NCBI RefSeq assembly: GCF_007845675.1
Contig: NZ_VOBR01000001.1
Span: 62,001-126,000, forward strand
Origin: Lentzea tibetensis
GTDB lineage: Bacteria; Actinomycetota; Actinomycetes; Mycobacteriales; Pseudonocardiaceae
Direction: 5' to 3'
Length of the DNA stretch: 64,000 bases
How positions within the stretch are numbered: position 1 is the first letter of the stretch; each line of letters starts with the position of its first letter. The position numbers and the translations under genes are program-made. The notes below the pieces were generated by a model. That model had not been told where the DNA came from and did not search any database. It saw only the letters and a program-made list of their open reading frames with translations. Positions 1-64,000 of this stretch are shown here, piece by piece.

Positions 1-855
1 GGCACGGACATCGGGCCGCTGGCGATGTGCTACCGCAAGGACCTGTTCGACAAGGCCGGTCTGCCGTCGGACCCGGAGGCGGTCAAGGCGCTCTTCGCCA
101 CGTGGGAGAGCTACTTCGCGGCCGGTGAGCAGTTCACCGCCCGCTCCGGTGGCGTCGCCTGGTTCGACAACGCCGCGCAGATCTTCAACGCCATGCACAA
201 CCAGCACGAGGTCGGCTACTTCGACAAGTCCGACAACCTGGTCGTCGAGACGAACCCGGACATCAGGAAGGACTGGGACGCCGTCACGTCGGCCGTCGCG
301 AAGGGGCAGTCCGCGAAGCTGGTCGCGTTCAGCCCCGAGTGGAACACCGGGTTCAAGACCGGCGCGTTCGCCACGAAGACGTGCCCGTCGTGGATGCTCG
401 GCGTGATCGAGAGCCAGGCGGGCCCGGAGAACAAGGGCAAGTGGGCCGTCACCGACGCGTTCCCGGACGGCGGCGGCAACTGGGGCGGCTCGTACCTGAC
501 CGTGCCGAGGCAGGGCAAGAACACGACCAAGGCCGCCGAGCTCGCCGCCTGGCTGACCGCGCCGGAACAGCAGATCAAGGCGTTCCAGGCCAAGGGCACG
601 TTCCCCAGCCAGGTCGACGCGCTGAAGTCGCCCGCGCTGCTGGAGCAGACGAACCCCTACTTCGGCGACGTGAAGGCGGGCGCGCTGTTCGCCGCGCAGG
701 CGGGGAAGGTCGCCGCCGCGCAGTACAAGGGCCCGGCCGACGGGCAGCTCCAGGAGAACGTGTTCAGCCCGGCGCTGCAGTCCGTCGAACAGGGCAAGAA
801 CGCCGGTGAGGCGTGGCTGACCGCGGTCGAGGGTGCCGAGAAGGCAGCCAAGTGA
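1..855 (+). CDS. Sugar ABC transporter substrate-binding protein (3' part)
   Basis: C-terminal 284 codons of an extracellular solute-binding protein of the carbohydrate family; the signal peptide and N-lobe lie outside the window, so the frame is open at base 1. Visible family features are the W-rich ligand-cleft region, a GGNWGGSYLTVP segment, and a C-terminal stretch of helices ending in EGAEKAAK. Its TGA overlaps the GTG of the first permease by 4 bp, so it is the first visible gene of an uptake operon that continues with two permeases, a GH1 beta-glucosidase and a LacI repressor. The neighbours suggest cellobiose or another beta-glucoside as ligand (CebE-like). That is inference from context, not from residues seen here. 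Confidence 0.85.
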   Translation, partial: GTDIGPLAMCYRKDLFDKAGLPSDPEAVKALFATWESYFAAGEQFTARSGGVAWFDNAAQIFNAMHNQHEVGYFDKSDNLVVETNPDIRKDWDAVTSAVAKGQSAKLVAFSPEWNTGFKTGAFATKTCPSWMLGVIESQAGPENKGKWAVTDAFPDGGGNWGGSYLTVPRQGKNTTKAAELAAWLTAPEQQIKAFQAKGTFPSQVDALKSPALLEQTNPYFGDVKAGALFAAQAGKVAAAQYKGPADGQLQENVFSPALQSVEQGKNAGEAWLTAVEGAEKAAK

Positions 856-1832
856 CCGTCGTGCTGACACCGGTGGACCGCGGGCGGGCGGAGGAGGCCC
901 GCCCGCGGCCCCCGCGACGGCATCGTCTGTCCGCATTGGACACGAAGGTGTCGCCGTACCTCTTCGTCGCGCCGTTCTTCGTCCTGTTCGCCGCGATCGG
1001 CCTGTTCCCGTTGCTGTACACGGCTTACGTGTCGCTGTTCGACTGGGAGCTCGGCGCGGACGACCCGGCGTTCATCGGCGTCGAGAACTACACGACGCTC
1101 GTCGGGGACGAGCAGTTCTGGAACGCGCTGTTCAACACGTTCAGCATCTTCGTGCTCTCCAGCGGACCGCAGATCATCATCGCCGTGCTGCTCGCGGCAC
1201 TGCTCAACGCGAACCTGCGCGCCCGCACCGCGTGGCGGATGGGCGTGCTGCTCCCCTACGTCGCCAGCCTCGTCGCGCTGACGATCATCTTCGGCACCCT
1301 GTTCGGGCCGCAGTACGGCCTGGTGAACGAGGTGCTCACCGCGGTCGGCATCGGGCCGGTCGACTGGCAGGCCGACACGTTCGGCAGCCACCTCGCCATC
1401 GCCTCCATGGTCAACTGGCGGTGGACCGGCTACAACGCGCTGATCGTGCTGGCGGCGATGCAGGCCATCCCGCGCGAGGTGCACGAGGCCGCACTCGTCG
1501 ACGGCGCGGGCGCGCTGCGGCGGTTCTTCAGCATCACGCTGCCGATGCTGCGTCCGACGATCATCTTCGTCGTGGTCACGTCGACCATCGGCGGTCTGCA
1601 GATCTTCACCGAGCCCAAGCTGTTCGACCCGTCCGGCGGCAGCGGCGGCGGCGCGGAGAACCAGTACCAGACGGTCGTGCTCTACCTGTACCAGTCCGCG
1701 TTCCAGAGCTTCGACCTCGGCTACGCCTCCGCGATCGCCTGGGTGCTGTTCCTCGTCGTGATCGTGATCGCGGGCCTCAACTTCCTGCTCACCAGGCGGC
1801 TCGCGTCGACGTCGTCGGAGGTGCGGCGATGA
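852..1832 (+). CDS. Carbohydrate ABC transporter permease (MalF-like)
   Basis: Inner-membrane permease, 326 aa from the GTG that overlaps the upstream stop (GTGA). An earlier ATG at 813 would lie deep inside the binding-protein gene and is not needed. A polar N-terminus of about 30 residues precedes about six hydrophobic segments; the first, after KVSPYLFVAPF, is typical of MalF/CebF-type permeases. The cytoplasmic EAA loop that docks on the ATPase is seen as EAALVDGAGALRRFF followed by ITLPMLRP. It pairs with the next gene to form the heterodimeric channel. No ATP-binding subunit is encoded nearby, as is usual for actinobacterial sugar importers that share an MsiK-type ATPase. Confidence 0.93.
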   Translation: MTVVLTPVDRGRAEEARPRPPRRHRLSALDTKVSPYLFVAPFFVLFAAIGLFPLLYTAYVSLFDWELGADDPAFIGVENYTTLVGDEQFWNALFNTFSIFVLSSGPQIIIAVLLAALLNANLRARTAWRMGVLLPYVASLVALTIIFGTLFGPQYGLVNEVLTAVGIGPVDWQADTFGSHLAIASMVNWRWTGYNALIVLAAMQAIPREVHEAALVDGAGALRRFFSITLPMLRPTIIFVVVTSTIGGLQIFTEPKLFDPSGGSGGGAENQYQTVVLYLYQSAFQSFDLGYASAIAWVLFLVVIVIAGLNFLLTRRLASTSSEVRR

Positions 1833-2644
1833 CCCGCAGGCCCTCGTTCACCGTCTACGGCCTGCTGGCCGCGTTCGTGCTCGGGTCGGCGTTCCCGTTC
1901 TACTGGTCGTTCCTGGTGGCCAGCCGGGACAACAGCGCGCTCACCGGCGACTTCACGCTGGTCCCCGGCGGCAACTTCCTGCGCAACGCGTCGCGGGTGG
2001 TCGACACCATCCCGTTCTGGAAGGCGCTGGGCAACAGCATCATCGTCTCCGGCACGGTCACGATCTCCGTGGTGCTGCTGTCGAGCCTCGCCGGGTTCGC
2101 CTTCGCCAAGCTGCGGTTCCGCGGCCGCGGCGCGCTGCTGCTGTTCGTGATCGCGACGCTCGCCGTGCCGACGCAGCTCGGCATCATCCCGCTGTACATG
2201 GCGATGGCGGAGTTCGGCTGGGCGGGCGAGCTCGAGGCCGTGATCGTGCCCAACCTGGTGACCGCGTTCGGGGTCTTCTGGATGCGCCAGTACCTCGTGG
2301 ACGCGGTGCCGGACGAGCTGGTCGAGGCCGCGCGGATGGACGGCTGCAGCCTGTGGCGGGTGTTCTGGCACGTCGGCCTGCCCGCCGCGCGGCCGGCAGC
2401 GGCCATGCTCGGTGTGTTCACGTTCATGCAGTCCTGGAACGACTTCCTGTGGCCACTGGTCGTGCTGAACGCCGACAACCCGACCATCCAGGTGGCGCTG
2501 GAGAAGCTGCAGAGCGGCTACTACGTCGACTACTCGCTCGTGCTCGCCGGGACCACGCTCGCCACGATCCCGGTGCTGCTCGTGTTCATCGTCCTCGGAC
2601 GGCAGATCGTCGCCGGGATCATGCAGGGTGCCGTGAAGGGGTGA
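1829..2644 (+). CDS. Carbohydrate ABC transporter permease (MalG-like)
   Basis: Second channel subunit, 271 aa, starting at an ATG that overlaps the previous stop (ATGA). It has about six membrane segments. The EAA-type ATPase-docking loop reads EAARMDGCSLWRVFWHV and is followed by GLPAARPA. The length and the motif near the middle of the protein fit the MalG/CebG side of these heterodimers. The stop again overlaps the next GTG by 4 bp, so permease and beta-glucosidase are translationally coupled. That arrangement supports import of a beta-linked disaccharide that is hydrolysed in the cytoplasm. Confidence 0.93.
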   Translation: MTRRPSFTVYGLLAAFVLGSAFPFYWSFLVASRDNSALTGDFTLVPGGNFLRNASRVVDTIPFWKALGNSIIVSGTVTISVVLLSSLAGFAFAKLRFRGRGALLLFVIATLAVPTQLGIIPLYMAMAEFGWAGELEAVIVPNLVTAFGVFWMRQYLVDAVPDELVEAARMDGCSLWRVFWHVGLPAARPAAAMLGVFTFMQSWNDFLWPLVVLNADNPTIQVALEKLQSGYYVDYSLVLAGTTLATIPVLLVFIVLGRQIVAGIMQGAVKG

Positions 2645-4011
2645 AGGTGGAGAGAATCGTTTTCCCGCAGGGTTTCCTCTGGGGAGCCGCGACCGCGGCG
2701 TTCCAGATCGAGGGAGCGACCACAGTGGACGGCCGAACGGACTCGATCTGGGACGCGTTCTGCCGGGTGCCCGGCGCGGTCGTCGGTGGCGACACCGGCG
2801 AACCGGCTGCCGACCACTACCGGCGGTTCGAGCAGGACGTGCGGATGATGGCCGACCTCGGGCTCAAGTCCTACCGGTTCTCCGTCGCGTGGCCGCGGGT
2901 GCGCCCGGACGGTGGCGCGGTGAACCAGGCCGGGCTCGACTTCTACCGGCGGCTGGTGGACACGTTGCTGGACAACGACATCCTGCCGTGGCCGACGCTC
3001 TACCACTGGGACCTGCCGCAGCGGCTCGAGGAAGCGGGTGGCTGGGCGGTGCGGGACACCGCGTACCGGTTCGCCGAGTACACCGCGTCGGTGGTGGCCG
3101 CGCTCGGCGACCGGGTTGGCACGTGGACCACGTTGAACGAGCCGTGGTGCTCGGCGTTCCTCGGCTACGCGGCGGGGATCCACGCGCCGGGCCGCACCGA
3201 TCCGGCTGCCGCTGCCGCTGCCGTGCACCACCTGCTGCTCGGGCACGGACTCGCGGTCGGGGTGATCCGCGAGCTGGTCCCGTCCGCGCAGGTGGGCATC
3301 ACGCTCAACATGTACCCGATCATCGCCGCCGACCCCGAGGCGTCGGACGTGGCGCGCAGGCTCGACGGTCTCCAGCAGCGGATCTTCCTCGACCCGCTGC
3401 TGCGCGGCTCCTACCCCGCCGACGTCGTGGCGGACCTGGCGCCGTACGGCTTCTCGGAGCACGTTCGCGACGGCGACCTGCGGGAGATCTCCGCGCCGAT
3501 CGACATGCTGGGCGTCAACTACTACACCGAGCACTACGTCAGCGCGTCGCCGAACGGGGCGGCCGGGCCCTCGCCGTGGGTGGGTGTCGAGCACGTGTCG
3601 TTCCCGCGACGCGACGCGCAGCGAACCGACATGGACTGGGAGGTGCGGCCGGACGGCCTGACGTCGGTGCTGCTGCGGCTGCACGAGGAGTACCCGCGGC
3701 TGCCGCTCTACATCACGGAGAACGGGGCGGCGTTCCGCGACGAGGTCTCGGGTCAGGGCGTCGAGGACGCGGACCGGACCTCCTACCTCGCGTCGCACCT
3801 TCGAGCGGCGCACGCGGCGATCGCGGCCGGTGTGGACCTGCGCGGCTACTTCTGCTGGTCGCTCATGGACAACTTCGAGTGGGCAGAGGGGTACGCGAAG
3901 CGGTTCGGCATCGTGCACGTGGACTACGAGACCCAGGTGCGGACGCCCAAGATGAGTGCCAGGTGGTTCGCGCGGGTGGCGCGGGACAACGCACTGGTCG
4001 CGGTGCCGTGA
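2641..4011 (+). CDS. bglC: GH1 family beta-glucosidase
   Basis: Cytoplasmic retaining beta-glucosidase of glycoside hydrolase family 1, 456 aa, the usual length. The start is the GTG overlapping the permease stop. The N-terminal FLWGAATAAFQIEGA signature is present. The acid/base Glu lies in TLNEPW (E167) and the nucleophile Glu in ITENG (E360). The substrate-binding YHWDLPQ and the C-terminal SLMDNFEWAEGY with GIVHVDY are also intact, so the enzyme should be active. There is no signal peptide, which agrees with hydrolysis after uptake by the upstream transporter. The symbol follows the Streptomyces cellobiose cluster and is given by analogy of context; another beta-glucoside is possible. Confidence 0.95.
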   Translation: MKVERIVFPQGFLWGAATAAFQIEGATTVDGRTDSIWDAFCRVPGAVVGGDTGEPAADHYRRFEQDVRMMADLGLKSYRFSVAWPRVRPDGGAVNQAGLDFYRRLVDTLLDNDILPWPTLYHWDLPQRLEEAGGWAVRDTAYRFAEYTASVVAALGDRVGTWTTLNEPWCSAFLGYAAGIHAPGRTDPAAAAAAVHHLLLGHGLAVGVIRELVPSAQVGITLNMYPIIAADPEASDVARRLDGLQQRIFLDPLLRGSYPADVVADLAPYGFSEHVRDGDLREISAPIDMLGVNYYTEHYVSASPNGAAGPSPWVGVEHVSFPRRDAQRTDMDWEVRPDGLTSVLLRLHEEYPRLPLYITENGAAFRDEVSGQGVEDADRTSYLASHLRAAHAAIAAGVDLRGYFCWSLMDNFEWAEGYAKRFGIVHVDYETQVRTPKMSARWFARVARDNALVAVP

Positions 4012-5018
4012 GCGGCAGGCGCCCCGGCCCGCGGATCGAGGAGGTCGCCCGCGTGGCCGGGGTGTCGAAGTCGACCGTCTCCCGAGTGATCAACGGCGAG
4101 CGGCACGTCAGCGCGCGGTCCCGCGACGCCGTCCACCGCGCGATCGCCGGCCTCGGCTACCGCCCGAACCACGCCGCTCAGACGCTCGCGGGCAGCAGGG
4201 CCAACGCGATCGCGCTCGTGGTGTCCGAGCACGGCAGCCGGGTGCTCAGCGACCCGTTCTTCGCCGGCGTGCTGCGCGGTGTGCACGCCGAGCTCGCCGG
4301 GCAGCGCACGCAGTTGCTGCTGATGATGACCAGCCAGACGGACAACGGCGACCTGGTGGCCTACCTCGGTGGCGGCCACGTCGACGGCGCGCTGGTGGTC
4401 AGCCTGCACGGCGAGGACCCGCTGCCGCGGATGCTGCGCGACACCGGACTGCCGCTGGTGGTGTGCGGCCGCCCGCTGGCGGGCGACTGCGTCCCGTTCG
4501 TCGACGCCGACAACTTCAACGGCGCGCTGCTCGCCGCCCGGCACCTGATCTCACTGGGCCGCACCAGGATCGCGACGATCGCGGGACCTGCGGACATGGC
4601 CGTCGGCGCGGACAGGTTGAGCGGCTGGCGGCGCGGCCTCTCCTCGGCGGGCATCGCCGCGGACCTGGTGGTGCACGGCGACTTCACGCCGGAGAGCGGC
4701 GCGGTCGCCATGGCGCAGCTGCTCGATCGCGCACCGGACGTCGACGCGGTGTTCGTTGCGGCGGACATCATGGCGCTGGGCGCGTTGCAGGTGCTGCACG
4801 CGCGCGGGCGGCGGATTCCCGGCGACGTCGCGGTCGTCGGGTTCGACGACTCCGCCCTGGCATCGACCGCGGTGCCTCCGCTGACGACCGTCCGGCAGGA
4901 CGTGGAGCAGCTCGGGCGCACGATGACGTGGCGCCTGCTGGCCGAGCTGGCAGGCGAGGACGGGCTGCCGCCGTCAGTGCTGCTGCCCACCTCACTCGTG
5001 CTCCGCTCCAGCGCCTGA
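4008..5018 (+). CDS. LacI family transcriptional regulator
   Basis: Sugar-responsive repressor, 336 aa, from a GTG overlapping the beta-glucosidase stop. The N-terminal helix-turn-helix and hinge (about residues 8-60) contain the canonical VARVAGVSKSTVSRVING and GYRPNHAAQTLA. A periplasmic-binding-like effector domain follows, with GFDDSALASTAVPPLTTV near the C-terminus. It is the last gene of the sugar operon and is probably its own regulator (CebR-like). The operator is expected upstream of the binding-protein gene, outside the window; I saw no LacI-type palindrome between the visible genes. Its last 27 bases overlap the convergent MBL gene. Confidence 0.93.
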   Translation: MSGRRPGPRIEEVARVAGVSKSTVSRVINGERHVSARSRDAVHRAIAGLGYRPNHAAQTLAGSRANAIALVVSEHGSRVLSDPFFAGVLRGVHAELAGQRTQLLLMMTSQTDNGDLVAYLGGGHVDGALVVSLHGEDPLPRMLRDTGLPLVVCGRPLAGDCVPFVDADNFNGALLAARHLISLGRTRIATIAGPADMAVGADRLSGWRRGLSSAGIAADLVVHGDFTPESGAVAMAQLLDRAPDVDAVFVAADIMALGALQVLHARGRRIPGDVAVVGFDDSALASTAVPPLTTVRQDVEQLGRTMTWRLLAELAGEDGLPPSVLLPTSLVLRSSA

Positions 5019-5930
5019 CAGGCTTGCGAACGGATCCGCGGGCTGCCACGCGACCGGCAGCACCACCTCGACGCCGTCGGCATCCGCCAGCGGCACCAGG
5101 TGCGCCATCGTGCGGTCGAGGTCGTCGACCAGGAACGGCAACGGGCGCAACGGCTTGTCCAGGGTCGTGAAGAAGTCGTCCCAGTGCACCAGCACGACCC
5201 GGCGTGCCCCGGTGGCGCGCACGACCTCGTCCCAGTAGGACTCGATGAACTCCGCGGGCTGCTTGCCGAGCATGCCGACACCGAGATAGACCACGTCGGC
5301 AAGCCGCCCGCGGAACATGCCCGGCCGGTAGTTGGCGCTGGCGTGCAGCAACACCGTCCCGCTTTCGTGCGAGATGAGGATCGAGTAGGCCGTGCCGGTC
5401 CGCCACGCCCCGCTCCTGGCAGGCGGGACGAGCGGCGCGTCGACCGTGCCGGGGTACCGGTCGCCGTGGCTGTGCACCGACTCGAGGAACGTCAGCTCGA
5501 AACCACCGTACGTCACGACGTCCCCGTCACCGACGACGCGCAACCGCTCCTCAGGCACGCCGAGCCCGCGTCCGATGTTCGCCGTGGACTCCGAACCGAC
5601 CAGCTCGGCTCCCGTCAGCCCGGCCCACACCGGTGCGTCCAGCGCGTGGTCGTAGTGCGAGTGGACGCACATCACCGCGGCGATGTCCGGTGCGCCGAGG
5701 CGTTCGAACGCACCGCGGACCGCGGCCTCGTCGGGCGCGATCTTTCCGAGGCCAGTGCGCAGCAGGCCTGGGCGGGTGACGAAACCGTCGCTGAGGATCG
5801 CGGTGTGCTCGTCGCGCAACAGGAGCGAGCTCGTGCCGAGGAACCAGGCGGTCACCTCGGCTCCGGCTGCGACGGGCTGCTGGTTCGCATGCAGGCCCGG
5901 CCTGCTGAACGGGAACTTCACAGCGCACAT
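4992..5930 (-). CDS. MBL-fold metallohydrolase
   Basis: 312-aa metallo-beta-lactamase-fold hydrolase. The dizinc motif is seen as HSHYDHALD (HxHxDH), preceded by AAVMCV. The N-terminal part (AWFLGTSSLLLRD) fits the beta-lactamase_2/UlaG-like subgroup, and a further His lies in VLVHWDDFF. The substrate cannot be told from sequence. The gene is convergent with and overlaps the LacI gene by 27 bp, and is divergent from the ribosomal protection gene. The start is the ATG at 5930; an in-frame GTG four codons later (VKFPF) is an alternative. No signal peptide is evident, so it is probably cytoplasmic. Confidence 0.85.
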   Translation of the reverse strand: MCAVKFPFSRPGLHANQQPVAAGAEVTAWFLGTSSLLLRDEHTAILSDGFVTRPGLLRTGLGKIAPDEAAVRGAFERLGAPDIAAVMCVHSHYDHALDAPVWAGLTGAELVGSESTANIGRGLGVPEERLRVVGDGDVVTYGGFELTFLESVHSHGDRYPGTVDAPLVPPARSGAWRTGTAYSILISHESGTVLLHASANYRPGMFRGRLADVVYLGVGMLGKQPAEFIESYWDEVVRATGARRVVLVHWDDFFTTLDKPLRPLPFLVDDLDRTMAHLVPLADADGVEVVLPVAWQPADPFASLSGAGAEHE

Positions 5931-6024
5931 CCCACCACGGGCCGCACGTCAATTCGGTCGGCCGTTCCGGCGCGCGCTGATAACGTTCCGCGGTTGGAAG
6001 GTGTTCGCGCGAAAGGAGAGCGGC

Positions 6025-6135
6025 GTGAGGTGCGCAGTCGAGTTCCCGAGTCATGTGGATCTCTCGACCGCACTGGAGCCGTTCGTCCATGCACCATCTG
6101 AACATCGGCATTCTCGCGCACATCGACGCCGGTAA
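6025..6135 (+). CDS. Possible leader peptide upstream of the ribosomal protection gene
   Basis: A 36-codon reading frame starting at GTG 6025, six bases after AAAGGAGAG, the best ribosome-binding site in this intergenic region. It ends at TAA 6135, so it overlaps the first 47 bases of the GTPase gene in another frame. The peptide ends with a basic, His/Arg-rich tail. Ribosomal protection genes such as tet(M) are known to be controlled through short leader ORFs, which is why this frame is listed. It could equally be a chance frame whose ribosome-binding site acts elsewhere. Confidence 0.35.
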   Translation: MRCAVEFPSHVDLSTALEPFVHAPSEHRHSRAHRRR

Positions 6136-7921
6136 GACCAGCCTCACCGAGCAGCTGCTGCACCACGCGGGCGTCATCGACCACGTGGGCCGGGTCGACA
6201 CCGGCGACACGCAGACCGACTCGATGGACCTGGAACGCAGGCGCGGCATCACCATCCGCTCCGCCGTCGTGTCGTTCGTCGTCGGCGACACCCGGATCAA
6301 CCTGATCGACACGCCCGGCCACCCCGACTTCATCTCCGAGGTCGAGCGCGCCCTGCGCGTGCTCGACGGCGTCGTCTTGGTCGTGTCCGCCGTGGAAGGC
6401 GTGCAGGCGCAGACCCGCGTGCTGATGCGCGCGCTCACCCGCCTACGCCTCCCGGTCGTGATCTTCGCGAACAAGATCGACCGCACCGGCGCCCGCGACA
6501 CCGGCCTGCTGACCGAGCTCACCGACCGGCTCGGCGTGGCGTGCGTGCCGATGTCGTCAGTCGACGCCATCGGCACGGCCGCCGCCCGCACCCGGCCCGC
6601 GACGTCGTGGCCCGCCGAGATCTTGGCCGAACACAGCGACACGTTCCTGTCGGCCTACCTCTCCGACCGTCCCGTACCCGCCGAGGACTACCGAGCGGAG
6701 CTGGTCCGCCAGACCCGGCTAGGCCTGGTCGCACCGGTGTACTTCGGCTCGGCGCGGACCGGTGAAGGCGTCGCCGAACTGGCCACCGGCCTCCCCGAAC
6801 TCCTCGCCACCACACCGGATCCGAGGCCCGAGCTGCGGGCGAGCGTGTTCAAGATCGAGCGCGGCCGGGCCCGCGAGAAGATCGCCTACGTCCGGGTGTT
6901 CTCCGGCTCCCTCGGCGCACGCGACCACGTGCAGGTGCACGGCGAGGTCACGTCCGAGGCGAAGGTGACCGCGGTGCGGGTGTTCGAGCACGGCGTGGAC
7001 ACAGTCGAAGCACGTGCGGAGACCGGCCAGATCGCGAAGGTCAGCGGCCTCAAGGACATCCGCATCGGCGACCACATCGGCGTCGCCGGCCGGGCCGACG
7101 CGGCGCACTTCCCGCCGCCCGGCCTGGAGACCGCGGTGCACCCGGCCAGCCCAGGCCTGTTCGCCGCTCTGCAGGAGCTGGCCGAGCAGGATCCCCTGAT
7201 CACCGTGCGGCAGGACGACCACACGATCACCGTCCGCCTCTACGGCGAGGTGCAGAAGGAGGTCATCCGCGACCTGCTCGCCGAACAGCACGGCCTCACC
7301 ATCGAGTTCGCCGACACGAGAACCATCTGCGTAGAACGCCCGACCGGCACCGGCACGTCGGTGTGGGAGATCGGCGACGGCCGCAACCCGCACTACGCGA
7401 CACTGGGTCTGCGCGTAGCACCCGGCACCGGCCTCACGTTCGCACTGGAAGTCGAACTCGGCTCACTACCCCTGGCCTTCCACAAGGCGATCGAGGAGAC
7501 CACGCACGCCGCACTCACACGCGGCCCGCTCGGCTGGGAGGTCGTCGACGTCGCGGTGACCGTGACGCACACCGGTTACCTCAGCCCGGTCAGCACCGCG
7601 GGCGACTTCCGCAAGGTCACCCCGCTGGCACTGCACGAGGCACTGCGGCGCGCGGGCACCGAGGTGCTCGAGCCGATCAGCCGCTTCGAGCTGGAACTGC
7701 CTGCCGACACCGTGCCAGCGACCCTGTCCCGCCTCGTCGAGCTGGGCGCCGTCGTCACCGAGTCCGCGATTCGCGGTGAACGGGCCGAGCTCGGCGGCAC
7801 CGTGCCGACCGGGCAGGTGCACCGGTTCGGGCTGCAGCTGCCCGGTCTGTCCCGCGGTGAAGGCCTGCTGACGACCGAGGTGAGCGGCTACCGACCGGTG
7901 CAGAGTGCACCGGGGGCGTGA
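6089..7921 (+). CDS. Tet(M)/Otr(A)-type ribosomal protection GTPase
   Basis: 610-aa translational GTPase of the tetracycline ribosomal-protection family, which are EF-G-like factors that dislodge tetracycline from the 30S A site. G motifs are complete: AHIDAGKTS (G1, residues 10-18), RRRGITI (G2), DTPGHPDF (G3), ANKID (G4, N128-D131). EF-G-like domains III-V follow, including GPLGWEVVDV and the LSPVS segment. It is somewhat shorter than Otr(A) or Tet(M) (about 640-660 aa). The start chosen is ATG 6089 (MHHLNIGILAHID), which aligns with Tet(M); a GGAG lies 10 bases upstream. ATG 6053 is in frame but lacks a ribosome-binding site. Such genes in actinomycetes are often resident or self-resistance genes; actual resistance is untested. 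Confidence 0.9.
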   Translation: MHHLNIGILAHIDAGKTSLTEQLLHHAGVIDHVGRVDTGDTQTDSMDLERRRGITIRSAVVSFVVGDTRINLIDTPGHPDFISEVERALRVLDGVVLVVSAVEGVQAQTRVLMRALTRLRLPVVIFANKIDRTGARDTGLLTELTDRLGVACVPMSSVDAIGTAAARTRPATSWPAEILAEHSDTFLSAYLSDRPVPAEDYRAELVRQTRLGLVAPVYFGSARTGEGVAELATGLPELLATTPDPRPELRASVFKIERGRAREKIAYVRVFSGSLGARDHVQVHGEVTSEAKVTAVRVFEHGVDTVEARAETGQIAKVSGLKDIRIGDHIGVAGRADAAHFPPPGLETAVHPASPGLFAALQELAEQDPLITVRQDDHTITVRLYGEVQKEVIRDLLAEQHGLTIEFADTRTICVERPTGTGTSVWEIGDGRNPHYATLGLRVAPGTGLTFALEVELGSLPLAFHKAIEETTHAALTRGPLGWEVVDVAVTVTHTGYLSPVSTAGDFRKVTPLALHEALRRAGTEVLEPISRFELELPADTVPATLSRLVELGAVVTESAIRGERAELGGTVPTGQVHRFGLQLPGLSRGEGLLTTEVSGYRPVQSAPGA

Positions 7922-7926
7922 ACACC

Positions 7927-9759
7927 TCATGCACCACACAGGTTGGAGTGGGAACTCGCGTACGCATCGCACAGGTACGGATTTCCTGGGCCTCCTTCAC
8001 TGACTTTGAGCGTGTGCTCGTCGTTGCGCCACAACGAGAACGTCTGCCCCTGCTGGAAGCCGCTGCTCCCGAAGGCGTAGTCGGTCACGACGGCGCCGCC
8101 CTCCCCTGTCGTGTACCGGACGGTGCCGAAGGTGCCGACCAGCGTGTTGTTCGCCCCGGCTTTGAACGTCAGGGGTGCCTGCCCCCAGCAATGCCGTTTC
8201 TCTGTGAGCGAAGCGGTGCACGGTCCACCGTTCCAGCTCACCTTGCCTGTGCCGTCCCGGTTGATGTCCACCACGGCCCCGTGCACCTGCCAGTGACCGA
8301 CGAACGTGCTGCTGACCTGGAAGCGCTCCACGCTGACGGTTGCGGGTCCCTGCTGGTAGAGGCCGAACTGCTCGCCCAACTGACCGGCGGCGGGGTAGAG
8401 CACCGTCTGCACCACCTCGGGCAGGATCCGCACGTTGCTGATCAACGCGCGAAGAGCACCCGACAGTCCGAGCGCGCCGAGCACCTGCTCGACGCAACCG
8501 GCCGCGATGTCCGCCTGTGCCCTGATGCTCTCCTTGCCGAACGGGTCGACCACCTGGTGAGCGGCCTTGACAGCGCAATCGAGGCCTTCGTAGGACTTCT
8601 TCAGCCACCCGGTCAAGGCCTCGGCTTTGACCGCACCTTTCAACAGGCCTTCGACAACCACCTTCAGCGCACTCTTCGCGACCGCCGCTGCGGGCCCGAC
8701 GACCATGAGCGCCGCGAGCACCATGTCGAACGTGACCGCATCGGCGTCGATGTCCATCTTGACCGTCACCGGGGCTGCCAGATCACTCGTCGCCGTCACG
8801 CTTCCGACCAGCGTGCCCGGAAACACCACCTGGCCGCGGAACGCCCAGAACGCGTTGCGCACCAGGTTGGGCACGTCGGCGCCGTCGTTCCAGACGTCGC
8901 TCAGGCGGATCGCCATCCCAGCGGGCAACGGCTCCGTGCGCAGCGGGAACGCGAACCCGTTGCGCAGCCGCACGGTCGTGTCACTCCCCTCGCCCGGCTG
9001 GGCGCAGGCGCGGACCAGGTCGAGCAGGCTCTTGGCTTGAACCGTGACGTTCGGGCTGGTGGACGTGCACTTGAGTTCTTCAGGGATGCCGAGGAAGTCC
9101 TTCAGCAGCGTCACCAGGATCTCGGTGTGCAGCTTCGTGATCCACCGAGCGATCGTGACGTTGGCGTCGATCACGGTCTGGATGACCTTGCCGCCGATGT
9201 CGACAGCCGACTTCGCCGCGTTCAGCACGGTCGCGATGACTGTCGAGAAGTGCGGGGCGATGGCCGTGACGGTCCGCGTGGCCGGATCGACCTTGGCGTC
9301 GAGGATCGGGACCCAGCTGCCGAGTTCGGTGTCGAACACCGACATCCCCACCTGCTTGTCGTTCAACCCCTGCGGGATCAGGCCGGGGTCGTACTCGAGC
9401 GTCACCAGCACCCGGTCGGCCGCCAGCTTCCCTTTGACGACTTGGACGTCCACCGGTGCGCCCGCGGCCGTGACACCGCGAGCCGACTTGTTGAGATCCT
9501 CGACGACCTCCGGCCCCGGGACGGAGAACCGCACCTCGGTGCCCAGATCCATGGCGCCGTCCGGGACGCGCAGCTGCACCTTCCGGTCCGGCGACTCGAA
9601 GGTCGGCGGCGGAGTCGGCACCGCGGTACCGGCGACTTCGGACGTCACCCCGTGGTAGGCGAACCAGCCGCCGGCGACGAAGACGGCGACGACCACGACG
9701 ATGACGAACCACCTCATCGGTCCCGACTTGCCGATGGTTCGCCAGCCCGGAAACCTCAT
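7927..9759 (-). CDS. Membrane-anchored protein at the end of the type VII operon
   Basis: 610-aa protein with a short cytoplasmic N-terminus, one membrane segment (about residues 15-32, RWFVIVVVVAVFVAGGW) and a large outside domain. After a Pro-rich linker, a beta-rich stretch with PDGAMDLGTEVRFSVPGPE recalls ZU5-like folds, but I cannot confirm this. The central part is helical and the C-terminus is beta-rich with several Cys (GGPCTASL, LCDAYASSHSNLCGA), which could form disulfides outside the cell. I do not recognise the family. Start 9759 has GAGGTGGG upstream; an in-frame ATG at 9849 would extend it by 30 basic residues. It is the last gene of the operon, right after the WXG100 gene, so a role as secretion-associated or surface protein is inferred. 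Confidence 0.7.
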   Translation of the reverse strand: MRFPGWRTIGKSGPMRWFVIVVVVAVFVAGGWFAYHGVTSEVAGTAVPTPPPTFESPDRKVQLRVPDGAMDLGTEVRFSVPGPEVVEDLNKSARGVTAAGAPVDVQVVKGKLAADRVLVTLEYDPGLIPQGLNDKQVGMSVFDTELGSWVPILDAKVDPATRTVTAIAPHFSTVIATVLNAAKSAVDIGGKVIQTVIDANVTIARWITKLHTEILVTLLKDFLGIPEELKCTSTSPNVTVQAKSLLDLVRACAQPGEGSDTTVRLRNGFAFPLRTEPLPAGMAIRLSDVWNDGADVPNLVRNAFWAFRGQVVFPGTLVGSVTATSDLAAPVTVKMDIDADAVTFDMVLAALMVVGPAAAVAKSALKVVVEGLLKGAVKAEALTGWLKKSYEGLDCAVKAAHQVVDPFGKESIRAQADIAAGCVEQVLGALGLSGALRALISNVRILPEVVQTVLYPAAGQLGEQFGLYQQGPATVSVERFQVSSTFVGHWQVHGAVVDINRDGTGKVSWNGGPCTASLTEKRHCWGQAPLTFKAGANNTLVGTFGTVRYTTGEGGAVVTDYAFGSSGFQQGQTFSLWRNDEHTLKVSEGGPGNPYLCDAYASSHSNLCGA

Positions 9760-9850
9760 GCCGTCACCCACCTCAGATCGCATTTCCACCGACCACCGTC
9801 GCGGCCTTGGCCGGGCGGACGGCGCGCGCCGTTCCGCCCCCGCCGTCACC

Positions 9851-10120
9851 TCACGTCCGGGACGTCTCGTCCTGCTGGTTCGCGTTGCCCGTGGCTCTCG
9901 TCGACGCGTCGCGCAGCGCCGTGGCCACCGCGGTCAGCTGGGCGCGGTAGGTCGTGGCCCAGTCGGTCCGGAACGTGTCGGCGTCCGGGCCCGCCCAGTT
10001 CGCTCCGTCGATCTGGGTGGTGAGGGTGTTGGCGATCGTGTCGATCTCATCGGCCTTCGAACCGAGCTGCGTGGCGAGGCCGCGAATGGCCTCGATGTCC
10101 ATGCCGTAGAAGCCAGCCAT
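9851..10120 (-). CDS. WXG100 family (ESAT-6-like) protein
   Basis: 89-aa small helical-hairpin protein of the WXG100 family, the typical substrate and partner of type VII secretion. The WxG turn is NWAGPDADTF near the middle, followed by a W-containing helix (RTDWATTYRAQL). There is no signal peptide. The start ATG follows GAAGGAGAACGTC, a good ribosome-binding site; longer upstream in-frame extensions run into the ATPase gene. It lies 13 bp after the stop of the EccC-type ATPase. Only one small WXG100 gene is present, unlike the usual EsxA/EsxB pair, so it may act as a homodimer or pair with the WXG domain of the large protein at 29098. Confidence 0.92.
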   Translation of the reverse strand: MAGFYGMDIEAIRGLATQLGSKADEIDTIANTLTTQIDGANWAGPDADTFRTDWATTYRAQLTAVATALRDASTRATGNANQQDETSRT

Positions 10121-10133
10121 GACGTTCTCCTTC

Positions 10134-13100
10134 TCACTCCGGGAGTCCTGTTTGGACGACAGTGGTGGTGCCCGCGGTGACGTGCAGGGCTCGCCCCAGC
10201 GGGAAGTCCGTGCGACGCAGGCGGGACGGGAACGTGGTGCGGAACGCGGCACCGTCGTTCACGTCCGGGGCGAGCGCGAGACCGGCGCGGCTCGCCTTGA
10301 CCGCCCCGGCCAGGCCCGCGTTGCTCTGCAGCGCGGTGGCCTCACCGTCGACGACCACGAAGCGCTCGTCGTGGACGCAGCGCTGGATCAGTTGGTGCAG
10401 AGCTGCGTCCGCCGGACCACCCGCGAACGAGGTGACGTTCTCGACCACGACGACGACGGTCTGCTCGGGCGGGACGACAGTGAGTTTCTCGACGAGTGCC
10501 CGTGCCAGTTCGGCCGCGTCCGCGTCGTTCAGCGCGCGGTTGGCCCACAGGTCCAACGACGCCAGGCGCGACCGGCGGTTGCCGAAGTAGTGCAGCTGCG
10601 CGGACGGGTCCCAGCGGCGGACAGCAACCGCGACTGCGTGCAGTGCCGTGGTGCGGCCGGACCTGGGTGGCCCGCAGATCAGGAACGTGCCCGTCGGGTC
10701 GAACGGCTGGGACGCCAGTGTTTCCGACGAGATGCCCAGCACGGGGAAGGCTCCGTCACTCACGGGGAGGTCGACGAGCCCGACGCGGTCCGGCAGCGAC
10801 CTGATCGGGGGCGCCGCGTCCAGACCGCGGGCGGCCAGCCGTTCCGCCAGCTGGCCGAGGCGGGCCGCCTGGGCGCCGACGTCCGGCGCGGAACCCAGCA
10901 TCGCCACCTGGATCTCGGCGCCGTGCAGCAGGCCGCGACCGGGTGCTGACGCGGGGCCGAGCACGTCGGTCGGCAGTCCGATGTGGACGTAGTCGTTCTC
11001 GTCGGCCAGCCGCAGTGCCACCCGCGTCTGCACCGCGGCACCGAGCACCGACGGGACCGCGGCCGGACGATCGGCGGACATCACCAGGTGCACACCGACC
11101 TGGCGGCCGTCGGACGCGATCGCCACGAGCACGTCGAACCACTTGCTCCGGTCGCCCACCTCGTAGGCCGAGCGGAACGCCGCGACACCGTCGAGCAGCA
11201 GCAGGATGCGCGGATCTGAACCACCGGACGCGCGGTACTCCGTGATCGTGCCCGCGTGGCAGCTCGCGTACCGGGTGGCTCTCTCGTCCACGAGCTGACG
11301 CAACCACGACAGCAGCCTGCCGACCCGCTCGTGGTCCGTGCCGGCGATGACGCTGCCGACGTGCGGCAGCTTCTCGAGCATCGCCAGTCCGCGTCCGCCG
11401 AAGTCCAGACCGTAGACGTGGCAGGGACCTCCGCGGGCGGTGTCGCCAGCGGCCACGGCCAGCGTGCGCAGCAACGTCGTCTTGCCGGTGCCACCCGTGC
11501 CGTACACGACGAGGTTGCCGTCGACGTCCGGGCGGAACACCGCGGGCGGCTGAGCCTGGTGCTCCGGGTCGTCACGGACGCCGAACACGAGCTCCTGGTC
11601 ACTCGCCGACGGCAGGCGACCGAGGTCGTAGCACGTGCGCAACGAGGGCAGCCAAGGACGGCGTGGTGGTGTGATCCTGGCGTGCGAGCACGCGGTGCGC
11701 ACTGCCCGGACCAACCGTGCGATGTCGGTGGGGCCGGGATCAGCAGGCGAGTCCTCGTCCGCGGGTACCTCCCACGACGCACCCGTTCCGAAGCACAGCT
11801 GCTCCACGAGGATCTCCGGCGGCGGAGTGACTTCCGGGGTCCATCCGCCCGCGTACCCGGCCTGGAACGACACCAGCCTGCCCGGCCCCGTCTTCGACAC
11901 GGCCCGACCGGGCAGCGCCGGGTCGAAGAACGCGGCCTGCGGTGAGCCGAGCACGTCGACGCTGTCCGCCTCGTCCGCCGTTCGCAACGCGAGGCGGAGG
12001 TTGGTGTTCGCGCGCAGGTTGTCCTTGATGACACCAGCGGGTCGCTGCGTGGCGAGGATCAGGTGCACGCCGAGGGAGCGGCCGCGTTGCGCGACGTTGA
12101 CGACGCCGTCGACGAACTCGGGCAGTTCCTTCACCAGTGCGGCGAACTCGTCGACGACGATCACGAGGCTCGGGGGTGCCACCGCGGCATCGAGCTTCTC
12201 CAACTCCTCCAGGTCCTTCACCCGGTAGCGCGCGAAGAGCTGCTCGCGGTGCCGGAGCTCCGCGGACAACGACACCAGCGCCCGGTGGACCAGGTGCGGG
12301 TTGAGGTCGGTGACGAAGCCGACGGCGTGCGGGAGCTCGGCGAACTCCTTGAACGCCGACCCGCCCTTGTAGTCCACGAGCAGGAACGTCACCCGCTGCG
12401 GGCTGTGCGCGACGGCCATCGCGAGGATCCACGACTGGAGCAGCTCGCTCTTGCCCGACCCGGTCGTCCCGCCGACCAGTGCGTGCGGACCGTCCGTGCG
12501 CAGGTCCAGCGCGTGCGCGCCGGCTGCCGACTTGCCGACGACAGCACGGAGTGTGCCCGCCTGCCGCACCGGAGTCGCCGGCGCGCACGGCCCGGCCACG
12601 ATCGACCTGTTCTCACGCCAGCGTTCGATGACCGCCTCGGCCGCGGCCTCCAGCGCGGGCTCGACGACGTTCAGCAACGACACCGCGCGCGGCAGATCGC
12701 TGTCGTCGTCGATCCGGGCGCCGGTGTCGACCAGCGGAGCCAGCGCCCGCGCGAGGTTCACGGCTTCGTCCTGCGACAGCTGGTCGAGCACCAGCGGCGT
12801 GACGCGGGCACCCGTGTGCACGAACCCCGCCGACGCCGTGCGGTGCTCGACCGTGACGAACGTGCGGCACGCGGCGGGCAGCAGCGCCACGTCCACTGCC
12901 AGCCAGACGACGTGGATCCCGTACCGCCACCCGGTTTCCGCGAGCGAGACCAGCCTGCTCCGCTCGACCGGGGCGTCCTCCTCCACGAGCACCACCACGG
13001 CGGGGATGACCGCTGACTCCCCCGCCGACCGCTGCTCGACCAGCGCCTCCAGCTCGGAGATCAGCGTGGTGGCCGCCGCCCCGTCCGCCGCGAGGTGCCT

Positions 13101-14471
13101 CGCGCCCAGCGGGCTGTGCGGCGATGTGGTGTGCGGCAACCACTTCAGCCAATCCCAGTCGGGTGCGGACTGCGACGACGCGAACCCGGTGAGGACCAGC
13201 TCGGACGGCGAGTGCAGCGCGACGGTGTGCGCGATCACCGCACGTGCGGCGGGCAGGAGGGTGTTCCGAGAGCCCGCCAGACCGACACCACCGTGCTCGG
13301 CGGGGCTGGCTACGACCGGGACGGCGTCAACCGAGTCGAACGACTCCGTCTTCGACACCAGCTCGGCGTAGAGATCGCGAGGCAGCCGACGTGGATCGGG
13401 CAGCACGATCTTGTTGCGCGCGGGCATCGTGCCGGTGCCCAGCCGGATCTCGGCGAACCCCGGATCCGCCGGACGTCGCGTCCACAGCAGCGGACCACCC
13501 TGGTGCACGGCTTCGACGCACGACGTCAGTGGCGGGTGTTCGTCCGCACGCGCGACGACTTCCTCGGCACGCAGCTTTTCCGCCGCGTCAACGAGATCAG
13601 CGAGATCGGCCCGGAACTGCGCCACCGCGCGGCGGTACGCCGACCTCCCGGCGAGCGCGGACTCCACCGCGTAGCCGATGATCATCAACGGGCTCAGCGC
13701 GACGAACGCGAGTGAGGCGAGCGACCGGGTGATCAGGTAGAGGACCGCGCCCATGAGCACCGGGGCGATCAGCGGGATGACCGGAAACCGCTGGCGTGCG
13801 GGCCGAACCGGCGGCTCCGGAGCGATCAGCTCGGTGCCGGGGTAGATCAGGTTCAGCCGCGGTGGCCGCACGAATGCGACCGCGGTGCCGTCCGTGGCGG
13901 CGGGCGCGGCGTGCAGGACCCGCACGGTCAGCTCGGTGTCGCCGAGCCTGGCCCGGTCGCCGGGACGCAGCACCGACCGCGACACGGACGACTCGCCGAG
14001 CTGGACGCCGTTCGCGGAGCCGAGGTCGATGATCTCGGCGATGTCGGTGATGTTCAGCCGGGCGTGCTGACGGGAGATCAACGGGTCGGACAGCCGCACG
14101 TCGCAGCCCGGCTCGCGGCCGATGACGTTGCTGCCGCGGTGCACCGGGTACTGGCGGCCCAGATCGGGACCCGCCACGACCTCGACCACCGCGGCGCTCC
14201 CGGCCCGCGGGTCGGCGAAGCCCGCGCCTGCGACCGCGACGGTGACCGTCGCACCCGACCGGAGCCCGCTCTCCCCAACGGGTTCGTGCGGGTCCAGCGC
14301 GCGCTGGTCCGCGCCGATCACCGCGAGCGTGGGGGTGCCGTCGACCTGCGGGATGGTGCCCGCACGCACCAGGTAGACGGCCACGTCGCCCACCGTCGTC
14401 GCCGAGTCGACGGTCGCGACGAGATCCACCGGTGGCCTGCCGGAGCGGCGGAGCGTGAACTTGATCTTCAT
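10134..14471 (-). CDS. EccC/EssC-type FtsK/SpoIIIE ATPase with FHA domain
   Basis: 1445-aa motor of a type VII secretion system. Residues 1-82 look ubiquitin-like (YukD/EsaB-like). Residues 95-185 form an FHA domain (VIGREPGCDVRLSDPLIS, then SRQHA and SANG). Two membrane segments fall at about 229-270. Three FtsK/SpoIIIE ATPase domains follow. The first two P-loops are intact (GGTTGSGKSELL with K674; GTGGTGKTTLL with K997). In the third the lysine is replaced (CGPPRSGRTTAL, R1273), as is common in EccC ATPase 3. The start is ATG 14471 (MKIKFTLRRSG), overlapping the upstream stop by 4 bp. The N-terminal FHA resembles Firmicute EssC more than mycobacterial EccC. Confidence 0.93.
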   Translation of the reverse strand: MKIKFTLRRSGRPPVDLVATVDSATTVGDVAVYLVRAGTIPQVDGTPTLAVIGADQRALDPHEPVGESGLRSGATVTVAVAGAGFADPRAGSAAVVEVVAGPDLGRQYPVHRGSNVIGREPGCDVRLSDPLISRQHARLNITDIAEIIDLGSANGVQLGESSVSRSVLRPGDRARLGDTELTVRVLHAAPAATDGTAVAFVRPPRLNLIYPGTELIAPEPPVRPARQRFPVIPLIAPVLMGAVLYLITRSLASLAFVALSPLMIIGYAVESALAGRSAYRRAVAQFRADLADLVDAAEKLRAEEVVARADEHPPLTSCVEAVHQGGPLLWTRRPADPGFAEIRLGTGTMPARNKIVLPDPRRLPRDLYAELVSKTESFDSVDAVPVVASPAEHGGVGLAGSRNTLLPAARAVIAHTVALHSPSELVLTGFASSQSAPDWDWLKWLPHTTSPHSPLGARHLAADGAAATTLISELEALVEQRSAGESAVIPAVVVLVEEDAPVERSRLVSLAETGWRYGIHVVWLAVDVALLPAACRTFVTVEHRTASAGFVHTGARVTPLVLDQLSQDEAVNLARALAPLVDTGARIDDDSDLPRAVSLLNVVEPALEAAAEAVIERWRENRSIVAGPCAPATPVRQAGTLRAVVGKSAAGAHALDLRTDGPHALVGGTTGSGKSELLQSWILAMAVAHSPQRVTFLLVDYKGGSAFKEFAELPHAVGFVTDLNPHLVHRALVSLSAELRHREQLFARYRVKDLEELEKLDAAVAPPSLVIVVDEFAALVKELPEFVDGVVNVAQRGRSLGVHLILATQRPAGVIKDNLRANTNLRLALRTADEADSVDVLGSPQAAFFDPALPGRAVSKTGPGRLVSFQAGYAGGWTPEVTPPPEILVEQLCFGTGASWEVPADEDSPADPGPTDIARLVRAVRTACSHARITPPRRPWLPSLRTCYDLGRLPSASDQELVFGVRDDPEHQAQPPAVFRPDVDGNLVVYGTGGTGKTTLLRTLAVAAGDTARGGPCHVYGLDFGGRGLAMLEKLPHVGSVIAGTDHERVGRLLSWLRQLVDERATRYASCHAGTITEYRASGGSDPRILLLLDGVAAFRSAYEVGDRSKWFDVLVAIASDGRQVGVHLVMSADRPAAVPSVLGAAVQTRVALRLADENDYVHIGLPTDVLGPASAPGRGLLHGAEIQVAMLGSAPDVGAQAARLGQLAERLAARGLDAAPPIRSLPDRVGLVDLPVSDGAFPVLGISSETLASQPFDPTGTFLICGPPRSGRTTALHAVAVAVRRWDPSAQLHYFGNRRSRLASLDLWANRALNDADAAELARALVEKLTVVPPEQTVVVVVENVTSFAGGPADAALHQLIQRCVHDERFVVVDGEATALQSNAGLAGAVKASRAGLALAPDVNDGAAFRTTFPSRLRRTDFPLGRALHVTAGTTTVVQTGLPE

Positions 14472-16699
14472 GATCGACCGCGCCACAACGATCGCGGGTC
14501 GACCGCGGCGCGCCACCTCCGCCAGCGGCCGACACCCCGGCTCATCCCCCGGCGAGCCGCGTCCACCTCGGACCAGTACTGCTCGGCGATCGGGACGGGC
14601 GGCTCCTCGGGTCCGAACACCCACCGATCCGCGAACCCGGCGAGTGGGCCGTGTCCGACGAACGCGGCCTCCTGCGGCCGAGTCAGGCCACGCGGGACCA
14701 CCGCGCCGAGATCACGGGCGTGGTCGACGAGCTCACGCCAGCCGGTGGCGAACCGCAGGGCGGTGGTTCCCCGTGTCCTCCTGCGTCGCCGGCGGCGGGC
14801 CTTGAGACCGATGATGGCGCCCAGGACCCACGCGACCCCGAGCACCGGCGGACCGGTCCACGTCAGCGCCGTGATCACCCAGGCGGGCAGCCGCCACCCC
14901 GCCCCCGAGTCGGGCAGGCGGCGGTTCGACTGGGCGTCGACCTGGTTCGCGTCGGTGAGCGAGCTGGGCAGTTTCATCGTGTTCGGCGGCGGCACGCTCG
15001 AGGCGTCGGTGTTCTCGATCTCCTGCGGCGGCTGGCGATCGGGCCGCTTGGACCGGTCGGGCATGAACTCGGTGTTCGGCACGGCGGCCCACGTGCCGTC
15101 GGCGAGGTGGATCTCCACCCACGCCTGGACGTGTTCGCCGCGCACAACGCCGTCCTCGCCGGGCATCGCACCCAGCACCACTCGCGCGGGCATGCCGACC
15201 TGGTTGGCGATCAACGCGTACGCGGCGGCGTACTGCTCGTCGTTGCCCGCGGGGCGGTTGGCGTTGAAGAACGACGTCAGCCTGCCGGTGCTGTGTCCGG
15301 GGAGGAACTCCGACTCGCCCGGTCCACCGTCGGTGTAGGCGCCGTTCTCCCGCAAGTACTGCGCCGCCGCACGGAGTTTCTCCGCGATGCTCCCGGCGTC
15401 GCCCACCCACTTCGTCGCCTTGGCGCGCACGAAGGCGAGGCTGTTGCCGTCCACGTTCGGCCTGCCGAACGGCTGCGCGTCATCGGGTACCCGAGGTGAT
15501 CCCAGGACCGTCGTGATCGTGTAGGTGTCCCCCGCGCGCAACCGGTCGGCGACGATCCCCGACGAGGTGGCCAGGTTGTAGCGCAGGTGCTCGACGTGCG
15601 CCTCGCGCCCGTCGCCGGAGAAGTCGATCGCCGTGGTGTGTCCCGCGACGGGCAACCAGGCGCTCAGCTCGTCGGCCGAGGTGTACGCCGCACCGACCGT
15701 CACGGTGACCGTCGCCTCCGCCCCTCCCGCGGTCACCGGGATGCGCGTACCGATGCGCTGGAAGCTGTTGCGTTCCAACGGGTTCGTCGCGACGGACGGG
15801 CTGCTCGTGGCTCCCCACACCGAACCGTCGTACGCGTCGAGCGTCGCGATCCTGACCCGTTCCCCGGCCGGCAGTCCGTGCACGGTGAACAGCGTCTGGT
15901 CCCAGAGCTGGTTCGCGTCCTTGGTGTGCTTGCGGAACCCGACGAGCGGGCTCGCGTACGCGCCGATCTCGAACGGCGGGTCCACGTAGTTGCGCAGCAC
16001 CACCCGGTCGGTGTCGGCAGGCAGCAGCACGCCCAGCGCGCCACTCGCGCCCGCCGAGACACCGAGCAGCACCAGCGCGGTCAGCGCCCGAGCCAGCCGG
16101 GCCGATCCACCGGTGCGGCGACGACCGGCGCGCACCGAGGTCCAGCACAACGCCGCCACACCGAACACCGCGCCCTGCAGCAACACCGGTTCCCCCGTGC
16201 CCAGCAGGATCACCGCGGTCAGCACCAGCAACGGCGCGCACACCGGAGCGGCGGTCAACGACACCCGGCGGGCGAGGGTGAATCCGCCGGAGCCGCAGAG
16301 CAGCCCCAGCACGTACGGGATCACCAGCAGCGGCCCGGTCCCGTCGACCGGCGGCAACGTCGTGAGCAACTGCTTCCAGGCGTTGCCGCCGAGGTCGGCG
16401 AGCCCGGCGACCGTCGACGGCGTCGGCAGGAACCCCACCGCCGCCTGCTCCCGGAGCACCACGGCACCACCGAGCAGGAAGAACACCGCGGCTGTCATGA
16501 GCGCGACGGTGATCATCGGCTGCCGCAGCGCCGTCGCGACGTGACCGACCAGCACGCCGAGCACCAGCCCCGCCGTTCCGGCGAGCAGGAAGACCCACCC
16601 GGTGTACGTGGTGCGGAACCCGATGAGCGCCACCACGAACAACAACGCGAGGAACCCCGCGTCGACCAGGTCGGCGCGTGCGGGCACGAGCCTGTTCAC
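14468..16699 (-). CDS. TgpA-like transglutaminase-fold membrane protein, catalytic residues missing
   Basis: 743 aa: about six N-terminal membrane segments, a large extracellular part with a transglutaminase-like core (about 440-560), and a last membrane segment near 650-675 (WVITALTWTGPPVLGVAWVL) with a cytoplasmic tail. It aligns with TgpA/YebA-type proteins. However, where these have C-E-H-Y-A the sequence has NDEQYAAAY (D487 at the Cys position). The His of HAW is Q525 (HVQAWVE), and the Asp of VDPT is P541 (VPNTE). All three catalytic positions are therefore changed and enzyme activity is unlikely. The neighbouring DUF58 and MoxR genes form the common MoxR-DUF58-TgpA trio. Both ends overlap neighbours by 4 bp. 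Confidence 0.88.
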   Translation of the reverse strand: MNRLVPARADLVDAGFLALLFVVALIGFRTTYTGWVFLLAGTAGLVLGVLVGHVATALRQPMITVALMTAAVFFLLGGAVVLREQAAVGFLPTPSTVAGLADLGGNAWKQLLTTLPPVDGTGPLLVIPYVLGLLCGSGGFTLARRVSLTAAPVCAPLLVLTAVILLGTGEPVLLQGAVFGVAALCWTSVRAGRRRTGGSARLARALTALVLLGVSAGASGALGVLLPADTDRVVLRNYVDPPFEIGAYASPLVGFRKHTKDANQLWDQTLFTVHGLPAGERVRIATLDAYDGSVWGATSSPSVATNPLERNSFQRIGTRIPVTAGGAEATVTVTVGAAYTSADELSAWLPVAGHTTAIDFSGDGREAHVEHLRYNLATSSGIVADRLRAGDTYTITTVLGSPRVPDDAQPFGRPNVDGNSLAFVRAKATKWVGDAGSIAEKLRAAAQYLRENGAYTDGGPGESEFLPGHSTGRLTSFFNANRPAGNDEQYAAAYALIANQVGMPARVVLGAMPGEDGVVRGEHVQAWVEIHLADGTWAAVPNTEFMPDRSKRPDRQPPQEIENTDASSVPPPNTMKLPSSLTDANQVDAQSNRRLPDSGAGWRLPAWVITALTWTGPPVLGVAWVLGAIIGLKARRRRRRRTRGTTALRFATGWRELVDHARDLGAVVPRGLTRPQEAAFVGHGPLAGFADRWVFGPEEPPVPIAEQYWSEVDAARRGMSRGVGRWRRWRAAVDPRSLWRGRS

Positions 16700-17853
16700 C
16701 GCGGCGCACCTCCAGCGAGCAACGCGGGCAGGTCGGAGAGCTGCCGCAGGGTGAGCACGGTCAGCGCGGTGCTCGGCTTCAACGCGGTCGCCGCCGACGG
16801 ATCGACGCGGAGCACCACCTTCGGCACCTCGGGCGCGAACGCCGCGGCCGCACGGCGCAGGTCGCTGAACGACGGCACCGCACCGGTGATCAGGATCGCC
16901 AGCGTCGCACCCGAGCTCACCCCGGCGGCCCGCGCGGTCAGCTCCGGCAGCGCGACCGGACCGAATGACGCGCGCGAGAACGAGTCCAGCAGCCGGTGCT
17001 TGCCCTGCTTGTGCGCGACCTGGCCCGCAGCGACGACCGTGGTGTCGATGTCGTCCAGCGCGGCCCGCACCGCGATGGACGCCCCCGCGGACACGGCGAT
17101 CTCGAAGTCCTCGGCATCGGGGAACGCCACCGGCGAGCCGTCCACCACGATCGCGAAGTGCGCGCGGCGGGTGTCGAGGAACTGGCGCACGAGAAATTTG
17201 CTGTCCACAGTGGACGCCTTCGCCGACGATCGCCAGTGGATGTAGCGGCGGTCGTCGCCGGGCGCGTACTCCCGCAAGGCGTGGAACGCGAGGTCGCTCA
17301 TCGACATGTCGTTCGTGGTGCGCCCCTCCAGGTCGCGCAACAGGCCGGTGCCGAACGACCGCAACGCCGTCGTGACCGGGTGGACGAACAGCTCCTCCGG
17401 CTCCCTCAGCACGACCGTGCGGCGCAACAGGCCCAACGGATCACCGCGCACCGTGGTCGCCGGTCCGACCACGATCACGCCACGACGCTCGGTCGTGATC
17501 GGGAAGGTGTGGTCGTGGCCCTGCTTTCCGATGACGTCGAACGTCTCCACGCCCGTCCCGACCGGCACCTCAAGCGCGTACGGGAGGAACCTGTTGCGAC
17601 CGGCCTGCTCGACCTGGACGCGGCACGAGGACGAGCCGCCCGCGACGACGCGCCGCTTGCTCAGCGAGACCTGGACCCGCACCGCCGCGGTGCCGATGGT
17701 CAGCAGGCACGACAGCGCGAACGTGACGAGCCCGGTCACGGCGATCAGCACCATCTCGACCCAGCCGAGCAGTGCACCGAGCACCCACACGAGCACCGAG
17801 CAGACTGCGATCAGCCTGCCGAGCGGGGTGACGACCGCGATCAGTGCTCTCAT
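16696..17853 (-). CDS. DUF58 domain protein
   Basis: 385 aa. Two membrane segments near the N-terminus (about residues 5-50) precede a DUF58 region with the conserved REYAPGDDRRYIHWRSSAK signature and a vWA-like C-terminal half (IVVDGSP). Proteins of this family are regularly encoded next to MoxR ATPases and are thought to act with them as chaperone or assembly pairs for membrane or surface complexes. The start ATG 17853 overlaps the MoxR stop by 4 bp and its stop overlaps the TgpA-like start by 4 bp, so translation is coupled through the three genes. Confidence 0.9.
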   Translation of the reverse strand: MRALIAVVTPLGRLIAVCSVLVWVLGALLGWVEMVLIAVTGLVTFALSCLLTIGTAAVRVQVSLSKRRVVAGGSSSCRVQVEQAGRNRFLPYALEVPVGTGVETFDVIGKQGHDHTFPITTERRGVIVVGPATTVRGDPLGLLRRTVVLREPEELFVHPVTTALRSFGTGLLRDLEGRTTNDMSMSDLAFHALREYAPGDDRRYIHWRSSAKASTVDSKFLVRQFLDTRRAHFAIVVDGSPVAFPDAEDFEIAVSAGASIAVRAALDDIDTTVVAAGQVAHKQGKHRLLDSFSRASFGPVALPELTARAAGVSSGATLAILITGAVPSFSDLRRAAAAFAPEVPKVVLRVDPSAATALKPSTALTVLTLRQLSDLPALLAGGAPR

Positions 17854-18818
17854 GCGGCCCGCTCGGTGGGCGGCTGCACGTCGGCCAGCAGCGAGGCGAC
17901 CACTTGCTCGACGGTGGTGCCGTCGAACTGGGCTTCGGGCGCGAGCAGGATTCGGTGGCTCAGCACGGGAACAGCGAGCTCGGCGACGTCGTCCGGCAGC
18001 ACGTAGTGCCGGCCGTGCGCGATCGCCCAGGTCTTGGCGCAGCGGACGTGCGCGAGGCACCCGCGCACGGACACCCCGAGCCGGACCGCGGGATGGACGC
18101 GCGACGCCTCGGCGAGTCTGCTCACGTACCCGAGGACAGCGGGGTCGACGTGCACCTGGTCGGCCACGGCCGCCAGCTGCCCCACGGCGGCCGACGCGAT
18201 CGCGGGCGGGACGTTGACCGTGCGGTCGCGCGTGGCGGCGTCCGCCAGCAGCGCGACGGTGGCGTTGTGATCCGGATAGCCGATACCGGTCTTCATCAGG
18301 AACCGGTCGAGCTGGGCCTCCGGCAACGGGTACGTACCGGCCTGCTCGATGGGGTTCTGCGTCGCGATCACCATGAAGGGCCTGCCGACCGCGTGCGCGA
18401 CGCCGTCGACGGTGACCCGCCCTTCCTCCATCACCTCGAGCAGCGCCGACTGGGTCTTCGGTGAAGCCCGGTTGATCTCGTCGACCAGCACGATGGAGTT
18501 CAGGATCGGTCCGGGGTGGAACTGGAACTGCTGGGTGCGCTGGTCGTAGATCTGCACGCCGGTCACGTCGGACGGCAGCAGGTCCGGCGTGAACTGGATC
18601 CGCGCGTGCGAACCGTGCACGGTGTTCGCGATCGCCTTGGCGAGCGATGTCTTCCCGGTGCCGGGGAAGTCCTCCAGCAGAAGATGCCCCTCGGAAAGCA
18701 GGCACGTCAGCGCCAGCCGGATCACGTCCTCCTTTCCGGAAATGGCTCTGGCGACGTTGAGCACCATCTGGTCGAACGTCTGCGCGAAGAGACGCGCCTG
18801 GTCAGGAGTGGCGGCCAT
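17850..18818 (-). CDS. MoxR family AAA+ ATPase
   Basis: 322-aa AAA+ ATPase. Walker A is EDFPGTGKTSLAKA; Walker B is SIVLVDEINRA; sensor and lid regions include VIATQNPIEQAGTYPLPEAQ and LDRF, a hallmark of the MoxR group. It probably remodels or inserts a partner together with the DUF58 protein that overlaps it. The start codon ATG 18818 lies 27 bp after the stop of the giant Ig/FN3 gene. No separate promoter is apparent in that gap, so it belongs to the same operon. Confidence 0.95.
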   Translation of the reverse strand: MAATPDQARLFAQTFDQMVLNVARAISGKEDVIRLALTCLLSEGHLLLEDFPGTGKTSLAKAIANTVHGSHARIQFTPDLLPSDVTGVQIYDQRTQQFQFHPGPILNSIVLVDEINRASPKTQSALLEVMEEGRVTVDGVAHAVGRPFMVIATQNPIEQAGTYPLPEAQLDRFLMKTGIGYPDHNATVALLADAATRDRTVNVPPAIASAAVGQLAAVADQVHVDPAVLGYVSRLAEASRVHPAVRLGVSVRGCLAHVRCAKTWAIAHGRHYVLPDDVAELAVPVLSHRILLAPEAQFDGTTVEQVVASLLADVQPPTERAA

Positions 18819-18845
18819 GAGAATTTCCGTTTCTGTGTTCGCGCA

Positions 18846-21800
18846 TCAGGACCACACCATTTCGCCGCGCACGCCACCGCACGTGACGTAGACGCGTTCA
18901 CCGGGATAGCCGTACCAGTTCCTGGTCTGCCTGCGCTGGTTCGGCCCGAAGCTCTCGTTGACGAATCCGACCGGTCCGTGGTCGCTGTTGAACGTGCACG
19001 TGACGTTTCCGTTGAAATTCGCGGTCTGCACCACGATGTACGCGCAGGACGAGTGCGAGCAGGTGCCACCGCCACACGGCGCGCCACCACCGCCGCCGCA
19101 AGGGCCGCCCTTGGAGACGGTCACGGAGGGTGATGGGGCGGGTGGCGCGGGCGTGCCCTGCGTCTTGGACTGGCTCACCTGCGGGCGGGTGCCGTCGGAG
19201 ACGGTCACCGTGATCGTGTCGCTGCTGCTGTAGCCGACGTTGTCGCTGCCGGACCAGCTCCACGCTCCGACCCCGGTGGTGAAGGTCTGGCTCTGCCTGC
19301 TCGTCTGGACCTGCACCGTCGCGGGCTTGCCGTTCGGGTCGACCGAGACGCTGAAGTCGACCACGGGGCCGTTGGCCGAGGTGTTGAGGACGAGGTTGCG
19401 GATCGGCCCGTATGCCGTGACACCCGCGGTGGCGGGGCTGTTGCACGGGTTGCCCGCGTAGGCGCCGCCGCCACTGCCGTTGCACGCCTGCAGCGACAAG
19501 GTGACCGCCTGACCGTTCGGCAGTCCGGTCACGGTCTGGGTGGCGCCTGCCTGGCCACCCGTCGGGTAGGTCCAGGTACCGCAGGAGCCGCCGCTCCAGG
19601 TGCAGGTGACCGTGTTGGACTTGCCGTGCGACGCGGGTGCGTCGAACCGAAGGGTCGCCTGGCCGTCCGCGCCGGTGGGCGTGGCGGTGAACCCGGTGAT
19701 CGGGTCCGGTGTCGCCGTGGCCTCCATCTGCGCGGCTGGGCTCGCCGGTGACGTGTGGCCGACGCCGTTCGCCGCGGTGACGGAGTACGCGTAGATCGTG
19801 CCGTCGTTCGCTAGTCCGTCGTCGACGCAGGTCGTGGCCTGCACGTTCGTGCACACCGTCTTCGTGCCCGCGCCGGTGCGGGTCAGCGTGTAGGTGGCCG
19901 GAGCCGGTCCGTTCGGGCTGACCGCCGACCACGACACGGTGACCGCGCGGGTCGAAGAGTTGGCCGCGTTCGCCGCGGTGAAGGTCGGCGCGGCCGGCGG
20001 CTGAGGTGTGCCTGCCGACTGGCCCTCCACCGTCGCGGCCGGTCCTGGGCCCTGCGCGTTCACCGCGATGACCGTGAAGACGTGCTTCGCGTTGTTGTCG
20101 AGCCCGGTCGCGGTCGCGCCGGTCGCGCCGCCGGGCGCGGTCGCCTGGCCTCCGCCGGACCAGCTGATCTCGTACCGCAGCACGGCCGTGCCGTCGTTCT
20201 GCGGCGCGTTCCAGCTCAGCTGCAGCGTGCCGTCCTGCGGGTTCGACGTGCTCAGCGCCGTGACGGCACCGGGAACCGTGTTCGGTCTCGCCGGAGCCGA
20301 ACCACCGCTGGGCTTGCCCCAGCCGACCACGTTGTGGGCGCGGACCGTGAACGTGTAGTCGGTGCCGTTGGACAGCCCGGTGATCGAGCACGGCGAGGCC
20401 GGACACGTCTGCTTGCCACCGCTGTACTCGACCTCGTACGAGTCGATGGGCGCGCCGTTGCTCGCGGGCGCCGACCAGCTCAGCTCGACGACCTTGCTCA
20501 ACACCGTCCGACCGGGAACCGGCACGCCCGGCGCGTCCGGGACGCCGAGCACGTTGACCGTGATCCGGCCGGTGACCTTGCGGTCGTCACGTGCCGCGTC
20601 CGCGACGTCCGTGATGACGACGCTGAACACGATGCCGCCGTGAGCATCGCCGCTCGGCGTGATTCGCACGGACGAACCCTCGTGGGCGGCGGACGCCCCC
20701 GCTCCGGACACCTGGCTCACGCCGAGGACGGTGATCTTGGGGTCGCGCAGCTGCGTGCGGACGTACGAGACGAGGTCGACGGTGGCGGTGTCACCCGCCT
20801 TCACGCCGTCGACGGTCACGGGTGCGATCGAGGGCGGCGCGGCGGAGGCGACCTTCACCGCGATCTTCCCCTTGGGACCGTCGAATCCCTCGGCACCGAC
20901 CTCGATCGTGCCGGTGGTTCCCGGCTTGGTGCCGCCGGCCGCGGTCACCGAGACGGTCCGGCCCGAGGCCTCCAGCGTCACGCCGTCGGCCTGCTCCAGC
21001 CAGGTGGCCGTGTAGCGCAGGCCGGCCAGCTTCGCGCGGTCCGCGACCCAGACGTGGCACACCGACGTGACGTCCAGCTTGGCCGGCGCACCACCCTCGA
21101 CGACGGTCAGCGGTGCGGCCGGACAGCGCAGCACGGGCGTGTCCGGCCCGACCTGGACCGGCACGGTGATCACCGCGGTCAGTCCCTGCGGGTCGGTGAG
21201 CGAGTTCCCGTCGGTGACCTGGAAGGTGACCGCGGCGGGACCGGTGTAGCCACCGCGCGCGGCCAGCACGAGCTCGGTGTCGCCCTGGTTGCGCACCTCG
21301 AGCCCGGACGGCGGCGCGCCCCACATCTTGTCGGTGGTGGTCAGCTTCACCTGCTTGCCCGACGGCGCGATCACGTAGTCCGCGATCGCGATCGTCGTCG
21401 CCCCGTCGGCGGGCACCTCGATCGTCTGGTCCGGCTTCGCGTACGGCGCGCCCGAACCAGGCGCAGGCACGTGGATGAGCCCGACCGCGGTCGCACCCGA
21501 ACCGTCGGTGATCTCGTACGCGATCGTGCGCGGGTGGTCGCCGACCGGGACGGTCACCTTCCCGGCCGAGGTCTTCGCCTGGTCGTGGAACACCCGGCTG
21601 ACCTTCAGCGCGCTGACCGGACCGTCCTGGTCGCCGGACTTCTCCAGTACGTCGACCTCCACGGTGTCGGCGTCCTTGCCCGGCCGCGGGAACACGTCGC
21701 CCGCGATCGGCGGCACCGCGTAGTCCTGCTGGCTGCGCACGGTCAGCGTGGCGATCGAAGGCTGCGCGACGCCGTCGGTGATCCGGTACGGGACCACGAC

Positions 21801-24800
21801 CGGCTTGCCGGAGAGGTCGGGTGCGGTCACCTCGACGAAGCCGTCCTTGATCGGGAACTGCTTGTCGAGGGGCTCGACCTCGATCACGCCGTCCGGGGTG
21901 CGCAGGTCGTTGGCGAGCAGGTCGACGACGAGCTTCGCGCCGGGAGACGCGGTGATGACGTCGTCGACGGCGACCGGCGGCTGCGGATCTCCGGGCGGCA
22001 CGATCGCGACCCGGACCGTGGATTCCCCCGTCTTGCCGTACGGGTCGGTGACGACGTAGCCGAAGGAGTCCGTTCCGCTGCTCGTCGGGAACGCCTGGTA
22101 GGTCAGCGAGGTGGCGCCGATCCCGGCCACCCTGCCCAGCGCAGGCGCCGAGGTCAGCCCGGTGACCGCGGCCGAGTCGCCGTCCGGGTCGATGCCGCTG
22201 ACCGGCACGGTGACCGTCACCGAGTCGCCTGCGACGACCCTGACCTCGACCGATCGCGGTGTCGGCGGCTGGTTCGGGTTGGTCTCCGCCGGTGCGGGGT
22301 GCACCGTGACAGTGGCGTGGCCGACGGCCTGGTCCCCTGACTCGTTCTGCGCGACGTAGTCGACCGAGACGACCATCGGGGTGTCGACCTTCTGGGGCGC
22401 GACGTAGCGGACGAGGTTGCCCGACACGTACGCGTCGCCCACGCCGGAACGGCCGTCGCGGGCGGTCACGGTCAGCTTGCCGCGACCGTTCTGCACGTTC
22501 GGCTGGAGCGAGAGCGGCGCGCCACCGGGCGAGATGTCGTTGTCCAGCACCGGGATCGTGACCGAGTCGCCCGCGCGGGCCGCCGCGTAGTCGTCCTTCG
22601 GCACCGGGGTGTCGTCGGCGGGCGGCGGCACCTGCGTCACGGTGACCTCGCCGGTCACCGGCCCGGTGACCCCGTCCGTCACCGCGTATCGGACCAGTTG
22701 CGGATTCGGGTCCACGGTCGGCGACAACGCATTGAGTCTCAGCCACCGCCCCTTGACCACGGCCACCTCGACCTGCGGATCGGCACCGACGACGGTCGCC
22801 TGCTGCACGCCGAGCAGGGCTCCGGACGGGCTGAAGTCGTTGCCGAGCACATCGACGATCACCGGTTCCTGACCCCGCACGACTGCGGTGTCCGGCATCG
22901 CGACCGGCGGCGGTGGCGACGAGGGCGCGGCGACCACGTCCACCCGCAGCGATCCCTTCGCGAACGGTGCGTTGCCGAAGGCCGCGGTGTAGTCCAGCAG
23001 CACCGTGCCGGGCTTGGTGCCGGTGACCACGACGGTCCCGGTTCGGACATCGGTGGTCACGGTCGTACCGATGGGTGGTGCGACCTCGGCGGCCAGCCTC
23101 AGCTCGGCCGCGGGGTCAGCGGGATCGGACCCCGGCAGGTCGTTCTCCAACGGCCGCACCGTGACCGGGCTGCCGACCTGGCCCCGTGCGACGTCCGGCC
23201 GCGCGACGGGTGCGACGGCCGTGGCCGACGCGGGGTCCTGCACGGTCACGCGCTCGGTGCCGGGCACGGGTTCACCGACACCGTCGGTGATGCGGTAGTC
23301 GATCGGCTGAGGGCCGGCCTCGACCGGGGCCGAGTACTCGACGAACCCGGTCGCCGTCGTGGTCGCGGAACCCGCCTTCGCCGACGCCTCGACCAGCACC
23401 AGCGGGTCGCCGTCGAAGTCGCGCCAGTCGGCGAGCACCGGGAGGGACAGCTGGCCTCCGGACGCGACGGACCACTCCTGCGGCTCGGCGCCCTTGCGGA
23501 GGGCGGGTAGCTCGTTCTGGGCGGTCGTCCTGATCTGAACCGTCACCGCGGCCGTCGCGTTGAGACCCTTCCCGTCGTCGACCGTGTACTTGAAGTGGAT
23601 GTCCGGGCTCTGCTCCGGCACGGTGACCTCGACGGTCTGACCGTCCGGAGCGACCGTGAGCGCGGCCGCCTTGCTGTCGGGCTCCGTGACGGACGAGATC
23701 GACAGGATGTTGCCCGCCGGGTCGGAGTCGTTGTCCAGCACGTGCAGCACCGTCGTGCGGCCCGGCCGGGCGCCGAGCGTGTCGTCGACGGCTTTCGGGG
23801 GCTTGTCCCGCGCCGACTCGGTCGTGTTCTCGTTCTTGTCCTTGTCGCTCGGGTTCTCCTGCGGCGGCGGCTTCACCGACGACCAGTCGTCGACCTTCTG
23901 CTGGCTGCCGAGGTCCCACACCGCACCGGTCGCGAGATCGTTGAGGACGATCGCGGACCTGTTGACCCTGAACACGGGCTTCACGAGCGCCTTGAGGTCC
24001 TTCAGGTTGCCCGGTGCCGCCGGACTGCCACCGCACGAACGGGCGTAGCCACCGCCCTGGCCCGCCCACGCCGCGTGGACGCAGTCACCGAGGCGGACCG
24101 GTGCCGCGGGCTCGCCGTCCGCTGACTCGTACAGCTTCTTCTCGGCCTTGCCGTCGAGACTGAACGCGACGAGCGACTCGGGCGTCGCGACGACGACCTG
24201 GTCCGCGTCGGGGCCGGGCTGCTGGAGCACCGCGTCCTGGCCGGTTCGGGCGGTGCCATCCGGGAGCACCAGGGTTCCGGATGTCGCGTCCAGCACGACC
24301 AGGCTCGAGCCGACCACGGTCGCACGAGGCGCCTTCACGGGCGTGGGTACGGTGCCGTACCTGGCTTCCGCGAACCCGGACCCGCTCGGCTCGACCCGCG
24401 CCGTGCGGCCGTTGGCCGCCACCGCGTGAACGGTGCCGTCGACGCCGATCGCGAGCGACGCCGCCTCCGCTGCATCGATCGTGGCGACGGGCGGGCTCGC
24501 CGGGTCCAGTGGGCCGAGCGTCGAGACACCGGACCGGGTGTCGACCCGTGCGGCCCAGACCTTGCCCGACGCCGGGTCGAGCGCCGCGAGGGTGCCGCCT
24601 CTCAGCTGTACTTGGGCAGCCGGAGGAAGAGCCACACCTTGATCACTCAACGTGACCGATCGAGCGACGTCGACCGGGAACAACCTGCCACCGGCGAGGT
24701 CCCTTGCGACCACCGCGGCGGCGTCCTGGGTCACGTCGAGCTGGTAGTTCTGCTGCGCGCCGCCGGGTGGATAAAATGCCGCGTCAAGAGAACCGACGGG

Positions 24801-25064
24801 TTTGTTCAGCCTCCCGAAAAGACCATCGCGATCACTCGTGACCCACACACCACCGTCATTCAGATCGACCTGACGCGCGGGATTTCCTTCTGAAGAGAAG
24901 GCATATGCCACGAGCAACGCAGCAGCGAGCGTCAACACCGTTCCGGACGCGATCGCAGTCTGGTGCTTTCGTAAGAAACCCAAGATCCCCTCACCAGCCG
25001 CGGCCGAAGAAGTGCGTTCAACGGGTCCTATCGACGGGAGGGCCGAATGTGTTGCACCTTTCAC
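18846..25064 (-). CDS. Giant Ig-like / fibronectin type III membrane-anchored protein
   Basis: About 2072 aa. Residues 37-56 form one membrane segment (LTLAAALLVAYAF) after a short cytoplasmic tail. Outside, the first 400 residues are beta-rich, possibly a propeller. A long array of Ig-like repeats follows, marked by variants of VLDNDSDPAGN (also VLGNDFSPSG, VLDNDISPGG, LLANDLRTPDG). About three FN3 domains follow (about 1505-1780; ELSWSAPASNGAPIDSYEVEY is representative in part). The end is a Gly/Cys-rich linker and a Cys-containing terminal domain. The start is uncertain: GTG 25064, 19 bp after the kinase stop, lacks a clear ribosome-binding site. It is probably a surface fibre or a wall-spanning part of the secretion locus (inference). 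Confidence 0.85.
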   Translation of the reverse strand: MKGATHSALPSIGPVERTSSAAAGEGILGFLRKHQTAIASGTVLTLAAALLVAYAFSSEGNPARQVDLNDGGVWVTSDRDGLFGRLNKPVGSLDAAFYPPGGAQQNYQLDVTQDAAAVVARDLAGGRLFPVDVARSVTLSDQGVALPPAAQVQLRGGTLAALDPASGKVWAARVDTRSGVSTLGPLDPASPPVATIDAAEAASLAIGVDGTVHAVAANGRTARVEPSGSGFAEARYGTVPTPVKAPRATVVGSSLVVLDATSGTLVLPDGTARTGQDAVLQQPGPDADQVVVATPESLVAFSLDGKAEKKLYESADGEPAAPVRLGDCVHAAWAGQGGGYARSCGGSPAAPGNLKDLKALVKPVFRVNRSAIVLNDLATGAVWDLGSQQKVDDWSSVKPPPQENPSDKDKNENTTESARDKPPKAVDDTLGARPGRTTVLHVLDNDSDPAGNILSISSVTEPDSKAAALTVAPDGQTVEVTVPEQSPDIHFKYTVDDGKGLNATAAVTVQIRTTAQNELPALRKGAEPQEWSVASGGQLSLPVLADWRDFDGDPLVLVEASAKAGSATTTATGFVEYSAPVEAGPQPIDYRITDGVGEPVPGTERVTVQDPASATAVAPVARPDVARGQVGSPVTVRPLENDLPGSDPADPAAELRLAAEVAPPIGTTVTTDVRTGTVVVTGTKPGTVLLDYTAAFGNAPFAKGSLRVDVVAAPSSPPPPVAMPDTAVVRGQEPVIVDVLGNDFSPSGALLGVQQATVVGADPQVEVAVVKGRWLRLNALSPTVDPNPQLVRYAVTDGVTGPVTGEVTVTQVPPPADDTPVPKDDYAAARAGDSVTIPVLDNDISPGGAPLSLQPNVQNGRGKLTVTARDGRSGVGDAYVSGNLVRYVAPQKVDTPMVVSVDYVAQNESGDQAVGHATVTVHPAPAETNPNQPPTPRSVEVRVVAGDSVTVTVPVSGIDPDGDSAAVTGLTSAPALGRVAGIGATSLTYQAFPTSSGTDSFGYVVTDPYGKTGESTVRVAIVPPGDPQPPVAVDDVITASPGAKLVVDLLANDLRTPDGVIEVEPLDKQFPIKDGFVEVTAPDLSGKPVVVPYRITDGVAQPSIATLTVRSQQDYAVPPIAGDVFPRPGKDADTVEVDVLEKSGDQDGPVSALKVSRVFHDQAKTSAGKVTVPVGDHPRTIAYEITDGSGATAVGLIHVPAPGSGAPYAKPDQTIEVPADGATTIAIADYVIAPSGKQVKLTTTDKMWGAPPSGLEVRNQGDTELVLAARGGYTGPAAVTFQVTDGNSLTDPQGLTAVITVPVQVGPDTPVLRCPAAPLTVVEGGAPAKLDVTSVCHVWVADRAKLAGLRYTATWLEQADGVTLEASGRTVSVTAAGGTKPGTTGTIEVGAEGFDGPKGKIAVKVASAAPPSIAPVTVDGVKAGDTATVDLVSYVRTQLRDPKITVLGVSQVSGAGASAAHEGSSVRITPSGDAHGGIVFSVVITDVADAARDDRKVTGRITVNVLGVPDAPGVPVPGRTVLSKVVELSWSAPASNGAPIDSYEVEYSGGKQTCPASPCSITGLSNGTDYTFTVRAHNVVGWGKPSGGSAPARPNTVPGAVTALSTSNPQDGTLQLSWNAPQNDGTAVLRYEISWSGGGQATAPGGATGATATGLDNNAKHVFTVIAVNAQGPGPAATVEGQSAGTPQPPAAPTFTAANAANSSTRAVTVSWSAVSPNGPAPATYTLTRTGAGTKTVCTNVQATTCVDDGLANDGTIYAYSVTAANGVGHTSPASPAAQMEATATPDPITGFTATPTGADGQATLRFDAPASHGKSNTVTCTWSGGSCGTWTYPTGGQAGATQTVTGLPNGQAVTLSLQACNGSGGGAYAGNPCNSPATAGVTAYGPIRNLVLNTSANGPVVDFSVSVDPNGKPATVQVQTSRQSQTFTTGVGAWSWSGSDNVGYSSSDTITVTVSDGTRPQVSQSKTQGTPAPPAPSPSVTVSKGGPCGGGGGAPCGGGTCSHSSCAYIVVQTANFNGNVTCTFNSDHGPVGFVNESFGPNQRRQTRNWYGYPGERVYVTCGGVRGEMVWS

Positions 25065-25083
25065 TCGGTTGATGGCAGGTATT

Positions 25084-26553
25084 TCAGGATCCGCATCCTT
25101 CGGGTGACCACTCTGCGGCCGCGTTGCTCCCGTCGGCGCGCACGACCTTGATCTGCACGCACACCGGACCTGCCGACGGCACGTCCACCGACGGCGTCGT
25201 GACGACACCGGTGCGCCCGTCAGCGGTCCGCCAGGAGAACGTGTCCGTGGCCTGTTGCGCCGAGTACGTCCAGGTGAAGCGCAGCACGTCCCCGCCGACC
25301 CTGGTCGCGGTGATCACCGGTTTGCCCGGTGGAGCGTTGTCCGCGCCCGCGTTCTGCTGGAGTGCGGACGCGTCGGGCACGGACGTCATCCGCGCGGGCG
25401 GCGGAGTCTCCTCGCCCGACAAGAGGATCAGGCCACCAGTGATCGCGCCAGCCGTGACCGCGGCAGCGGCCGCGTACACCGGCCACCGGGGCCGCGGCGG
25501 CTCGGGCTCGGGTGGCGCGGGCGGCGGTGGCGGTGCCGGACGTCTCTGCGTCACGGCCACCGCCGGACGAGCCGAAGTGTGCGCGGCGGGAACGTGGGGT
25601 TGTGCGACGAAGATGGGCAGCGAGGTCTTGACGCGCTTGCCGGTGACGGTGAGGTCGGACACAGGCCGGTCGCGCTCCTTCACCGGGACCGCGACCGCCT
25701 TGAGCGCCAGGGGTGTCTCGGCGGCCGCGAGCTCGCGCTGGATCGCCTGGAGTCGCGCGGCGAACTCCTTCGCCGAGTCAGGGCGATCGGCTGGATTCGT
25801 CGCCATCGCCAGGCGCAGCAACTTCTCCAGCGACTGCGGCGCGCGGCCCGTCGGCGGAGGACTGCTCCGCATGATGCGCGCCTCGATCGCTGTTCGGGAG
25901 TTGTCGCCGTCCGGCACGACGAACGGCGAGTGCCCGGCGAGCAGGTGCCACAGCGTCGCGCCGAGCGAGAAGATCTCCGCGGGCACACCGGGGTTGACGT
26001 TGCTCGTCGAGCTGATCACCTCGGGCGGTGACCACGGCACGGAGAGCAGCACATCCCCTTCGATCTCCCGCGTCGCCAGCTGCCCGGCGATGCCGAAGTC
26101 CGTCAGGCACGGATCGTTGTACTCGTTGACCAGGATGTTGGCCGGCTTGATGTCCCGGTGCAGGATGTTCATCTCGTGCGCGGCCTGCACGGCGCTCGCG
26201 ATCTGGATGCCGATGCTCAGCACCCGTTCCGGCGAGAAGGGTTTCGCGTCGGCCAGCTTGCCGAGGTCGGAGTTCGGGCAGTACTGCATCATCAGGTACA
26301 GGTGGCCGTCGAACGTCTCGCCGACCTGGTACACCGTCACGATGTTCGAGTGGTTGCCTAGCGCGGCCATCGCCCTCGCCTCGGAAACGAACCGCTCGCG
26401 CACCGGGGCGGACAGCGCCGAGTCGTTGAGCACCTTGACCGCGACGTCCCTGTTCATGCCGAAGTCGTGGTAGAGGTGGAGGGTCGAGAAGCCGCCCTTG
26501 TCGAGCCTCCGCACGTAGCGGAAGCCGGGGATCTCGGGCAGTTCGTCAGGCAC
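25084..26553 (-). CDS. Membrane Ser/Thr protein kinase (PknB-like)
   Basis: 489-aa Hanks-type kinase. The Gly loop is DKGGFSTL (18-25), the ATP lysine K40 (VAVKVL), the alpha-C Glu E58, the catalytic D134 (HRDIKPAN) and the metal-binding D152 (DFG). The activation segment ends in PPE instead of APE. A Pro-rich linker leads to a membrane segment at about 370-395, and a short outside domain that looks FN3-like rather than PASTA. The GTG start overlaps the FHA stop by 8 bp (GTGCCTGA). With the FHA and PP2C genes just upstream it forms a phospho-signalling module in the secretion operon. Likely targets are the FHA proteins or EccC, which is inference. Confidence 0.94.
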   Translation of the reverse strand: MPDELPEIPGFRYVRRLDKGGFSTLHLYHDFGMNRDVAVKVLNDSALSAPVRERFVSEARAMAALGNHSNIVTVYQVGETFDGHLYLMMQYCPNSDLGKLADAKPFSPERVLSIGIQIASAVQAAHEMNILHRDIKPANILVNEYNDPCLTDFGIAGQLATREIEGDVLLSVPWSPPEVISSTSNVNPGVPAEIFSLGATLWHLLAGHSPFVVPDGDNSRTAIEARIMRSSPPPTGRAPQSLEKLLRLAMATNPADRPDSAKEFAARLQAIQRELAAAETPLALKAVAVPVKERDRPVSDLTVTGKRVKTSLPIFVAQPHVPAAHTSARPAVAVTQRRPAPPPPPAPPEPEPPRPRWPVYAAAAAVTAGAITGGLILLSGEETPPPARMTSVPDASALQQNAGADNAPPGKPVITATRVGGDVLRFTWTYSAQQATDTFSWRTADGRTGVVTTPSVDVPSAGPVCVQIKVVRADGSNAAAEWSPEGCGS

Positions 26554-27721
26554 TCGCCACCTCGTAGGTGAAGTAGGCGTCCTCGCTCAACGTCACCCGC
26601 GTGCCGGGGCACAGCACCGCCGGGATGTGCCCGGCGAGCTCCTGCGGCGACCATCCCGGCTGCGTCATGGTGGTGCCGTTCTTCGAGCCGAGATCGACGA
26701 CCAGCACGTCCCACCCGTCCAGTCGCACCTCGACGTGGTTGCGCGAGATGTCGGTGCTGTCGCCGACCTTCACCAGGTTCGCCCGGTTTCCCCGGTCGTC
26801 GGTGTGCGGATCGCGCCCCAGCACGACGTTGCGGTCGAGCGTGATCGTGTCCCCTGTGGACAGCCGGAGCACGCCGAGCGGCGGGCGCACCGCCACGAAC
26901 GACGTCTGCGCCGGAACTGCACCGCCACACAGCCGGCAATGCGTCGCAGCCTCTGGGTTCAGGTGCTGGTCCTGGCACTTGACCGCGCGGACCTGCGGCG
27001 CTCCCGAACCGCGCTCGGAGATCAGCATGCTCGTGTCGTCCTGCGTGACCACGCGGGTTCGGAGCACGGTCTCGGACATCTCGGCCCGTCCCGGTGCCGG
27101 GGCAGGTGCGGGGACGGGTGCCGCCCAGTCGATGGACGCGATGAAACCACCGGGCTCCTGTGCCAGGAGCTCGGTCACGCGCGCGGGTTCCGGCTGCGGT
27201 GCGGGCACCGCACGAGACTCAGGCTCCGGTTCCGGCACCGAGCGCACGATCGTCGTGGCCACCACTTCCTGACCCGCTTCTTCCCTCACCGCCTCGGGAA
27301 CAGTGCCCAGCGACACCACGAGCTCGGCAGCGAGCACCACTCCGGAGAGCAGCGGCAGCACCGGCCCCGTGCCCCCGGTCGTCAGGCGGAGCTGGACGAT
27401 CGACTCGTCGAGGTTGCGGTCCACCCACGTCATGACACCGGTGGCGTCGATCCGGCTCGCCTGGCCGTCCGCCCCGAGGCAGACGAGCCCGGCGCCACCG
27501 CGGACGACCGCCCGGCGCGGCGTCACCAGCGCGAAGCTGCCGACCGCGCGGAAGCCCTCGTGGACGATCGCCCCGAGCACGTCGTCCAGTTCGGCGTCCT
27601 CCCGGACGAGATCCCAGCACCGGCGCACGACCTCCGCGTCCGGCGGCGCGCCCAGCAGGAGCCAGACCTTCGCACCCACCACGGCAACCCACGTTCCGGG
27701 CACGTACTCGACGGCGGTCAT
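26546..27721 (-). CDS. FHA domain protein with zinc-ribbon-like motif
   Basis: 391 aa. The N-terminal 150 residues are an unassigned alpha/beta region. A Pro/Glu-rich linker follows, then a C-x-n-CxxC pair (KCQDQHLN and HCRLCGG) that may bind zinc. A C-terminal FHA domain (about 290-385) contains VVLGRDPHTDD, DISRNHVEVRLDG and GSKNGT, all the usual phosphothreonine-binding positions. It probably reads phosphorylation by the adjacent kinase. It starts 4 bp inside the PP2C stop and its own stop overlaps the kinase start. No membrane segment or signal peptide, so cytoplasmic. Confidence 0.9.
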   Translation of the reverse strand: MTAVEYVPGTWVAVVGAKVWLLLGAPPDAEVVRRCWDLVREDAELDDVLGAIVHEGFRAVGSFALVTPRRAVVRGGAGLVCLGADGQASRIDATGVMTWVDRNLDESIVQLRLTTGGTGPVLPLLSGVVLAAELVVSLGTVPEAVREEAGQEVVATTIVRSVPEPEPESRAVPAPQPEPARVTELLAQEPGGFIASIDWAAPVPAPAPAPGRAEMSETVLRTRVVTQDDTSMLISERGSGAPQVRAVKCQDQHLNPEAATHCRLCGGAVPAQTSFVAVRPPLGVLRLSTGDTITLDRNVVLGRDPHTDDRGNRANLVKVGDSTDISRNHVEVRLDGWDVLVVDLGSKNGTTMTQPGWSPQELAGHIPAVLCPGTRVTLSEDAYFTYEVASA

Positions 27722-28482
27722 CGCGCGTTCCTCGGCGCGGTGTCAGCACTGCCCACCGGCACGCCCGCGGCGACGTGGTCGACGACGACCGCCGTCACGT
27801 TGTCCCGCCCACCCGCCTCGATGGCGCGGCGCACCAGCTCTTCCGCCGTCTCGTCCGCTTCGGCCGCCGCGCGCAGGACCTCGATGATCATCTCGTCGGG
27901 GACCTCGTTCGTCAGGCCGTCGGTGCACAGCACGAACCTCTCACCGGGCCTCGCCGGGAACACCCACTGGTCCGGTTCGGCGGAGAGCGGCGTGCCGAGT
28001 GCGCGGGTCACCACGTTGCGGCGCGGGTGTTCGAGCGCGGCTTCCTCGGTCAGCAGTCCCCTGGTGACGAGCTCCTCCACCTCGGAGTGGTCGACCGTGA
28101 GCCGCGACAGCACGTCGTCCGCGAACCGGTACACCCGCGAGTCGCCGACGTTGAAGACGATCCAGTGATCGGATCCGGCGAGTTCCACCATGCCGATGCC
28201 GGAGACGGTCGTGCCCATGCCCTCGTGCTCGGGCCGCGCGTCGGCCAGCATCGCGTGGTTGGCCGCGACCAGTTCCGCGCGGATGTCGTCCGGCCTCAGC
28301 GCCCCACGCGCGTCGAGCACGCGCAGCCGTTCGATGACCAGCGAGCTCGCGACCTCACCGGCGACGTGACCACCCATCCCGTCCGCCACCGCGAAGATTC
28401 GCTCGCCGGCGAAGGCGCTGTCCTCGTTGGTGTCCCGAACGAGGCCCGCGGACGTCGCGGTGCCGGACAGAACCCGTGTCAT
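27718..28482 (-). CDS. PP2C family Ser/Thr phosphatase
   Basis: 254-aa soluble phosphatase of the PPM/PP2C family, close to the PstP catalytic-domain length but without a membrane tail. Metal ligands are present: RDTNED (D17-D21), VADGMGGH (D34), the CTDGLTNEV loop and GGRDNVTAVV near the C-terminus. Start ATG 28482 (MTRVLSGTATSAGLVRDTNED) overlaps the upstream stop by 4 bp; longer versions run into the upstream gene. It should reverse phosphorylation by the kinase encoded two genes downstream. Confidence 0.94.
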   Translation of the reverse strand: MTRVLSGTATSAGLVRDTNEDSAFAGERIFAVADGMGGHVAGEVASSLVIERLRVLDARGALRPDDIRAELVAANHAMLADARPEHEGMGTTVSGIGMVELAGSDHWIVFNVGDSRVYRFADDVLSRLTVDHSEVEELVTRGLLTEEAALEHPRRNVVTRALGTPLSAEPDQWVFPARPGERFVLCTDGLTNEVPDEMIIEVLRAAAEADETAEELVRRAIEAGGRDNVTAVVVDHVAAGVPVGSADTAPRNAR

Positions 28483-29087
28483 CGTGCTCCCGCCGCCTCG
28501 CCTGCCACCAACTCGGCCACGCGGGCCACGACGTCGTCGCGCGTCGAGGGACTCGCGGTGTCCGGGTCGCGTTCGGAGTCCGACTGGAACCAGGTGCCCG
28601 AGCTGTCGGTCGCGACCGCGATGCTCACCTTCCCCGCCGCCGTCACGGTCTGGACCAGTGCGGTGCCCGCAGCCGAGCCGAGGCACGAGTCGAGGAACCG
28701 GCCGATCTGGTCGGCCAGCGGCACGGTCCGGTCCAGCGGGGCCACGTCGAACTGGCCGAGCTCGGCGGCGAACAGTCCTATGTGGATCTCCGGTCCGGTC
28801 AGCAGGGTCGCGCGGATCATCTGCTCACCGACCCAGCCCAGCACCCTGGTCGCGCGATCGGCCGTCGAGAGCCCGGCGACGATGGCCACGACTTCCTTCG
28901 ACGGCACGACCTTGCCTGCGGTGTGCGTGCACAGGCCGCGCGCCATCAACGACGCGAGACCCGCCGCAGCCGTCACGTCGTTCGTCTCCGGCAGCCCGAG
29001 CACGTCGCGGAGCGAGGTGAGCTCGGGCTGCCGGATGCGCAGCAGCAACTCGACCTCGGCGAACGTGAGCACCAGCGAATCCGTCAC
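28479..29087 (-). CDS. Uncharacterised protein of the type VII operon
   Basis: 202-aa soluble protein without recognisable domain signature. It begins MTDSLVLTFAEVELLLR and contains alternating beta and helical segments, ending in an Ala/Val-rich helix. Size, position and the opening phrase recall EspG-like secretion chaperones, but I see no firm motif, so this stays a suggestion. The GTG start follows AGAGGGG by seven bases. It is 10 bp downstream of the WXG-domain gene and overlaps the phosphatase by 4 bp. A chaperone for the upstream WXG protein would fit the location. Confidence 0.7.
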   Translation of the reverse strand: MTDSLVLTFAEVELLLRIRQPELTSLRDVLGLPETNDVTAAAGLASLMARGLCTHTAGKVVPSKEVVAIVAGLSTADRATRVLGWVGEQMIRATLLTGPEIHIGLFAAELGQFDVAPLDRTVPLADQIGRFLDSCLGSAAGTALVQTVTAAGKVSIAVATDSSGTWFQSDSERDPDTASPSTRDDVVARVAELVAGEAAGAR

Positions 29088-29097
29088 AACGTCCCCT

Positions 29098-29973
29098 CTA
29101 GAACCTGTCCAACAGGGCGTTCACCCCGCCGGAGATGACATCGCCCACGGCTTCGGCACCGTCTCCGATCGCGCCACCGACGTCCCCGACCACATCACGG
29201 GCTCCCCAAACGAAGTCCCTGGTGAACGAAGGATTCGCATCGGTCCACAGCCCGTACGCGAAGCCCGCCGCACCGATCGCGACCCCCAACGGAGGGCAGA
29301 CAACGCCCACAACCACGGCTGTCCCACTGAAGACGAGATCGGCACCTTTGTTGTACGTCTCTTCGCTGTCGGGCTCCCGTCCCAGGCTCTCCCCGAACTC
29401 ATAGGCATCGATCCCGGCCATCGCAAACTCCGCCGCACGGCCGACGAGGTCGAATCCCTTCCCAACGACCCCGATGTCTTTCCCCACGATGTTCCGGACG
29501 AAGTCGGGAGATCCGTTGACAAGACCTGCGATCCCCTTGGCCAGCCCGCCCTTCCACGAGCCGTCCACCGCCATGCCGACCAGCCCCGCCACCCCGCCCG
29601 CGAGGCCGAGGCCGCCCAGTGCCACGCCGAAACCGTCGTACACGCGGAGGAACTCGTCCACGAAACCAGGAGGCGCCCCGAAGAATGGTGACCCGCTTCC
29701 ACCGTGGTCGCCGCTCGCCACTCGCTGCTGCTCCGCGTTGACCTGCACGCGATCACCGCAGTCCCGCACCGCGGATGCGATCCCGATCAGGAGACCGGAC
29801 AGCAGGTGGTCCCACTGCCAGCGGAAGTCGTCGGCGTCACCGCCCTCCCAGCTCGAGCGGGTGAGCATCCACCTCAGGTCAGCGTGGATCGCGTCCAGCC
29901 GCTGAGCCGAAGCGGCCATCGCCGCCGCCAGCTGATCGAGCTGGCCGGGGTCGGCTCCGACCACCTGCCCCAT
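29098..29973 (-). CDS. Large WXG-domain protein, putative type VII substrate
   Basis: 291 aa. The first 100 residues form a WXG100-like helical hairpin (SSWEGGDADDFRWQWDHLL). The rest is Gly/Ala/Val-rich with hydrophobic segments (ALGGLGLAGGVAGLVGMAV; VVVGVVCPPLGVAIGAAG). This N-WXG plus C-terminal extension is the layout of secreted LXG/WXG effectors and PE/PPE-like substrates; the C-terminal part could insert in membranes. Start ATG 29973 has GGAGG five bases upstream. It is the first gene of the operon. Codon use is visibly less G/C-biased than in the downstream genes. Confidence 0.8.
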   Translation of the reverse strand: MGQVVGADPGQLDQLAAAMAASAQRLDAIHADLRWMLTRSSWEGGDADDFRWQWDHLLSGLLIGIASAVRDCGDRVQVNAEQQRVASGDHGGSGSPFFGAPPGFVDEFLRVYDGFGVALGGLGLAGGVAGLVGMAVDGSWKGGLAKGIAGLVNGSPDFVRNIVGKDIGVVGKGFDLVGRAAEFAMAGIDAYEFGESLGREPDSEETYNKGADLVFSGTAVVVGVVCPPLGVAIGAAGFAYGLWTDANPSFTRDFVWGARDVVGDVGGAIGDGAEAVGDVISGGVNALLDRF

Positions 29974-30407
29974 GCACGCCTCCGATGACCACGTCGAGTT
30001 GCCGCGATGTCTCATCGCTCGACATGTCGTGGGCGTTGCACTCGCGCATTGGCCAAATCGGGTGAACGGAAACCGCTATTTCCCCTCGCTATCACCACGG
30101 GTCACGCGCTCGCCACACAGCGTCAATCGGAATGGTGCGACGGCTAATCGTCCTAACAGGACAGACCTGCCAGAGTCCATAAGGGACGGTTTCGGCCGCC
30201 AGGCAGCGACGCCTGGTAACACGACCGACCTGATGTCCGAAAGACAAACCTTCGTCCGGCCGGAGCGAGCATGAACTTCCATATCGAATGGAATGGAGGT
30301 CTAGTCGTTTGGGCTGATTCTCGTTTGGAGCACTGCCGAGTCGCCCCACAGGTGGCCTACCGTATCGGTACGCTGTGCAATTCGACCGACCGAGGGGGGA
30401 TGGTCGT
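29974..30407 (+). other. Divergent intergenic region between the type VII operon and the conflict operon
   Basis: 434 bp without a convincing gene and lower in G/C than its surroundings. It must carry the promoters of both the leftward 12-gene operon and the rightward VMAP operon, but no clear -35/-10 pair can be fixed by eye. An inverted repeat CCAGGC-N6-GCCTGG lies at 30199-30216. Short open frames here lack a ribosome-binding site and were not accepted. Confidence 0.6.
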
Positions 30408-32810
30408 TTGTTATCCCAGCCGCTGCACCACGCCATTGTCGTCGTCGACGTCGAGAAGTTCGGCGACAAGAAGCGAGGCGACCTGCACCGATCGGAGGTG
30501 CGGGATGGGCTTTTCGCAGCACTGGAGCAGGCATTCGACGAAGCCGAGATCGACTGGTCGGAGTGCAGCTTTCAGACCAGGGGCGACGGCGCTCTGATCC
30601 TCGTCCCGGCAAGGTACTCGGAAAGACAGCTCGTCGACCGCGTGCCCTCGCGGCTCACCGCCGGATTGCTCAGGCACAACGCGAGAGTCGCCGTGGAAGG
30701 GCGTATACGACTGCGCCTCGCATTCCACTCGGGGCCGGTCGAGATAGCCGAGAACGGGAGTGCCGACAGCACGGTCATCTTCGCGTGCAGACTCGTCGAC
30801 TCGGACGAGGCTCGCGAGGCACAACGGGCCTCGAAGGACCTCATCACGATCATCGCGTCCAACAGCTTCTACGAGAACAGCCTCGTCCACGAGCCCGCAG
30901 CCGAGCCCGACACCTACCGGCGAGTCCCGGTGAGCGTCAAGGAGGTAGACACGATCGCGTGGATCCGGTCGACGGCTCCACTGCTCTCCAGCACACTCAC
31001 CCCTGCGACCAAAGGACCCCTGAGCAACCGAGACAGTTCGACCGAAGTGGACGAACTGGCGAACATCCTCCTCGCCGTCCCGCCTCTGCTGCGCGAGGAC
31101 GCGAGGTCTCAGTTGCTCGACCTCCTCCCCAACGGGATGGCCTCCGAGATGCCGCAAAACGTGGATCCCTGGCCCTACACGCGAGCGCTGGCACGTCTCT
31201 GCTTCCAGCACACCGGCGGGCTCGACTACCTGCTCGGCGCGCTCAGAACACTCGGCGCGGAGCCCCGGCAGATTCACCAGCTGGAAGCGCTGCGGTACCG
31301 ATACGTCGGCGTCTCGGAAGAACCGCTGTCCCGACTCACCGAAACACTGTTCCGAATACCGTGCCTGACCGATCCGATGGCGAGCGAGCTCGTCGTCCAC
31401 GGGATGCGCCGGGCCCTCGGCGAGAGGTTCCTCGTCGAGGGACAGCCCGGAACGCTCCAATACGTCTCACACATAGCCTCCCTCTGCTGGCAGAACCCCT
31501 ATCGATTGACAATTCTGATGGGTTTGGTCAGCCGGTTTGGGCCCGAAGCGCCCGCCCTGGCAGACTTGCGCCTCGTCATCGGCGACCTGACCGATTCAGA
31601 GCGGCCGGCCGACACCTTCACGAACCAGCACAGAACCGGGCTTCTAGCGTTGTTGGCGGGCGTAGTTCTCCCCAACGTGGCAGACCTGTACGGCGCCGCG
31701 GGTGGACGGGCTGCGCCCGATCTCGGCGACCACACGACGTATCCGCGCATCCTCCACGCGCTGGAGTCGCTCAACGCGCGGCGGGACGGGCTGCCGCGAA
31801 CCCTGGCGTTCGTCGAACACGTCGCCGCGCACGTCGACTCGGAGCTCAAGATCAAGCTCCAGCAGTGGACGCGGGCGCGGGCCGCGGAGATGGATCTCAT
31901 CGCCGAACTCGCAGACCTGCGAGACGAAGTCCGCCGACAGGCCGCGGCCGCCAACCACTCCCCCTCGGCGAAACCGGTGGCCTACCTCGTGCTCAAGATC
32001 GAACGGGAAGGACCGACCGGCGACCGGTTCCGGCTCACGGACTGGCGACAGCTGGGAGACGAATCGCAGTGGGCGCCGGAACGCGGCAAGGACAGGACGG
32101 GCTCGCTCGACACCACGAAGACCCACGTCGCCTCGTTGATCGAGCGGATCGAGGTCGACTGGGGCGAACGCCGGCCGGACATCCGGATCGAGTTCGTGCT
32201 CGACACCCCGGACCTCAGCTTGGACGTCGACCAGTGGCCGTGGGAGAACGATCCGCACTCCGAGCCGATGGGCTGCCGATACCCGGTCACGGTCCGGAGC
32301 GCGGAGCGGATGAGAGCGCGCAAGTACCACCGGAATTGGCAAGAACGGTGGGATGAGCTCGTGCGCCAACTCCGCCGCGATGGACGGGTCGACACCCGGA
32401 GCTCCCTGCGCGGGTACGGCTCGGGCGACCACGGCGTACGTCAGTTGAGGTCTGCCCTCCACCAACGGCCCGACGTGGTGTCGCTGACGCTCAGCGCACC
32501 CCCGCAGCCGGACGAAGCGGGTGGCGACGAGGTCAGCGTCGGGATCAAGGCGGGGCTGCCGCTCATCTGGTGGCACCGCGAGGACTGCGACCACCCCGAG
32601 TTCACCGAGACGGTCGACCGGCTCCTCCTCGAGGCCGAGGACCAGGACCACCTGTTGCACCGCGTCCGGCACGCCCGCGTGGCCGCGTACGCACAGGCAG
32701 AGGACGAAAAGCACATCGGCGCTTCGCTGACCGTGCTGTACGACGACCCGGCCCGCCTGGTGGTACCGCACCAGCCAGGGCATCCGGTCGTGGAGGGGGC
32801 AGTCGGATGA
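30408..32810 (+). CDS. VMAP-type conflict protein: cyclase-like, EAD2 and VMAP-C domains
   Basis: 800 aa from TTG 30408, which has AGGGGGGA seven bases upstream; GTG 30375 is the other option. Residues 8-190 look like a class III nucleotide cyclase fold with both metal Asp (VVDVEKFG, D14; TRGDGALIL, D60). The usual transition-state Asn is replaced (VIFACRLV). Two helical repeats of the effector-associated domain 2 type follow (ELANILLAVPPLLREDAR; LTETLFRIPCLTDP), then a middle helical region, and a C-terminal alpha/beta VMAP-C region (PVAYLVLKIEREG to the GLPLIWWHRED segment). It is the first gene of a coupled trio with MoxR and a vWA-like protein, the diagnostic arrangement of vWA-MoxR-VMAP systems described by Aravind and co-workers. 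Confidence 0.85.
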   Translation: MLSQPLHHAIVVVDVEKFGDKKRGDLHRSEVRDGLFAALEQAFDEAEIDWSECSFQTRGDGALILVPARYSERQLVDRVPSRLTAGLLRHNARVAVEGRIRLRLAFHSGPVEIAENGSADSTVIFACRLVDSDEAREAQRASKDLITIIASNSFYENSLVHEPAAEPDTYRRVPVSVKEVDTIAWIRSTAPLLSSTLTPATKGPLSNRDSSTEVDELANILLAVPPLLREDARSQLLDLLPNGMASEMPQNVDPWPYTRALARLCFQHTGGLDYLLGALRTLGAEPRQIHQLEALRYRYVGVSEEPLSRLTETLFRIPCLTDPMASELVVHGMRRALGERFLVEGQPGTLQYVSHIASLCWQNPYRLTILMGLVSRFGPEAPALADLRLVIGDLTDSERPADTFTNQHRTGLLALLAGVVLPNVADLYGAAGGRAAPDLGDHTTYPRILHALESLNARRDGLPRTLAFVEHVAAHVDSELKIKLQQWTRARAAEMDLIAELADLRDEVRRQAAAANHSPSAKPVAYLVLKIEREGPTGDRFRLTDWRQLGDESQWAPERGKDRTGSLDTTKTHVASLIERIEVDWGERRPDIRIEFVLDTPDLSLDVDQWPWENDPHSEPMGCRYPVTVRSAERMRARKYHRNWQERWDELVRQLRRDGRVDTRSSLRGYGSGDHGVRQLRSALHQRPDVVSLTLSAPPQPDEAGGDEVSVGIKAGLPLIWWHREDCDHPEFTETVDRLLLEAEDQDHLLHRVRHARVAAYAQAEDEKHIGASLTVLYDDPARLVVPHQPGHPVVEGAVG

Positions 32811-33808
32811 CCACGTGGCACGTGTACCGGGGCGACGGCTCAGTCGCGCAGTCGCCGATCAACAACCTGCCCGCCCCACCCCCGTGGCGCACGTTCACGG
32901 GACAGGGCAACACATCCCGGCCTGATGACGACGGCGGCGAAGGCGATCGCCGGGTGGGGTTCGCACACCGGCACTCCCGCACACCTGATCCCACCGAGGT
33001 GGCGCTCGTCAACGCCGCGATCCACTTGCGACGACCGCTTCTCGTGACGGGCGCCCCTGGCACCGGCAAGTCCTCGCTCGCCTACCTGATCGCGCGCGAG
33101 CTGGGTCTGGGTCCAGTGCTCAGGTGGCCGGTCACCAGCAGGACCACGTTGGCACGGGGGCTCTTCCTCTACGACGCGATCGCGCGGGTCCAGGCCGCCG
33201 CCCACGAGGGCGAGCCCGACATCGGCGACTTCATCCACCTCGGCCCCCTCGGCACGGCCTTGCTTCCGACAGATCTCCCCAGGGTCTTGCTGATCGACGA
33301 ACTCGACAAGGGAGACATAGATCTTCCCAACGACCTCCTCAACGTCTTCGAGGAGGGCGAGTACGAGATACCGGAACTCGTCCGCTACGCCAAGCGGCAG
33401 AACGAGGTCAACGTACTCACCGACGATCGCGGCCACACCGCGACGGTCCACAACGGACTCGTGCGCTGTCGCGAGTTCCCGATCGTCATCGTCACCAGCA
33501 ACGGTGAACGCGAGTTCCCACCGGCCTTCCTCCGTCGTTGCCTCCGCCTCCACATCAAGAACCCCACGACCCAGCAGCTCGGCACCATGGTCGCCGCGCA
33601 CTTCGACGGCAAGGAACGCGCCGACACCAGCCGCCTGATCACCGACTTCCTCGAACGGAGCAGCGAGGTGGGCGGGCTCGCGGCCGACCAGCTGCTCAAC
33701 GCGGTCCACCTCGCCACCAGGCTCGCGACCTCGGGCGCCTACACACCCGACGACGAGTGGAGGGATCTGCTCACCGCCATCTGGCACCCGTTGGCAGATC
33801 AGCGATGA
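32807..33808 (+). CDS. MoxR-type AAA+ ATPase of the conflict operon
   Basis: 333 aa, starting at an ATG that overlaps the VMAP stop (ATGA). Walker A is GAPGTGKSSLAY, Walker B VLLIDELDKGDIDLP, sensor 1 IVIVTSNGEREFPPAF and the arginine finger RRCLRL. The family-typical GLFLYDAIARVQ is present after the P-loop. It differs clearly from the MoxR of the type VII operon and belongs to the group that accompanies VMAP and vWA proteins. Its role is probably to switch or assemble the ternary complex with ATP. It overlaps the next start by 4 bp. Confidence 0.93.
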   Translation: MTTWHVYRGDGSVAQSPINNLPAPPPWRTFTGQGNTSRPDDDGGEGDRRVGFAHRHSRTPDPTEVALVNAAIHLRRPLLVTGAPGTGKSSLAYLIARELGLGPVLRWPVTSRTTLARGLFLYDAIARVQAAAHEGEPDIGDFIHLGPLGTALLPTDLPRVLLIDELDKGDIDLPNDLLNVFEEGEYEIPELVRYAKRQNEVNVLTDDRGHTATVHNGLVRCREFPIVIVTSNGEREFPPAFLRRCLRLHIKNPTTQQLGTMVAAHFDGKERADTSRLITDFLERSSEVGGLAADQLLNAVHLATRLATSGAYTPDDEWRDLLTAIWHPLADQR

Positions 33809-36800
33809 CCGGCCCCCGCGATCGCCTTCCCGTGCCCGAGGTGGTGCTCCAGCACCTCGACATCGCCGACAGCGGCGTCGAACGGCTGACGACGCGCGGT
33901 CTGTCCTATCGGGAGGTTCGCGACAGCCTGTTCCTCGCCGCGCGAATACACGGACGCGACGGCGAACCGGGACAACCGCACGCGCCCACCGGATCCGGTC
34001 CTCCCGAGGACGTCCCGGTTCCTGAGGACCGGAGCAGACCGGAGGCTTCGCCCGCACCCGAACCATCGGGTGCGGGCGGTCCGTCGTTCGGCGGTTTCCA
34101 GCAGTGGACGCCCGGACCGCAGACGATGGTGGCGGGCGGCGTGGACGGTGGACGGGGAGACCGCGCGGGATCCGCGTGGCCGACCATGCCCGCGATGCCG
34201 GAACACCGGGCGATCAGCCGTGAGCTCAGGCCGTTGTCGCGCCCGCACCCGTCGCCGTGGGAGCGGCTCGTCGACGAGGAGACGACGGCGATCCGGGCCG
34301 CGCAGGACGGTCTCTGGGTGCCCGAGTGGAAGGCCGCGCCCTCGCGACGGTTCGACATCGCCCTCGTCGTGGACACGGCCGTGGCCGGAGACCTCTGGGA
34401 GCACACGACCCGCGAGTTCCGCACCATGCTCGAACGGCAGGGCGCGTTCCGCGACGTCCGGACCTACCTGCTCGACACCAGCAGTCCCGAGCTGTCCGAA
34501 CTCCCGTTGCACAGCAGGGGCGGTGCCGCTCACGACTGCGGATACCTCGTCGAGCCCGCGGGCACGCGGATCGTGCTGGTGCTCACCGACACCATCGGCA
34601 AGGCGTGGCACAGCGGCGCGGTCGGCAGCGTGCTGCACGCCTGGGCGCAACGCATGCCCGTGGCGATCGTGCAGACGCTCGCGCAACGGCTGTGGCCGTG
34701 GGGCGGCATCGTCACCCGCCGCATGCGCCTGCACTCCCCGGCACCCGGTGTGCCGAACAAGCAGCTCCGCGTGGAGGGACTGCGCCACCGCGGGGTCATC
34801 CCGGTCCCGGTGCTGAGCCTGTCCGCGGAGTGGATGTCGGGCTGGGCCAGGCTCATCGCGGCACCCGGTGCGCAACAGGTCGAGACGACGGCCACCCTGG
34901 TGAGCGCTCACCCCGAGTCACCGCAGCTCGACGATGACGACGAGACGCTGACCGCGGAGGAGCGTGTCCTGCGTTTTCGCACGTACGCGTCGGTCGACGG
35001 GTTCCACCTGGCGGGCCTTCTCGCGGCGACGCCGCTGACCCCGCCGTTGATGAACCTCGTGCAGCGGGTGTTGCTGCCGGGGTCGGACCTCTCCGTGCTC
35101 GCCGAGGTCATGCTGGGCGGTCTGATGCACCGCGTACCACCGACGGCGCCGGCCGCCAGCGCCGTGACGTACGAGTTCCACGACGGCGTGCGGGAAGAGC
35201 TGCTCGGGACGTGCCGGCGGACGGACACCGCTCGGGTGGCCCGCGTACTCGACGACCACGCGGGCTCCGACATCGCCGCGCTGCGCGATCTTCGCGCCAC
35301 ACTCGACGATCCGAACCACATCCAGGAGCCGGACCTCTCTCCGGAGAACCGGCCGTACCTCGAGGTCCAGGCAGCCGTGTTGCGCGCGCTCGCCGGGCCG
35401 TACTCCCAAAGCGCGGCGCGAGTTCGTGCCGAGCTCGGGCTCACCGTCGTCCCTGAATCGCTGCCCCCCAACGAAGTTTCGGCGCCACGGGACGACGGAC
35501 CTGTTCGACGCGAGCCCTCAGGAGGCATGTACGTGACTGCCATCGACTCCCAGCCGAGCACCGCCCGTAGGGCCGGGGAGCCGCCACAAGCTGAGTCGCC
35601 ACAAGGAGATGGCCAAGTGAGCGCTTCCAGCACGCACACGGCACACGACCGGCGTCCCACCACCGCGCAACCACAGATCTGGGGGTCTGTGCCGTTGCGC
35701 AACCCAGACTTCGTCGGCCGGGCCGAGTTGCTGGAGAAACTCAGGGATCGCCTCAGTGAGCAGGGCACGACCGCCGTGCTCCCCGAGGCGCTGCACGGCA
35801 TGGGCGGTGTCGGGAAGTCGCAGACCGTGGTGGAGTACATCCACCGACATGCGAACGAGTACGACCTCGTGTGGTGGATACCGGCCGAGCAGTCCGCTCA
35901 GATCACGGCCAGCTTCGTCGAGCTCGCCAAACGCCTCGGCGTGGCGACCGCGGGGTCCGCCGACACCGCGGTTCCCGCGGTGCTGGAAGCCCTGCGCATG
36001 TACGACTCCGGGAAGCAATGGCTGCTGGTGTTCGACAACGCGGACAGCCCGCAGGACGTGCAGCAGTTCTTCCCGGCCGGGTCCGGCCACATCGTGGTCA
36101 CCTCCCGCAACTCCGAGTGGCACGGCTTCGCCCGTTCCGTGCAGGTCGACCTGTTCACCCGCGCGGAGAGCATCGAACTGCTGCACCGGCGTGGTGGTGA
36201 CATCGACGACGTCGAGGCGGACGCACTGGCGGAGGCGCTGGGCGATCTGCCACTCGCCGTCGAGCAGGCCGCCGCGTGGCGGGCGACGACCGGCATGCAG
36301 GTGGCGGAGTACCTGGAACTGCTGGAGCAGAACCGCACGGAGCTGCTGAAGCACGGCGGCTCGGAGGACGGCCAGATGCCCGTGGTCGCGGCGGTGTGGA
36401 ACGTTCCGCTGGAACGACTGCGCGACCGCCACCTCGATGCGCTGCAACTGCTGCAGGTCTGCGCGTTCTTCGGGCCGGAACCGATCTCACAGCAGTTGTT
36501 CCGCGGCGTGCGCAACGCCCCGGTACCGGACGACCTGCGCGCGGCGTTGCGCGACCCGATCAAGCTCGGCCGCGCGGTGCGCCAGATCAGCCGGTACAGC
36601 CTCGCGAAGCTGGACCACCGCAACAACTCCCTGCAACTGCACCGGTTGGTGCAGACGGTGCTGAAGAACAGCCTGTCCGAAGAAGAACAGGACACCATGC
36701 GGCACGCGGTGCACGTGCTGCTGGTCAACGGCGATCCCGGCGATCCCGACAACGCCAAGAACTGGTCGCGCTACGGCGAACTGCTCCCCCACGCACTGGT

Positions 36801-38151
36801 GTCGCACGCGGTCGACTGTCAAGACGAGTGGGTCAGGGACCTGATCGACAACCTCGTCGCGTACCTGCTCAACGCCGGCGACTTCGGCGGTGCCCGCGAC
36901 CTCGCCGCGCAAGCCGTGACGTCGTGGACGGAAAAACTGGGTGCCGACTCGACGGACACGCTCGACATGTCGCGGCGGCTCGCGGTGGCGATGCGCAGGC
37001 TCGGTGATGTCGGCTCCGCGATTCGGCTCAACGAGAAAACCCGGCAGCTGCTCGTCGAAAAGGTCGGTGAACAGCACGAGAGCATGCTGGAGATGCTCGA
37101 CGCCGTCGCAGGTGACCGCCGTTCCGAGGGCCGGTTCCGCGAGGAGCTGGAGCTCCAGCAGACGGTGTACGACCGGTCTCGGCAGGTGTACGGCGATGAC
37201 GACCCGACCACGCTGCGGTACGCCCACAACCTCGCGGGCTGTCTGCGTCTCATGGGCGACTTCGCCAGGGCGCGAGAGGTGGACGAGGACAACCTGGAAC
37301 GCCGCACCGCGGTTCTGGGTGCCGATCACTCGCTGACCCTCGGCTCGCGCAACGGCCTGTGCATGGACCTCCGCGAGTGCGGCTTCTACGTCGAGGCCGC
37401 CCGCGACCAGGAACAGGCGCTCGAGTACCAGTTGGAGGTACTGGGCCCCGACCACCCGCGCGTCATCGGCGCGACTCGCAACCTGTCCGTCGCGCTGCGC
37501 AAGGCGGGCCAGCACGTCCGGGCGAAGGAGCTCGCCGAGGAGTGCCTGAAGCGGTACCGGCGCAGGCACGGTGACAACCACGTCGACACGGTGACCGCGC
37601 TCATGAACCTCTCGACGGACCTGCGTCACCTCGGCGATCTCGACCAGTCGCTCGAACTGGCGCAGCGCAGTCACGACCAGTTCAAGGAGATTCGCGGCGC
37701 ACGCCACCCGTACACGCTCATCGCCGGGCTGAACCTGGCTGTGATCCACCGCCTGCGCGGTGATCTCCAGCGCGCGCTGGAGATCGACAGGGCGGCGTAC
37801 GAGGACTTGCTCAACGTCTTCGACGCCGACCACCCGTCGGCTCTGGTCGCCGCGACCAACCTGGCCAGCGACCTCGCCGCGCTGGGCGACGTGGAGCGGG
37901 CCAAGGCCATGGACGAGGACACCATGGCTCGGTGCCGGCGGGTGCTCGGCCCCGAGCACCCGTCGACGCTGGCGGTAGCTCTCAACCTCGCGATCGACAT
38001 GGACACGCTCGGCGACCACACCGGCGCGTCAACACTGCACCGGCAGACCGTCGCGAGCTTCCGCAAGGTACTGGGCGACGACCACCCCGCGACCATCGCG
38101 GCAGCGCAGTACACCAGGGCGAACTGCGACACGGACACCATGCAGCTGTAA
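33805..38151 (+). CDS. vWA-like (SAV_2336 N-terminal), NB-ARC and TPR fusion protein, FxsT-like
   Basis: 1448 aa from ATG 33805. After a disordered N-terminus, residues about 185-345 form a vWA-like SAV_2336 N-terminal domain (RRFDIALVVDTAVAGDL); the metal site is degenerate (DTAVA from D190 instead of DxSxS). A helical region and a Pro-rich linker follow. An NB-ARC/STAND NTPase begins at about 630 with Walker A GMGGVGKSQT (665-674) and LLVFDNADSP. From about 930 the protein is a long array of 42-residue-type TPRs with repeated GxDHPxTL-like phrases. This layout matches the TPR component named in FxSxx-COOH systems. It supplies the vWA partner of the MoxR-VMAP trio and adds a STAND sensor in the same chain. 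Confidence 0.9.
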   Translation: MTGPRDRLPVPEVVLQHLDIADSGVERLTTRGLSYREVRDSLFLAARIHGRDGEPGQPHAPTGSGPPEDVPVPEDRSRPEASPAPEPSGAGGPSFGGFQQWTPGPQTMVAGGVDGGRGDRAGSAWPTMPAMPEHRAISRELRPLSRPHPSPWERLVDEETTAIRAAQDGLWVPEWKAAPSRRFDIALVVDTAVAGDLWEHTTREFRTMLERQGAFRDVRTYLLDTSSPELSELPLHSRGGAAHDCGYLVEPAGTRIVLVLTDTIGKAWHSGAVGSVLHAWAQRMPVAIVQTLAQRLWPWGGIVTRRMRLHSPAPGVPNKQLRVEGLRHRGVIPVPVLSLSAEWMSGWARLIAAPGAQQVETTATLVSAHPESPQLDDDDETLTAEERVLRFRTYASVDGFHLAGLLAATPLTPPLMNLVQRVLLPGSDLSVLAEVMLGGLMHRVPPTAPAASAVTYEFHDGVREELLGTCRRTDTARVARVLDDHAGSDIAALRDLRATLDDPNHIQEPDLSPENRPYLEVQAAVLRALAGPYSQSAARVRAELGLTVVPESLPPNEVSAPRDDGPVRREPSGGMYVTAIDSQPSTARRAGEPPQAESPQGDGQVSASSTHTAHDRRPTTAQPQIWGSVPLRNPDFVGRAELLEKLRDRLSEQGTTAVLPEALHGMGGVGKSQTVVEYIHRHANEYDLVWWIPAEQSAQITASFVELAKRLGVATAGSADTAVPAVLEALRMYDSGKQWLLVFDNADSPQDVQQFFPAGSGHIVVTSRNSEWHGFARSVQVDLFTRAESIELLHRRGGDIDDVEADALAEALGDLPLAVEQAAAWRATTGMQVAEYLELLEQNRTELLKHGGSEDGQMPVVAAVWNVPLERLRDRHLDALQLLQVCAFFGPEPISQQLFRGVRNAPVPDDLRAALRDPIKLGRAVRQISRYSLAKLDHRNNSLQLHRLVQTVLKNSLSEEEQDTMRHAVHVLLVNGDPGDPDNAKNWSRYGELLPHALVSHAVDCQDEWVRDLIDNLVAYLLNAGDFGGARDLAAQAVTSWTEKLGADSTDTLDMSRRLAVAMRRLGDVGSAIRLNEKTRQLLVEKVGEQHESMLEMLDAVAGDRRSEGRFREELELQQTVYDRSRQVYGDDDPTTLRYAHNLAGCLRLMGDFARAREVDEDNLERRTAVLGADHSLTLGSRNGLCMDLRECGFYVEAARDQEQALEYQLEVLGPDHPRVIGATRNLSVALRKAGQHVRAKELAEECLKRYRRRHGDNHVDTVTALMNLSTDLRHLGDLDQSLELAQRSHDQFKEIRGARHPYTLIAGLNLAVIHRLRGDLQRALEIDRAAYEDLLNVFDADHPSALVAATNLASDLAALGDVERAKAMDEDTMARCRRVLGPEHPSTLAVALNLAIDMDTLGDHTGASTLHRQTVASFRKVLGDDHPATIAAAQYTRANCDTDTMQL

Positions 38152-38189
38152 CCGGCTGTCAGCCGGCGGCCTGGTCGAGCCAGGCCGCC
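38152..38189. terminator. Hairpins between convergent operons
   Basis: Right after the TAA of the TPR gene there is CCGGCT-GTC-AGCCGG (38152-38166), followed by a perfect 10-bp stem GGCGGCCTGG-TCGAG-CCAGGCCGCC (38165-38189) that also encodes the end of the convergent hydroxylase gene. No U-tract is present, as is usual in high-GC actinobacteria. A bidirectional terminator is likely. Confidence 0.55.
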
Positions 38190-39910
38190 AGCTGACCCGG
38201 ATCCGGAGCTCGTCCAGTGCTCGCGGCCACGGACCGGCGGACCGCGCGCACCACCTCGGGCAGCCGTCGCAACGCGGTGGAGTCCAGCGCCAGTGCGAGT
38301 CCGGACCACGCGGTGACGTCCTCTGGCGCCACGTCCAGCCGGGTGGTGAAGCACTCCGCCGCACGGTCCATGTCGCCGCTCAGGAAGGCGGCTTCCGCGT
38401 CGTCCACCACGCCCAGCGCGGCGAACCGCTCAGGGTCGACCACCCTCGCCTTGATCAGCGTCGCGAGAGTCGTCCGGCCGGTCTCCGGTGATGTGGCGAC
38501 GAGATCCGCGCGGCACAGGCGGCTCGGGCCGCGCTTCTCGATCCACGCATCGGTCAACGCGGCCACCACGTCCTCATCCGGTCGCACGTGGCGCAGCCGC
38601 CACACCCCGCGGTGGGCCGCGATGATCCACTCGATCGCCTCGGTCACCTCTCCCGGTACACCGAGCAGCGGGCACGCGGCCAGCCGCACCGAGACGGCGG
38701 CGACGAACGTCCTGCCCAGATCCGTCAGCTCCGGTGCACCGCTCAGCGTGCGCACGACCTGAGCGACCTGGTGGCGGCGGTACGCGAAGTTGAAGTGGGC
38801 CCTGCGAACCAGTGACGCGGGCACCAGGTCGCGTTGCAGGTACCAGAACTCCACGACGCTGCAGAACGCGTAGAGGCCGTGCAGCAGGCCCGTCACCGGC
38901 CTCGGGTGGTCCAGCCACGGCGCGTAGAACCGGCAGACGTCGTCGTCCTCGCACAGCACCACCAGATCGAGCAGTGCATTCACCTTCGAGTGCTGGATCT
39001 CGTGCACCAGCGCCTCGGCGAACTCGAGCGCCGAACGCTTGGGCGACATCGCTATGCAGCCGAACGCCGCGGTGGACGACGCGGCGAACACCTGCTGTTC
39101 GACGCTCAACGGGACCACCGCGGCAAGGCAGGCCGACAACTCGTCCGCGCATTCGGGGTGACAGGCCGTCAACAGATCCCACGCCTCGTCCATGAGTTTG
39201 CGCCATTCAGCGCTCTCCTGGTCAGAAAGTGGCCCGGCTGGGAGCGGCGCAGTGAACTCGCGATACGGATCCAAGTCGTCGAAAACCAGTTCCACGATCC
39301 GGCCGCGAGCCGCGGCGCGGTGCCTTTTCACCGGTTCCAGCGGCGGAGACGTGGTTCTTCCCAGCACGGTCAGCGTCAAGCCGTGCCGCGTATTGCGCAG
39401 AATCGCGTGGCCGACCGGAAAGCTCGTGGCAATCCGGAACGCACCGACGGACGGCAGCATCACCGCTCCGTGCACGACCGGCACGACGATCTCGAACAAC
39501 AGGCCACTTCGGACGGCCGCCGCTGCCGCGACCAGGTGGAACACTCCCACCTCGGACCACAATGGCGTCGTGTCCAGCGCCATTCCCAGCACCTGTCGCA
39601 GCGCACGGCTGAGCCACACGCCCACCATCGGGTACATCAGCACGTCTTCGACGACCTCGGGCGATGTCCGTTCCGCTTCGGCGAGCAGGTCCCACGCGCT
39701 TTCCACCTCGGCGAACGGGCCCTGCTGGTCCACCGTTGCCGCAGCCTCCTCCGCGAACGTCCTCAGCCGCAGCTTCCGGAGGCTGTACTGCCCGTTGCGC
39801 AACACGGTGATGCCCTCACGGGACACCGAGCCGTCGCAGATCTGGTCGAACACGAAACGCGGCAGGTGGTGCGTTGTCACCCCGGCCGGGTTCGCATCGC
39901 CTCTAGTCAC
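38159..39910 (-). CDS. HExxH-type putative peptide beta-hydroxylase
   Basis: 583 aa, start GTG 39910 with AGGGG four bases upstream; it overlaps the end of the precursor gene by 8 bp. The metal motif is ALVHEIQHSKVNALLDL (H303, E304, H307), followed by the family's FYAPWLDHPRPVTGLLHGLYAF. This is the mod_HExxH family that accompanies FxsB radical SAM enzymes and FxSxx-COOH peptides; fused rSAM/alphaKG-HExxH enzymes have been shown to beta-hydroxylate cyclophane peptides. The protein is full length and has the key residues, so activity is plausible. There is no radical SAM gene in the window. Its own precursor is probably the small gene overlapping upstream. The last 150 residues are a helical, TPR-like tail. 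Confidence 0.88.
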   Translation of the reverse strand: MTRGDANPAGVTTHHLPRFVFDQICDGSVSREGITVLRNGQYSLRKLRLRTFAEEAAATVDQQGPFAEVESAWDLLAEAERTSPEVVEDVLMYPMVGVWLSRALRQVLGMALDTTPLWSEVGVFHLVAAAAAVRSGLLFEIVVPVVHGAVMLPSVGAFRIATSFPVGHAILRNTRHGLTLTVLGRTTSPPLEPVKRHRAAARGRIVELVFDDLDPYREFTAPLPAGPLSDQESAEWRKLMDEAWDLLTACHPECADELSACLAAVVPLSVEQQVFAASSTAAFGCIAMSPKRSALEFAEALVHEIQHSKVNALLDLVVLCEDDDVCRFYAPWLDHPRPVTGLLHGLYAFCSVVEFWYLQRDLVPASLVRRAHFNFAYRRHQVAQVVRTLSGAPELTDLGRTFVAAVSVRLAACPLLGVPGEVTEAIEWIIAAHRGVWRLRHVRPDEDVVAALTDAWIEKRGPSRLCRADLVATSPETGRTTLATLIKARVVDPERFAALGVVDDAEAAFLSGDMDRAAECFTTRLDVAPEDVTAWSGLALALDSTALRRLPEVVRAVRRSVAASTGRAPDPGQLAAWLDQAAG

Positions 39911-40115
39911 GCTGCCCCTGAATGGAATCGCCGAACCTGCCGAGCCTCGCCTCGGCGATGGTCGACCGAATCGCCTTGTCCAGCAACGGAGTGCGCAGCG
40001 TTCGGAGATCGGACAAGTACACCTGAGTGAGATCAGGCAACTTCGACGAGAGATTGGCTGGTGAGTCCGTTGCTGTCACGTCGACTGCCTCCCCACACTC
40101 GCCCGCTGTTTCCAT
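39903..40115 (-). CDS. FxSxx-like RiPP precursor peptide candidate
   Basis: 70 codons from ATG 40115, ending RFGDSIQGQRD. The middle KLPDLTQVYLSDLRTLRTP and a following amphipathic helix (LLDKAIRSTIAEARL) match the leader layout of FxSxx-COOH precursors. The tail has F-G-D-S instead of the exact F-x-S-x-x at the end, so it is a variant. The stop TAG lies inside GTGACTAG, which includes the hydroxylase start, so precursor and enzyme are translationally coupled. The start is uncertain: an in-frame ATG at 40244, 2 bp after the sortase stop, would add 43 residues with atypical codon use. No strong ribosome-binding site precedes 40115. Confidence 0.7.
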   Translation of the reverse strand: METAGECGEAVDVTATDSPANLSSKLPDLTQVYLSDLRTLRTPLLDKAIRSTIAEARLGRFGDSIQGQRD

Positions 40116-40246
40116 GATGCACGACCACACGGGGGTCCGGGAGCGTCCAGGCGGATATCCCAGAAGGGCCAAGAGGTCTACCGCGGTCACCGGCTGTATC
40201 AGTTTTCCGCGCAATTGCCGTACCGGGGAGGCACCTGGCCGCATCG

Positions 40247-40774
40247 TCAACTCTTGAGGACGGCCTCGACGATCACGTTCTGGCGGTAGCTGCCCGCCGC
40301 CTGGTCGAACTCGCCGCCACACGTCACCAGGCGCAGCTCGGACACCGGGGTCGGCGAGTACACGAGGTCGGTCGGGAACGCGGTCTTCTCGACGGCGTAG
40401 GTCTTGCCGACCACGAACGTCAGGTGGCTGCCGTCCTTGCGGTCCACGAAGACCTCGTCGCCGGCCTTGAGCTCGGGCAGGCGGTAGAAGACGCCGGGGC
40501 CGGTGCGCGAGTCGACGTGGCCCGCGATGAGCGCTGGGCCCGCGTCGCCCGGTGCGACGCCGGCGGAGTACCAGCCCGCGACGGACGCCTTCGTCGGTGG
40601 CACGAGTGCGCCCGCCTTGTCGACGGACAGGCCTTCCAGCGAGCTGGTGACGCCGATGGACGGGATGCGCACGGTCACCGGGGCTGCTGCGTGAGGGGCG
40701 GCGGCGTGGGGTTTCACGGCGTAGGCGAGTGCGACGACCACGGCCGCGCCCAGCACGAGCTTGACCTTGTTCAT
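40247..40774 (-). CDS. Class F-type sortase
   Basis: 175 aa: an N-terminal membrane anchor (residues 5-20), an Ala/Pro/His linker and a compact sortase domain. The catalytic residues are H86 (LIAGHVDS), C152 (RLVTCGGEFD) and R164 (SYRQNVIVEA), in the order and spacing typical of actinobacterial class F enzymes. It lies 7 bp downstream of a DUF4397 surface protein with a sorting-signal-like C-terminus, probably its substrate. It would attach that protein to peptidoglycan outside the membrane. Confidence 0.9.
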   Translation of the reverse strand: MNKVKLVLGAAVVVALAYAVKPHAAAPHAAAPVTVRIPSIGVTSSLEGLSVDKAGALVPPTKASVAGWYSAGVAPGDAGPALIAGHVDSRTGPGVFYRLPELKAGDEVFVDRKDGSHLTFVVGKTYAVEKTAFPTDLVYSPTPVSELRLVTCGGEFDQAAGSYRQNVIVEAVLKS

Positions 40775-40781
40775 GCGAAGG

Positions 40782-41588
40782 TCATCCGAACCGGAACAGC
40801 TGCCTGCGGAACAGGAACAGGCCCGAGAACACCAGCAGGCAGCTCAGGCCGAGCAGGCGCCAGTCGAGGCCGGGGCCGCCCGGTGCCATGCCGCCGAACC
40901 CCGTTTCCTGGCCGCCGCCCGGCACGACCTCGGCGCCCTTCGCGTCAGCGCGCAGCGAAGCGGCCGGTTTGCCCGAGCGTTCCACGACCAGGAGCGTGTA
41001 GACGGCGCCCGGTTCGATCGTCGCGTCCAGGTTGATCGGGTCCGCGCCGCGCGGTAGGACCTGCATCCTGGCGGTTCCGGCGGCCAAGGCGACGTAGGCG
41101 GTGGACGAGCCGTAGGTGGCGTGGCGGACGACGGCCGTGCCGCTGCGGACCACGTCGAGCTCGGCGGCCACCGGGGCGGCGTTGATCACGCGCAGGCGGG
41201 CGAGGCCCGCCGGCGGGAGGCTGATGTCGTCGTCCAGGACTTTGCCGGACTTGGCGAGGTCCGCGATCGTGTACGCCTTGCCGTCGGCCGCGTTGAGGGT
41301 GGCCGAGCTCAGCGGGGCCGAGTTCGGGTCCGCGCCGGACGGGCGCATCACGACCGCATAAGTGCCGGGGTCGACGCGGCGGTAGTCGAGCAGGGAGCCG
41401 TAGTCGACGTTCGTGATCCGCACCGGGGTGCCGGGGTTGGCGGTCGCGGTGACGGTGATGTCGACCTCCGCCGCCTCCGGCGACAGGTGCCCCAGGCGCA
41501 GGTAGGTGCCGGTGGCGGCGCTCGCGGGCGACGCCGAGAGCGTGAGCAGGAGCAGTACCAGCACGACGCGCACGAGACCTCCCCTCAT
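40782..41588 (-). CDS. DUF4397 surface protein, likely sortase substrate
   Basis: 268 aa from ATG 41588 (MRGGLVRVVLVLLLLTLSAS), which gives a clean Sec signal peptide cleaved near ASAATG; an in-frame ATG at 41630 would add 14 residues before it and has no ribosome-binding site. Two DUF4397 repeats are visible (LRLGHLSPEAAEVDITV; RLRVINAAPVAAELDVV). The C-terminus has QETGFGG, a Gly/Pro stretch, a membrane segment and the basic end RRQLFRFG, the layout of a sortase sorting signal. The next gene, 7 bp away, is the sortase. Confidence 0.85.
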   Translation of the reverse strand: MRGGLVRVVLVLLLLTLSASPASAATGTYLRLGHLSPEAAEVDITVTATANPGTPVRITNVDYGSLLDYRRVDPGTYAVVMRPSGADPNSAPLSSATLNAADGKAYTIADLAKSGKVLDDDISLPPAGLARLRVINAAPVAAELDVVRSGTAVVRHATYGSSTAYVALAAGTARMQVLPRGADPINLDATIEPGAVYTLLVVERSGKPAASLRADAKGAEVVPGGGQETGFGGMAPGGPGLDWRLLGLSCLLVFSGLFLFRRQLFRFG

Positions 41589-41771
41589 CGAACGACCTAA
41601 CGGTACTGCGAAGTGGGGAACAGACATCATTTACGAAAGATTCTCATGTCTATCTTGTGATCTGGACCACGATCTTGTATAACAGAACGCAGAGTTACCG
41701 TTAAGCGGCGCCGCGGCGAATACGCAGAAACCACATTTTCCACCGAAGAGCCATTGCTCGCGGGAGGACAC

Positions 41772-42923
41772 GTGCGTAGCGCAGCTATCTTCGTCCTGCT
41801 CGGATTGGGTGCGTTCGCTGTCGCCACCGGACTGGTGCTGCAGCTCTACTCCTACCCCGCGCTCGCCAAGGTGTCGCACGACATCGACGCGGTCTCGGTG
41901 TCGCAGGGCGACGGCATCACGGCGCTGGTCTACGCGCCGGACGGCGACTCGGTCCTGCCGCAGATCCGGCACAACCTGAGCCTCACCGCCACCTCGCACG
42001 TCGAGGGCGACCTCAGCCAGCCGGAGATCAAGCAGGGCGGCGACATCACCGTCTGGACCAGGTCGACGATCGTCAAGGAAGACACCGAAGGACTGACGCT
42101 CAGCGCCGAGGTCCGCCGGATGTGCGTGAACCGGCACACCGGCGAGTCCGTCGCGCCGTGCCACGGGCAGTACTACGAGACGCAGCAGGGCAAGCGGATG
42201 ACCGCCGAGGGCGACAAGCTCCTGCAGCCCGGACTGAGCTTCGTGTTCCCGTTCAACACCGAACAACGCGATTATCTGTGGTACGACACGGTTCTGGAGA
42301 AGCCGCGCTTCATCCGGTTCGACGGCCAGGAGACCATGAAGGGGCTCGAGGTCTACCGGTTCGTGCAGATCGTGCCGCCCACGCAGGTCGGCCAGTTCGC
42401 GGTGCCGGGCAACATGATCGGACGCTCCGAACCCTCCGTCGACGTGGCCCAGTACTACGAGGTCACCCGCACGCTGTGGGTCGAACCGACCACCGGCGCC
42501 GTCGTCTCGGCGCGCGACGACGCCCGGCAGGAGCTGCGCACGCCCGAGCAGGGCGAGGGTCAGGGCACGGCCGTGTTCGACGGCGTGCTCCAGCTCAACG
42601 ACAAGTCGGTGACGTGGAACGCGGACACGCTCAAGAAGAACCTGCCGATGCTGTCCATGATCACCACACTCCCCGTCGTGCTGTGGATCACCGGTGGCGT
42701 GCTGGTGCTGATCGCCTTGCTGCTGCTCATCTTCCGGCGGTCGCGCGGGTGGGGGGTGGGAACGCTCGTCGGCGTGGTGCTGGCCGTGCTGATCGGGTCC
42801 GGCGTGGCCAGTGGCGTCACCGTCGCGGTCACCACCATGAACAACCCGGACAGCAAGCTGGATCTGCGCACCCCGTCGTCGTCGAGCGGGACGGGTGGTC
42901 ACGTCGACTACGGCGTGAGGTGA
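41772..42923 (+). CDS. DUF3068 (PorA-like) membrane protein
   Basis: 383 aa from GTG 41772, preceded by GGGAGG. The N-terminal membrane segment (AAIFVLLGLGAFAVATGL) is followed by about 280 outside residues with two Cys (RRMCVNRHTGESVAPCHG) and the DUF3068 phrase LSFVFPFNTEQRDYLWYD. Two C-terminal membrane segments (VVLWITGGVLVLIALLLLIF; GVVLAVLIGSGVASG) precede a Ser/Gly tail. Function of the family is unknown; actinobacterial members occur as single-copy envelope proteins. It is divergent from the DUF4397-sortase pair across about 180 bp that should hold both promoters. Confidence 0.85.
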   Translation: MRSAAIFVLLGLGAFAVATGLVLQLYSYPALAKVSHDIDAVSVSQGDGITALVYAPDGDSVLPQIRHNLSLTATSHVEGDLSQPEIKQGGDITVWTRSTIVKEDTEGLTLSAEVRRMCVNRHTGESVAPCHGQYYETQQGKRMTAEGDKLLQPGLSFVFPFNTEQRDYLWYDTVLEKPRFIRFDGQETMKGLEVYRFVQIVPPTQVGQFAVPGNMIGRSEPSVDVAQYYEVTRTLWVEPTTGAVVSARDDARQELRTPEQGEGQGTAVFDGVLQLNDKSVTWNADTLKKNLPMLSMITTLPVVLWITGGVLVLIALLLLIFRRSRGWGVGTLVGVVLAVLIGSGVASGVTVAVTTMNNPDSKLDLRTPSSSSGTGGHVDYGVR

Positions 42924-42954
42924 CACGGCAGGCTCACAGCACAGGACACCGGCC

Positions 42955-43935
42955 TCAGACCGTGACGACGACCTTCGCACGAGCGTGCTCGACCTCGACG
43001 TACCGGATCGCCTCGGCGGTGTCGGACAGCGGGAACGTCCGGTCGACGACCGGCTCCACCTGCCCGGACTCGATGAGCTCGCGCAGCGCCACCAAGGTCT
43101 CCCTGTTCTGCCGCGCCACGAACACCACGACCCGGTCGCGGACGAACTTCGACACCACCTGGCCCTTGATGATCAGTCCCATCGGGCCGAACACGCTGCC
43201 GCCGTTCGACACGCCTCCGCCTGCCAGCAACAGGGTTCCGGACGGCTTCAGCGCGCCGCGCAGCGCGCGCAGCGACCGGTTGCCCACCAGGTCGAACACG
43301 AGGTCGTAGCGACCGAGGGTGAAGTCGTCGCTCGTGTAGTCGACGACGTGGTCGGCACCCAGCGACCGCACCAGGTCCACGTTGCGCGTGCTGCACACAC
43401 CGGTCACCTCGGCGCCGCGCGCCTTGGCGATCTGCACCGCGAACGTGCCCACGCCGCCTGAAGCACCGTTGATCGCGACGTGCTGCCCCGGCGCGACGTC
43501 CTTCAACGCCTGCAAAGCGGTGGCGCCTGCCAGCGGCACCGCGGCCGCCTGCGCGAAGGTCAGGTTGGCGGGCTTGAGCTCGACGCCGTCCTGCGGCACG
43601 CACGCGAACTCCGCGAACGCACCATCGGACTCACCCAGATCGCCGTACACCTCGTCACCCGGCCGGAAGCGCGTCACGGCCGGGCCCACCGCCTCGACGC
43701 GGCCCGCGAAGTCCCTGCCCCTGATGCGGTTCTTGGGCCCGCCGAAGCCGAACTGCTGGGGCGCCACGAGACGCGCCAGGTAGGGGTCGCCGCGCATGAC
43801 GTGCCAGTCGTAGGCGTTGATCCCGGCGGCCAGCACGCGCACCAGCACCTCGCCCGCGGCGGGCACCGGCTGCTCGACCTCCTCGTATCTCAGCACGTCG
43901 GTGGAGCCGTACCTGTACTGGACGATTGCCTTCAT
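42955..43935 (-). CDS. NAD(P)-dependent MDR oxidoreductase (quinone reductase-like)
   Basis: 326 aa from ATG 43935 (MKAIVQYRYGSTDVLRYEEV). It is a medium-chain reductase without the zinc ligands of alcohol dehydrogenases. The N-terminal GroES-like fold has GRDFAGRVEAVG, and the Rossmann motif is INGASGGVGTFAVQIAKARGA. The latter part (ADHVVDYTSDDF; VFDLVGN) matches the RTN4IP1/zeta-crystallin-like group. It should reduce quinones or enones with NAD(P)H; the true substrate is unknown. It is convergent with the DUF3068 gene and divergent from a small membrane gene. Confidence 0.9.
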   Translation of the reverse strand: MKAIVQYRYGSTDVLRYEEVEQPVPAAGEVLVRVLAAGINAYDWHVMRGDPYLARLVAPQQFGFGGPKNRIRGRDFAGRVEAVGPAVTRFRPGDEVYGDLGESDGAFAEFACVPQDGVELKPANLTFAQAAAVPLAGATALQALKDVAPGQHVAINGASGGVGTFAVQIAKARGAEVTGVCSTRNVDLVRSLGADHVVDYTSDDFTLGRYDLVFDLVGNRSLRALRGALKPSGTLLLAGGGVSNGGSVFGPMGLIIKGQVVSKFVRDRVVVFVARQNRETLVALRELIESGQVEPVVDRTFPLSDTAEAIRYVEVEHARAKVVVTV

Positions 43936-44002
43936 GCGGCGAACGTAGGCATCGACCCACCGGGCGGACATCAGGGATGACCCCGGACTTAGGCTGAGGC
44001 CC

Positions 44003-44188
44003 ATGACACGAGGACTCGCGATCGGGCTCGGCGTTCTGCTGGTTCTGCTGGGTGCGTTGTGGACCGGTCAGGGACTCGGCTACATCGAGGGCAGCTTCAT
44101 GACCGGCCAGAAGCTGTGGACCGCCATCGGCCTGCTGTGCGTCGGCGGCGGGCTGACGCTGGTGGTCACGCGCCTGCGGAAGCGCTGA
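44003..44188 (+). CDS. Small two-helix membrane protein
   Basis: 61 aa: helix 1 is LAIGLGVLLVLLGALWTGQGL, followed by a short loop GYIEGSFMTGQKLW, helix 2 (AIGLLCVGGGLTLVV) and the basic end TRLRKR. Small proteins with the phrase GSFMTGQ..W between two helices are common in actinobacteria but have no assigned function. The tail overlaps the convergent TolB-like gene by 23 bp. Confidence 0.7.
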   Translation: MTRGLAIGLGVLLVLLGALWTGQGLGYIEGSFMTGQKLWTAIGLLCVGGGLTLVVTRLRKR

Positions 44189-45161
44189 GCGCGGGCGAGG
44201 ACGCGTGCGGTACCAGCAACCGGGGTGACCCCGACCCGTCGGCGCGCACCGTCCAGATGTCGGTGCGGCCGTCGCCGGGCAACGCGTAGGCGAGGGTGCG
44301 GTCGTCGAGCCACGCCACCTGGTCGTCGATGCTGCGGGTCTCGGCGAGCGGTGTCTCCTTCATCGTCGCGAGGTCCAGCACGTGCTCGCGCCACGGCCGG
44401 GCGCCGTCCTGCTGCACGCGCTTCTTGAACGCGACGCGCGTGCCGTCCGGGGACAGCGACGGGCATTCGGCGTTCTCCCGCAGCGTTTCCGCCTGCCACG
44501 TGTCGAAGTCACCGCGCACCAGGTACGTCCGGCCGCCGGTGGACACCGTGGCGTAGAAGGTGCGGTTGTCCGCGGCGAACGTGACGCCCCAGTAGTTGAG
44601 GTCCTCCGCGCTGTGCCGCTCCCCCGCGACCCGCAGCACGATGCCCTCGATGTTGCTGGCGAGCTGGCCGTCGCGGCGGTCGAGCATCGCCGCGCGGGTC
44701 GAGAACGACCCCGGCGTGCTGTAGGAGTCGCCGGTGACGAACGTCGTCCACGCCGCCAGCGCGCCGTCCGGTGAGAGCCGCGCGCGGTTGGGCACGCCCG
44801 CGACGGCGGTCCGGTTGATCTCCGCCAGGCGCGCGTCGACCACCAGTGCGACCGCGCTGGGCAACGGGCCCGGCGCGTCGGCGAGGCACAACCCTGTGCC
44901 CGCGCTGACCGCGAAACGCCCGCAGCGCAACGAGCTCAGCCTGCGCGGCCCGGCCGGGTCGTCCAGCGACACCGACGCCACCGCACCCTGGTCGGGCCCG
45001 GCTGCCTCGTTGCGGAACACCAGCCGCCCCGGTGTGGTCAGGTCGACGGCAGCCGGGTCCACGGGTACGACGACAACGTCACGACCAGCGGCGTGCACGG
45101 TGTAGAACACCGCGGCCCCGGCCAGCACGAGCGTGGTCACCAACGCGATCAGGATCTTCAC
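44166..45161 (-). CDS. TolB-like beta-propeller membrane-anchored protein
   Basis: 331 aa from GTG 45161, which overlaps the MFS stop by 4 bp. An N-terminal membrane segment (ILIALVTTLVLAGAAVFYTV) anchors an outside domain with WD40/PD40-like propeller blades (ARLSPDGALAAWTTF; CPSLSPDGTRVAFKK; DDQVAWLDDRTLAYAL; TDIWTVRADGSGSPR). No enzymatic residues are seen. The coupling suggests a function linked to the transporter upstream, such as an accessory or sensing protein, which is inference. Confidence 0.8.
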   Translation of the reverse strand: MKILIALVTTLVLAGAAVFYTVHAAGRDVVVVPVDPAAVDLTTPGRLVFRNEAAGPDQGAVASVSLDDPAGPRRLSSLRCGRFAVSAGTGLCLADAPGPLPSAVALVVDARLAEINRTAVAGVPNRARLSPDGALAAWTTFVTGDSYSTPGSFSTRAAMLDRRDGQLASNIEGIVLRVAGERHSAEDLNYWGVTFAADNRTFYATVSTGGRTYLVRGDFDTWQAETLRENAECPSLSPDGTRVAFKKRVQQDGARPWREHVLDLATMKETPLAETRSIDDQVAWLDDRTLAYALPGDGRTDIWTVRADGSGSPRLLVPHASSPALSASAGA

Positions 45162-46387
45162 GGCACCTCCCGCAACGGCCGGGCGAACGCCAGCACGACG
45201 ACCAGCCCGAGTCCCCCGACAGCACAACCGATCGCGACGCCCTGGCCGAAACCGGTCCACAGCGCGCCGAACAGCACGGACGAGCACAGCCGCGCCACGG
45301 CCTGGCCGGTCTGCAGCACCGCGAGCCCGCTGGTCCGCAGCGCGGACGGCACCAGCGGCCCGGCCGCGGCCATGAGCACGCCGTCGGTCGCCGCGTAGAA
45401 CGCGCCGTGCGCGAGCACCACGAAGCCCAGCAACAGGAACCCGTCCACCGCGCCGAGCAGCGCCGCGTACGCCAGCAGCAACGCGAGGTGGCCGCAGAGG
45501 AACATCCGCCACCGGCCGACCCGGTCGGCGACCAGGCCGATCGGCACGGCCAGCAGCAGGTACACGCCCGCGGTGCCGAGCGGCAGCAGCGCCACGTACG
45601 CGGCCGGGATCTCCAGCCTGCTCTGCAGCAACAGGAACACGAACCCGTCGCCGACCGTCACCAGCCCGAGCGCGACCGCCCACAGGCACACCCGGCGCAG
45701 CGACCGGTCCCGCAGCAACCCCACCGCGGCGCGCATCGAGACCGCCGCCTTGGCCGGCACGGCCTCGCGCTTGTCGCGCACGAACAACACCAGCAGGACG
45801 ACGCCCAGCACGGCGAAGCAGAAGCTGGTGAAGAACACGGCGTCGTAGCCGCCCGCGACCGTCCACAGCAGACCGAACGCGACCAGCGGGCCGAGGAACG
45901 CGCCGACGGTGTCCATCGCGCGGTGCACCCCGAACGCCCGGCCCAGCGCCGAGGGTTCGCTGCTCAACGAGATGAGCGCGTCCCGCGGCGCGGTGCGCAG
46001 GCCTTTGCCGGTGCGGTCGGCGGCGAGCACGAGTCCCAGCGCGGCGGCGGACGAACCGGCCGCGAGCAGGCCGAGCTTCGCGACCGCGGAGACGCCGTAG
46101 CCGATGCCCGCGACGAGCTTGCGGCGTTGGAACCGGTCGGCGAGGTTGCCGCCCGCGATCCGGACGAACGCCGTCACGCCCGAGTACAGCCCGTCCAGCA
46201 GGCCGAACTGGAGTGGCGAGAACCCCAGTCCCAGCACCAGGTACAGGGGCAGGACGGCGGTGACCATCTCGGACGAGATGTCGGTGACGAGGCTGACGAC
46301 GCCGAGCGCGACGACGTTGGCGGCGACTCGGCCGGTTCCGGTTTTCGGCACGGCCAAGTCTGTCCGGCGGGCTGACGCGATGTACAC
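45158..46387 (-). CDS. MFS transporter
   Basis: 409 aa with about 12 membrane segments. The N-terminal half begins NVVALGVVSLVTDISSEMV, and the cytoplasmic loop between helices 2 and 3 carries GGNLADRFQRRK (the family GxLaDRxGRR motif). A further loop has AADRTGKGLRTAPRDALI, seen in MFS members annotated as efflux or PucC-like. No substrate can be named. It sits downstream of a strong hairpin that ends the phosphatase gene, and is coupled to the TolB-like gene. Confidence 0.88.
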   Translation of the reverse strand: MYIASARRTDLAVPKTGTGRVAANVVALGVVSLVTDISSEMVTAVLPLYLVLGLGFSPLQFGLLDGLYSGVTAFVRIAGGNLADRFQRRKLVAGIGYGVSAVAKLGLLAAGSSAAALGLVLAADRTGKGLRTAPRDALISLSSEPSALGRAFGVHRAMDTVGAFLGPLVAFGLLWTVAGGYDAVFFTSFCFAVLGVVLLVLFVRDKREAVPAKAAVSMRAAVGLLRDRSLRRVCLWAVALGLVTVGDGFVFLLLQSRLEIPAAYVALLPLGTAGVYLLLAVPIGLVADRVGRWRMFLCGHLALLLAYAALLGAVDGFLLLGFVVLAHGAFYAATDGVLMAAAGPLVPSALRTSGLAVLQTGQAVARLCSSVLFGALWTGFGQGVAIGCAVGGLGLVVVLAFARPLREVP

Positions 46388-46401
46388 GGGGAACCTCCTG
46401 G

Positions 46402-46431
46402 CCCGGCGCTCCCCCGCCGGGGAGCGCCGGG
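46402..46431 (-). terminator. Strong hairpin terminator after the metallophosphatase gene
   Basis: Perfect 13-bp stem CCCGGCGCTCCCC / GGGGAGCGCCGGG with a 4-base loop, 12 bp after the phosphatase stop and 14 bp before the MFS start. It lacks a U-tract. It probably ends phosphatase transcription and could limit read-through into the MFS gene. Confidence 0.7.
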
Positions 46432-46442
46432 AACGGGCCGCG

Positions 46443-48014
46443 TCAGCGGCAGGTGTACGGACCGGCCTTGTCGAGCACCTTGCCGTCGATGCCGATGATC
46501 TCCCACGAGTAGGAGCGGCCGGAGAGCGTCAGCTTCATGACGCCGTGCTTCGCGAACGACTTCTCCACGCCCACCCGCGGCTTGATCTGGGTGTAGAGGT
46601 TGTCGCCGCCGATGCCGACGATCGCCGAGCGGATCCCGTTCGCCTCGTCGACCTTGCCACTCGCGTTCAGCGGCTTGATCCGCTCGTAGTGGTGGTCGTG
46701 CCCGCTGAACACCACGTCGGCCTTCGCCTTGAGCAGCTCGTCCCAGAACGGCGCGATGGGCTTCAGGTCGCCGTACTGGCCGGAGTTGAACCGCGGGTGG
46801 TGCCAGTAGCCCGCCACGCACGCCTTGGTGTTGCTCGCGAGGTCCTGCCGCAGCCAGGTGATCTGGTCACCGGTGACGCCGTCGGTCAGCGGGTCGGAGT
46901 CGAGCGCGACGAAGTGCCAGTCGCCGATCTCCCAGCTGTAGTAAGGCTTTCCCTGCGGGGTGGCGATGGCGTTGCCGAAGTACGACTTGTAGCCGTTGAG
47001 CTTGTCGTACCACTCGTGGTTGCCCGGCGTGGGCCTGGTGATCGCCTTGAACTTGCCCCACGTCTTGTCGTAGTAGGTGAGGTACTCCTCCAGCGTGCCG
47101 TTGTCGTACTGGTTGTCACCCACGGTCAGCACGTGCTGCGGCTTGATCCCCTCGACCAGCTTGGCGGTCTGGGTGTGCTCGGACGGCACCTCGCGCTTCG
47201 CGATGTCACCGGCGACGACGAGCACGATCCCGTTGCCGCTGCCGGGTTGCGTCGACGCCTGCACGGGTGCGCTGGCCGATGACAGGTTGCCCGCCGCGTC
47301 ACGGGCGCGCACGGTGTAGGTGAACGTGGTGCCGGACGCCAGTCCCGTGTCGGCGTACCCGGTGGTGGCCGAGGTCGCGACGACGTTGCCGTTGCGCAGC
47401 ACCTCGTAGCCGGTCACGCCCACGTCGTCCTGCGCGGCCTGCCACGCCAGCGTCACCGAGTCCGTCGTGGACGCCGTGACGGCCAGACCGGTGGGCGCGG
47501 TCGGCGGCGTGACGTCACCGCCACCGGTGCGCGAGCCGTACACCTCCAGCTCCCACAACGAGTACCCGTACGCGGTGGCGCGCTTCGTCCCGTGCACGCG
47601 GACGTAACGGCCCGACGCGGACAGCCCGGCGATCTCGTCCGTGCCGCCGTCGCCGCCGGTCACGGTCTTGCGGGTCGTCCACGTGGTGCCGTCGTTCGAC
47701 GTCTCCACCCGGTAGTCCTCGGCGTAGGCCGCCTCCCAGCTGAGCTTCACTCGGGTGACCGTGGCCGGGCCGCCGAGGTCGACGGCGATCCACTGCGGGT
47801 CGGCGCCCTCCGCGCTCGCCCAGCGGGTCGTGGCGGAGCCGTCCACCGCGAGCGCGCCGGAGAGCGTCGCGTCCTCAGTGGATGACGTCGTGGTCGGTTT
47901 GTTCTGCGACAGCAGGGATTCCGCGGCTGCGGCCGTTCCGGACGCGACCAAGGGTGTCGCGAGCACGGGTACGGCCCCCAGGACGACCGCCCAGCGGATG
48001 AATCGTCGGGACAT
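46443..48014 (-). CDS. Secreted metallophosphatase with F5/8C and FN3 domains
   Basis: 523 aa from ATG 48014 with GGAGG upstream. A Sec signal (residues 1-31, ending GTAAAAES) is followed by an F5/8 type C (discoidin/CBM32-like) domain (about 35-160) and an FN3 domain (about 165-260). The C-terminal half is a calcineurin-like phosphatase. Metal-binding motifs are VVAGDI, TVGDNQYDNG, PGNHEWY, GYWHHPRF and FSGHDHHYER. All five are intact. It is probably an extracellular phosphoesterase that binds carbohydrate surfaces through the N-terminal domain. Confidence 0.93.
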   Translation of the reverse strand: MSRRFIRWAVVLGAVPVLATPLVASGTAAAAESLLSQNKPTTTSSTEDATLSGALAVDGSATTRWASAEGADPQWIAVDLGGPATVTRVKLSWEAAYAEDYRVETSNDGTTWTTRKTVTGGDGGTDEIAGLSASGRYVRVHGTKRATAYGYSLWELEVYGSRTGGGDVTPPTAPTGLAVTASTTDSVTLAWQAAQDDVGVTGYEVLRNGNVVATSATTGYADTGLASGTTFTYTVRARDAAGNLSSASAPVQASTQPGSGNGIVLVVAGDIAKREVPSEHTQTAKLVEGIKPQHVLTVGDNQYDNGTLEEYLTYYDKTWGKFKAITRPTPGNHEWYDKLNGYKSYFGNAIATPQGKPYYSWEIGDWHFVALDSDPLTDGVTGDQITWLRQDLASNTKACVAGYWHHPRFNSGQYGDLKPIAPFWDELLKAKADVVFSGHDHHYERIKPLNASGKVDEANGIRSAIVGIGGDNLYTQIKPRVGVEKSFAKHGVMKLTLSGRSYSWEIIGIDGKVLDKAGPYTCR

Positions 48015-48341
48015 GGCACCTCCACCAGGAATGGAGCATTTAGTAAAGAAGCTTTCCAATTGAATTGGAGGTTAACGACCGGGAAACGGAGCGTCAACAC
48101 CTAGTTGTGTCCACTCCGGACCTTGAATTCCTTGACAGGCAAGGGAAATAGGTCACTCACCGAGTGTCATGCATGGTCAATTCAGCTGAACGCGTTGGCA
48201 ATTCCTGATCGGACACCCAGGGCCACTTGTCAAGTCGATGCGGTCTTTCGGCCCTGACCGCGGGGGTCGTGCGCTACGCGCGGCGACACCGAGCGGCGTG
48301 GTTGGCTTGGACGTACCCGTCCGCACGAGGGAAGGACCGCC
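48015..48341. promoter_or_regulatory. Divergent promoter region with palindrome CCAATTGAATTGG
   Basis: 327 bp between the phosphatase and cupin genes, with no gene seen. A 13-bp perfect palindrome CCAATT-G-AATTGG lies at 48056-48068, next to AAAG-AAG-CTTT (48045-48055), 30-55 bp upstream of the phosphatase start. The arrangement recalls operators of secreted-enzyme genes controlled by ROK-type regulators, but the factor is unknown. CACTC-ACC-GAGTG is a second small repeat nearer the cupin. Confidence 0.5.
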
Positions 48342-48707
48342 ATGGCCGGTCTGCAGAGCATGAGTTTCGACAAACCAGAGGAAACCCGCCCGTTCGAACA
48401 GGACAAGGGTCATCTGGATCTGGTCAACATCAACTCCGGACCGATCGGTCGCGGGGTGTTCGAGCCCGGATGGCACTGGGCCGAGCACGTGAAGCCCATC
48501 GCCAAGACGGAGAGTTGCCAGACCGCGCACATGGGCTACTGCGTGTCAGGCCGGATGAAGATCGTCATGGACGACGGCCAGGAAGCCGAGTTCGGCCCCG
48601 GCGACCTGATGATCGCCCCACCCGGACACGACGCGTGGACCGTGGGCTCCGAGCCGTGCGTCCTGATCGACTGGCAGGGTGCGACCGACTACGCCAAGCG
48701 ACGCTGA
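48342..48707 (+). CDS. Cupin domain protein
   Basis: 121 aa, ATG after GAGGGAAGGA. A single small beta-barrel cupin: motif 1 is seen near GWHWAEHVKP and SCQTAHMGYCVSG, motif 2 as FGPGDLMIAPPGHDAW. Possible metal ligands are H and E residues in these stretches. The protein has no partner domain. Similar small cupins occur with stress genes in actinobacteria; the substrate is unknown. It precedes three other small stress-type genes on the same strand, each with its own spacing, so a common operon is not certain. Confidence 0.88.
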   Translation: MAGLQSMSFDKPEETRPFEQDKGHLDLVNINSGPIGRGVFEPGWHWAEHVKPIAKTESCQTAHMGYCVSGRMKIVMDDGQEAEFGPGDLMIAPPGHDAWTVGSEPCVLIDWQGATDYAKRR

Positions 48708-48869
48708 CTCTCGCCGGCGCGTGACCGGGAGCCGATCAGGACAGCACCACCCGATCGAGTGGTGACCGCCGACGTTGCTTGTGCGGAGACTCAGCTGGTC
48801 TCTAGCCTTCGACCCCTCATCCCCGCCCGCCTGGACCCCGCGGTCGCCACGGTTCTTGAGGAGACTCCC

Positions 48870-49229
48870 GTGAGCACCGTCCGCAACCAGGTCATCGAGC
48901 GGTTCGCCGTCACCGACCATCCGAACGGGCCGGGGTCGGTCGTGATCACGGTGCACGGCGAGGTCGACCTGCTCAGCGGCCCACTGCTGCACGCCCGCCT
49001 GCAGGAGCACATCCACGAGGCCGGCCCCGATCTGGTCGTCGACCTCACGGCGGTGAGGCACTTCGGGAGCTCCGGCCTCACCACTTTGATGGCCGCGTGG
49101 AATGCGACGGTGATCGCTGGAGTCGCGTTCCGCGTGGTCGCCCGCACGCGGACGGTCCTTCACCCGCTCCGGATAACAGGGGTCGACCGCATCGTCGACG
49201 TGGTCCCCGACCTGACCACGACATCCTGA
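48870..49229 (+). CDS. STAS domain anti-sigma factor antagonist
   Basis: 119 aa from GTG 48870 with GAGGAG six bases upstream. It shows the SpoIIAA/RsbV-like fold: VVITVHGEVDLLSG, then LVVDLTAVRHFGSSGLTTLM. The Ser pair in FGSSGL is where partner kinases phosphorylate this family. It should release a sigma factor by binding an anti-sigma kinase when unphosphorylated. No anti-sigma gene is nearby in the window, so the partner is elsewhere. Confidence 0.9.
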   Translation: MSTVRNQVIERFAVTDHPNGPGSVVITVHGEVDLLSGPLLHARLQEHIHEAGPDLVVDLTAVRHFGSSGLTTLMAAWNATVIAGVAFRVVARTRTVLHPLRITGVDRIVDVVPDLTTTS

Positions 49230-49400
49230 GATTCTCAGCAGAAACACGAGCGCCCAACGCACCGGCGACCTCCATTGGGGCTACGGTGGAGTCACCCCTG
49301 AAACCAGCGGCCGCACTGGCCTCGTGAGGAAGCGTCAGCGAGCACCGTCACCGACAGGAGGCGCCGACCGGCGCAACACTCCACAAAGGACGGTATCCGC

Positions 49401-49784
49401 ATGAACGAAACCCATGACGACGCTGCGGTGGTCACCGAGCGCCTGCACCTCGCCACCGGCTTCCTCGCGACAGAACGCGGCTGGGTCGTGGAACGCCTGG
49501 CCGCGCTGGGATCGCGTCTGCGGTCCTATCGCGACGACCAGGTCGAGCTGGAGATCAGCGTGAAGGACCGCCGGGGCGCGGAGCAACGGGTCACCCTGGA
49601 GTGCTGGATCAACCGCGTCCCCCGCCAGCACCTCGTCGCCACGTCCTCGGCGCGGGACCTGCCGGTGGCGCTCAACGAGGTCCGCATCGAGCTGATCCGT
49701 CAGGTCGACGAGGCCAAGACGCGCACCGAACCGCGCAGCAACCGCGTGCTCAGGGTCGTGCCCGCACTGCCCGAGCTCGACTAG
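49401..49784 (+). CDS. HPF/RaiA-like ribosome-associated protein
   Basis: 127 aa. The core LGSRLRSYRDDQVELEISVKD, with LECWINRVPRQHLVATSSARD and ALNEVRIELIRQVDEAK, resembles the HPF/RaiA (sigma 54 modulation) fold. There is no long-form C-terminal dimerisation domain. The family binds the 30S subunit and hibernates ribosomes under stress. The match is by pattern only and moderate. The location between STAS and DUF5994 genes supports a stress role. Confidence 0.65.
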   Translation: MNETHDDAAVVTERLHLATGFLATERGWVVERLAALGSRLRSYRDDQVELEISVKDRRGAEQRVTLECWINRVPRQHLVATSSARDLPVALNEVRIELIRQVDEAKTRTEPRSNRVLRVVPALPELD

Positions 49785-49931
49785 CCGCGACCAGCGCTGC
49801 TTCCGGGCTCTCGGCGTAGGCTGGGGGTACCGGAGGCGAACGAGCACCCGCGGTTTCGCGGATGCCGCCTCGGGCGCACGAGCAATCCCCGGCACGCGCG
49901 GATGGCGCTGGCCGGAGGCGGGAGCGCCGAG

Positions 49932-50471
49932 ATGATCTCGGATCAGCTCAGTCCCACGCGGATGAACCGGCAGGGCCTCGCGCTGCGCCTGCAGATGAAA
50001 CCGGCCGGTGCGGCACGAGGGCACCTCAGCGGCGGCTGGTGGCCGTGGTCGGACGACCCGGCACGCGAGTTCCCCGTTCTGGTAGCGGCTTTGGGCGCGT
50101 GGGTCGGGCCGGTCAACCGCGTCTCCTACCACCTCGACACCTGGGGTCAGATCGCGCGGAAAGCACCGGTGGACGGCAGGCTGGTGCGCTTCGAGGGCTT
50201 CCACTCGATGGACCCGCACACCGTCGTGGTGATCGGGTCGGACCACCGGCGGGTCAGCCTGCTGGTCGTGCCTCCCAGCACGCCAGGAGGTGCGGCTCGC
50301 GCGGCGCTGAGGGCGGCCGCCGACCGCGACTCCACCGCCGGCGCCGCCGAAATCCTGGCCAGCAACGGCATTCCCGTGCACGGGCCGAGCCCCGTGCTCA
50401 TCCCGCGCGCCCGCTCGGCTGAGCCGGTGGCGGAAGAGCGTTGGGAAGCCGAGGGCGGTCACCTCCGCTGA
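49932..50471 (+). CDS. DUF5994 family protein
   Basis: 179 aa from ATG 49932 (MISDQLSPTRMNRQGLALRL), with GGCGGGAG upstream; ATG 49902 is in frame but has no ribosome-binding site. Conserved phrases are GHLSGGWWPWSDD, VNRVSYHLDTWG, RLVRFEGFHSMDPHTVVV and RRVSLLVVPP. These define a soluble actinobacterial family of unknown function, often present in several copies near stress and STAS genes. Confidence 0.8.
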   Translation: MISDQLSPTRMNRQGLALRLQMKPAGAARGHLSGGWWPWSDDPAREFPVLVAALGAWVGPVNRVSYHLDTWGQIARKAPVDGRLVRFEGFHSMDPHTVVVIGSDHRRVSLLVVPPSTPGGAARAALRAAADRDSTAGAAEILASNGIPVHGPSPVLIPRARSAEPVAEERWEAEGGHLR

Positions 50472-50513
50472 GGACCCCGCGGGGACGGCTTCCGCGCCGC
50501 CCGGCGCGTCCGA

Positions 50514-51068
50514 TCACCTCGCCCCGGTCAGCGTCCGCACCCGCTGCGCGGGAGGCGTCGCGCCCCGCGGCGAGCGCCGCACCTTGCCCCACGGCTTGAA
50601 CACCGACAGCAGGTAGGCGATCACCAGCAGGGTCGGCGCGACGACCACCGGGTACAGCAGGTCGCCCGGCACGGCCGCGGCCGGGTCGCCGGCCACCATG
50701 CGCTCACCGATGCTCGCCGCGTCACCGATTCCGGGTCGCAGTGCGAAGAAGATGAGCGCGGACATGACCACGTTGATCACGAGCTTCACCGCGACCCAGC
50801 GGTACCGCACCAGCCCGTACTTGCTGCCGATCCCCAGCACCACGCCGGACACGAGGCACACGACGCTCGTGCCGAACATCGGCCAGATCGCGAACAGGTC
50901 GACCGCCTGGATCGCCGTGCCCGCGGTGCGCGGGTCGTCGGCCACCAGTGACACGACGACCAGGATGCCGAGCGCCAGGTCGATGCCGAACCAGGCGGCC
51001 GCGGTGAGGATGTGCACGAGCAGCACGGTCTTGCGGGTGCGGCCGCTGAGCTTGCGCGTCGTGGTCAT
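50514..51068 (-). CDS. DUF2269-like integral membrane protein
   Basis: 184 aa with four membrane segments. It starts MTTTRKLSGRTRKTVLLVHI; other segments include FAIWPMFGTSVVCLVSGVVLGIG cut into two, WVAVKLVINVVMSALIFFAL, and LLYPVVVAPTLLVIAYLLSV. The first helix with VHILTAAAWFG is typical of DUF2269-like proteins. Function unknown. The C-terminal tail is basic and cytoplasmic (KPWGKVRRSPRG). Confidence 0.75.
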   Translation of the reverse strand: MTTTRKLSGRTRKTVLLVHILTAAAWFGIDLALGILVVVSLVADDPRTAGTAIQAVDLFAIWPMFGTSVVCLVSGVVLGIGSKYGLVRYRWVAVKLVINVVMSALIFFALRPGIGDAASIGERMVAGDPAAAVPGDLLYPVVVAPTLLVIAYLLSVFKPWGKVRRSPRGATPPAQRVRTLTGAR

Positions 51069-51176
51069 CGCCGGTCAACTCCTCCTGGTGACGTCTGGTC
51101 GTCGACCATGGTCGTCACCGGGCGGAGCGACGGAATCCGTTCACGCGCGGCTGTGCCGTACGCAGGTTTGCGTACG

Positions 51177-52340
51177 TCAGTCGGCAGGCACCGCCAGCGC
51201 CAGGGTCAGCTCCAGCACCCGGCGCGGGTCGTCGAGCGCGGTGCCGAACAGCTCGCGCAGCTGGCTCATGCGGTAACGCACGGTCTGCGCGTGCACGAAC
51301 AGCTCCGCCGCCACGTCGTCTCGCCTGCCCTGGTGCAGCAGCCACGAGCGCAACGTCTCCTCCAGCCTGCGCCGGGTGGCCGGACGCAGTGAGTCCAGCG
51401 GGCTCAGCGCGCGGGCCCGCAGGTCGGCGTGCGCCTCGACGTCCGCGCCGACCACCAGCTCGACCAGTCGTTCCTCGGTGTCCAGCGGGCCGTCGCCACG
51501 CATGGCGTGCGCCCGCACGGCACGCGCGAACGACGCCGCCACGCGCGTCCACGGCCGCACGGGTCCCACGACGGCCCGGTACTCGCCCACCACCCGCAAC
51601 AGGTGGGCGCGGGTCGCGTCCGGCACCAGGAGCACCGCCGTCGGCTCGGCGAGACCGGCCGCGTCCTCGGCCAGCAGCAGCGTGCCCTCCGGCAGCAGGC
51701 GCTGGGTCATGTGCGCGTGTCCGGACGGCAGCAGCACCGCGGTGAGCGTGTCCGGTGGCTTCCACGAGGCGCGATCGGCCGCCGCGACCAGCAGCTCGTC
51801 GGTGGCGCCCGCGAGCAGGTCGCGGCCGAGCTGTTCCAGGTAGCGCTCGCGGGCCCGGCCGCTGGTCGCCAGCTCGTCGGCGTGGCCTGCCGCGCTCGCC
51901 GCGGACAGCTCGTCGATGTAGGCGAACACGAGCTCGGCGAACTTGGCGAGCAGGTCAGCGGGCATCCCCGCCGACACCGCCGTGCTCGACAGCCCGCGCC
52001 ACGCCACGCGCGCGCCCACCCGGTAGGCCGCCAGCAGCGCGTCCATCGTGCGGCCGTCGCGGGCCTCTCCCCTGCCCAGCTCGTACGCCGCCTCCGCGCC
52101 GACGGCCAGCACACCTGTACCGCCGACGACGTCGAGGAACGTGCCCAGTGCGGTCCGCACCGCCCGGCGGATGGTCGTGCCCATCCGGCCCGCCCACGCA
52201 CCCGCGTAGCTGGGGACCTCCTGGATCACCGCCCGGATCACCTCGTCCGCCGTGGCCGACAGCGACCTGCGCAGCCTGGCGGCCGTCGCCACGTCGATGT
52301 CGAACTCGGCTGCTCCCTGAACCGTGCGGCTCTCGGACAT
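51177..52340 (-). CDS. PucR-type helix-turn-helix regulator
   Basis: 387 aa from ATG 52340 (MSESRTVQGAAEF), GAGGAAC upstream; ATG 52385 is a weaker option. The N-terminal half is an all-helical sensor (RsbRD-like; ATAARLRRSLSATADEVIRAV). The C-terminus holds the PucR helix-turn-helix: LRSWLLHQGRRDDVAAELFV followed by HAQTVRYRMSQLRELFG. It is divergent from the ferredoxin reductase-desaturase pair across 85 bp, so it probably controls that pair. Confidence 0.88.
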   Translation of the reverse strand: MSESRTVQGAAEFDIDVATAARLRRSLSATADEVIRAVIQEVPSYAGAWAGRMGTTIRRAVRTALGTFLDVVGGTGVLAVGAEAAYELGRGEARDGRTMDALLAAYRVGARVAWRGLSSTAVSAGMPADLLAKFAELVFAYIDELSAASAAGHADELATSGRARERYLEQLGRDLLAGATDELLVAAADRASWKPPDTLTAVLLPSGHAHMTQRLLPEGTLLLAEDAAGLAEPTAVLLVPDATRAHLLRVVGEYRAVVGPVRPWTRVAASFARAVRAHAMRGDGPLDTEERLVELVVGADVEAHADLRARALSPLDSLRPATRRRLEETLRSWLLHQGRRDDVAAELFVHAQTVRYRMSQLRELFGTALDDPRRVLELTLALAVPAD

Positions 52341-52425
52341 TTTTTGTTCCTCACGAACAATCCACGGCGGTGAATTCACGTCCAACGGTCAGGACTTTAC
52401 GCGCCGGAGCGCACATGCTGGACAC

Positions 52426-53475
52426 ATGACGAGCACCTCGCTGAGGAGCCGGGCACTTCGGCTGCTGGAGTCGGTCACCACGCCGCTCCTGCCGTCGGAC
52501 TACCTGGACCTGGTCGACCCGCTGCGTGCGGGCGCCGACCTGCGCGGCCGCATCGAGGCGATCCGCTCCGAGACCCGTGACGCGGCCACCGTCGTGATCC
52601 GGCCGGGACGCGGCTGGCGCGGGCACGTGCCCGGCCAGTACGTCCGGATCGGCATCGACGTGGCCGGTGTCCGCCAGTGGCGGGCCTACTCCGTGACCTC
52701 CGCGCGTCCCGACGGCCGCATCACGATCACCGTGAAGGCCATCCCGGACGGCAAGGTCAGCAACCACATCGTGCGCCACGCGAAGGTCGGCACGATCATC
52801 CAGCTCGACCAGGCGAGCGGCGAGTTCGTGATCCCCGCGAAGCGCCCGGCCAAGACCCTGTTCCTGACCGCGGGCAGCGGCATCACCCCGGTGATGGGCA
52901 TGCTGCGCGGCCACCAGCTGGACGACGTCGTCCTGCTGCACTCCGCCCCGACCGCCGACGACGTGATCTTCGGTGCCGAGCTCAGGGGCCTGAGGGACCG
53001 GATCCGGCTGATCGAGCTGCACACCGACACCGACGGCATGCTCGACGTGAGCAGGATCGACGAGCACGTGCCCGACTGGGCCGAGCGCGAGACGTGGGCG
53101 TGCGGGCCGCAGGGCCTGCTCAACGCCGTCGAGGAGCACTGGGACCAGCGCGGCATCGCGAACCGGCTGCACACCGAGCGGTTCCGGCCCTCCGTGCTGG
53201 TGACCGGTGAGGGCGGCCCCGTGACTTTCAGCCGCACCGGCAAGACGATCGAGGCAGACGGCTCGACGCCGCTGCTCGACGTCGGCGAGCAGAACGGCGT
53301 GCTGATGCCGTCCGGCTGCCGGATGGGCATCTGCTTCGGCTGCGTCTCCCCGCTGCGCGAGGGCGCGGTGCGCGACCTGCGCACCGGCGAGATCACCACC
53401 GCCGCGCCCGGCGACGGCGTCATCATCCAGACCTGCGTGTCCGCGGCCGCGAGCGCCTGCGACATCGACCGCTAG
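52426..53475 (+). CDS. Ferredoxin reductase with [2Fe-2S] domain (desaturase electron donor)
   Basis: 349 aa from ATG 52426. It has a FAD-binding barrel (VPGQYVRIG; RAYSVTSA), an NAD(P) domain (FLTAGSGITPVMGML; WACGPQGLL) and a C-terminal plant-type [2Fe-2S] ferredoxin domain with Cys in SGCRMGICFGC and QTCVS. The layout equals mycobacterial Rv3230c, which feeds electrons to the DesA3 stearoyl-CoA desaturase. The desaturase gene follows 11 bp downstream, in the same order of function. Confidence 0.93.
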   Translation: MTSTSLRSRALRLLESVTTPLLPSDYLDLVDPLRAGADLRGRIEAIRSETRDAATVVIRPGRGWRGHVPGQYVRIGIDVAGVRQWRAYSVTSARPDGRITITVKAIPDGKVSNHIVRHAKVGTIIQLDQASGEFVIPAKRPAKTLFLTAGSGITPVMGMLRGHQLDDVVLLHSAPTADDVIFGAELRGLRDRIRLIELHTDTDGMLDVSRIDEHVPDWAERETWACGPQGLLNAVEEHWDQRGIANRLHTERFRPSVLVTGEGGPVTFSRTGKTIEADGSTPLLDVGEQNGVLMPSGCRMGICFGCVSPLREGAVRDLRTGEITTAAPGDGVIIQTCVSAAASACDIDR

Positions 53476-53486
53476 GAAGCGAGACC

Positions 53487-54704
53487 ATGACCACCACCGC
53501 CCCCGCTCCGCGCAAGATCACGTCCGCCCCCAGGACCACCCCGAGGAAGACCAGCGCCGGTGACCCGACCGCGCACCTGACCGCCGAGCAGATCGAAGAG
53601 CTCGGCCGCGAACTGGACACGCTGCGCGACGAGGTGATGGCGAGCAGGGGCGAGCGCGACGCCGCCTACATCCGCAAGGTCATCTCGACCCAGCGCAAGC
53701 TCGAACTGGGCAGCCGCGCGATCCTGCTGTTCTCCCTGTTCCCGCCTGCCTGGCTCGTCGGCACCGCCGGCCTGTCCATCGCCAAGATCCTCGAGAACAT
53801 GGAGATCGGGCACAACGTCATGCACGGCCAGTGGGACTGGATGCGTGACCCGAAGATCCACTCGACGACCTGGGAGTGGGACCACGCCTCGCCCGCGGAG
53901 CAGTGGAAGCACGCGCACAACGAGCTGCACCACACGTACACCAACGTGATCGGCAAGGACAACGACCTCGGCTACGGCATCATGCGCGTCGACGAGGACC
54001 AGAAGTGGATCCCGCTGTACCTCGGGCAGCCGCTGTGGAACTTCGTCAACGCCTGCTTCTTCGAGTACGGCATCGCCGCGTACGACCTGGAGCTGGGCAA
54101 GAACCTCTCCAAGCGCAGGCGCAACCGCCCCGAGTTCCGCGCGCGGGCCAGCCAGGTGCTGAAGAAGATCCGCGGCCAGATGCTCAAGGACTACGTGGTG
54201 CACCCGCTGCTGTCCGGGCCGTCCGCGCTGACGACGCTCACCGCGAACTTCACCGCCAACATCGTCCGCAACCTGTGGACGCACTCGGTGATCATGTGCG
54301 GTCACTTCCCCGAGGGCGTGGAGACGTTCGAGCGCCGGTCCATCGAGGGCGAGACGCGCGGCGAGTGGTACCTGCGCCAGATGCTCGGGTCCGCGAACAT
54401 CAGCGGCAGCAAGGCGATGCACCTGATGACCGGCAACCTGTCGCACCAGATCGAGCACCACCTGTTCCCCGACCTGCCCAGCAACCGGTACGCGGAGGTC
54501 GCGCCGAAGGTGCGCGAGCTGTTCGACCGCTACGGCCTGCGCTACGTCACCGGCTCGCTGCCCCAGCAGGTCGGCTCGGCGTGGAAGAAGGTCTTCAAGC
54601 TCTCGCTGCCCAACGGTTTCTTCGACAAGGTGACGAACCCGGTCAGCCTGTTCAAGATGGTCACCGGTCAGGATTCGGCAGAGCAGCCGAAGCGCGCCGC
54701 TTAG
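53487..54704 (+). CDS. Membrane fatty acid/acyl-CoA desaturase
   Basis: 405 aa. The three histidine boxes of the membrane desaturase family are intact: GHNVMH (H109, H113), HNELHH (H144, H148, H149) and QIEHH (H324, H325). Hydrophobic segments surround box 1 (LFSLFPPAWLVGTAGL). It is diiron and dioxygen dependent and should introduce a cis double bond in acyl-CoA, probably stearoyl (DesA3-like), with electrons from the upstream reductase. Its stop overlaps the convergent patatin stop within TTAG. Confidence 0.93.
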   Translation: MTTTAPAPRKITSAPRTTPRKTSAGDPTAHLTAEQIEELGRELDTLRDEVMASRGERDAAYIRKVISTQRKLELGSRAILLFSLFPPAWLVGTAGLSIAKILENMEIGHNVMHGQWDWMRDPKIHSTTWEWDHASPAEQWKHAHNELHHTYTNVIGKDNDLGYGIMRVDEDQKWIPLYLGQPLWNFVNACFFEYGIAAYDLELGKNLSKRRRNRPEFRARASQVLKKIRGQMLKDYVVHPLLSGPSALTTLTANFTANIVRNLWTHSVIMCGHFPEGVETFERRSIEGETRGEWYLRQMLGSANISGSKAMHLMTGNLSHQIEHHLFPDLPSNRYAEVAPKVRELFDRYGLRYVTGSLPQQVGSAWKKVFKLSLPNGFFDKVTNPVSLFKMVTGQDSAEQPKRAA

Positions 54705-55528
54705 CCCCACACCTCGCGCACGGCGTCGACCACGGTTGCCGCCTGCGCGAACCCGGCCTCGGCCGAAGGCTTGCGCCGGGCCGGGTCGAGCACGTTGGCC
54801 CCGATCGCCGCCTGCGCCGCGGTGTCGGGGCTGACCACGATCGACCGCACGTCGGCCCCGAGCCGGGCGGCCTGCACGTCGGGCCGTGCCGCGTGCCCGA
54901 ACGCCCTGACGATGGGCGCGACCACGACGACCTGCGAGTACCCGGCGGCGAGGTCGACGTTGGCGGGCGACCGCATGCCGCCGTCCATGTACCGGTCGCC
55001 GTTGATGCTGACCGGCGGCCACACCAGCGGCACCGCGCAGCTGGCGGCGACCGCGTCCACGAAAGGCGCGCCGCTGTCCCGGTCGAACGCCTTGAAGGCT
55101 CCGTCGGAGGTGTTGACGGCCGTCACTTTCAGCTCGCGCTCGGGCCATCCGCCCTGCGCCAGCCGGCCTTCGAACACCTTGCGCCGCTCGGCCTCGTCAA
55201 CCGTCTTCGCGCGCACCGCGGCCGCACCGAGCCGGGCGCGCTTCTGCTGCGCGGTGCCGGGCAACGCGTACGCCACCATGTACCGCAGGATCGTGCCGTA
55301 GCCGAGCCGCGCGGCGATCTCACCGGTCGGCGGCCGCAACTGGCCCTCGTACTGCGTCGCCAGCGACACGCCGCCGGCGAGTTGAGCGGCCACCACAGAA
55401 CCCGCTGACGTGCCGACGAACAGGTCCGCCTCCGCGAGATCGACCCCCGCCTCAGCCAGCCCGTGCAAAAGCCCGGTCTCCCAAGCGATCCCGGTCACTC
55501 CACCGCCACCCAGCACCAATGCGCGCAT
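54701..55528 (-). CDS. Patatin-like phospholipase
   Basis: 275 aa from ATG 55528 (MRALVLGGGGVTGIAWETG). The oxyanion hole is GGGGVTG, the nucleophile Ser41 lies in VGTSAGSV, and the catalytic Asp in YMDGGMRSPANVDLA. Both residues of the Ser/Asp dyad are present. A soluble lipid acyl hydrolase is expected; the substrate is unknown. Longer upstream in-frame extensions run through the neighbouring gene fragment and are not supported. Confidence 0.93.
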   Translation of the reverse strand: MRALVLGGGGVTGIAWETGLLHGLAEAGVDLAEADLFVGTSAGSVVAAQLAGGVSLATQYEGQLRPPTGEIAARLGYGTILRYMVAYALPGTAQQKRARLGAAAVRAKTVDEAERRKVFEGRLAQGGWPERELKVTAVNTSDGAFKAFDRDSGAPFVDAVAASCAVPLVWPPVSINGDRYMDGGMRSPANVDLAAGYSQVVVVAPIVRAFGHAARPDVQAARLGADVRSIVVSPDTAAQAAIGANVLDPARRKPSAEAGFAQAATVVDAVREVWG

Positions 55529-55539
55529 CGGCGAATCGT

Positions 55540-55969
55540 AACGACCGCTCGGGTTGCGCGGATTTCGGTACCGCGCGGAACGCTGGACGGCACCACCGCG
55601 CTCGGCTACTACCTCGACGGGCGCAACGACGAGGGCACGATCTGGGGCGAGCGCGCGTTCTCCGCGCCGCGCAACACGACCGTCACGGTGTCCGCGTCGT
55701 TCTGGCTGCACAACACGCACCTCGGGCAGGTCAGCCAGTGGATGGTCGCGGGGTGTGCCGACACCAGGAACCCCGAGACCGAGCGGGACATGGTGCCGCC
55801 CATCGACCGCACCAACGCGAAACCCGGCTGGATCGAGTACAGCTTCACCAAGAACGTGCGGACCGACGCCACCGGCACGGTCTGGATCGCCGCGGGCGTC
55901 CGCGCCACCTGGGAGGGCAGGCGGACCTACCACTTCGACCTGGTGGAGACGTCGATCATCGCGCGGTGA
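55540..55969 (+). pseudogene. 5'-truncated hypothetical gene fragment
   Basis: The frame reads a protein-like stretch from about ARISVPRGTLDGTTALGYYL to VETSIIAR with strong G/C codon bias and a beta-rich pattern (TVTVSASFWLHNTHLG; GTVWIAAGVRATWEG). No start codon with a ribosome-binding site is found at its beginning. The open frame only extends back (to GTG 55463) antisense into the patatin gene. It therefore looks like the C-terminal remnant of a secreted or lectin-like protein whose 5' end was lost. The family is not recognised. Its end overlaps the convergent SARP gene by 14 bp. Confidence 0.5.
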
Positions 55970-57446
55970 CCTCGGGGCGGTGCGGCCACGGGATCAGTGC
56001 GCGCCGCACCGCGAGTGGCGCGCCGAGCTCGGCGCTGATCACCGCCAGCGACACGTCCTGGCGCGTCAACGCCCGCGCGGCCACGGTGCACAGCCCCAGC
56101 GGCAGGCCCCCGCACCGCGCCACGATCGTCTTCACCGCGCCGGGTTCGCCCGCGACGCGCCACTCCCCGAGGTGCCCGGCCAGCAGCTGGCGGGCGTCGT
56201 CGGGGCGCAGCGGCTGCAGTCCGATGCTGTGCGCGCCGTACATGATCACCAACGCGGACAAGGGTGTGCGGCTGGTGACGATCACGGTGTTCGTCGCGCT
56301 GCCCGGCAACAGCGACAGCACCTGGTCGCGGTCGGCCGCGTGGTCGAGCACGACGAGCATCCGCCTGCCCGCCACCAGACTGCGGTACAACGCGGCGCGA
56401 GCGGCCAGGTCCGACGGCATGGACCGCGGCGGAACGCCCAGCGCGTCCAGGAAACCGTGCAGCGCCGTGAAGGGGTTGTCCGCACGGAGGTCCGTGTACA
56501 GCTGCCCGTCCGGGAACAGGTCGGCCCGCGACTGCGCCCACCACAGCGCGAGCGCGGTCTTGCCGATGCCGCACGGGCCGTGGAGCACGGCGATCACCTG
56601 ACGCCGCACCGCCAAGTGCTCGTCCAACGCGGAGAGCTCGTCAGATCTGCCGACGAAGAGCCGTGGTGGCAGTGGCAGCTGACGCGGCACCGGGCGGTGC
56701 ACCACCGCCGTGGACCGCATGGACAGGACGGGATCCGCGGCCAGCATCCGCCGGTGCAGCACCCGAAGCGCCTCACCCGGATCGGCGCCGAGCTCGTCGG
56801 CGAGGCGCACGCGGATGGCGTCGAACCGGTGCAGTGCCACGTCCTGACGGCCGCTGCGGTACGCGGCGAGCATGAACTGGTGCGCCAGCCGTTCGTCCAG
56901 CGGATGCGCGTCGGTCATCGAGCACACCAGTGGCAGCAACTCGTGGTGCCTGCCGGTGCGCAGCCACACGTCGTTGCGGTCCAGTTCGAGCGCGAGTCGC
57001 TGGCGCCGCAGGTCCGCGCGCACCGCGTCGAACCACGGTGACTCGAGCCCGGCCAGCGGCTCGCCCTGCCACAACCCCAGCGCGACGTCGAACAGCACGT
57101 GGTCTGAGTCGGAACGCGCGCGTGCGGCCAGCCGCGCGAACCGGTGCGCGTCAACGCACATCGGGTCCGTGGCGAGGCAGTAGCCCGACGCGCCCGTCAC
57201 CACCCGTGCGTCGTCGGTGACGTCCAGCGCGCGACGCAGGTGGTGGACGTAGCCGTACAACGTGGTGCGGGCGCGCAACGGCGCCGTCGACCAGATCCGG
57301 TCGACCAGCCTGCACACCGGCACCGGGCGGTTCGCTTCGACGAGCAGCACCGCCAGCACGCTGCGCTGCCTGCGGTGACCGATGTCCAGCGGCACCCCGT
57401 CGACCCGACAGGACACGTCCCCGAGCAGCTTGAACTCGACCCCCAC
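55956..57446 (-). CDS. SARP/AfsR family transcriptional regulator
   Basis: 496 aa. An OmpR-like DNA-binding domain (residues about 10-90; HRRQRSVLAVLLVEANRPVP, LVDRIWSTAP, TTLYGYVHHLRRAL) is followed by the bacterial transcriptional activation domain (about 100-240) and an NB-ARC NTPase (Walker A HGPCGIGKTALAL; LVVLDHAAD). The TPR tail of full AfsR (about 990 aa) is missing, so this is the medium type. SARPs activate secondary metabolite genes, but no biosynthetic cluster is visible in this window. The most direct candidate targets are the secreted protein and lipoprotein genes divergent from it. Confidence 0.92.
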   Translation of the reverse strand: MGVEFKLLGDVSCRVDGVPLDIGHRRQRSVLAVLLVEANRPVPVCRLVDRIWSTAPLRARTTLYGYVHHLRRALDVTDDARVVTGASGYCLATDPMCVDAHRFARLAARARSDSDHVLFDVALGLWQGEPLAGLESPWFDAVRADLRRQRLALELDRNDVWLRTGRHHELLPLVCSMTDAHPLDERLAHQFMLAAYRSGRQDVALHRFDAIRVRLADELGADPGEALRVLHRRMLAADPVLSMRSTAVVHRPVPRQLPLPPRLFVGRSDELSALDEHLAVRRQVIAVLHGPCGIGKTALALWWAQSRADLFPDGQLYTDLRADNPFTALHGFLDALGVPPRSMPSDLAARAALYRSLVAGRRMLVVLDHAADRDQVLSLLPGSATNTVIVTSRTPLSALVIMYGAHSIGLQPLRPDDARQLLAGHLGEWRVAGEPGAVKTIVARCGGLPLGLCTVAARALTRQDVSLAVISAELGAPLAVRRALIPWPHRPEVTAR

Positions 57447-57642
57447 AGTCTCCCCCTGCCGTCAGGCGTCGCACGTCAATCGTGCCACTTCGTGCGCCCG
57501 CGAGCATCGGCCGAACGCCGTCCGGTGCTTGGTAAAACGGCTCTGACCAGCCAGTCCAAGACATGTCCAATCGCCAGCCAACACCGCTGGGGCACCGTCG
57601 TCCTCGCGTCCCCGCCGGACGCGAAGACGAGAGGGGAAAGCG

Positions 57643-58077
57643 ATGAGACGAGTGCTGCTCGTGCTCGCGGGAATCGCGGTGCTGCTGTTCGGGTCCGCCG
57701 CGGTGGCGAGCGCGGAACCCATCGAACGCTCGACCGCCGAGGTGGCTCCGATGGCGGCGCCTCCTGGCTGCAACGCCACGAACGTCTGCTTCTGGGTCAA
57801 CAACAACTTCAACGACGGGCCCGGCAGGCTCGCGGGCACCAACCCCGACTTCCGCAGGTTCGCCCACCGCACCTGCGGCGGCGGCACCTGGAACGACTGC
57901 GTGTCGTCGGTCTACAACAACGGCACCCGCTGCTGGGCGTACCTGTGGGACGGCTTCAGCTACACGCTCGGCGCACGGGGCAACATCGGGCTGAACCGGG
58001 GAGTCGGCATCACGAACCTCGGCGCGTGGGGCTTCGACAACGCGGCCAGCTCCAACTCGTGGGCGAACTGCACCTGA
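57643..58077 (+). CDS. Secreted peptidase inhibitor I36-like protein
   Basis: 144 aa with a Sec signal peptide (residues 1-27, ending VASAEP) after the ribosome-binding site GAGGGGAAAGC. The mature part has the I36-type phrases VCFWVNNNFNDGPG, FRRFAHRTC and DCVSSVYNNGTRCWAYLW, with Cys residues likely paired in disulfides. It resembles the Streptomyces metalloprotease inhibitor (SMPI) group. A hairpin follows directly, so it may be a separate transcript. Confidence 0.85.
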   Translation: MRRVLLVLAGIAVLLFGSAAVASAEPIERSTAEVAPMAAPPGCNATNVCFWVNNNFNDGPGRLAGTNPDFRRFAHRTCGGGTWNDCVSSVYNNGTRCWAYLWDGFSYTLGARGNIGLNRGVGITNLGAWGFDNAASSNSWANCT

Positions 58078-58085
58078 TTCCACCG

Positions 58086-58110
58086 CCCCGCCGGCTCCGT
58101 GCCGGCGGGG
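58086..58110 (+). terminator. Hairpin after the I36 inhibitor-like gene
   Basis: Perfect 10-bp stem CCCCGCCGGC-TCCGT-GCCGGCGGGG starting 8 bp after the stop, without a U-tract. It lies just before the lipoprotein ribosome-binding site, so it may reduce rather than abolish read-through. Confidence 0.65.
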
Positions 58111-58130
58111 CACCCCAGGAGGAGGTTGTC

Positions 58131-58964
58131 GTGTCACGTCGCCTGATGCTGCTCGGTGTGCTGCTACTGGCCGGATGCGGTGCCCAGGACAACACCGACT
58201 TCGACCTGCTGACGCAGACCGGTTCGTACGACCGCGTGAACCAGGTGCTGTCGTCGGCCGAGCACCGGCTGGTCGCCGAGTGCATGACCGGGCGCGGGTT
58301 GCGCTACCTGCCGCAGACCCAGGCGCCGCCGACACCGGACGCGTCGCTCGCTGGCAGGCGTGCGCACGGGTACGGGCTCGGCGAACCGTCGACCGCCCTG
58401 CCGGACAACGACGCGTACGTGCAGACGCTCCCGGACGCCGAACAGCTCGCCTACCAGCGGGCGTTGCAGGGCACGGACGAAGAGCGGCGCGCGATCCGGC
58501 TCAGCAACGGCGGCACCGTGTCGTTCGCAGGCGGTGGTTGCCAGGCCGAGGCGCAGCGCGAGCTGTACGGCGACGTCATCGAGTGGGCGCGGATCACCTA
58601 CGTGCCGCAGGCGCTGCACCTGAAGATGGCCGACCAGGTGAAAGCCGATGCCGGCTACCGGAAGGCCGTCGACGACTGGGCGAAGTGCATGGCGGGCCGG
58701 GGTTTCCGGCATGCGTCACCGGAAGCCGCGCAGGACGAGCTCAAGAACCTCTACGCGACGCAGGGACCTTCGCCGCAGCTGCGCGAGAAGGAGATCGCGA
58801 CAGCCGTCGCCGACGGTGAGTGCGCCGAACAGCTCCGCATCCCCGAACTGGTGCAGGACATCAAGAAGCGGCTCGTCGACGAGCTGCCCGAGATCGACCG
58901 GCAGGACCTCCACCGGGTCGCCAGGGCGTGGACGACCGCGGCGGCCAACGCGGAGAAGATCTAG
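58131..58964 (+). CDS. Putative lipoprotein
   Basis: 277 aa from GTG 58131, seven bases after AGGAGGAGG. The signal peptide ends in the lipobox LLLAGC (Cys16), so the protein should be anchored outside the membrane by a lipid. The rest is helical with conserved-looking Cys pairs (VAECMTGRGLRYLP; DDWAKCMAGRGFRH; GGGCQAEAQRELYG; DGECAEQLRIP). The repeated C-M-x-G-R-G-x-R pattern suggests a duplicated unit. This type of lipoprotein is found in actinomycetes without known function. The tail overlaps the convergent SDR stop by 4 bp. Confidence 0.85.
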   Translation: MSRRLMLLGVLLLAGCGAQDNTDFDLLTQTGSYDRVNQVLSSAEHRLVAECMTGRGLRYLPQTQAPPTPDASLAGRRAHGYGLGEPSTALPDNDAYVQTLPDAEQLAYQRALQGTDEERRAIRLSNGGTVSFAGGGCQAEAQRELYGDVIEWARITYVPQALHLKMADQVKADAGYRKAVDDWAKCMAGRGFRHASPEAAQDELKNLYATQGPSPQLREKEIATAVADGECAEQLRIPELVQDIKKRLVDELPEIDRQDLHRVARAWTTAAANAEKI

Positions 58965-59707
58965 CTCAAGCCGTGTGTCGCCGTCGCACCGCCGTCCACC
59001 GCGAACTCCCCACCCGTGCAGTAGGAACTCTCGTCACTGGCGAGGAACAGCACGACGTTCGCGACGTCCTCGGGCTGCCCGATCCGGCGCAGCGCCACCT
59101 TGCGGCCGATCGGCGCCAGGTCGACCTGGATGCCGAGCGCGTCGCTGACCATCGGGGTGTCGATCGCGCCGGGGTGCACGGAGTTGACCCGGATGCCGAA
59201 CTCCCCCAGCTCCATCGCGGCGACCTTCGTCATCCCGCGAATGGCGAACTTGCTGGCGGTGTAGGCGACCAGGTACTGCATCCCGGCCAGACCCTCCACA
59301 GAGGACACGTTGACGATCGAGCCGCCACCGGCGCGCGTCATCGACCCGATCACCGCGCGCATGCCGAGGAACGTGCCGACCTGGTTGATCCCGGTCACCC
59401 GCGTGTAGTCGGCGAGCGTGGTGTCCGCGATGGCCGAGAAGTGCAGCACACCCGCGTTGTTCACCAGCACTGTGATCTCACCGAACGAGTCGATGGTCTC
59501 CTGCACGACGCGCGCCCAGTCGTCCTCCGACGACACGTCGAGGTGGCTGTAGAGCGCGCCGAGCGACTCGGCGAGCTCCTTGCCCGCCACGTCTTGCACA
59601 TCGGTGATCATCACCGAGGCGCCCTCGCGGACGAACCGGCGGGCCGCGGCCGCGCCCTGTCCGCGCGCGGCCCCGGTGATGATCGCGACCTTTCCGTCCA
59701 GCCTCAT
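58961..59707 (-). CDS. SDR oxidoreductase, 20beta-hydroxysteroid dehydrogenase-like
   Basis: 248 aa. The NAD motif is ITGAARGQGAAAARRF, the active site SSVEGLAGMQYLVAYTASK (Ser, Tyr, Lys), and NNAG is present. The line GEFGIRVNSVHPGAIDTPM and the DESSYCTGGEF end are very close to mycobacterial FabG3 (Rv2002), a 20beta/3alpha-hydroxysteroid dehydrogenase. It lies 4 bp after the ALDH stop in the steroid operon. A steroid or sterol alcohol substrate is therefore likely. Confidence 0.88.
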   Translation of the reverse strand: MRLDGKVAIITGAARGQGAAAARRFVREGASVMITDVQDVAGKELAESLGALYSHLDVSSEDDWARVVQETIDSFGEITVLVNNAGVLHFSAIADTTLADYTRVTGINQVGTFLGMRAVIGSMTRAGGGSIVNVSSVEGLAGMQYLVAYTASKFAIRGMTKVAAMELGEFGIRVNSVHPGAIDTPMVSDALGIQVDLAPIGRKVALRRIGQPEDVANVVLFLASDESSYCTGGEFAVDGGATATHGLS

Positions 59708-59711
59708 CGGA

Positions 59712-61217
59712 TCACATCAGCTCGTCGCCGAGCGGCATCATCACGGTCTTGAGCTCCGTGTACGCCTCGTACGCGCTCTGGCCGCCCTCCCTGCCGAGCC
59801 CGGACTGCTTGAACCCGCCGAACGGCAGGTGCGGTTCGAGCTGGTACCCGTTGACGCCCACGGTTCCGACGCGCAACGCCCTGGTCAGCCGGAACGCCCG
59901 GCGGACGTCGGAGGTGTAGATGCCGGCGCCGAGGCCGTACTCGGTGTCGTTGGCGATCCGGACGGCCTCGTCCTCGTCGTCGAACGGCACGACGGTCAGC
60001 ACCGGGCCGAAGATCTCCTCGCGTGCCACGGTCATGTCGTTGCGCACGTCGGCGAAGATCGTGGGTGACACGAAGTTGCCGGCCGCGAGGTCGCCTTCGA
60101 GCCGCTTGCCGCCCGTGACCAGGCGCGCGCCTTCCTCCTGGCCCTTGTCGATGTAGCCGAGCACGCGCTCGAGCTGCCGCTCGTTGATCAGCGGGCAGGC
60201 GAGCACGGCGGGGTCGAACGGGTCGCCGTACGTGATCGCACCGGCGAGCATCTGGGCGGTGGCGACGAACTCGTCGTGCACCTCGCGTTGCACCAGCGCC
60301 CTGGTCTGCGCGACGCACGCCTGGCCGGACAGCCCCATGGTGACCATGCCCATGCACGTCATGGCGGCCAGTCCGACGTTCGGCGCGTCGGCGAACACCA
60401 GCGCGGGGCTCTTCCCGCCCAGCTCGAGCGAGACGCGTTTCATGGTGCCCGCGGAGGCTTCGATGATGCGCCTGCCGACCGCGCGGCTGCCGGTGAAGCT
60501 GACCTTGTCCACCAGCGGGTGGTTGATCAACGCCGAGCCGGTGGGCTCGCCGGGCCCGGTGACGAGGTTGACCACACCGTCCGGCACACCGGCCTCGACC
60601 AGCAGCTCGACCATGCGGATGACGCAGAACGACGCGTACTCCGACGGCTTGACGACGACCGTGCAGCCTGCCGCCAGCGCGGGTGCGAGCTTCTGCGCGA
60701 ACAGCACGAACGGCGCGTTCCACGGCAGGACGGCCGCGACCACGCCGACCGGTTCGCGGAACGTCATCGCGAGGTGGTCGCCGCCCTGGTACGGCGGCAG
60801 CGTCTGGCCGCCGACCTTGTCGATCCAGCCGGAGTGGTGGTCGAAGATGTCCGCGGCGATGTCCACCGAGGTCGCGTAGACCTGGCTGAACGACAGCGGT
60901 ACGCCGTTGTCCAGCGCCTGCAGGCCGCGCAGCTCGGCCGCGTTCTCCCGCAACAGGTCCGCGTACCTCCGCAGCACCTTGATGCGGTAGCCGGCCCGGC
61001 TGCGCGCCCACGTGCCCTCGTCGAACGCCTTGCGCGCGGCGCGGACCGCGTCGTCCACGTCCCGCTCGGACGCGACCGCGAACTGGCCGACGACCTCACC
61101 GGTCGCGGGATGGTGGTGCGTCCAGCTCTCCTCCGCCGGCCGGAACTGTCCGCCGACGAGCAGCTGGCCGTCCTTCAACCCCAGCGTCTCGCGGTGCGGT
61201 TGCACGGTGAGCGTCAC
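59712..61217 (-). CDS. Aldehyde dehydrogenase
   Basis: 501 aa from GTG 61217 with AGGAGGAGCT before it. NAD motif region FTGSRAVGRR, Glu in LELGGKSPALVF, and the catalytic Cys in SGQACVAQTR are all present, as is EEIFGPV. It belongs to the general ALDH superfamily, and its neighbours are an alcohol dehydrogenase and steroid-type SDRs. It could oxidise the sterol side-chain aldehyde (or another aldehyde of the pathway) to the acid. It lies 8 bp after the SDR upstream and 4 bp before the next SDR. Confidence 0.92.
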   Translation of the reverse strand: MTLTVQPHRETLGLKDGQLLVGGQFRPAEESWTHHHPATGEVVGQFAVASERDVDDAVRAARKAFDEGTWARSRAGYRIKVLRRYADLLRENAAELRGLQALDNGVPLSFSQVYATSVDIAADIFDHHSGWIDKVGGQTLPPYQGGDHLAMTFREPVGVVAAVLPWNAPFVLFAQKLAPALAAGCTVVVKPSEYASFCVIRMVELLVEAGVPDGVVNLVTGPGEPTGSALINHPLVDKVSFTGSRAVGRRIIEASAGTMKRVSLELGGKSPALVFADAPNVGLAAMTCMGMVTMGLSGQACVAQTRALVQREVHDEFVATAQMLAGAITYGDPFDPAVLACPLINERQLERVLGYIDKGQEEGARLVTGGKRLEGDLAAGNFVSPTIFADVRNDMTVAREEIFGPVLTVVPFDDEDEAVRIANDTEYGLGAGIYTSDVRRAFRLTRALRVGTVGVNGYQLEPHLPFGGFKQSGLGREGGQSAYEAYTELKTVMMPLGDELM

Positions 61218-61225
61218 AGCTCCTC

Positions 61226-62074
61226 CTACAGGCCAAGAGTTTCGGTACAGGAGAACGTCCGTTGTGGATCGCGATCGGCGAAGTGATCCGTCACCTCGCT
61301 GATCGCGTCGAACCGCCGTTCCACGGTCGGCGGCGCCATGAGCGCGACCATGCCACCGTGCACGACGAAGACCTGACCGTTGATCCGGTCGGCCGCCGGT
61401 GCCGCGAGCTGCGCGACGAACTTCGCCACGTGCTCCGGCGCCAGCGGGTCGTCGCCGTCCGGCGCGTCGCCGAAGACCTGTGCCGTCATCGCGGTGCGGG
61501 CGCGCGGGCAGATCGCATTGGCGCGCACGCCGTAGCGGCTCATGCCGCGCGCGGTCGCGACGGTCAGCGCGGCGATCCCGGCCTTGGCCGCCGCGTAGTT
61601 CGCCTGGCCCTCGGAGCCGAGCAGGAACGCCTCGGACGCCGTGTTGATCACCCGTCCGTACACCGGTCCGCCCGACGACTTCGACTGCTGCCGCCAGTGC
61701 GCGGCCGCGTTGCGCGACAGCAGGAAGTGGCCGCGCAGGTGCACCCGGACGACCAGGTCCCAGTCCTCGTCGGACATGTTGAACAACATCCGGTCGCGCA
61801 GCACGCCCGCGTTGTTGACCACGACGTGCAGCCCGCCGAAGTGCTCGACGGCCGCCGAGAGCAGGGCGTCCGCGGTGGCGCGTTCGCCGACGTCGCCCTC
61901 GACGACGACGGCCTTGCCGCCCAGCGCCTCGATCTCCTCCACGACCGCCGACGCCGCGCCCGGCAGGTCGTTCAGCACCAGGTGCGCGCCCGACCGGGCC
62001 AGCTCCAGCGCCTCCGCGCGACCCAGCCCGGCGCCCGCACCGGTGACGATCGCAACCTTCCCCGCAAGGTCCAC
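61226..62074 (-). CDS. hsd4A: SDR, Hsd4A-like 17beta-hydroxysteroid dehydrogenase
   Basis: 282 aa. The coenzyme motif is VTGAGAGLGRAEALEL; the catalytic TASEAFLLGSEGQANYAAAKAG contains Ser, Tyr and Lys in YxxxK. RANAICPRARTAM follows. The position next to ferredoxin and FadE26-like genes equals that of Rv3502c (Hsd4A), which acts on the sterol side-chain in cholesterol degradation. Its C-terminus is shorter than Rv3502c (about 317 aa). The symbol is by similarity of sequence pattern and context. Confidence 0.75.
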   Translation of the reverse strand: MDLAGKVAIVTGAGAGLGRAEALELARSGAHLVLNDLPGAASAVVEEIEALGGKAVVVEGDVGERATADALLSAAVEHFGGLHVVVNNAGVLRDRMLFNMSDEDWDLVVRVHLRGHFLLSRNAAAHWRQQSKSSGGPVYGRVINTASEAFLLGSEGQANYAAAKAGIAALTVATARGMSRYGVRANAICPRARTAMTAQVFGDAPDGDDPLAPEHVAKFVAQLAAPAADRINGQVFVVHGGMVALMAPPTVERRFDAISEVTDHFADRDPQRTFSCTETLGL

Positions 62075-62086
62075 TGTGGAGTTCTC

Positions 62087-63172
62087 CTAGTCGAAGATGA
62101 TGACCTGGCGGATCAGGGACCCACCGCTGCGCAACGCCTGCAAGCCCTCGTTGACGTCGTCGAGGCGGATCCGCTTGCTGATCATGCTCTCCAGGTCGAG
62201 CCTGCCCTCGCGCCACAGCGACAGCAGGCGCGGCACGTCCCGCCTGACGTTCGACGTGCCGTAGAACGACCCGTGCAGGGTCTTGTCGTGCAGGAACAGC
62301 TCCTGCGCGCTGAACTGGACCATCGCGTCGCCCCGCCCCGCGCCGACGACGACCACGTGGCCGCCGCGTCGCGTGAGGTCCCACGCCGACCGGATGGTCG
62401 ACGGGTGGCCGACGACGTCGAACGCGTAGTCGAAGCCGAGGCCGCCGTTGAGCTGGTTGTTCAGCTCGGCGATGCCCTCGGGCGTGCAGGCGTGCGTGGC
62501 ACCGAACTTCTTGGCCACCTCGTGCTTCTCGACGATCGGGTCGACGGCGACGATCCGCGCCGCCGCGGCGAGCCGCGCGCCCTGGATCACCGAGACGCCA
62601 ACGCCTCCGCAGCCGATCACCGCGACCGTGGAACCCGGCTCGACCTTCGCGGTGTTGAGCACCGCGCCGACCCCGGTCAGCACACCGCAGGCGACCAGCG
62701 CCGCGATCTCGAACGGCACGTCCTTGTCGATCTTGATGGCGCCGTCGGCGGGTATGACCAGCTCCTCGGCGAACGCACCGAGCCCGGCGTAGCCGAACGC
62801 GGGCGCACCGCCGACCAGGAACCGGGGCGAGACGAACGACGCCATCGTGTGCACGATGCACAGGTGCGTCTGCCCGTTCGCGCAGTTCGTGCAGTTGCCG
62901 CACGGCGGAACGAACGTGATGACCACGTGGTCGCCCGGCGCGAGCGTGGTCACGGCACTGCCGACCTCCAAGACCTCACCGGCACCCTCGTGCCCGACCA
63001 CTCCGGGTGCGAGCGCGGGCAGTGTTCCGTCCATTGCGGACAGATCGCTGTGGCAGACCCCGCACGCCTTGATCTTGACGCGGACCTCGCCCGGTCCCGG
63101 CGCGGTCGTCGTCACGTCGTCGCGGAACTCGAGCTTGTCGTCGCCGACCTGGTTCAGCACGGCAGCTTTCAC
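62087..63172 (-). CDS. Zinc-dependent alcohol dehydrogenase
   Basis: 361 aa from GTG 63172 (GAGGAG eight bases upstream); a GTG at 63181 overlaps that site and is less likely. Catalytic zinc: CGVCHSD and GHEGAGEV. Structural zinc: CGNCTNCANGQTHLC, with the four Cys. NAD motif: VIGCGGVGVSVIQGA. It resembles the AdhB/AdhD group found with sterol and P450 genes in mycobacteria. It probably oxidises the side-chain alcohol before the ALDH step. A degenerate KstR-like site lies upstream. Confidence 0.9.
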   Translation of the reverse strand: MKAAVLNQVGDDKLEFRDDVTTTAPGPGEVRVKIKACGVCHSDLSAMDGTLPALAPGVVGHEGAGEVLEVGSAVTTLAPGDHVVITFVPPCGNCTNCANGQTHLCIVHTMASFVSPRFLVGGAPAFGYAGLGAFAEELVIPADGAIKIDKDVPFEIAALVACGVLTGVGAVLNTAKVEPGSTVAVIGCGGVGVSVIQGARLAAAARIVAVDPIVEKHEVAKKFGATHACTPEGIAELNNQLNGGLGFDYAFDVVGHPSTIRSAWDLTRRGGHVVVVGAGRGDAMVQFSAQELFLHDKTLHGSFYGTSNVRRDVPRLLSLWREGRLDLESMISKRIRLDDVNEGLQALRSGGSLIRQVIIFD

Positions 63173-63218
63173 CGGTATCACTCCTCGTCGAGCTCACGGC
63201 TGTTACTCAGAGGCACAC

Positions 63219-63232
63219 TAGAATCTGTTCTT
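63219..63232. promoter_or_regulatory. Degenerate KstR-like site
   Basis: TAGAATCTGTTCTT differs from the KstR consensus TNNAACNNGTTNNA at two positions, and lies 47 bp upstream of the alcohol dehydrogenase start. It is less convincing than the perfect site at 63472. Confidence 0.4.
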
Positions 63233-63259
63233 ATTCGCCACAAGGCCCATCAGCATGAG

Positions 63260-63451
63260 CTAGTCCGTCACGCGCAGCGCGCGCCTCGGGCACGTGGTGA
63301 CTGCGAGCTCGCCGCGCTCGACCTCGTCACCCGCCAACTCTCCATCTCGCACCAGCAGCACTTCTTCCTCGTCGAGATCGAACACCTCGGGCAGGATCCC
63401 GACGCAGAGCCCGTTCGCCTCGCACAGCGCGTGGTCGACGCTCACCCTCAC
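63260..63451 (-). CDS. fdxD: [3Fe-4S]-type ferredoxin, FdxD-like
   Basis: 63 aa from GTG 63451, five bases after AGGAGG. Cys residues in LCEANGLCVGILPEVFDL and TTCPRRAL give the three-Cys pattern of [3Fe-4S] ferredoxins that serve P450s and acyl-CoA dehydrogenases. Its length equals mycobacterial Rv3503c (FdxD, 63 aa), and so does its position between the SDR side and fadE26. It starts 21 bp from the KstR-type operator and is divergent from the dehydrogenase. Confidence 0.85.
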   Translation of the reverse strand: MRVSVDHALCEANGLCVGILPEVFDLDEEEVLLVRDGELAGDEVERGELAVTTCPRRALRVTD

Positions 63452-63471
63452 CGCAGCCTCCTGACAGCTTG

Positions 63472-63485
63472 TAGAACTTGTTCTA
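63472..63485. promoter_or_regulatory. KstR operator (perfect palindrome)
   Basis: TAGAACTTGTTCTA is a perfect 14-bp inverted repeat and fits the KstR motif TNNAACNNGTTNNA at every fixed position. It is placed between the two divergent start codons (21 bp and 12 bp away), so a TetR-type KstR repressor released by a steroid CoA thioester should control both directions. Confidence 0.85.
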
Positions 63486-63496
63486 GAGTACTGCTC

Positions 63497-64000
63497 ATGC
63501 ACATCGGATTCACGCCCGAACAGGAGCGGTTGCGCCGCGAGCTGCGGGCGTACTTCGCCGCGCTGATGACACCGGATCGACGGGCCGCGCTCGCCTCCGG
63601 AGCGGGTGACTACGGCGACACCGAGGTGTACAAGGACACCGTCCGCCAGATGGGCAGCGACGGCTGGCTCACCCTCGGCTGGCCGGAGGAGTACGGCGGG
63701 CGCGCCCGTCCGATGATCGAGCAGCTGATCTTCGTGGACGAGGCGGCCGTCGCGGGCGCGCCGGTGCCGTTCCTGACGCTGCACTCGGTCGGGCCGACCA
63801 TCATGGCGTTCGGCACCGACGAGCAGAAGGCCTTCTACCTGCCGAAGATCGCGGGTGGCGAGATCCACTTCGCGATCGGCTACTCCGAGCCGGAGGCCGG
63901 CACGGACCTCGCGGCGCTGCGCACGCGTGCCGTCCGCGACGGCGACGAGTACCTGATCAACGGCCAGAAGATGTGGACGAGCCTCGTCCAGTACGCCGAC
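63497..64000 (+). CDS. fadE26: Acyl-CoA dehydrogenase, FadE26/ChsE4-like (5' part)
   Basis: 168 codons, frame open at the window end. FTPEQERLRRELRAYFAALM, WLTLGWPEEYGG, FVDEAAVAGAPVPFLTL, IGYSEPEAGTDLAALRTRA and INGQKMWTSL are hallmark phrases. They are close to M. tuberculosis FadE26 (ChsE4, Rv3504), which with FadE27 forms the heteromeric dehydrogenase of cholesterol side-chain beta-oxidation. A FadE27-like gene is expected just downstream, outside the window. The start ATG 63497 is 12 bp after the KstR operator. Confidence 0.85.
   Translation, partial: MHIGFTPEQERLRRELRAYFAALMTPDRRAALASGAGDYGDTEVYKDTVRQMGSDGWLTLGWPEEYGGRARPMIEQLIFVDEAAVAGAPVPFLTLHSVGPTIMAFGTDEQKAFYLPKIAGGEIHFAIGYSEPEAGTDLAALRTRAVRDGDEYLINGQKMWTSLVQYAD

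What the first reader, a model, noticed from the sequence alone, without database searches (positions are those of the whole stretch)
38159..40115. HExxH peptide hydroxylase coupled to an FxSxx-like precursor, with no radical SAM enzyme
The enzyme has the mod_HExxH signature (H303, E304, H307) and overlaps the end of a 70-codon gene whose K-L-P-D-L-T leader and F-G-D-S tail resemble FxSxx-COOH precursors. In known systems the HExxH domain works with, or is fused to, an FxsB-type radical SAM maturase. None lies in this window, and the tail departs from the FxSxx consensus. This may be a maturation route that only hydroxylates, or an alternative core motif (F-G-D).
Basis: partly seen in the sequence, partly recalled or inferred. 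Interest (0 to 1): 0.85.

Follow-up and report, generated by a model that had tools for sequence, protein, structure and literature searches.

The report
Radical-SAM-free peptide modification gene pair
A soil actinobacterium carries a tiny peptide gene and an iron enzyme that most likely adds hydroxyl groups to the peptide's glutamine-containing tail, next to an immune-like sensor system; this kind of arrangement was already described, but the peptide's tail class and probable chemistry look new.

The parts
39903..40079 (-). precursor peptide gene, 58 codons, GTG start with GGGGAGG upstream; leader S-x-L-x-D-L-T...L-x-x-L-R, tail GRFGDSIQGQRD
39903..39944 (-). tail region of the precursor: predicted unstructured, holds the clade-invariant Q-x-Q (Q54, Q56 of 58) and the often acidic position three residues before the first Q (D51 here)
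38159..39910 (-). aKG-HExxH-type peptide beta-hydroxylase, 583 aa; residues about 16-431 are the SjiH/ChlH fold, about 440-583 an extra TPR-like helical domain
38990..39004 (-). HEIQH metal-binding motif, residues 303-307
33805..38151 (+). vWA (SAV_2336 N-terminal) fused to AP-ATPase (NB-ARC) and TPRs; NCBIfam FxSxx_TPR 887 bits; ends 7 bp from the enzyme's stop, convergent
32807..33808 (+). MoxR-type AAA ATPase, start overlaps the VMAP stop
30375..32810 (+). VMAP protein: EAD2, VMAP-M0, VMAP-C (start not refined)

Best explanation
The pair is a radical-SAM-free RiPP module of a VMAP ternary conflict system. The helical leader of the 58-aa precursor docks on the aKG-HExxH enzyme. The flexible tail reaches the iron site, where one or both glutamines of the V/I-Q-x-Q motif (or the Asp just before it) are beta-hydroxylated with 2-oxoglutarate and oxygen; no cyclophane is made first. 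The modified peptide then acts as signal, ligand or effector for the adjacent vWA-AP-ATPase-TPR/MoxR/VMAP machine. Shown: gene pair, system context, clade-wide tail motif, absence of FxsB, hydroxylase fold. Inferred: the reaction, the residue modified, any cleavage, and the peptide's role.
Against: No activity has been measured. The third metal ligand and the aKG-binding residues were not identified, as no coordinates could be read. The window enzyme lacks R333 and D335, each present in 101 of 107 frames (L and H here). The loss of HExxH together with Q-x-Q is one event in three near relatives that lack the system genes too, so it may be general decay. Two enzymes outside the clade have a similar V-L-Q-N-Q tail. 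Tail classes largely coincide with enzyme clades, so positions 344/354 may only reflect descent. Three SPASM radical-SAM hits exist on other contigs, so action in trans is not excluded. Q-x-Q could be a recognition or receptor motif rather than the modified site.
Confidence: 0.6

Rival explanations
1. The enzyme is a zincin-like metallopeptidase that cuts the small protein to release a C-terminal peptide, as Kaur et al. 2020 proposed.
Against: The two strong structural matches are SjiH and ChlH, the latter titled an aKG-dependent oxygenase. The M1 rows lie in the range the tool calls common. E354, a possible gluzincin-type ligand, is mostly A or M in the RxD class and D in the LITC-like class.
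Confidence: 0.15
2. Oxidative backbone cleavage as in PflC/PosC: alpha-hydroxylation just after the glutamines removes the last residues and leaves a C-terminal amide.
For: PflC/PosC hydroxylate a Gln string and remove the C-terminal ARMD; the window tail is Q-G-Q-R-D, and 12 of 35 tails have R right after Q-x-Q; another enzyme clade has peptides ending R-x-D (27 rows).
Against: 1 to 10 residues of varied sequence follow Q-x-Q; kinship to PflC itself was not tested.
Confidence: 0.12
3. A radical-SAM SPASM enzyme elsewhere in the genome also modifies the peptide.
For: Three SPASM hits on contigs C31, C21 and C19.
Against: No FxsB over cut-off (best 34.2 bits against 370); no radical-SAM hit on the window's contig; 17 of 29 genomes with the module lack FxsB over cut-off; the aromatic residue that a cyclophane would need (recalled chemistry) is not conserved in the tail.
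Confidence: 0.05

Closest known systems
Peptide-processing systems coupled to VMAP ternary conflict systems (Kaur et al. 2020, PMC7159879, section 24 read, other passages seen)
   Same: HExxH gene plus small rapidly diverging protein beside VMAP, MoxR and vWA; AP-ATPase-TPR fused to the vWA protein; no radical SAM gene, as their text implies for the non-FxSxx VMAP-linked types
   Different: They list FxSxx, RxD, acidic and FtsH-type tails; the Q-x-Q tail is none of these as worded (their source data could not be read). They call the enzyme a peptidase.
SjiH (PDB 22nu, 22ob) and ChlH (8s5f), HExxH domains of radical-SAM proteins
   Same: Same fold over residues 16-431 and HExxH; ChlH is an aKG oxygenase that beta-hydroxylates Asp and His
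   Different: ChlH depends on a preinstalled cyclophane (as PMC12636437 reports); here there is no FxsB and an extra TPR-like C-terminal domain
FxSxx-COOH precursor (TIGR04268) with FxsB (TIGR04269)
   Same: Homologous leader; HExxH enzyme and FxSxx_TPR-type protein nearby
   Different: Tail is D-x-[VI]-Q-x-Q plus a variable end, not FxSxx-COOH; no FxsB; TIGR04268 does not match the window peptide
PflC/PosC (PMC12636437) and PesO (PMC13060819); passages seen, plus section 13 of the first
   Same: aKG-HExxH enzymes acting on RiPP precursors, no FxsB mentioned in the passages seen; PflC/PosC act on Gln
   Different: Different clusters (MNIO, GNAT, transporters or an asparagine-synthetase-like enzyme); no conflict-system neighbours in the passages seen

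Membership tests
aKG-HExxH-type peptide beta-hydroxylase (TIGR04267) | Profile match over curated cut-off | tested here: met
   151.9 bits, cut-off 40
aKG-HExxH-type peptide beta-hydroxylase (TIGR04267) | Intact HExxH | tested here: met
   H303, E304, H307
aKG-HExxH-type peptide beta-hydroxylase (TIGR04267) | ChlH/SjiH fold | tested here: met
aKG-HExxH-type peptide beta-hydroxylase (TIGR04267) | Fe(II)/2-oxoglutarate-dependent hydroxylation of the partner peptide | not testable with these tools
   needs biochemistry
FxSxx-COOH RiPP precursor (TIGR04268) | Profile match | tested here: not met
   no match at E <= 10 for the window peptide, while two precursors from outside the clade score 40.6 and 51 bits; 19 of 35 clade members match at E <= 1, best 2.2e-7
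FxSxx-COOH RiPP precursor (TIGR04268) | C-terminal F-x-S-x-x | tested here: not met
   ends DSIQGQRD; none of the 35 clade tails ends FxSxx
FxSxx-COOH RiPP precursor (TIGR04268) | FxsB partner | tested here: not met
VMAP-ternary peptide-processing system | VMAP, MoxR and vWA genes with HExxH plus small protein | tested here: met
VMAP-ternary peptide-processing system | AP-ATPase-TPR fused to vWA when the tail is RxD or acidic | tested here: met
   SAV_2336 N-term, NB-ARC and TPR in one frame
[quoted passage not shown]
   tail GRFGDSIQGQRD; the R-x-D tails lie in another enzyme clade. How Kaur et al. would place it could not be checked.
Zincin metallopeptidase | Peptidase fold and third metal ligand | tested here: inconclusive

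The most novel reading that the evidence does not exclude
An oxygen- and 2-oxoglutarate-dependent hydroxylation of a dedicated glutamine-pair peptide licenses or silences an NLR-like (AP-ATPase-TPR) bacterial immune sensor: a bacterial parallel to hydroxylation-based signalling, in which each enzyme clade has its own peptide tail class as a specific signal.
Probability: 0.15. Interest if true: 0.9.

Novelty: new variant of a known kind. Interest (0 to 1): 0.52.

Why it matters
A known but unstudied module becomes directly testable: two small genes, a predicted +16 Da change and a predicted residue. It argues that the enzymes published as peptidases in non-FxSxx VMAP systems are hydroxylases. 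It separates a Q-x-Q peptide class that NCBI's FxSxx-COOH model partly reaches, presumably through the leader, and may therefore mislabel as cyclophane-containing. It links peptide hydroxylation to a STAND/NLR-like conflict system.

Tried and rejected
F-G-D core: rejected, F is not conserved across the clade. ATG 40115 start: judged less likely than GTG 40079. Sortase 40247-40774 as part of the module: rejected; it is a class F sortase with no tblastn match (E <= 1e-5) in the 100 relatives' loci. Known anti-phage system: PADLOC gave only weak hits on MoxR, best 25 bits. Third metal ligand from conservation: H344 and E354 were candidates but vary between tail classes; unresolved. L084, L085 and L090 small genes rest on weak profile hits (E 0.88, 8.2, 2.2). 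First tail regexes missed several peptides and were complemented by a profile. The FxsB query was a wrong frame; redone. Dropped rows: one short row from the tree, four FxsB-locus rows from the tree. Papers: searches, judged by their listings, showed none on a Q-x-Q class or on hydroxylase activity in VMAP systems; most subscription journals, and Kaur's source data, were not readable. Morishita 2024 is not held and is known here only through PMC12636437. Of PMC12707348 only passages were seen; they gave nothing on metal ligands.

Full report
What is there. On the minus strand a 583-aa ORF (38159-39910, GTG) carries HEIQH at residues 303-307 and matches TIGR04267, 'aKG-HExxH-type peptide beta-hydroxylase', at 151.9 bits (cut-off 40); it also hits the FxsBH model NF040587 below its cut-off, 111.5 against 225. 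Its start overlaps the stop of a small ORF by 8 nt.

Convergent and 7 bp away lies an operon with overlapping stops and starts: VMAP (EAD2, VMAP-M0, VMAP-C; 30375-32810), MoxR-type AAA ATPase (32807-33808), and a vWA (SAV_2336 N-terminal)-AP-ATPase-TPR protein (33805-38151) that scores 887 bits on NCBIfam's FxSxx_TPR. This is a VMAP ternary conflict system. Kaur et al. 2020 (PMC7159879; section 24 read, other passages seen) describe such an attached 'peptide-processing system': a zincin-like gene plus a small protein with FxSxx, RxD, acidic or FtsH-type tails. They give a radical-SAM-SPASM gene to the FxSxx type and a distinct radical SAM gene to the FtsH type, and report AP-ATPase fused to vWA in the RxD and acidic types. 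Absence of FxsB is therefore expected for a non-FxSxx VMAP module.

FxsB. The own genome (9.36 Mb, 105 contigs, 98.7% complete) has no FxsB over cut-off: best 34.2 bits against 370. Its 16 radical-SAM hits all lie off the window's contig, and its three SPASM hits are on C31, C21 and C19. In the family, 112 of 298 genomes have an enzyme homologue at E <= 1e-20 and 54 of 298 have FxsB over cut-off. I fetched 100 loci of up to 20 kb: 90 picked by hand from the better places of the list (not all; for instance G163:C1:3757321, G085, G157 and G094 were left out) and 10 FxsB-adjacent ones for comparison. tblastn with five FxsB frames (E <= 1e-20) finds FxsB in those 10 only, not in the other 90 or the window; some loci are cut short by contig ends. 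Of 29 genomes with the window's tail class, 17 lack FxsB over cut-off. In the 12 that have it, it is on another contig or at least about 249 kb away, and in 9 of the 12 the capped list shows another HExxH match right beside it.

The precursor family. The 101 loci hold 107 HExxH frames. An adjacent peptide was called for 92 of 107; the 15 others are 12 frames in FxsB loci and three decayed loci. In four of the FxsB loci a precursor-like gene was found 0.9-1.3 kb before the HExxH frame, at E 1.8e-11 to 4.7e-15, with a profile that contains no peptide from FxsB loci; so the leaders are homologous. Tails fall into classes: [DN]x[VI]QxQ (35), R-x-D-COOH (27), GGH-like (12), LITC-like (6), other (12). 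In the window's class A36, Q54 and Q56 are invariant in 35 of 35, and D16, L22 and R26 nearly so; the class was defined by Q-x-Q, so the independent test is the enzyme tree. F of 'FGDS' is not conserved. The first Q lies 36-38 residues after the leader Asp in 27 of 35, and 1-10 varied residues follow Q-x-Q; so, unlike FxSxx-COOH, distance from the C terminus is not fixed. pN < pS in 105 of 105 pairs at 45-90% identity.

Enzyme tree against tail. A quick tree of 106 enzymes needs 10 changes of tail label against a shuffled mean of 60.8. All 35 Q-x-Q rows fall in one clade of 38 (SH-aLRT 100). The other three (L084, L085, L090) have HExxH changed to RExxH, a small gene, seen only by weak profile hits, ending DLVHERCD, and no match to VMAP, MoxR, vWA or AP-ATPase-TPR in their loci; L084 sits among amylase, LPMO and transposase-like genes. 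Adding 49 named-genome enzymes (four FxsB-locus rows dropped) gives a clade of 40: 37 Q-x-Q plus the same three; two V-L-Q-N-Q tails (L190, L196) lie outside. Enzyme and tail thus decayed together, consistent with Q-x-Q being what the enzyme acts on, though this is one event in a place that lacks the rest of the system too. Enzyme positions 344/354 follow the tail class: H/E 35 of 35 for Q-x-Q; Q/A or Q/M 24 of 27 for RxD; Q/E 12 of 12 for GGH-like; Q/D 6 of 6 for LITC-like. Classes largely coincide with clades, so this is a pointer, not proof.

Mechanism. ChlH hydroxylates Asp and His of a cyclophane-bearing peptide (as stated in PMC12636437). PflC/PosC beta-hydroxylate consecutive Gln and oxidatively remove a C-terminal ARMD (passages and section 13 of PMC12636437). 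PesO hydroxylates Pro, and its authors list His, Asp, Phe and Gln as earlier targets (passages of PMC13060819). The best reading is therefore leader-guided hydroxylation of the Gln pair or nearby Asp with no cyclophane step, producing a peptide that signals to the STAND-type sensor. The first part rests on fold, family, clade-wide tail conservation and co-decay; the last part is inference from gene context and from Kaur et al.'s proposal that the processed peptide is a toxin or signal.

Distribution. The Q-x-Q precursor profile matches end to end in 6 of 397 genomes of the order, all in the window's family; 7 further matches (E <= 1e-5) stop at or before position 50 of 58, and four of these lie within 270 nt of FxsB. 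In 394 genomes of the class, 22 (own included) have an enzyme at E <= 1e-60; a peptide was called in 22 of the 23 loci outside the own genome, none with Q-x-Q by eye, some ending FQSSI. Named hosts of the clade include Saccharothrix, Actinosynnema, Kibdelosporangium, Saccharopolyspora and Amycolatopsis, and Actinophytocola, whose contig lengths equal those of L075 and L076.

Verdict. Observation confirmed; interpretation partly right. It is a tail class, apparently not set apart before, of a published module, with a better supported chemistry than the published one.

Noticed in passing
G000:C55:362548-363042 (L010, L255:8063-9376): A second, much diverged aKG-HExxH gene in the same genome (437 aa, TIGR04267 71.5 bits); no obvious partner peptide seen by eye in the ORF list around it.
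   Followed up: partly
L084, L085, L090 (L249 is a named Actinosynnema pretiosum contig of the same length as that of L084): Decayed copies: HExxH changed to RExxH, small-gene tail DLVHERCD, no VMAP genes found; L084 lies among amylase and LPMO genes.
   Followed up: partly
L086, L089, L091, L092, L095, L109 (window's genus): Another FxsB-free tail class ending LITC or LIKC, with enzyme signature Q344/D354.
   Followed up: no
window enzyme residues 333 and 335: The window enzyme and three relatives (L052, L053, L059) have L333 where 101 of 107 frames have R, and H or Y at 335 where 101 have D; the two changes occur together, as if a salt bridge was lost.
   Followed up: no
TIGR04268 (NCBIfam): The model matches 19 of 35 Q-x-Q and 16 of 27 R-x-D precursors at E <= 1 (best 2.2e-7 and 5.9e-6), presumably through the leader, so some may be labelled cyclophane-containing without FxsB or FxSxx.
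   Followed up: partly
window 40247-40774 (-): Class F sortase just upstream of the peptide gene; no match beside the module in 100 other loci.
   Followed up: yes
L124: Sits in the R-x-D enzyme clade but has E354 and a tail without R-x-D: a possible independent co-change of enzyme and tail.
   Followed up: no
L072, L073, L074: Tandem Q-x-Q modules: two enzyme-peptide pairs about 9 kb apart in each locus.
   Followed up: no
L187, L231 (records titled Rhodococcus rhodnii NRRL B-16535): Contig lengths equal those of G093, which the genome set puts in the window's family, so the record title may be a misnomer.
   Followed up: no
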